DNA of 22,661 nucleotides from a virus. The stretch's first letter is position 1. Each line of letters begins with the position of its first letter. The DNA is taken from the IMG/VR virus record IMGVR_UViG_3300018048_000074, positions 1-22,661 of that record; one strand, given 5' to 3'. Shown here piece after piece: positions 1-22,661 of this stretch. The notes below the pieces were generated by a model, which worked only from the letters and a program-made list of their open reading frames with translations, was not told where the DNA came from and made no database searches. The position numbers and the translations under genes are program-made.

Positions 1-306
1 TGCGCCCTTGGCGTCTTCCTGCCCTACGACTTGTATTCTCTTGTTAGTCCCACTGACAATCGTCAGTGAGCCACGACTACCAGATAGTGGCTCCCAACCA
101 GTAAGTGAGTTGGTAACGTCATCCCAAGGCACATGCGGGCCAGCAACTGCCCCGTAGAAGTCAGCCATATCAATCGTGCCTGACGCAGGTACACCAGCTT
201 AGGCACCATAGAACTCTGAGATATTGTGTGGTGTTGCAGTACTGAGGTATGGGAACTCGCCAGCAATGTCGAGCAGGCTGATTACACCGGAGGCCTGTAA
301 TGCCAT
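1..306 (-). pseudogene. Tail-associated protein with in-frame ochre stop, 3' end outside the window
   Basis: A well-formed start (ATG at 304-306 behind TAGGAG, seven bases upstream) opens a frame that reads MALQASGVISLLDIAGEF, then SEFYGA, and meets TAA at 199-201 after 35 codons. The same frame then stays open to the window edge, resuming with AGVPASGTIDMADFYGA. Both halves look like one known kind of phage protein: from memory, short N-terminal modules with ISL..I..EFG, SEYYG and VPSSGTIS..DFYG motifs are common in phage tail-region proteins. The stop falls exactly between two such modules. No good start follows the stop, so re-initiation is unlikely. It is either a nonsense mutation, a sequencing error or readthrough; if the stop is real the product is a 35-residue peptide. 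The start overlaps the stop of the upstream S74 fibre gene by one base (TAATG). Confidence 0.6.
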
Positions 307-1934
307 TATCTAACTCCTAATAGTTTCTTATACCAAGGGCGCTTCAGCTCTTCAACCTCTGCGCGTAGTTCTTTAATCCCTTCTATGAGGAGGCCAACCA
401 TGTTTCCGTAGGCTACCGAGTAGTGGTCTTCATCACCTACTACAGCTTCAGGCAAGACTTTCAAGACCTCCTGAGCTATCACCCCAGTCTGACGGATAGG
501 CACCGTAGGCTCACCGTCCTCGTCATACGCTATGTCAGTACGGTCAAAGGTGTAACCGCCAAGCTGGTCAATCTTATCCAAGGCATTCGGTATTACTTCG
601 ATGTTTGTCTTAACTCGAATGTCTGAGTAGGCTGTGACGTTACCACTTGTCCAGATGTTTGTGCCAATCGCGGCAGTACCATTACCGTTCTGACACCATA
701 CCATCTGGTGACCACCTGCCATCGTACCGCCAGTGGCATTGTTCGTGTGCTTGTAAGCTGCCCCGTACAGGTTGCCGAAGTTCGCACCAGTTGGGCTGCT
801 CCTGTACGCCACGCCCATAGACCAGATATGCTGGGTAAGCGTGGAGGTGTAGGTTCCGAACATGCCGTGGTCACGGTAGGATGTACCTACTACGAAGTCA
901 GTCCTAATGTCTGACATGCCACCAGACTGACCAATCAGCAAGCCAGCCGCAGCAGCGGTATAGCTCCTGCCGTAGGTGTCAGTGCCGTTGGTTCCAGTGA
1001 ACCGTGCCATGCCTGTAGCAGCACCCGTGGTACTAAAGGTGCCTGTCGAGTTGTAGTAAGCGGCGAACAGGTAACCATTAGCCTGACGCAGGGCAATCGT
1101 GTTGGCTGTCGCGGAGGAACTGATTGCATAGCCGTTGTAGGTGGTAGCTGACACAGCACCGCTACTGATTAGACTTGTGCAGTCTACCTGCCCTGCCTGT
1201 AAGCCACCATACCCTGCTGACCCGTTACCAATATGAACCTTATCACCACCGTACCAGTTCATGTATATGTCATTAGCAGTGGCAGAGTCTATGTGCAGGT
1301 TACCGTTTGTAGTAACCACCCCTGCCGTAGTCGCGCTATCTACTCCAGCGTCCCCTCCTATTTGTAAGTACTTGGATGAGGAGTTAGGCCCGAGGAGTAC
1401 AGTAGAAGCAGCGACATCGCCTGTAACGGTCACCCCAGTCGCAGTGGACGAGAGCTTGGTGCTGCCTTGATAACTGAGACTCACTTCGTTCTGGTTGATC
1501 GCCAGCTGCTCTCGCCAACTCCAATCCGTACCGTTCAGCTGCCCAGCTGTGGTCGATATGTCTGAGACCTTGAATGTCCAGGTACCAGAAGACTGGCTCC
1601 AGGATTCATGGAACACGTAGCCAGCTTCGGTAGTCTCTTCAATGCCGCCAGCGTTATCGTAATGGCCGACACGGACATTAAAGTTACCGGCACCATCGTT
1701 GAAGGTGATCCAGTGATTGCCATCCTCGAAGCTGAGGGAGTCAGCCCCGCTGAGGTGTATACTAGGCGAGTTAATCTGACCAGTAACCGTGAGGTCACCA
1801 GTCAGAGTGTCCGTAGTATTGTCGAGCTTGGTAGTTAACGCATCGGCTATATCTTGAGTAGTCGTATCCTTGAACTGCTCAAATGCTACCGCGTTGGCGT
1901 ACCTAGCATCATTGTCCTTCCGAACTCTAGGCAT
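306..1934 (-). CDS. Tail fibre/spike protein with C-terminal S74 intramolecular chaperone
   Basis: The 542-residue product is a phage receptor-binding or tail appendage protein. The N-terminal part (about 1-80) contains LTGDLTVTGQINSPSIHLSG, a repeat style usual in trimeric fibre shafts. The middle (about 80-430) is Gly/Ser/Thr/Ala-rich beta-structure. The last ~106 residues match the peptidase S74 (endosialidase-type) chaperone: SDIRVKTNIE with the conserved Ser437-Asp438, then TGVIAQEV, VAYGNMVGLLIEGIKEL and a terminal coiled coil. In this family the chaperone trimerises the fibre and then cuts itself off just before the serine; that is family knowledge and was not tested here. The gene starts three bases after the preceding fibre gene stops, with only a weak Shine-Dalgarno sequence, which suggests coupled translation. 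It is in the leftward late operon. Confidence 0.88.
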   Translation of the reverse strand: MPRVRKDNDARYANAVAFEQFKDTTTQDIADALTTKLDNTTDTLTGDLTVTGQINSPSIHLSGADSLSFEDGNHWITFNDGAGNFNVRVGHYDNAGGIEETTEAGYVFHESWSQSSGTWTFKVSDISTTAGQLNGTDWSWREQLAINQNEVSLSYQGSTKLSSTATGVTVTGDVAASTVLLGPNSSSKYLQIGGDAGVDSATTAGVVTTNGNLHIDSATANDIYMNWYGGDKVHIGNGSAGYGGLQAGQVDCTSLISSGAVSATTYNGYAISSSATANTIALRQANGYLFAAYYNSTGTFSTTGAATGMARFTGTNGTDTYGRSYTAAAAGLLIGQSGGMSDIRTDFVVGTSYRDHGMFGTYTSTLTQHIWSMGVAYRSSPTGANFGNLYGAAYKHTNNATGGTMAGGHQMVWCQNGNGTAAIGTNIWTSGNVTAYSDIRVKTNIEVIPNALDKIDQLGGYTFDRTDIAYDEDGEPTVPIRQTGVIAQEVLKVLPEAVVGDEDHYSVAYGNMVGLLIEGIKELRAEVEELKRPWYKKLLGVR

Positions 1935-1937
1935 TAA

Positions 1938-2939
1938 TTACACCGTCTGGTAAGCTGTTACGTTACCTTCGGCTATGAAGTTACCGGATGAGTCCAACCG
2001 AGCTACGTTGTTACCGTTGTAGTAGAAGTACAAGTTACCACCCGAGGCATTGATACGCCAGTTAGTTCCAGGTATGTTGGTATTGTTCTTCAGGTAGTTG
2101 AAGCTGGCATGGTTACCCCAGCCGTAAGCTGTGTTCCAGTTTGCAGAGCTATCTGTGACGATTGAGTAGGAACCAGAGGAGGCGTTACGCTTCATCAGAC
2201 CTTGTGAGTTGAAGTCACTGTCAATCACGATGTTTGCTGTGTTACCACCTGGAATGTTGGTGGCTTTTAAGTAGCCCTCTACTGAGTGATCGCCCCAGCT
2301 AAATGCGGTGTTCCACGCCGAAGAACTGCCCCCAGTCGCGGTGAGAGTAGTAAAAGTACCAGAGGTTGCAGTAGTTCCGCCGATGACTGTTCCGTCAATG
2401 GTTCCTCCATCAATATCGACACTAGTGAACTTACCTGTAGAAGCAACTGATGCTCCGATTGCGGTTCCATCAATACTACCCCCGTCAATGTTAACGCCAT
2501 CAGATACAATCGTACCACCCGTCATGTTCAAGGTAGTGATGTTAGCTGTTGAGAATGTACCAGTGGTAGCTGTTAGAGTATTCACGCCAGATACGTCATT
2601 GCCGCCCAGCGTAAGGTTACCCGTGAGGGTAGCACCGGGTGCAGTCAGTACGGTTGATACGTTTACAGTACCCGCTTGGATAGTTGTGAAGTCGCCCAAC
2701 CCCGGAGTGACCTGCCCTATGTCGGCACCATCGATCGATCCACCATTGGCAGATAGAGAGGTAAACGAGGCAGTTCCTGTGAATGTCGGAGAAGCGGCGG
2801 GAGCGCACAGTTCAAATGCACTCTTGATGTTATCGAACTCTGTAGTGAATTCAGAGCCGCGTATAACTTTAGCTGCGTTGCCTTGAGGGAGTGTATCCTT
2901 CGCAGCAAAGTCAGTGGTGATTACATACGATATGGACAT
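1938..2939 (-). CDS. Tail fibre-like protein lacking an S74 chaperone domain
   Basis: The 333-residue product is a fibre-type virion protein. The middle (about 95-200) carries spaced repeats of the form IDGGSIDGTAIG / IDGGTIDGTVIG and LTGNLTLGGNDVSG, typical of phage fibre shafts. It also has two copies of a WNTAYGWGNHAS / WNTAFSWGDHSV motif near 205 and 270. The C-terminus ends GNVTAYQTV. GNVTAY is the same string that leads directly into the S74 domain (GNVTAYSDIR) of the next gene, so this protein stops where a chaperone domain would be expected. A start at 2937-2939 is supported by AGGGG six bases upstream. Which receptor or tail part it serves cannot be told. Confidence 0.75.
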   Translation of the reverse strand: MSISYVITTDFAAKDTLPQGNAAKVIRGSEFTTEFDNIKSAFELCAPAASPTFTGTASFTSLSANGGSIDGADIGQVTPGLGDFTTIQAGTVNVSTVLTAPGATLTGNLTLGGNDVSGVNTLTATTGTFSTANITTLNMTGGTIVSDGVNIDGGSIDGTAIGASVASTGKFTSVDIDGGTIDGTVIGGTTATSGTFTTLTATGGSSSAWNTAFSWGDHSVEGYLKATNIPGGNTANIVIDSDFNSQGLMKRNASSGSYSIVTDSSANWNTAYGWGNHASFNYLKNNTNIPGTNWRINASGGNLYFYYNGNNVARLDSSGNFIAEGNVTAYQTV

Positions 2940-2968
2940 ACTTAGCCCCTAAGCAGGAAGAAGGGAAA

Positions 2969-2995
2969 GGAGACTAGACAGATTGCCTAGCCTCC
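2969..2995 (-). terminator. Rho-independent terminator after the major capsid gene
   Basis: On the minus strand GGAGGCTAG and CTAGTCTCC form a 9-bp stem (one G-T pair) around a 9-base loop, followed by a pyrimidine tract TTTCCCTTCTTCC. It lies in the 65-base gap between the capsid and fibre genes. A terminator at this place is known in T7-like phages, where it lets capsid mRNA be made in excess. The T run is interrupted, so termination is probably partial. Confidence 0.65.
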
Positions 2996-3004
2996 TCAGA
3001 CCGA

Positions 3005-3940
3005 TTAGACTACGAGAACGAAGCCTGATTCGGGACGGTACACTTTGGTGCCGTAGATAGTATCGGCAGTGTACAGAGTTGACAAGTACTCTTGCTTGTA
3101 CTGAGTCTGTGAGCGTACACCCAGCTGCTCAGCGAGTACCATAGTGTCGCGGTGTACCAAGAAGGCAGCGCGATCACCAACACCCAGACCTTCAGCATTG
3201 GCAGGAGCGTTAGTAGTGACATGAATGTCAACACCATACAACTCGCCAACCTTACCGCCTGGAACCTTACCGCTGTTAACGAAGTCGCTAGACACGTAAC
3301 GCTCGATGCCCATGATGGCGTTGCGAAGTACAGGCGGGATAACGAAAGAGCGTCCGTCCATAGGAACGTCAGCATCATCCATCTGCTGTATCGCAGCGCG
3401 GAACGCAGCATCAGTGAATGCACCAGCAGCAGCAGTACCGTTGTACGCTTCAACATCAGTGCCACCAGCGTTCGGTGTCAAGACGTTGCTGTTAGTCCAG
3501 TCAGCGCCGTCACCGTCACCGAAAGACTTACCAAGCTCAAACAGGTGGTCATCAACCTGAGTGGCCAGAGCGTAACCAGCATCACCAGTGTAGAACTTAC
3601 GCAGAGAGGACATAGCCTGAACCTCTACAATGTCCTCGATGAAGCGTGAGTACTCGAAGTGCTTGTCAATAACGACAGTCAGTTCACCTTCAACATTCGC
3701 TTGAATGTTAACCTGAGTGTTCGCAAGTTTCGCGGAAGCCGCGCCACGAACAGGCTTAGGAATGTGAATGGTGTCGCCTTTCTTGCCAGTCATCTTCATC
3801 TTCTTGACGAGGTTGGCAAGTACGAGATTCTGCTGGTAAGAGGCGATTACCTCGTCAGACCAAATCTCAGGAATGAAAGTGTCGGCATTCGTCAGGTTGA
3901 CGATGCTCGTTGCACCTCCGGGATATGTTTCAGTAGCCAT
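3005..3940 (-). CDS. Major capsid protein
   Basis: The 311-residue product is recognised as a podovirus-type major capsid (coat) protein. The N-terminus reads MATETYPGGATSIVNLTNAD, then TFIPEIWSDEV, LVKKMKMTGKKGDTIHIPKP and a region about 80-125 (VVIDKHFEYSRFIEDIVEVQ) that fits the coat-protein family seen in many marine and enteric podoviruses. Fold-level knowledge would make it an HK97-like shell subunit. It follows the scaffold gene by 18 bases with a strong AAGGAG seven bases before the ATG. A terminator follows. No decoration domain or cleavage signal is evident. The length is normal for such coats (about 300-400 residues). Confidence 0.88.
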   Translation of the reverse strand: MATETYPGGATSIVNLTNADTFIPEIWSDEVIASYQQNLVLANLVKKMKMTGKKGDTIHIPKPVRGAASAKLANTQVNIQANVEGELTVVIDKHFEYSRFIEDIVEVQAMSSLRKFYTGDAGYALATQVDDHLFELGKSFGDGDGADWTNSNVLTPNAGGTDVEAYNGTAAAGAFTDAAFRAAIQQMDDADVPMDGRSFVIPPVLRNAIMGIERYVSSDFVNSGKVPGGKVGELYGVDIHVTTNAPANAEGLGVGDRAAFLVHRDTMVLAEQLGVRSQTQYKQEYLSTLYTADTIYGTKVYRPESGFVLVV

Positions 3941-3958
3941 TGGATAGTCTCCTTATCC

Positions 3959-4777
3959 TTAAATGACCCGTTTCTCTCTATAGGCTAGGATGATTTCATC
4001 TTGTATAGCCTCATAGCGATCGGGGTCGTCACGCATGAGTTTAATAATGTCAGCCCTACGGTACTTCTTCTTCTGAATCTTAGAACCATCAGCACTGGGT
4101 TTACTGCTACCCGTGGATGCCTCTTTCACTTGTCGGGAACGATCAGACTTCTCAGCCGCGACCGCTACCTCTGCTACGCCAACCTTCTCTTTCCAAGTGG
4201 AAATCAGATTATTGGCACTGTGAAAGTCAAAGTTCTGGTCAGCCTGCTGAAAGAGGGCTACGCGAATCTGATCTGCTTTAATCCACTCTGCGAACTTCGG
4301 GTCACCTATGACCGTCTTGTAATCAGGGTGGACACTTTCAAGCCTACTCAGGTTTGCCTGTGCCTCCATCTGCTGTGCTGCCGCTTCAGCTTTTCTGATC
4401 GATGGGTGGCTAGCGATCTTACTGTCGAGCGCACCATCCGGATCAGCGAAGAAGTCTACCGAGTCACTGGCTTCTTCAATTGCCGATGCTTGGACAACGG
4501 GACGTTCGCGGGTTACGAAATCATCGAATGCTTTTCGGAGTTCGCCCACCTCAGAAGAATGTTTGCCTAGGAGCTTCTCAGCTTCCATGTGCATCCGAGC
4601 TATATCAGAGGCTGACTTGCCTCGATACTTCTCGGGTAGATCATCTTCGGGAGTTGGCTCTACGACTTGCTCAGGCTCCGGTTCCGGTTCGCCTTGCTCG
4701 TCTTGAGCGTCCACTGCAATGTCTACAACATCCTCTTCTTGTTGAGGTTCTGTCTCGTCTATCCATCTAGCTGCCAT
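3959..4777 (-). CDS. Capsid assembly scaffolding protein
   Basis: The 272-residue product has the hallmarks of a phage scaffold. The first ~45 residues are very acidic and contain EPEPEPEQVVEPTPEDDLP. This leads to LPEKYRGKSASDIARMHMEA, a motif met in many podovirus scaffolds, followed by long charged helices and a basic C-terminal segment (about 230-260, SKIQKKKYRRADIIKLMRDD), probably the coat-binding end. It sits directly before the major capsid gene, the usual position. The start is supported by GGAG six bases upstream. A terminator hairpin lies just upstream of the gene, so it depends on readthrough or RNA processing, because no sigma70 promoter is visible in the 59-base gap. Scaffolds chaperone procapsid assembly and leave the mature head. 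Confidence 0.85.
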   Translation of the reverse strand: MAARWIDETEPQQEEDVVDIAVDAQDEQGEPEPEPEQVVEPTPEDDLPEKYRGKSASDIARMHMEAEKLLGKHSSEVGELRKAFDDFVTRERPVVQASAIEEASDSVDFFADPDGALDSKIASHPSIRKAEAAAQQMEAQANLSRLESVHPDYKTVIGDPKFAEWIKADQIRVALFQQADQNFDFHSANNLISTWKEKVGVAEVAVAAEKSDRSRQVKEASTGSSKPSADGSKIQKKKYRRADIIKLMRDDPDRYEAIQDEIILAYREKRVI

Positions 4778-4814
4778 TGGTTGTCTCCGTACCGTGAGGT
4801 ATTGTGGAAAAGAA

Positions 4815-4846
4815 AACTAGCTGGGTGGCAACCCAGTTATCTAGTT
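4815..4846 (-). terminator. Rho-independent terminator upstream of the scaffold gene
   Basis: On the minus strand a two-part stem forms: AACTAG with CTAGTT outside and CTGGGT with ACCCAG inside, closing a TGCC loop, with a four-base bulge on the 5' side. TTCTTTTCC follows. The stop codon of the upstream zinc-ribbon gene (4837-4839) lies inside the hairpin. It would cut transcription before the scaffold and coat genes unless bypassed. Confidence 0.7.
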
Positions 4847-5055
4847 GTTTTACCCTTGCTTTCATGCTCTCGAAGCCACTTTATGTGAGCGCCTGGGAAA
4901 TCTCCCGAGGCTCCTTCGAGTTGGCACTTGACAGGGGATATGAGCCGCTTCGCTTCATGTCCACACTTGCATCGTACATGGGACACACCGCTATCGGCTA
5001 ATCGCTCAAAGACCTCGTCAGTCCCTTCGCACCTGAAGTCAAACAATATGAGCAT
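4837..5055 (-). CDS. Small zinc-ribbon-like protein
   Basis: The 72-residue product begins MLILFDFRCEG and has four cysteines at 9, 29, 31 and 44, with VRCKCGHEAKRLI in the middle. The layout resembles FmdB-type zinc ribbons, small proteins often encoded among phage head genes, but the usual first CxxC is reduced to a single cysteine. The start ATG overlaps the preceding gene by 17 bases and is backed by GGAGG six bases upstream, which decides it. Its role is unknown; metal binding is inferred. Confidence 0.65.
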   Translation of the reverse strand: MLILFDFRCEGTDEVFERLADSGVSHVRCKCGHEAKRLISPVKCQLEGASGDFPGAHIKWLREHESKGKTTR

Positions 5056-5296
5056 TGTCTGCCTCCGGAACTAAGAGTTCATCGTAAGCCTTCTTCGCAT
5101 TCTCCTCAAACTGGATAAACCGGTCGAGGATAAGTAGTTTACCTTGATTGAAGTACAGTCCATTGCTGTCAGTTACGTTTCGGATATTCTCGATACGCTC
5201 TTGGTCAGCTGTGAAGTCCTCAATCAGGTGTTTCCATCCAGGGTGAAGGAATAAGTCGAACAGGTCTTCGTAGTACTTCTGAAGTTCCGGCTCCAC
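5039..5296 (-). CDS. Hypothetical phage protein, 85 residues
   Basis: No family function is recognised with confidence. The protein is acidic and probably all-helical (YYEDLFDLFLHPGWKHLIED near the start, FIQFEENAKKAYDELLV near the end). It starts with GTG at 5294-5296, immediately after the TAA of the 41-residue gene (TAAGTG), with GAAGG eight bases upstream. It overlaps the zinc-ribbon gene by 17 bases. The tight linkage of these three small genes between the second promoter and the scaffold gene suggests a head-morphogenesis accessory role, which is inference only. Confidence 0.65.
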   Translation of the reverse strand: MEPELQKYYEDLFDLFLHPGWKHLIEDFTADQERIENIRNVTDSNGLYFNQGKLLILDRFIQFEENAKKAYDELLVPEADNAHIV

Positions 5297-5422
5297 TTAG
5301 CTTGCCTTCTTCCGAGGGGGAGTGGCTTTTGCGTCCTCTAGTTGCTTGACGCGCTTATCCAGATCATCCAGGATTCTGTTAATCTGTTCTACCACATTAT
5401 CAAGGTCTTGCTTGCGGATCAT
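5297..5422 (-). CDS. Small coiled-coil protein, 41 residues
   Basis: ATG at 5420-5422 with AAGGGG upstream opens a 41-codon frame ending TAA at 5297-5299. The first ~30 residues form an obvious heptad pattern (VVEQINRILDDLDKRVKQLE), followed by a basic, Pro-rich tail (PPRKKAS). It is the first gene after the internal promoter and is directly coupled to the next gene. Small coiled-coil proteins of this type are frequent in phage head/tail operons, but no specific function is recognised. Confidence 0.6.
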   Translation of the reverse strand: MIRKQDLDNVVEQINRILDDLDKRVKQLEDAKATPPRKKAS

Positions 5423-5456
5423 GTCATTCCCCTTAGTAGGTGACTATTGAGTCCCG

Positions 5457-5485
5457 ATTGTACCATAGTTTTTCCCTATTGTCAA
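5457..5485 (-). promoter_or_regulatory. Internal leftward sigma70 promoter
   Basis: On the minus strand TTGACA (5480-5485), a 17-base spacer (5463-5479) and TACAAT (5457-5462) form a consensus -35 and a near-consensus -10. The -35 box contains the TGA stop of the 532-residue gene. The bases after the -10 (CGGGACT) resemble those of the promoter at 12805-12833 (CGGACACT). It would give scaffold, coat and fibre genes extra transcription. Confidence 0.82.
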
Positions 5486-7080
5486 GAGATATTAGGTACT
5501 CCGTTAACCGCTGCTATCGTACCCGGTGTTGCTCCACCAGACCAAACCAGCCCTATGTAGCCGCCTTCTCGGACTACTGACCCGCTACCAACGTCCCAGA
5601 TACGCTCCTTCTGAAGGGTTATAAAGCCTCCAGCGAGGGCTACCGAGGCACTGTTAAGACTCAGCGTCTTGCCGACTGCCATTACTACGTCAGCCCCTGC
5701 TACGTCTACTGAGGCGGAAGCAACGCCAAGCTCCCTAGTCGTGGTCAGGTCTACACTGCTGCCGGTGGGCGTGACGCTACCAGACTCTACGGTAAGTGCG
5801 TAGTCCCTGGAGAAGTCAATACTCTCTCCGTTGATGTTCCAGCTGGCAGAGTTGACAAACAGCTGCTGCCCTACGCCAATGGATACATCACCGCCAGCTA
5901 AGGTTACTGCGCCAGATTCAAGTGTCGCATACCGCTCAACCTCGAACCCTACCGAGCCTCCGCTGATGCTGAATGAACCGGACAGTGCATCGATGAAACG
6001 CTGGGTAACGTCAGTCTTGGTCATGGTGACCTGCTGACCGGAGGTGGCTACAGAGCCTCCATCGATGAACAGTCCAAGACCGGTAGTGAAGTCTACGCTA
6101 GCACCCGATGCACTCAGGGAGCCTGCGTTGAGGTCAAGGGCATGACCGCGCTGTAACCCAACCGATGCCCCAGAGACTGATACGCTGCCAGACTCTACGA
6201 ACAACTCACGCGAGGCCGCTATGTCTAACGTGCCGCCAGAGGCCGCCAGAGCGCCTGTATCGACATTTAGCCCGAGAGACAGGCCGATCCCTAGGGCGGC
6301 CCCTGTGATGCCCACAGAGCCGCTCTGGAGCGCCCAGTCGTTATGGGTCTTGGTCAGCGTCAGGTTAGCGCCCGGCACACTCATGGAGTGCGTCAGGAAG
6401 TTCCAACCTAAACCACTGGTTAATGTTACCTGCGAACCTGCCGAGGTTACCGAGCCACTGTTAAGATTCCAGGTTAAACCCTGAGCCATCCCAACGGACG
6501 CACCAGTGATTCCTAAAGAGGCTGTGTTAACGTCCAGCTTACGGCTAGCAGCCTGTGTGACTGACGAGCCTGCTATGCTTTCAGAGCCGGAGTTTACATC
6601 TAGTGGGAAGTTAGCGGCGAGTGGGCTGTAGTCAACACGAATGGTGAAGGCTGCCCAGTCGATTGTGTCGACATCGTCCTTCATGTTGGCCGTATATGGC
6701 CCCTGGATCAGAATTGCATCCCAATCGCTAGCTACCGCAATAGTTGGGGCTACGGAGGGTGTTTGGTTTACAAGCGTAGCACTTGTAGCAACACCACTTG
6801 CAATTATGGCTCCACAAATACAAGCACTAACACCGCCGGTACCGGGATTTCCATAGGTTGCGCTGGTAGGGCCTACACCACCACCAATCGCAAAACCCAG
6901 TCCAAGACTGTCGTCTGAGCTATTGGTCTTGGTTATTGTTGGGGTGCCTACAACGGTGACACTATTGATTGTAGACCCGTCAAAATCAACAGGAACATCA
7001 GCAACAATGTCTTGAATTCCTTGCCTAGTGTTAGGATCAACACCAGTCTGTGCGGCTACTGTAATGTCCCAAATAGCCAT
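5482..7080 (-). CDS. Virion-associated protein made of ~16 tandem 22-residue beta repeats
   Basis: The 532-residue product has a non-repetitive N-terminal domain (about 1-155, starting MAIWDITVAAQTG) and then about sixteen tandem units of roughly 22 residues. The pattern is L-x-V-x-SGSV-xxx-G-xxVxLxxGxx; examples are LFVESGSVSVSGASVGLQRG and LTVESGSVTPTGSSVDLTTT. Unit nine carries a short insertion (VTQRFIDA). From memory, GSYxLTG-type repeats of the same shape occur in large phage virion proteins of unknown role. A beta-solenoid or beta-strand stack is a reasonable inference. It overlaps the preceding gene by one base (TAATG), in the late operon between head and scaffold genes. It could be a head fibre, tail or adhesive appendage. 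Confidence 0.7.
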   Translation of the reverse strand: MAIWDITVAAQTGVDPNTRQGIQDIVADVPVDFDGSTINSVTVVGTPTITKTNSSDDSLGLGFAIGGGVGPTSATYGNPGTGGVSACICGAIIASGVATSATLVNQTPSVAPTIAVASDWDAILIQGPYTANMKDDVDTIDWAAFTIRVDYSPLAANFPLDVNSGSESIAGSSVTQAASRKLDVNTASLGITGASVGMAQGLTWNLNSGSVTSAGSQVTLTSGLGWNFLTHSMSVPGANLTLTKTHNDWALQSGSVGITGAALGIGLSLGLNVDTGALAASGGTLDIAASRELFVESGSVSVSGASVGLQRGHALDLNAGSLSASGASVDFTTGLGLFIDGGSVATSGQQVTMTKTDVTQRFIDALSGSFSISGGSVGFEVERYATLESGAVTLAGGDVSIGVGQQLFVNSASWNINGESIDFSRDYALTVESGSVTPTGSSVDLTTTRELGVASASVDVAGADVVMAVGKTLSLNSASVALAGGFITLQKERIWDVGSGSVVREGGYIGLVWSGGATPGTIAAVNGVPNIS

Positions 7081-7370
7081 TACTTAGCTACCTCTCGGAG
7101 AGGCACACGACAGCTAGGGTCTTCGCAGTAACCCCTGTTAGCACCCTCACCATCGGGCCAGTCTTTACAGTTCAAACCGTCCACCCACGCATCTCCTGTC
7201 GCCTCCTTGTATCGATCAGAGGCTATCACCTTGTCCCAATCATGGAGATCAAGCATGATCCCACACGCCCACCTTCTCTCGGGAGCGCGGGGATCGTACT
7301 CGACCAGTTCAGCACAGGGTTTCCCCCGTACCCAACAGCAATGGTCAGCGCCATTGCCATTACACGGCAT
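7080..7370 (-). CDS. Cysteine-rich hypothetical phage protein, 96 residues
   Basis: The product has eight cysteines (3, 11, 12, 19, 36, 68, 82, 87) and starts MPCNGNGADHCCWVRGKPCA, with ERRWACGIMLDLHDWDKVI in the middle. From memory similar CNG..HCCW..G..C proteins are found in the structural operons of other phages, without a known function. Metal binding or disulfide cross-linking are both possible. Its start overlaps the TAA of the upstream gene (TAATG) and its end overlaps the next start in the same way, so translation is probably coupled. Confidence 0.65.
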   Translation of the reverse strand: MPCNGNGADHCCWVRGKPCAELVEYDPRAPERRWACGIMLDLHDWDKVIASDRYKEATGDAWVDGLNCKDWPDGEGANRGYCEDPSCRVPLREVAK

Positions 7371-7804
7371 TAACTAACAGTCAACAGGTTCGTGTTGATG
7401 GTGATAGTCAATGTCTCCGCATCAGCCAAGGTGATAGATGAGCCGTAGTCGTACCACCCAATCGCTGCGTTTGCAGGCGCAGTAGAGTTGGAGTTGTACA
7501 GGACAGCGTATTGGAATGGGCCGATGCTACCGCCAGAGGCAGTGAACACAAGTCCACCAGTAGCGTTCAGCGTAGCCGTACCGCCGGACTCGGTGTACGT
7601 TACACCAGTCAGTGTGTTACCACCAGCAGGGTAGCCACTAGCAGCCACCGGAGCAGGGTGATCAGTCAGGTTCCAGTTTACGTCAGTCGCAGTAGGAGCC
7701 GTATTGGTCAACGCGATCTTAAGAGTATCAGCAGTCCAGTCGTGAGAGCCGGAGCCGAGGTCTTCAGAAAGCTCGTTGAACTTATTAAATGAAGAAGTGG
7801 GCAT
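7370..7804 (-). CDS. Conserved phage virion-type protein, 144 residues
   Basis: The sequence begins MPTSSFNKFNELSEDLGSGS, then DTLKIALTNTAPTAT, followed by a Gly/Thr/Ala-rich beta-type body (ATLNATGGLVFTASGGSIGP) and an IGWYDYGSSITL stretch. From memory this 'FNKF...LALTNTAP' layout is a recurrent small protein in head-gene clusters of podo- and siphoviruses, usually labelled hypothetical or structural. It lies one base after the collagen-like gene. A structural role is inferred from content and position only. Confidence 0.65.
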   Translation of the reverse strand: MPTSSFNKFNELSEDLGSGSHDWTADTLKIALTNTAPTATDVNWNLTDHPAPVAASGYPAGGNTLTGVTYTESGGTATLNATGGLVFTASGGSIGPFQYAVLYNSNSTAPANAAIGWYDYGSSITLADAETLTITINTNLLTVS

Positions 7805-7805
7805 A

Positions 7806-8558
7806 TCAGTTTACCTCTATCCAAGTTTTATCAGGGTCAAAGAATATTTGTGTGGGCGAGATGGCGTAGCCGAGAACTCGCACTATAGAACCAGACGAGG
7901 CAGGACGTACCGCTGTAATACCACCACCTAACGCGACATAAAGTATGTCACCTGAAGAATAGCCTTCTGCGTCATGGTAGCCACTGAGCAGGAATCTTCC
8001 TGTTACAGAGTCTGCCATATCATCGAGTGCCATCGCTATCAGGTTGTTACATAGTGACTCAGCAAGTGCATCCGCCTTCGCCATCTTGCCCGAGGAATCT
8101 AACCGACAGACATCCCCGGCGACAAGAGCCTCACTAGCGGCGAACCGCGCAATGATTCCCTTACCGTCCATATCCAGGTAGTTGCCAGAGAAACCTCCGC
8201 CTCCACCAGATATGTACTTGTTGATGGTCACATCCCCGTCAGCTTCAACGCGAATCTCACCAGCATCAATTTCGTTACCGTCCGACATGGTGAGTACAAG
8301 GTGGTTATCGAAGTCTATGTTGGCAGATACTACACCAACCCCAGCCTCTCCATCCTCGCCATCTGTACCATCTCGTCCGTCTTTACCGTCCCTACCATCC
8401 TTACCAGCAGGGCCAGCCTTACCATCCTTACCAGCAGGGCCACGCTCACCAGTTAGTCCTCTCGGCCCTATCTCGCCTTGTGGGCCAGGGAGCTTCGAGA
8501 CCTGATCAAACTTCAGCCGGAACTTATCCAGCAGAGCCAGCGTGATCAGATCACTCAC
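7806..8558 (-). CDS. Collagen-like virion protein
   Basis: In this 250-residue protein, sixteen uninterrupted Gly-X-Y triplets run from residue 25 to 72 (starting GPQGEIGPRG, ending in KDG/RDG/EDG units). They are flanked by a helical N-terminal segment (SDLITLALLDKFRLKF) and a globular C-terminal part (about 75-250) with GDVCRLDSSGKMAKADA and SSGDILYVALGGGI. Collagen-like triplets in phages form trimeric rods on fibres or head appendages; charged KDG/RDG triplets stabilise such rods without hydroxyproline. The start is GTG at 8556-8558 with GGAGG seven bases upstream, inside an 8-base overlap with the portal stop. The C-terminal half resembles capsid-associated beta proteins, but I do not identify a family. 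Confidence 0.72.
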   Translation of the reverse strand: MSDLITLALLDKFRLKFDQVSKLPGPQGEIGPRGLTGERGPAGKDGKAGPAGKDGRDGKDGRDGTDGEDGEAGVGVVSANIDFDNHLVLTMSDGNEIDAGEIRVEADGDVTINKYISGGGGGFSGNYLDMDGKGIIARFAASEALVAGDVCRLDSSGKMAKADALAESLCNNLIAMALDDMADSVTGRFLLSGYHDAEGYSSGDILYVALGGGITAVRPASSGSIVRVLGYAISPTQIFFDPDKTWIEVN

Positions 8559-10509
8559 CCGTCAACCTCCGAATAAGCTCTGCTTCTGCCTTAGCTTTAG
8601 CACTCTCATTCTTCTGGTAGTTAAGAGCCTCGACACGTTGCTGCTCGAGTTGAAGTTCTGCGAGACGCATCTTCTTCTCGAACTCGTGATCGACAGCCCC
8701 GTCCTTGTCCATGTCACTGTGTGCCAGCATCAGTTCCTTCGGCGCTAGCTCAGCCTCAGTGTTGTACTTGGTAGCACGTGACTGGGACTCCGCAGCCTGA
8801 GCCGCAAGCAGTTGTGTCTGTGCCTGTATAAAGGCCATCTGCATCTGCTGCTGTTGCTGCTCAGCCTGTTGCGCTTCTGGGTTGGGCTGGTTAGCTGCAT
8901 CAATAGCCGCGAGTATCTCCTCACGGTTGCTAATGTTCATGTGGTCGATGATACCCTTGAGCACTGCTGATTGGGCAGGGCCGGGTTGCATACTTGACAT
9001 GACCTGACTCAGCTGTCCTATCTCGTACTCCCGAGCTACAACGCTCAGTGAGGCATCGATAATAAACTCGTAGTCCTTTGCAGGGTAATCTTCTGGATTG
9101 AACTGCATGTACCCCAGTGTCATCTTATACAGCATGGGGATTAAGAACTGCTCTTGGAAGTTCACCAGTGTACGCATCTGTCGCTTGACAATGGCACCCA
9201 TAGCGATACTAACCGCACCCGTTCGAGCATCACCGGCAGCCCCCATCTGAGCCATCCCAGCGTCTGCTGTACCCGTAGCCTGCTGTACCATCTTCTGCAA
9301 CTCAGCAGCCTGCGCGAAGGTGATCTGGTTAACATCCCCGAACTTCAGGGGCATCAGCGCTGCTCGTGGGTCACCCTGGGTCATAACAGTCCTACCCGGT
9401 GTTACCGTTAGCTTGGCACCACGCGGCATCATATCAGCATTCGCAGCCATCATAGGATGCGTAGTCAGGGCAAGTGCATCGATACGCGCACGTATCTCAG
9501 CGTCCAGAGCCTTCTGGCTTGAGTAACCCTTCTCACACAACCCACAGCCCCAGAAGGAGCCGGGTACTACATCCCAAGAGAATGCAACGATTGGCCGGTA
9601 CTGACCCATGTAGGGGTTCGGGGCGGCCTTCAGTATCTCACCACCGTTAGCGATGATGACGATAGCCTCAGTGTAGAGGTCATCCGATAGTCCCTCCGAA
9701 TCCACCCATTCCAGTTCCGCCAGCAGTTCTGTAGGTACTAGGCCGAAGTAGCGTGTAACTCTGGCCTTATCATCGGGAAGGGTTTGGATTAGCGGGTCTT
9801 TCTCAAGCTCAGCAGTTTGTGCGGCAGAGCCTACCACGCAATCGTCACGGTATATACCACTGTCCTGCTTTATCTCAATGTCGTGCAGGCTGACGTACTG
9901 GTCAGTACCACAACCCATAGCATCATCGATACAGGTTGCCAGCGGGTCAATGAAGAAGTTACGCGGCTGGATAGGTGTCAGGGTTTGCAGGACGGACACC
10001 TCATCCATCGTACCAACCTCACGCATCAGGCCATCCTTCATAGGGCGACTCTGTGGCTTTGCAGACTTGCGCTCCTCGAGGGCAATCTCACCAATACCTG
10101 TCCCGTACACAGCACCAATGATAAGCGCTTCACCTACGGCTGGACGTACCTTAGCCTTCTTCAGGTCTCTCTCGAGGGAGGTGCGGAGCTTGACAACGTC
10201 TGACGGGTCTTGGTCAGCCGGGTCATCTTTAATGTCGAAGAACTTACTACCGAATGTGGCCTGCTCTACGTCAGCTACACCAGCCTCAACAGCTTGGCGT
10301 AACGCCGGAGCAACCAGCCTACTTCGCTCACTCTCGCGTGTCTTGTCCTCATCAGCCCATACACCCCGCCACATGCGGTTGTAGGTATCATGACGGACTC
10401 GGTAGTTTGCTTCGTAGTGATCACGCCATGTTTCAACCTTCCCCATGACCCAATCAACTATGTCTGACTCGTTGACTATGTTGTCGATGTGCTCTTTAAA
10501 TTCACTCAT
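8551..10509 (-). CDS. Portal (head-tail connector) protein
   Basis: The 652-residue product is a phage portal protein, the twelve-subunit ring through which DNA is packaged. Visible features are an N-terminal RVRHDTYNRMWRGVW segment, the core YFGLVPTELLAELEW and NPYMGQYRPIVAFSWDVVPG with GCGLCEKGYSSQKALDAEIRARID downstream, and a long C-terminal region (about 540-650) that is Gln-rich (EAQQAEQQQQQMQMAF) then charged helical, as in the barrel and crown of podovirus portals. ATG at 10507-10509 is preferred because it forms TGATG with the terminase stop; a TTG one codon earlier is possible but less likely. The neighbours (large terminase upstream, virion genes downstream) support the call. The length fits podovirus portals. 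Confidence 0.88.
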   Translation of the reverse strand: MSEFKEHIDNIVNESDIVDWVMGKVETWRDHYEANYRVRHDTYNRMWRGVWADEDKTRESERSRLVAPALRQAVEAGVADVEQATFGSKFFDIKDDPADQDPSDVVKLRTSLERDLKKAKVRPAVGEALIIGAVYGTGIGEIALEERKSAKPQSRPMKDGLMREVGTMDEVSVLQTLTPIQPRNFFIDPLATCIDDAMGCGTDQYVSLHDIEIKQDSGIYRDDCVVGSAAQTAELEKDPLIQTLPDDKARVTRYFGLVPTELLAELEWVDSEGLSDDLYTEAIVIIANGGEILKAAPNPYMGQYRPIVAFSWDVVPGSFWGCGLCEKGYSSQKALDAEIRARIDALALTTHPMMAANADMMPRGAKLTVTPGRTVMTQGDPRAALMPLKFGDVNQITFAQAAELQKMVQQATGTADAGMAQMGAAGDARTGAVSIAMGAIVKRQMRTLVNFQEQFLIPMLYKMTLGYMQFNPEDYPAKDYEFIIDASLSVVAREYEIGQLSQVMSSMQPGPAQSAVLKGIIDHMNISNREEILAAIDAANQPNPEAQQAEQQQQQMQMAFIQAQTQLLAAQAAESQSRATKYNTEAELAPKELMLAHSDMDKDGAVDHEFEKKMRLAELQLEQQRVEALNYQKNESAKAKAEAELIRRLTGE

Positions 10510-11783
10510 CAATACCCTGCCTCAGCGTCCAAGTATTCAAAATCATCCTGATCCTCTGTACCATCCAGGTAAGCAACCTTCGCTATCTGGTCGATATAAG
10601 ACAGGGCATCGATAGTATCATCATGGGTCAGTGGGTCAGGGAACTGGCTAAGCTGGTCAATGAACTTGGTATTCCAGTTCTTATCCCGCTTGAAGTATAT
10701 CTGCCCGTTCTCCAGCCTACCCTGGAGCGCCCATGCGATTCTGTCTGCTTTCTTACGGTTACCGTGGGTTAGCTCCTGCACCCCAAACCAGCGACCTGTT
10801 CTACGCTGCATGTCCATCAACGGAGACATAACAGCCTGCTTAGCGATCCCTCGCTCTATACCTACTCCGGCTGGCCTGTACTTCTCAACCAAACGGAACA
10901 GGGTCTCAGCTGTACGATCAAGAGTCCATCTCCCAGAGACTATCTCTTCAACGTACCAGTTTCCTTCATCTGTAACGTACACGACAGCGAATGCGCTATC
11001 ATCCAAGTTACTCTTGTTCTTTGACTTGGCCATATCTTCAAAGCCTGCCAAGTCTCCAGCGATGTAGTATGACCCCTCATCCTTCGGTAGCTTGTCATAC
11101 CACTGGAACCACTCCTCCTTGAATAGCTCACTGCCTCGAGCTTCAAAGCTGGCCATGAACTCCTGACGGAATGCGTAGCTACTCATCTGCTCTCTACGCT
11201 TCTCAATCAACTTAGGATCGATCAGCGGGTTGTCGAAGCTGGTGTAGTGGAAGGCTTCATAGTCATCATCCTTCCCCATCTTAGCTTTCATGTACTCGGC
11301 ATAGAAGTGGTTCCTACCCATAGGAGAACCAATCATCAAGTACCCGGCATCGTAGTCTGACAAGGCTGGCATTAGAATCTCTTCCAATACGAACGGCTTC
11401 ATGTCAGCATACTCATCCAACACCAAGTCAGCTAGCTTAACACCACGCATGGTCTCTGGACGGTCAGCCCCCTTGAGTGAGATGGACTGTCCATTAACCA
11501 GCGTAACTTCCAGGTTGTTAACGTGCGTATTTGTGATTACTGATGAGCCTAGCTGCAACAGCTTCTTCCACATTACGTCACGCGCCTGACCCTGGGTGGG
11601 AGCTACGTAGAACCGCGCAGCATCCAAGTCCTTAATCCCATCTGTCAAGGCGTTAATGATGAGCCGCCACGCCGCCAACTCGGTCTTCCCAGTTCGCCGC
11701 CCAGCAGCTACCACCAAAAACTTAGCTGGAGATTGCCACACCTCCTGCTGCCACGGCAGAAGTTGTACATCCAATGCGCTCAC
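10509..11783 (-). CDS. terL: Terminase large subunit (TerL)
   Basis: This 424-residue ATP-driven packaging motor has Walker A at 28-34 (GRRTGKT), Walker B at 119-124 (ADLVLDE), then the coupling region (LMIGSPMGRNHFYAEY). The C-terminal RNase H-like nuclease has acidic residues in AGDLAGFED (Asp244), GVGIERG (Glu310) and HDDTIDALSY (Asp388/389/392). The start is GTG, overlapping the lysozyme stop as GTGA; the stop overlaps the portal start as TGATG. It is somewhat short for a TerL (usually 450-600), mostly because the N-terminal adaptor is small. The packaging type (headful or direct repeats) cannot be assigned from the sequence alone. Confidence 0.93.
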   Translation of the reverse strand: MSALDVQLLPWQQEVWQSPAKFLVVAAGRRTGKTELAAWRLIINALTDGIKDLDAARFYVAPTQGQARDVMWKKLLQLGSSVITNTHVNNLEVTLVNGQSISLKGADRPETMRGVKLADLVLDEYADMKPFVLEEILMPALSDYDAGYLMIGSPMGRNHFYAEYMKAKMGKDDDYEAFHYTSFDNPLIDPKLIEKRREQMSSYAFRQEFMASFEARGSELFKEEWFQWYDKLPKDEGSYYIAGDLAGFEDMAKSKNKSNLDDSAFAVVYVTDEGNWYVEEIVSGRWTLDRTAETLFRLVEKYRPAGVGIERGIAKQAVMSPLMDMQRRTGRWFGVQELTHGNRKKADRIAWALQGRLENGQIYFKRDKNWNTKFIDQLSQFPDPLTHDDTIDALSYIDQIAKVAYLDGTEDQDDFEYLDAEAGY

Positions 11784-12250
11784 TGAGCATCAAAGAACGC
11801 TTTGGCGTTTCTCTCCATCCTCTTAACCACACCATCATCCGGGTTCTTACGCTTCCTTCTCCGGTACTCAGCGTGGTTCAGATACTCTATTGCTGCTTTC
11901 TTGTACTCACCCTTCTCGAGCAGTTGCGCTGTGGCTGGCCCCATATCCCCGCGATACACGGCAGACATGATAGCCTTCTGCACCTCAGTGGGCTGCTTGT
12001 TGTAGGAGGGGACTACCTTACGACTACGCTGTTCAAAGACTGGCAATACTTCCGTAAAGAAGTTCTTACCTATGAACTGCCCAGTTAACCCAATCCCCTC
12101 AGTATCAATACCCACATCATCTTTGTAGATACCGGGTACAAACCCTTCCTCTTTGATGATATGCTCAGCCATAGGGTCTACCGCTCCCTTCTGACCGTAG
12201 TACTTCATAGCCTCTGCGACTGCTTGGTCACCGTGATACACTTTAGGCAT
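11780..12250 (-). CDS. Lysozyme-like (T4-type) muralytic protein
   Basis: The 156-residue product, read from ATG at 12248-12250, has the phage lysozyme signature: Glu34/35 in IIKEEGF, Asp44/45 in YKDDVG and Thr50 in IDTEGIG, the E-D-T layout of the T4 lysozyme (GH24-like) fold. GKNFFTEVLPVFEQR and AEYRRRKRKNPDDGVVKRME follow, as in lysozyme-like proteins of podoviruses. This start is chosen for its GGGGG seven bases upstream and its small overlap with the small terminase stop. A longer frame from TTG at 12338-12340 would add 30 residues containing a hydrophobic segment (see findings). It either lyses the host as endolysin or acts as a virion muramidase. Its place between the two terminase genes is unusual. 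Confidence 0.78.
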   Translation of the reverse strand: MPKVYHGDQAVAEAMKYYGQKGAVDPMAEHIIKEEGFVPGIYKDDVGIDTEGIGLTGQFIGKNFFTEVLPVFEQRSRKVVPSYNKQPTEVQKAIMSAVYRGDMGPATAQLLEKGEYKKAAIEYLNHAEYRRRKRKNPDDGVVKRMERNAKAFFDAQ

Positions 12251-12647
12251 CGTCATCCCCCACGGTGCTATACTCAACATCAGTAATATCGCTATCTGGA
12301 TTAGCAATACTAGCTTCCAACCCACTGATATTGATTTCAATGCTCGGTCGCCCTCCAGATAGCTTGTCCTTCTCGAAATAACTCGCTGGAAGGAGTCGAT
12401 CCATCACCATCTTTGTCGCAGCTGTCCAGTGTTTGTGGTCTGGGTCGGTAGCTACGTCCAATAACGTACTCAATACCAACTCAGACTTGGGTGAAGCCAG
12501 CATTCGAGCCTTATACTCGTTGATTATTGCTGCATCACCGGGGGGTCTGCCCCGTTTGCCGCGATTACCCTTCTTTTTAGCAGCAATCTCGGCCTTTTTG
12601 GGCCTACCCTTCCCTCTTTTTGTAACCACTGTACTTGTATCTGTCAC
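12243..12647 (-). CDS. terS: Terminase small subunit (TerS)
   Basis: The 134-residue product is a DNA-recognition subunit of the packaging motor. The N-terminal ~40 residues are very basic with two AT-hook-like motifs, KRGKGRPKKAE and GKRGRPPGD. They are followed by the helical YKARMLASPKSELVLSTLL and TAATKMVMDRLLPASYFEKD, typical of podovirus small terminases, and an acidic tail (SDITDVEYSTVGDDDA). The GTG start at 12645-12647 is backed by GAAGGA seven bases upstream. It is the first gene of the leftward operon, about 150 bases from the promoter. It is assigned by motif resemblance and by its position ahead of TerL. Confidence 0.8.
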   Translation of the reverse strand: MTDTSTVVTKRGKGRPKKAEIAAKKKGNRGKRGRPPGDAAIINEYKARMLASPKSELVLSTLLDVATDPDHKHWTAATKMVMDRLLPASYFEKDKLSGGRPSIEINISGLEASIANPDSDITDVEYSTVGDDDA

Positions 12648-12804
12648 TAGATTGTCCTTCTATAGAGGTCTAGTTAGTTAAGAGGGTTAACTTGTGGTCT
12701 ATAACCGGTGGGTATTACAAGTCCCTCATCACATTGGGCCATATGACCGAACGGGAGATAACTTAAAATCCCTAGGTCTTCTGCCCCGTACTGAATAGTG
12801 TCCG

Positions 12805-12833
12805 ATTGTAGCATAAATATACTTGTATGTCAA
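12805..12833 (-). promoter_or_regulatory. Main leftward sigma70 promoter with extended -10
   Basis: On the minus strand TTGACA (12828-12833), a 17-base spacer and TACAAT (12805-12810), with TGC directly before the -10, form an extended -10 promoter. It lies about 160 bases upstream of the TerS start and reads into the leftward operon. It has the same architecture as the promoters at 5457-5485 and 21820-21848. Confidence 0.85.
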
Positions 12834-12991
12834 CTGTTATCTGCACTGGTCAGTCTACCTAGCCTACCTGTAGCATTTAACTACATGTTCTCAGGAGGCT
12901 TTAGAGTCTCCTAAGCCCTTGATTCCATTGGGGAGTTCTGGTTAGGCTGGTTAGTTCTATTTTCCTTCTATTTTGTGTCTGACAAGCACCC

Positions 12992-13031
12992 CCCGCGCGG
13001 GAGGCTCCAGGTCTCCCCAGCCCCCCCTGGG
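12992..13031. other. GC-rich hairpin cluster
   Basis: This is a sharply GC-rich patch within otherwise AT-rich spacer. It has a perfect 10-bp palindrome CCCGCGCGGG (12992-13001), then GGAG/CTCC arms, then CCCAG (13016-13020) and CTGGG (13027-13031) around six cytosines. No T tract follows on either side, so it is not a typical terminator. Confidence 0.55.
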
Positions 13032-13090
13032 TTCCGAAGTAGAACTCGGTAGGTTCTGTTTAGACACTCGGTAGGTTCCCAAGTGGAACT
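13031..13090. repeat. Paired direct repeats of 13-16 bp
   Basis: Two elements are each duplicated. ACTCGGTAGGTTC lies at 13044-13056 and 13066-13078 (22 bp apart). GTTCCGAAGTAGAACT at 13031-13046 resembles GTTCCCAAGTGGAACT at 13075-13090 (44 bp apart, two mismatches). The last copy is also an inverted repeat (GTTCC-N5-GGAAC). A separate 8-bp inverted pair, CGAGACTG (13098-13105) and CAGTCTCG (13165-13172), brackets the following stretch. Confidence 0.75.
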
Positions 13091-13173
13091 AGCCTCCCGA
13101 GACTGGCCAGTGCCACAATAGAACTGACAAGTGCGAGGGGCTACCAAGTACCCTATAGGCTAGTCAGTCTCGA

Positions 13174-13254
13174 CAGTGTTACCGAGTGTTACCTTAAGGT
13201 TACCAAGTGTTACCAAGTGTTACCGAGTGTTACTTTGTTACCCGTTAAGGTAAC
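13174..13254 (+). repeat. Tandem 10-bp iteron-like array, consensus (A/G)AGTGTTACC
   Basis: Consecutive units begin at 13174, 13184, 13194 (11 bp, degenerate TTAAGGTTACC), 13205, 13215 and 13225, followed by a partial unit TTGTTACCC and by GTTAAGGTAAC, which carries the motif inverted. The ~10-bp period puts every copy on the same face of the helix. A 10-bp palindrome, ACCTTAAGGT, spans units two and three (13191-13200). Such arrays are typical of initiator or regulator binding at origins; an origin role here is inference. Confidence 0.75.
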
Positions 13255-13327
13255 ATAAAACTACTGTATATTTAACCAGGTTACCTAGCCTAAGTCACTG
13301 ATTTACAAGGTAATTACCAGACTTGGC

Positions 13328-13468
13328 ATGGTAATAGCAGTATATTCACCAGATGCCGCCACAGCGCTGTATCTGTTTCTTAACAATGCAATCGGCAGTT
13401 GGGGTTATAACTTGGTTATAGCCAATGGCAACCAGCTGTCACCGCAGGTATGTGACCAATATGGTTAA
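13328..13468 (+). CDS. Doubtful 46-residue reading frame
   Basis: ATG at 13328-13330 opens 46 codons beginning MVIAVYSPDAATALYLFLNN and ending at TAA 13466-13468. It contains the first palindrome copy read in frame as GYNLVIA. No Shine-Dalgarno sequence precedes the start and no family is recognised. It may be chance in a control region. Confidence 0.25.
   Translation: MVIAVYSPDAATALYLFLNNAIGSWGYNLVIANGNQLSPQVCDQYG
13405..13421. repeat. Dispersed palindrome copy 1
   Basis: TTATAAC-TTG-GTTATAG has one mismatch to TTATAACnnnGTTATAA in the last base. It is the only copy not closely followed by an obvious gene start and not inside a confident gene. Confidence 0.75.
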
Positions 13469-13709
13469 ATGCCACACGGCTAATACTGACAAGTAGAACG
13501 TGACCCTAGCAAGTACAAGGCGAGTGATAACAATAACAAGTTAGTAACAGTCTGCTACCAAGCCCCAGCTGGGCTTAGGAGTAGTAACAGTGTGGCGGAT
13601 GGCTAGAAGGGGCTGAACTCGGCAGAGCAAAGAGTACCACTGCGGGATATAAATACAGGCTAGTTTGCAGCCACAATGCAAACGTGACTAGACAAGTAAA
13701 TTGCAGCCC

Positions 13710-13786
13710 GAAGCACTTCAGAAACTTAGGAGTGCTTCCAGATGCAATGTGCATCACAGCCAATAATGGCACTCGGGAATATTCCC
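13710..13786 (+). promoter_or_regulatory. Three inverted repeats in the leader of the first rightward gene
   Basis: The elements are GAAGCACT (13710-13717) with AGTGCTTC (13731-13738), GATGCA (13741-13746) with TGCATC (13750-13755), and the perfect 12-bp palindrome GGGAATATTCCC (13775-13786). The last ends just before the Shine-Dalgarno TAGGAG. They could be RNA hairpins shaping translation or operators. Confidence 0.6.
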
Positions 13787-13802
13787 AATAGGAGTAATTA
13801 TC

Positions 13803-14204
13803 ATGACTGACACAAATCAACTCACTACCGATGAAGTAATTGCAATGCAGGTTGGAATCTGTCGCGGAGCGGCTGGCGGATTGCTGGCTAGCTGGACGGA
13901 TGATCTGGAAAACAATGAGCACGACATTATCATTGCAGTATGGAATGAACTGCTAGATGACTCTAAGGCGCTAGCTGTAGCCCGTACCACTCTTCGAAGA
14001 GCGGCAATCAATACTTTCGGGCATCCGCTGACAGTAGTTGACGGCGAGATGGTAAAGCCCAAGGCGCGTAAGGCGAAAAAGCCAACAGCTGTCGCAGTTC
14101 GCTGGAACAAGTTAGACAAGGTACTGGCCACTGCAAAGAAAACCGCATCACCGGAACAAGTGGCGGCAATTCAAGAAGCGGTCAATAAGATTCTAGCTGC
14201 CTAA
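13803..14204 (+). CDS. Hypothetical early protein, 133 residues
   Basis: This is the first gene of the rightward operon. The start ATG follows TAGGAG with an eight-base spacer. The product is mostly helical with an acidic segment (SWTDDLENNEHD, about 30-41), a basic hinge (KPKARKAKKP, about 85-94) and a C-terminal helix (SPEQVAAIQEAVNKILAA). No catalytic motif or known family is recognised. First early genes of virulent phages often encode host-takeover or DNA-mimic/DNA-binding proteins; the basic hinge would allow nucleic acid contact, but this is only inference. Confidence 0.75.
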   Translation: MTDTNQLTTDEVIAMQVGICRGAAGGLLASWTDDLENNEHDIIIAVWNELLDDSKALAVARTTLRRAAINTFGHPLTVVDGEMVKPKARKAKKPTAVAVRWNKLDKVLATAKKTASPEQVAAIQEAVNKILAA

Positions 14205-14213
14205 CAACAATCG

Positions 14214-14230
14214 TTATAACCACGTTATAA
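14214..14230. repeat. Dispersed palindrome copy 2
   Basis: Perfect TTATAAC-CAC-GTTATAA between the 133- and 59-residue genes. It ends 12 bases before the next ATG, immediately before its Shine-Dalgarno GAGGG. Confidence 0.92.
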
Positions 14231-14242
14231 GAGGGAAATATC

Positions 14243-14422
14243 ATGGCAATTCAACACCTAAAAGCCGAAGTGGTACGTGCGGCATCAATGCCCCTATGGT
14301 ACGTTAAAGTCAATGGCGTGACTGTTGACTCGGCTGATCGTAAGTGGGAAGCGGAAGAACTGGCAACCAAGTACACCCGTTTGCTTTGGAGGGGCCGTTA
14401 TAACGCGGTTATAAGCAAGTGA
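14243..14422 (+). CDS. Small hypothetical protein, paralogue of the 56-residue protein at 14768
   Basis: ATG 14243-14245 with GAGGG seven bases upstream opens 59 codons to TGA 14420-14422. The core WYVKVNGVTVDSADRKWEAE matches the pattern W-x-V-x-VNG-xx-V-xx-A-...-AE that is also found in the gene at 14768-14938, so the two look like diverged copies. The C-terminus contains palindrome copy 3 translated in frame as RYNAVISK. The function is unknown; the alpha/beta pattern would fit a small single-domain binding protein. Confidence 0.65.
   Translation: MAIQHLKAEVVRAASMPLWYVKVNGVTVDSADRKWEAEELATKYTRLLWRGRYNAVISK
14398..14414. repeat. Dispersed palindrome copy 3 (inside a gene)
   Basis: Perfect TTATAAC-GCG-GTTATAA at the 3' end of the 59-residue gene, four bases before the GTG that starts the small membrane-peptide frame. 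Confidence 0.92.
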
Positions 14423-14514
14423 CCGTACCAGTGGAAGTATTTGAACTGGCCAGGGCTGGTGGTTTTGTAATCCTGGCCGCATGGTTAATTTTACTGTACA
14501 ATTCGAGGCTATAA
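14419..14514 (+). CDS. Possible 31-residue single-span membrane peptide
   Basis: GTG 14419-14421 overlaps the TGA of the previous gene (GTGA) and opens 31 codons to TAA 14512-14514. Residues about 14-27 form one hydrophobic span (GGFVILAAWLILLYN), with an acidic/neutral N-terminus and a basic end. There is no independent Shine-Dalgarno sequence, so it would rely on coupled translation. It fills the otherwise empty gap before the 68-residue gene. No family is recognised; the alternative is a non-coding gap. Confidence 0.38.
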   Translation: MTVPVEVFELARAGGFVILAAWLILLYNSRL

Positions 14515-14517
14515 GTT

Positions 14518-14724
14518 ATGATGGTATTTGTTTACGAGAGTAAGAAGGCAATGAAGGCTTGTGTCGGGCAACCGCTCAAGTATCAAGAGACTTCATTGTT
14601 TGGGGAAGAGTACGTACCGACTGGCACTATCACCGGAGCCAATCGGCCACACATAACAGGCATAGGGCGGGAGTTCTTTGCTCAGGTGAAAATGCAGGAC
14701 GGGCTGATCAAGTCCGTAAAGTAA
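14518..14724 (+). CDS. Hypothetical early protein, 68 residues
   Basis: Tandem ATG codons at 14518 and 14521 follow GAGG with a nine-base spacer. The product starts MMVFVYESKKAMKACVGQPL and contains EYVPTGTITGANRPHI, a small predicted beta-type protein with one cysteine. No family is recognised. It is followed by palindrome copy 4. A role in early infection is inferred only from location. Confidence 0.6.
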   Translation: MMVFVYESKKAMKACVGQPLKYQETSLFGEEYVPTGTITGANRPHITGIGREFFAQVKMQDGLIKSVK

Positions 14725-14731
14725 TCAATCG

Positions 14732-14748
14732 TTATAACCCCGTTATAA
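14732..14748. repeat. Dispersed palindrome copy 4
   Basis: Perfect TTATAAC-CCC-GTTATAA, 19 bases before the next ATG and just upstream of its Shine-Dalgarno AGGAGGG. Confidence 0.92.
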
Positions 14749-14767
14749 GCCCTAGGAGGGCAATATT

Positions 14768-14938
14768 ATGAAGCGCAATATCCGTTACTGGTTAGTAAAC
14801 GTCAATGGCACAAACGTAGCAATGGCGGCCACACGACAGGATGCTGAGGACTTTATAGCCTCAGAGTCATTCAAGGAGACCGACAAGGTTTCAATCAACC
14901 CTACAAAGGAAGTCCGGCCTCAGCGCCGGGCCTCCTAA
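14768..14938 (+). CDS. Small hypothetical protein, 56 residues, paralogue of the 59-residue protein at 14243
   Basis: ATG 14768-14770 with AGGAGGG seven bases upstream opens 56 codons to TAA 14936-14938. The core RYWLVNVNGTNVAMAATRQD followed by AEDF aligns with the earlier 59-residue gene (W-x-V-x-VNG-xx-V-xx-A-...-AE). It has a basic, Pro-containing tail (KEVRPQRRAS). Duplication of a tiny gene, each copy behind its own palindrome, suggests a family that spread within this operon. The function is unknown. Confidence 0.65.
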   Translation: MKRNIRYWLVNVNGTNVAMAATRQDAEDFIASESFKETDKVSINPTKEVRPQRRAS

Positions 14939-14939
14939 G

Positions 14940-14956
14940 TTATAACCGCGTTATAA
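14940..14956. repeat. Dispersed palindrome copy 5
   Basis: Perfect TTATAAC-CGC-GTTATAA starting one base after the previous stop and ending 11 bases before the next ATG. Confidence 0.92.
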
Positions 14957-14967
14957 GGGAGAGTAGA

Positions 14968-15384
14968 ATGAGCAGTCAATTTAAAGTTGCAGGTGAGTAC
15001 GTAACCGTAGACCAGATTTTCCAAACTATGGAGGATGGCAACAAACAGCACATGGCTAACAAGCTGTTTAAGCATGGCTGGGTACCTGTCAAGGTCGTGA
15101 GGTACCTGCCGGAGGACGTTTACGAGTCTATGGTAGACCGGAGGAACACTGACATATCTCCATGCGTCTACTCGGAGGATGACCTCGAACTGGGTGACCG
15201 TGTTACACTGACAGACTTTACCCATGAATGGACAGGAGAGTATATCGTTGCGAAGACTGGAGAGGTGCCAGGTGGCAGGGGTCTTATCAGCCTGTCTAGC
15301 GGTAACCTTTGGTCTGACACAAGCCTGCTCGGTACCTCTCATGGTGTCGAGTACGTTTTCAAGAAGCTAAACAAGGAGAAGTAA
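14968..15384 (+). CDS. Hypothetical early protein, 138 residues
   Basis: The start ATG follows GGGAGAG. The product reads MSSQFKVAGEYVTVDQIFQT, then a helical stretch (DGNKQHMANKLFKHGWVPVK) and, in the second half, a beta-rich part with LELGDRVTLTDFTHEWTGEY and VAKTGEVPGGRGLISLSSGN that looks like a small SH3-like or OB-like barrel. I do not recognise a family, so the fold comment is inference. The stop is two bases before the next ATG and its last codons contain the next gene's Shine-Dalgarno (AAGGAG). Confidence 0.7.
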   Translation: MSSQFKVAGEYVTVDQIFQTMEDGNKQHMANKLFKHGWVPVKVVRYLPEDVYESMVDRRNTDISPCVYSEDDLELGDRVTLTDFTHEWTGEYIVAKTGEVPGGRGLISLSSGNLWSDTSLLGTSHGVEYVFKKLNKEK

Positions 15385-15386
15385 GC

Positions 15387-15728
15387 ATGATGTTATATGA
15401 CCCGTGTGCCACGACTTGGCAGGACGTTAGAGATGAACTGTCTGTCGAAGGCTTTTACGATTACATACGAGAGCAGCCCAGCGAGGCGGTGATAAATCAT
15501 AATCGCGTATTCGCTGTACTGGCCGACTATGTATATGATATAGCCGCACCTCACTGCGAGAGAGGCTCGGAATATCACGATGATCTGTGTCGGGACTTTC
15601 GAGACCAGTGGGAAGAGGAAGATCAAGTGGTCTTTGAATTCTGGAACCATAACATGGGGAAGGATTTCGCAGACTATCAATTAATCCTGGAATATAGGGA
15701 GCTAGAAGATGCCATTGCTAAGCATTAA
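15387..15728 (+). CDS. Hypothetical acidic early protein, 113 residues
   Basis: ATG 15387 follows AAGGAG, which lies within the end of the preceding gene. The protein is acidic and aromatic-rich (YDYIREQP, YVYDIAAPHCERGSEYHDDL, DQWEEEDQVVFEFWNHNMG). Strongly acidic small early proteins in phages include DNA mimics that block restriction or other host DNA-binding enzymes; with a methyltransferase nearby this is worth considering but not shown. It overlaps the next gene by 20 bases. Confidence 0.65.
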   Translation: MMLYDPCATTWQDVRDELSVEGFYDYIREQPSEAVINHNRVFAVLADYVYDIAAPHCERGSEYHDDLCRDFRDQWEEEDQVVFEFWNHNMGKDFADYQLILEYRELEDAIAKH

Positions 15729-16383
15729 TCAGGACGCTAAGACTCGGAAGTCTAACAAGTCGGAGGATTGGCTGACTGCAATTCAGTACCTTGCTCCAGC
15801 TAAGGTGGCGGATGGTGTTCGCACTGTCTGCCCAATGGCGGAGACTGCCAAGTGCGAAGAACCGTGCCTGAATACCTCGGGCATGGGCTTCATGACTAGT
15901 GTGCAGGATGCGCGTATAGCACGTACACTCCTGTACCTTAATGATAGAGAGGTGTACCTCGAGCAGCTTTATAACGAGGTTATAAGGGCTGAGAAGAGAG
16001 CGGCTCGGATAGGCAAGAGCCTAGCGCTGCGCCTCAATGGAACTTCGGATATACCGTGGGAAAATACAGGTATATTGAAGATGTTCCCGCACTTACAGTT
16101 CTATGATTACACCAAGCTGCCAACCCGCAAGGTGCCTGACAATTATCACCTGACGGTCAGCTACTCGGGAGCTAATCAGGACTACGCGCGCAAATGTCTT
16201 GCGTCAAAACATAATGTAGCGGTAGTATTCAGGGAGGAGTTGCCGCTCTTTTGGGGAGGTCGTGAGGTAGTCAATGGAGACAAGGATGATCTCCGGTTTT
16301 TGGATAAGCGAGGCGTGATCGTGGGCTTGCTTGCAAAGGGTAAAGCTAAGAAGGATACTTCTGGCTTTGTTGTTGATCTATAA
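15709..16383 (+). CDS. Conserved phage protein (Gp88/DUF7227-like), 224 residues
   Basis: The layout is strongly conserved in phages, from memory: VCPMAETAKCEEPCLNTSGM with a cysteine cluster, ARIARTLLYLNDREVYLEQL, the core LALRLNGTSDIPWE, MFPHLQFYDYTKLP, NYHLTVSYSG and NVAVVFREELP, then DLRFLDKRGVIVGLLAKGKA. These match what I recall of the mycobacteriophage Gp88-like / DUF7227 family, whose biochemical role is unknown. Clustered cysteines suggest metal binding. Palindrome copy 6 sits inside the gene and is read in frame as LYNEVIR; the flanking residues LEQLYNEVI recur at the end of the methyltransferase. The stop lies in palindrome copy 7. It overlaps the previous gene by 20 bases; the ATG is preceded by AGGGAG. 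Confidence 0.78.
   Translation: MPLLSINQDAKTRKSNKSEDWLTAIQYLAPAKVADGVRTVCPMAETAKCEEPCLNTSGMGFMTSVQDARIARTLLYLNDREVYLEQLYNEVIRAEKRAARIGKSLALRLNGTSDIPWENTGILKMFPHLQFYDYTKLPTRKVPDNYHLTVSYSGANQDYARKCLASKHNVAVVFREELPLFWGGREVVNGDKDDLRFLDKRGVIVGLLAKGKAKKDTSGFVVDL
15969..15985. repeat. Dispersed palindrome copy 6 (inside a gene)
   Basis: Perfect TTATAAC-GAG-GTTATAA within the Gp88-like gene, translated as YNEVI. Upstream flank GAGCAGCT matches GAGCAACT beside copy 9, extending the similarity to about 25 bases. Confidence 0.92.
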
Positions 16384-16394
16384 CGAGGTTATAA
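16378..16394. repeat. Dispersed palindrome copy 7, supplies a Shine-Dalgarno
   Basis: CTATAAC-GAG-GTTATAA has one mismatch, at the first base. It contains the stop of the Gp88-like gene. GAGG at 16385-16388 lies eight bases before the next ATG (16397) and is the only Shine-Dalgarno available. Confidence 0.88.
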
Positions 16395-16396
16395 CT

Positions 16397-16636
16397 ATGG
16401 AAACATTATTGAGGGAGTTCATTGGTATCTCAGGGGAGGAAACATTTCACTACACTGAGGTAGAACCCGGCGAGTTCGTCATCCACTCGCTGGCGCTGGC
16501 GTTGCGCTGGCACACTGAAAAGGGTGAAACATTTGCAGAGACAATCCGCAGGTACCATGCAAAGAGAGGAGGCTACACGCTGGTGACCCGTGCGGAGATG
16601 GAGAAAGCAAGCATAACAGTACTAGAGGTGAAGTAA
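16397..16636 (+). CDS. Hypothetical protein, 79 residues
   Basis: ATG 16397-16399 is preferred to an upstream in-frame start at 16331 because that would overlap the previous gene and run through palindrome copy 7. The Shine-Dalgarno is the GAGG inside the palindrome. The product reads METLLREFIGISGEETFHYT and ends with AEMEKASITVLEVK, a compact alpha/beta protein with HAKRGGYTLVTRAEM near the end. No family is recognised. The TAA overlaps the ATG of the next small frame (TAATG). Confidence 0.6.
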   Translation: METLLREFIGISGEETFHYTEVEPGEFVIHSLALALRWHTEKGETFAETIRRYHAKRGGYTLVTRAEMEKASITVLEVK

Positions 16637-16701
16637 TGAAGACTTATAACGCGGTTATAACGGAGAAAACCAACCATGAAGAGGTACCAAAATGTGGATA
16701 A
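16636..16701 (+). CDS. Possible 21-residue leader-type peptide ahead of the methyltransferase
   Basis: ATG 16636-16638 overlaps the previous stop (TAATG) and has GAGG seven bases upstream. Twenty-one codons run through palindrome copy 8 (read as TYNAVIT) and over the methyltransferase start to TAA 16699-16701. A well-initiated peptide overlapping the next start could couple or attenuate methyltransferase translation. It could also be fortuitous. Confidence 0.35.
   Translation: MKTYNAVITEKTNHEEVPKCG
16644..16660. repeat. Dispersed palindrome copy 8
   Basis: Perfect TTATAAC-GCG-GTTATAA, 15 bases before the methyltransferase ATG, just upstream of its GGAGA. Confidence 0.92.
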
Positions 16702-17590
16702 TTCCAAGGAATCACGAACTGTACTCAGTCTTTGCACAGGATATGGTGGAATCGAGAGAGGACTTGAACTTGCTGGGGTCAGAACTCGAGTCCTCGCTCA
16801 TGTGGAAATCGAAGCCTACTCCGCTGCAAACTTGGTTGCGAAGATGGAAGAGGGTAAGCTGGTTCCGGCACCTGTGTGGACGAATCTTAAAACCCTGCCA
16901 ACGCGCCCTTTTCGAGACCGAGTTGACCTACTTACTGGAGGGTACCCATGCCAGCCGTTCAGCCAAGCAGGTAAGCGGCTTGGAGACCAAGACCCACGGC
17001 ACCTATGGCCGCACATCCGGAGTATCATCGGGGCAGTTAAACCTGTTCAGTGCTTCTTCGAGAATGTCGAGGGACACGTTACCAAAGGACTCCAAGAAGT
17101 GCTCGATGACTTGGAAGGCCTCGGTTACACTGCAACGTGGGGAATATTCAGCGCGAGAGAAGTTGGCGCTCCGCATCTTAGGAAGCGAGTCTACATCTTG
17201 GCCCACGCCAACGTGCCAGGACAGCGACAAAGCATCCAAGAAATTAAGGACGGACTTCCAGAACAACCTCACGGCTTTGGTGTTCGCCTCGGTATCGAAT
17301 CCGTTGCCGACTCCGACTGCGAGGGACTACAAGGGGGGCTATACGACAGCCTCGCTGACTCGGAAGGATGGCAAGAGCAGGGCGATGGATGCTCTACCGA
17401 ACGCAGTGATCGGGGGAGTTGGGACAGACGTTATCCCTGGACATCTGAACCCCGAGTTCGTAGAGTGGTTGATGGGAGTCCCAACCGAGTGGACAGACTT
17501 AGGCAGCTGGGGAATGGAGTAGTACCACACACTGCTGCTAAGGCCTACCGTGTTTTACTAGAGCAACTTTATAACGAGGTTATAGTATGA
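16676..17590 (+). CDS. DNA (cytosine-5) methyltransferase
   Basis: The 304-residue protein transfers a methyl group from S-adenosylmethionine to cytosine in DNA. Motif I is LSLCTGYGGIERGLE (about 17-31), motif IV GGYPCQPFSQAGKR with catalytic Cys92, motif VI FENVEGH (Glu129), motif VIII HLRKRVYIL (167-175) and motif X LGNGVVP (278-284). The target-recognition part (about 180-265) ends in WTSEPRVRRVVDGSPNRVDR, as in phage Dcm-like enzymes. There is no cognate endonuclease nearby, so a protective role against host restriction is likely. ATG follows GGAGA. The last codons fall in palindrome copy 9, giving the tail LEQLYNEVIV, and the stop overlaps the next start (ATGA). A long +1 frame overlaps most of the gene. 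Confidence 0.9.
   Translation: MKRYQNVDNSKESRTVLSLCTGYGGIERGLELAGVRTRVLAHVEIEAYSAANLVAKMEEGKLVPAPVWTNLKTLPTRPFRDRVDLLTGGYPCQPFSQAGKRLGDQDPRHLWPHIRSIIGAVKPVQCFFENVEGHVTKGLQEVLDDLEGLGYTATWGIFSAREVGAPHLRKRVYILAHANVPGQRQSIQEIKDGLPEQPHGFGVRLGIESVADSDCEGLQGGLYDSLADSEGWQEQGDGCSTERSDRGSWDRRYPWTSEPRVRRVVDGSPNRVDRLRQLGNGVVPHTAAKAYRVLLEQLYNEVIV
16692..17522 (+). CDS. Overlapping +1-frame ORF resembling phage 'WPTPTxxD...EWLMGxPxxWTDL' proteins
   Basis: ATG 16692-16694 lies 16 bases after the methyltransferase start in the +1 frame, with AGAGG about seven bases upstream, and stays open for 276 codons. It does not look like a random shadow. It contains MTWKASVTLQRGEYSAREKL, SWPTPTCQDSD (about 169-179), LPTPTARDYKGG (205-216) and HLNPEFVEWLMGVPTEWTDL (251-270). 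From memory these strings recur in phage proteins annotated as hypothetical or methyltransferase-associated. The DNA for ADSDCEGLQGG in the methyltransferase frame gives PTPTARDYKGG here, so the two families may be frame partners. Either both are made, or one is a by-product of codon use in the other. The function is unknown. Confidence 0.45.
   Translation: MWIIPRNHELYSVFAQDMVESREDLNLLGSELESSLMWKSKPTPLQTWLRRWKRVSWFRHLCGRILKPCQRALFETELTYLLEGTHASRSAKQVSGLETKTHGTYGRTSGVSSGQLNLFSASSRMSRDTLPKDSKKCSMTWKASVTLQRGEYSAREKLALRILGSESTSWPTPTCQDSDKASKKLRTDFQNNLTALVFASVSNPLPTPTARDYKGGYTTASLTRKDGKSRAMDALPNAVIGGVGTDVIPGHLNPEFVEWLMGVPTEWTDLGSWGME
17569..17585. repeat. Dispersed palindrome copy 9, supplies a Shine-Dalgarno
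   Basis: TTATAAC-GAG-GTTATAG has one mismatch, at the last base. It forms the C-terminal codons of the methyltransferase. GAGG at 17576-17579 is seven bases before the ATG at 17587. Confidence 0.88.
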
Positions 17591-18036
17591 TGATGATACC
17601 CGTGGACGTTTACTGGAACCTGCACAAGGGAGGCTGGTCAGTGCGGAACCGTAAGACTGGCCGAGTTATACAGGTGGTACCAGAAATCAGCCTGATTAAC
17701 TGCCGCTTTGTAGTGCAGCCTGCTGGCAGGGAGAAGGTTAGGAGGGAGAAGCGCAAGACAGTACATGCCTTTGTACGTGGGGAGTACTGGCCGCATTTCG
17801 CAGCCACCCCCATTGCTCAGACTGAGGGCGTGACGTATAATCCGTACAAGCACAACACGTTCGTTATCAGGGATGGTGAGTACCCTGTATACGACTCCGA
17901 CATAGCTGAACTGAGGACTGATAGCAATGGCAAAGGGAGAGTCGAAGCCCAGTGGCTGGAACCCGGTGGCAAAGTATTCACGCCGGTTCAACAAGGCACA
18001 TACATTCAAGGACAGGAAGAAGGAGGCCAAGCGTAA
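17587..18036 (+). CDS. Conserved hypothetical phage protein, 149 residues
   Basis: The product contains YWNLHKGGWSVRNRKTGRVI (about 9-28), RFVVQPAGREKVRREKRKTV, HAFVRGEY, VTYNPYKHNTFVIRDGEYPV. From memory this combination marks a family of small proteins widespread in phage early regions and without assigned function. It is rich in basic residues in the middle, so nucleic acid contact is possible. Three ATG codons in a row (17587, 17590, 17593) follow the GAGG of palindrome copy 9; the first overlaps the methyltransferase stop. The TAA overlaps the next ATG. Confidence 0.72.
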   Translation: MMMIPVDVYWNLHKGGWSVRNRKTGRVIQVVPEISLINCRFVVQPAGREKVRREKRKTVHAFVRGEYWPHFAATPIAQTEGVTYNPYKHNTFVIRDGEYPVYDSDIAELRTDSNGKGRVEAQWLEPGGKVFTPVQQGTYIQGQEEGGQA

Positions 18037-18104
18037 TGGATACAGAAACCCCAAGCACCGGAGCCGTGACTGATTACAAGGCAGCAGTACAGGAGGAGGA
18101 GTGA
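18036..18104 (+). CDS. Possible 22-residue peptide
   Basis: ATG overlaps the previous TAA (TAATG), the TGA overlaps the next ATG (TGATG), and AAGGAGG lies nine bases upstream. The peptide is acidic (starts MDTETPSTGAVTDYK and ends in EEE). The clean coupling at both ends argues for translation. No function is recognised; it may act mainly to couple neighbours. Confidence 0.45.
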   Translation: MDTETPSTGAVTDYKAAVQEEE

Positions 18105-18271
18105 TGGGTGAGACCACAATCCAAATTGAACCAAACATTATAGTAAAGATTGATCGGATTGCTGATGATCGCTTTGTCGTGGAGGCTACAGGGAATGCAG
18201 AGAGGCTAGTGACTATAGAGAAAGGCAGCACACTTACAATAACTATCCCCATACGTTACAGCGAGGTATGA
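18104..18271 (+). CDS. Small hypothetical protein, 55 residues
   Basis: ATG 18104-18106, coupled by TGATG, with GGAGGAGG inside the previous frame as Shine-Dalgarno; TGA at 18269-18271. The product is beta-rich: IQIEPNIIVKIDRI, then DRFVVEATG and STLTITIPIRYSEV. It could be a single small beta sheet or a dimer. No family is recognised. Confidence 0.55.
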   Translation: MGETTIQIEPNIIVKIDRIADDRFVVEATGNAERLVTIEKGSTLTITIPIRYSEV

Positions 18272-18274
18272 GTT

Positions 18275-18340
18275 ATGATTGATTGGACAGAGACAGAGTA
18301 TATCGATGTGTTTAATTTACTTGGAATAGACTGGAGATAA
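18275..18340 (+). CDS. Possible 21-residue peptide before the primase gene
   Basis: ATG 18275-18277 with GAGG eight bases upstream; TAA 18338-18340, one base before the primase ATG. The peptide is acidic and aromatic (MIDWTETEYIDVFNLLG and a C-terminal DWR). The spacing and Shine-Dalgarno are good, but the size prevents any functional statement. Confidence 0.42.
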   Translation: MIDWTETEYIDVFNLLGIDWR

Positions 18341-18341
18341 T

Positions 18342-20000
18342 ATGGCTTACGTTAAAACAAAACTACCTTGCCCCTTCGAGGGATGTGGCAGCAGTGATGC
18401 CTATGCCATTGATGATAAGGGCTGGGGCAGGTGCTTCTCCTGTGATGGTAAGAGGCATGAGGGCGGTGACTTCGAGGTACCGGAGACTCCGAAACATAAG
18501 ACCACACTCGGTGATGTGAAGAAGGAACTGGCTAACGCTAGCTTCGATTCACACAAAGAGAGGTGCTTGCTGCGGTCTACACTGGAGAGGTATGGCTGCG
18601 CTCACAACTCACGAGGGCTGCTCTTCCCATACCATGACAAGGATGGTGACGTTGTTGCCATAAAGCGGAGGCCACCCGGTCCAGGTGATGAGAAGCAGAT
18701 GCCGTGGGCTGGTTCGCCTAGTAAGGCTCAGCTGTTTGGACAGCAGCTGTTCAGTCCTGGATGCTCGAAGGCTATCACCATTACTGAGGGGGAGATAGAT
18801 GCAATGTCTAGCTTCCAGATGCAGGGCAGCAAATACCCTGTAGTTTCTATCCGTAACGGTGCCAAGTCAGCAGCTGAGGAGTGCAAGCAGCAGTGGGAGT
18901 ACCTCGATAGCTTCGAGAAGATAGTGATATGCTTCGATGCTGACAAGCAGGGCAAGCTGGCTGCTAAGTCAGTGGCTGAGTTGTTCGTAGGTAAGGCAGT
19001 GATAGTGTCCCTGCTCGATGGGCTGGACAGCAATGACTACCTCACTCGGAACTGTCAGAAGGAGTACATGCAGGCGTGGTGGAACGCTGAGCCATTTAAA
19101 CCTGACGGGATTGTCAATGCGAAGGACTTGATTGACCGTGTCACTGGGCCTATCCAGCCGCCTGATGTGTGCCTACCGTGGCGTGGCATGAATGAGAAAA
19201 CATACGGTGGTTACCTCGGCCAAGTCTGGACAATCTGTGCAGGCTCCGGCGTAGGTAAGACACAGTTCTGCCGTGAGATAATGGCACACTTCCGTAAGAC
19301 AACGGACTATAATCAGGGGGCTATGTTCCTCGAGGAGGGAGTTGATGATACGCTGCGTGGGCAGATGAGCATAGAAGCCGGGGTGAACCTGTCCCGACCT
19401 AAGATTAATTGGAATGATTCAGGTGGATACGATTCCATCGAGGAGCCAGCAGATGAAGCAACTATTAGGGCGGCCTTTAATGAGGTTGCTGGTGATGGTA
19501 GACTCTATCTTTACGATCACTTCGGTAGCAATAATATTGACAATATCATTAGTCGGATGCGTTATATGGCAGTTGGCCTCGGCTGTCGCATACTCTGGCT
19601 CGACCATATCTCTATCGTGGTTAGTGCTGGTAGTAACGGCGATGAGCGTAAGGCTCTTGATGAAATTATGACCAAGCTGGCAATACTCGGACAGGAGTGC
19701 AAGGTTCTTATCATGGCTGTCTCCCACCTTAAGCGACCTGATGGTAAGGGTCACGAGGAAGGTGCGGCGACCTCACTGGCCCAGCTGCGTGGCTCCGGTG
19801 CGATTGGCCAGCTGTCTCACATCTCGGTAGGTCTGGAGAGGAACGGCCAGGACGAGGACGAGTACGTTGCGAACACTACCTATGTACGGGTACTGAAGAA
19901 CAGGAAGACTGGTGACTTGGGTCTAAGCTGTGCACTTTATTATGATAGCGCGACAAGCAGGCTCATCCCGGCTGTCGAGCATGAGGAGGACGCACTATGA
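18342..20000 (+). CDS. Primase-helicase (T7 gp4-like)
   Basis: The 552-residue replicative enzyme primes and unwinds DNA at the fork. Zinc-binding cysteines are 10, 15, 31 and 34 (CPFEGC, CFSC). The TOPRIM primase core has ITITEGEIDAM (Glu149) and VICFDADKQGK (Asp199/201). The RecA-type helicase has Walker A GSGVGKT (301-307), MFLEEGVDD with the catalytic glutamate near 331, Walker B ILWLDHIS (Asp421), MAVSHLK (His462) and LRGSGAIGQLSH (about 482-493). The order and length (T7 gp4 is about 566 residues) agree closely. GGAG lies five bases before the ATG. It is followed by a coupled small membrane gene (ATGA) and the polymerase, the normal T7-like replication order. Confidence 0.95.
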   Translation: MAYVKTKLPCPFEGCGSSDAYAIDDKGWGRCFSCDGKRHEGGDFEVPETPKHKTTLGDVKKELANASFDSHKERCLLRSTLERYGCAHNSRGLLFPYHDKDGDVVAIKRRPPGPGDEKQMPWAGSPSKAQLFGQQLFSPGCSKAITITEGEIDAMSSFQMQGSKYPVVSIRNGAKSAAEECKQQWEYLDSFEKIVICFDADKQGKLAAKSVAELFVGKAVIVSLLDGLDSNDYLTRNCQKEYMQAWWNAEPFKPDGIVNAKDLIDRVTGPIQPPDVCLPWRGMNEKTYGGYLGQVWTICAGSGVGKTQFCREIMAHFRKTTDYNQGAMFLEEGVDDTLRGQMSIEAGVNLSRPKINWNDSGGYDSIEEPADEATIRAAFNEVAGDGRLYLYDHFGSNNIDNIISRMRYMAVGLGCRILWLDHISIVVSAGSNGDERKALDEIMTKLAILGQECKVLIMAVSHLKRPDGKGHEEGAATSLAQLRGSGAIGQLSHISVGLERNGQDEDEYVANTTYVRVLKNRKTGDLGLSCALYYDSATSRLIPAVEHEEDAL

Positions 20001-20176
20001 ACAAGCTGGTAGCAGCAATCAAGGTTGTAATTCTTGCTTTTTTTATTATACCGATCTTCATTGTGGTAGTAGGGCCACTCTGGTTGGTGCTGGACTGGTG
20101 GAGGGGCGAGGATGTATTTGTCTATTCACTTCGATACTTAATCAATAAAACTCAAGAGGCTTTAGATTATGAATAA
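19997..20176 (+). CDS. Small membrane protein, 59 residues
   Basis: ATG 19997-19999 overlaps the primase TGA (ATGA) and has AGGAGG seven bases upstream. Residues about 8-35 are strongly hydrophobic (VVILAFFIIPIFIVVVGPLW), one long or two short membrane spans, followed by DWWRGED and an amphipathic C-terminal helix. It overlaps the polymerase start by eight bases. Between primase-helicase and polymerase it might tether replication to the membrane or act as a toxin or exclusion protein; neither is shown. No family is recognised. Confidence 0.7.
   Translation: MNKLVAAIKVVILAFFIIPIFIVVVGPLWLVLDWWRGEDVFVYSLRYLINKTQEALDYE

Positions 20177-22661: not shown

Follow-up and report, generated by a model that had tools for sequence, protein, structure and literature searches.

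A phage locus with nested reading frames that probably encodes the two halves of a DNA (cytosine-5) methyltransferase

A 22,661-nt stretch of viral DNA (the window; IMG/VR record IMGVR_UViG_3300018048_000074, positions 1 to 22,661) carries a locus that very probably encodes a two-polypeptide phage DNA (cytosine-5) methyltransferase with nested genes, resembling M.EcoHK31I. The alpha protein (frame 0) would form the catalytic large domain, consisting of motifs I–VIII, a disordered linker and motif X. The beta protein, read in the +1 frame, would provide the target-recognition side together with motif IX, which is missing from alpha. Together they would be expected to form a single active enzyme, both being translated from the same stretch of mRNA and, in most relatives, from starts a few nucleotides apart behind one ribosome-binding site. 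The first-pass annotation had described a cytosine methyltransferase gene and a 276-codon +1 frame with its own ATG behind AGAGG; both frames, the motifs quoted for them and the ribosome-binding site are present, as listed here.

16676 to 17590, plus strand: alpha ORF, cytosine-5 methyltransferase with motifs I–VIII and X; longest ORF, 304 amino acids, true start perhaps GTG 16694
16680 to 16685, plus strand: Shine-Dalgarno-like AGAGGT, 6 nt before the beta ATG and 8 nt before the alpha GTG
16692 to 16696, plus strand: ATGTG, overlapping starts ATG (beta) and GTG (alpha candidate); ATGTG stands here in 79 of 143 dereplicated loci
16692 to 17522, plus strand: beta ORF in the +1 frame, putative recognition side and motif IX; 276 amino acids; phrog_1008 match, 5.5e-22
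16937 to 16975, plus strand: alpha motif IV, GGYPCQPFSQAGK, with the catalytic Cys; P91, C92 and Q93 invariant in the alignment
17054 to 17077, plus strand: alpha motif VI, FFENVEGH; E129 and N130 invariant
17150 to 17203, plus strand: alpha motif VIII, SAREVGAPHLRKRVYILA; R169 and R171 invariant
17196 to 17228, plus strand: beta repeat motif SWPTPTCQDSD; SWPTP is the alignment consensus
17301 to 17339, plus strand: beta repeat motif PLPTPTARDYKGG, overlying alpha ADSDCEGLQGG
17442 to 17501, plus strand: beta motif IX, HLNPEFVEWLMGVPTEWTDL; P254, V257, E258, L260, M261, G262 and T268 nearly invariant; aligned to canonical motif IX via bridging sequences
17495 to 17527, plus strand: alpha motif X, RLRQLGNGVVP; G279, N280 and V283 invariant

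The rest of the window reads as a tailed phage, with tail fibre, portal and terminase genes on the minus strand and primase-helicase and DNA polymerase genes on the plus strand. Upstream of the locus lies a gene (15709–16383) that matches phrog_1617 (2.1e-65), a family of unknown function. At the other end, the alpha stop codon TGA and the start ATG of the following ORF (17587–18036, phrog_586) overlap within 17587–17590, which suggests translational coupling of alpha with the downstream gene.

Separate protein searches of the two frames, a check put forward in the first-pass annotation, identified alpha as a member of PF00145 (7.6e-31), with the match confined to residues 15–179 and motifs I, IV (PCQ), VI (ENV), VIII (R.R) and X (GN) all located in this frame. 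Beta matched PHROG 1008, annotated as ‘DNA methyltransferase’ (5.5e-22). At its C-terminal end, the alpha tail gives a weak match to PHROG 1008 as well, and PHROG 116 is touched by both frames, by beta only at an E value of 0.35. These common matches gave an early indication that alpha and beta might be pieces of one enzyme. Searches of Pfam, NCBIfam and PADLOC returned no family for beta, and a PDB sequence search with beta or a beta profile returned no credible relative. An out-of-frame HNH insertion, as in phage methylases (ShiLan, PMC11855218), was considered and rejected for beta, which has no Pfam match and extends over the methyltransferase itself rather than over an insertion.

Several lines of evidence indicate that beta is a protein under selection. 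Of 105 full-length relatives, 103 keep the +1 frame open, against 10.1 expected from synonymous shuffling of alpha, in which synonymous codons are permuted while the methyltransferase protein and codon usage are held constant. For the window gene, none of 300 such shuffles kept the frame open (mean 7.7 stops), and the third frame of the 105 relatives contains approximately 13 stops per gene. In canonical single-chain enzymes the +1 frame is open in 0 of 31 (15.1 stops versus 15.9 expected). When both proteins were searched by tblastn against 139 related IMG/VR loci, beta was found at +1 of alpha with the sole exception of one locus, L052. Codon-position variability tells the same story. Across 32 disjoint nested pairs, differences at alpha codon positions 1, 2 and 3 amount to 0.213, 0.114 and 0.230, compared with 0.207, 0.126 and 0.482 in 12 canonical single-chain pairs, these controls coming from one bacterial family (Moraxellaceae neighbourhood) with a base composition unlike that of phages. 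Positions 1 and 2 have thus diverged nearly equally in the two sets, whereas alpha position 3 varies about half as much as its canonical counterpart. An internal control, the alpha tail behind beta, is free of this base-composition weakness but short: at fourfold sites of alpha, the difference is 0.194 within the beta overlap versus 0.377 in the tail. Because alpha position 3 is beta position 2, a silent position-3 change in alpha alters beta. The open +1 frames, the reduced position-3 change in alpha and the variable beta wobble base, which is the most variable position in the downstream part, therefore identify beta as a protein under selection, and selection at the protein level acts on both frames. 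The conserved overprinting proposed in the first-pass annotation, which frequent +1 stops and normal synonymous change in homologues would have contradicted, is borne out by the open frames, the reduced synonymous change and the canonical controls.

The strength of this constraint differs between regions. The ratio of position-3 to position-1 differences (bootstrap over pairs) is 1.38 in the first 62 codons of beta, 0.71 [0.56–0.84] on the recognition side and 0.56 [0.44–0.68] in the motif IX stretch, compared with 2.67 [2.15–3.37] in the alpha-only tail. Beta is therefore constrained from its first codons, where the position-3 difference is 0.177 versus 0.407 in the tail, and is the dominant frame downstream of motif VIII. 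Identity to the window on the recognition side is somewhat higher for beta, 0.377 versus 0.324 for alpha (beta higher in 57 of 90 loci), and in the catalytic half alpha is the more similar frame in every locus. Five loci (L107, L115, L117, L121 and L145) have longer intervals between motifs VIII and IX, and in L145 a motif of the (W/L)(S/P)TPxxxD type recurs several times in beta. Gain or loss of recognition modules may proceed by units that leave both frames intact.

The motifs of the enzyme are divided between the frames. In a first scan of 305 loci with profiles for motifs I–VIII, X and IX, motif IX lay at +1 to motifs I–VIII and X in 285; over all loci, this arrangement includes 79 from GTDB genomes and 12 named phage records. 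Altogether, about 300 loci of phages and bacteria, drawn from IMG/VR, GTDB genomes and named phage records, have the nested arrangement. Motif X follows a once-only rule, being in the alpha frame in 306 loci, in the beta frame in 6 and in both frames in none; in the window, alpha motif X and beta motif IX overlap by 7 nt in different frames. Four loci (L134, L163, L164 and L194) have motif X following motif IX in an open beta frame, with alpha stopping after motif VIII, long before X; these natural intermediates are useful for ordering the frame shifts. Two actinophage genes have motif IX in the alpha frame and a broken +1 frame, of which the middle region is still beta-like: Mycobacterium phage Papez (L307, LLPTPLARDSKGTSF) and Gordonia phage Rabbitrun (L308, KLFPTPRSADAIAG). 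These are possibly a decayed or transitional form. L052 has two copies of motif IX at about 2931–3235, a degenerate one in the beta frame and another in the alpha frame, with X in the third frame, possibly tandem recognition modules with an indel. The differing frame relations of L052 and L305 are perhaps single-base indels or decayed copies, and in L045, an ambiguous case, IX is joined directly to X in the beta frame.

The identity of the beta motif was established through bridging sequences, those that read motifs IX and X in one frame. Compared directly by profile, the C-terminal part of beta shows a weak similarity to canonical enzymes (P 0.037), with the alignment falling on motif IX. The bridging IX–X profile, by comparison, aligns both with canonical motif IX–X (P 2.4e-6) and with the beta motif (8.6e-18), and the beta motif is therefore motif IX. 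The first-pass annotation had likened LNPEFVEWLMGVPTEWTDL to phage proteins, which is correct as far as it goes; the description was incomplete in that this sequence is also the motif IX that the methyltransferase frame lacks. Its suggestion of a family evolved by frame change from methyltransferases holds for the C-terminal part, through these same bridging alignments. In some canonical genes, too, the +1 frame is similar to the N-terminal half of beta; this similarity follows from the conservation of alpha and proves little by itself. The window gene thus departs from the single-chain m5C form, with motif IX in the +1 frame and no confident place for a recognition domain in alpha.

An AlphaFold2 model of alpha has pLDDT values mostly above 90 at residues 11–180 and 281–300 and below 50 for most of 199–263, the stretch lying over the recognition side and motif IX of beta. 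It superposes on M.HhaI with a Z-score of 20.6 over 198 aligned residues of 327, and alpha is predicted to be the large domain of M.HhaI with the motif X helix and without a confident recognition domain. Beta modelled alone (103 alignment rows) reached a pLDDT of 55. A subunit that folds jointly with alpha may well give so poor a model, which supports no fold in particular; a recognition-domain fold for beta is putative (pLDDT 55, no PDB relative by sequence).

An alpha start codon lies within 7 nt of the beta start in 138 of 143 dereplicated loci with a beta N-terminus. For about half of the dereplicated loci (69 of 143) this is the sole ATG, GTG or TTG available to alpha, the region further upstream being cut off by an in-frame stop. 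Besides ATGTG (79 loci), the sites include GTGTG (12) and TTGTG (4), and in another clade the site is RTGAATGAG, where the alpha start precedes that of beta by 4 nt. Upstream of 110 of the 138 paired starts there is a Shine-Dalgarno match; in the NTGTG class its spacing has a broad distribution that peaks at 12–13 on the scale of PMC9841429. In the window, ATGTG at 16692–16696 holds two start codons in two frames behind one ribosome-binding site, as in an ambiguous AUGUG site, and since AGAGGT lies ahead of it, alpha may begin at GTG 16694. The first-pass annotation had placed alpha at 16676; the ORF is there, but its true start may be this GTG, overlapping the beta ATG. The further ATG at 16676, which has an upstream GGAG, is a possible alpha start. 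With AUGUG at 12/14 spacing, translation of both frames has been observed in vitro and in vivo in E. coli, and at 15/17 spacing AUG is favoured over GUG in an E. coli reporter (PMC9841429); the window has 15 (beta ATG) and 17 (alpha GTG) on the DtoStart scale. In the ATGTG loci, ATG would serve beta and GTG alpha, with both starts presumably in use. We lean towards the view that these loci form a class of methyltransferases, widespread among phages and bacteria, whose two subunits are made from one ribosome-binding site through overlapping or adjacent starts (ATGTG, GTGTG or RTGAATG), with the mRNA site setting the subunit ratio. If so, this would be conserved, family-wide ambiguous initiation in which the two frames are interlocking halves of one enzyme.

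Other explanations for the second frame account for parts of these data. The two frames overlap in a constant relative frame and motif IX is expected in any working m5C enzyme, both of which would fit a single chain made by programmed ribosomal frameshifting from alpha into beta (motifs I–VIII, recognition side and IX). However, a chain with I–VIII, IX and X would need two opposite shifts in 306 loci, and selection acts on beta from its first codons (position-3 difference 0.177 versus 0.407 in the tail), where a start codon is preserved; we consider frameshifting very unlikely. Equally improbable, in our judgement, is a genuine beta protein whose function is unrelated, for example counter-defence, and which was overprinted by chance on the methyltransferase. 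Overprinted genes often encode new accessory proteins, and the N-terminal half of beta has no known relative, yet the motif IX absent from alpha sits in beta, motif X shifts between both frames, and nearly every locus returned by the beta searches had alpha as well, with beta at +1.

We give almost no credence to a +1 frame kept open solely by base composition and by the constraint on the alpha protein. Some +1 similarity in the middle region does occur even in single-chain genes, but the synonymous shuffles, the 31 canonical controls and the change of the most variable position to beta’s third base downstream all speak against it. The preferred reading, a two-subunit enzyme, goes beyond the first-pass annotation in that the products are complementary halves of one enzyme and their start codons overlap. 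On the sequence evidence, beta would be produced, bind alpha and determine the target, and the pair would be enzymatically active. Orphan phage methyltransferases are likely to guard phage DNA from host restriction, and protection of this kind would be the likely purpose here. As for origin, we propose that one frame shift after motif VIII of a canonical gene gave an AquI-like form, and that a second, compensating shift before motif X gave the form seen in the window.

To our knowledge, there are few documented cases in bacteria and their phages of very long overlaps on one strand in which selection acts on both frames. Here the overlap is recurrent and its biochemical logic is readable, as a catalytic half and a recognition half. 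Many phage ‘DNA methyltransferase’ annotations may consequently cover half an enzyme. Relatives of beta are in databases as phrog_1008 and phrog_116 (‘DNA methyltransferase’), ORF28 of E. coli phage K1ind2 (‘Mte8-like’) and the ‘internal gene’ of Paenibacillus phage Shelly and of Lily; the Leyra record likewise has the beta frame annotated, and phage N15 is another source of a related locus. The phrog_1008, phrog_116, K1ind2, Shelly and Lily entries offer no function or explanation for the overlap, and the searched passages of the P. larvae phage papers do not discuss the ‘internal gene’ annotated in some of their records. A literature search, with most subscription journals outside its scope, found no account explaining the phage overlap or the shared start. 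The second protein has so far been mostly unannotated or unexplained. Split, nested m5C enzymes and annotated beta frames were already known; what is new is that the alpha and beta starts usually lie no more than 7 nt apart, mostly behind one Shine-Dalgarno sequence.

Among known enzymes, M.EcoHK31I has its small gene nested in the large gene in another frame, with both proteins needed in vitro, and M.EaeI is a two-polypeptide m5C methyltransferase of the same kind. In the passages of PMC3404938 that describe M.EcoHK31I, the large polypeptide contains motifs I–VIII and X and the small one IX. Compared by description, this division is identical to that of alpha and beta in the window, where the beta gene is also nested in alpha in another frame. 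The two differ in that the predicted TRD of M.EcoHK31I is placed in the large subunit (same passages of PMC3404938), whereas here the recognition side appears to be in beta, and in that shared start codons, present here, are not reported in those passages. In M.AquI, alpha contains motifs I–VIII and beta IX–X (PMC3404938); L134, L163, L164 and L194 share this division, whereas in the window, as across the 306 loci, motif X stays with alpha.

The start site has its closest parallels in Thermus rnpA–rpmH, named in 2022 as the only earlier bacterial case, and in the AUGUG and GUGUG sites of E. coli, which likewise have adjacent starts for two frames; in rnpA–rpmH and pqiA, one Shine-Dalgarno sequence serves both starts (PMC9841429). 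The present family would add many natural cases of a mechanism that PMC9841429 illustrated with few. In those examples the two frames encode unrelated proteins or alternative ORFs, whereas here they would encode two halves of one enzyme, in an arrangement conserved across phages and bacteria.
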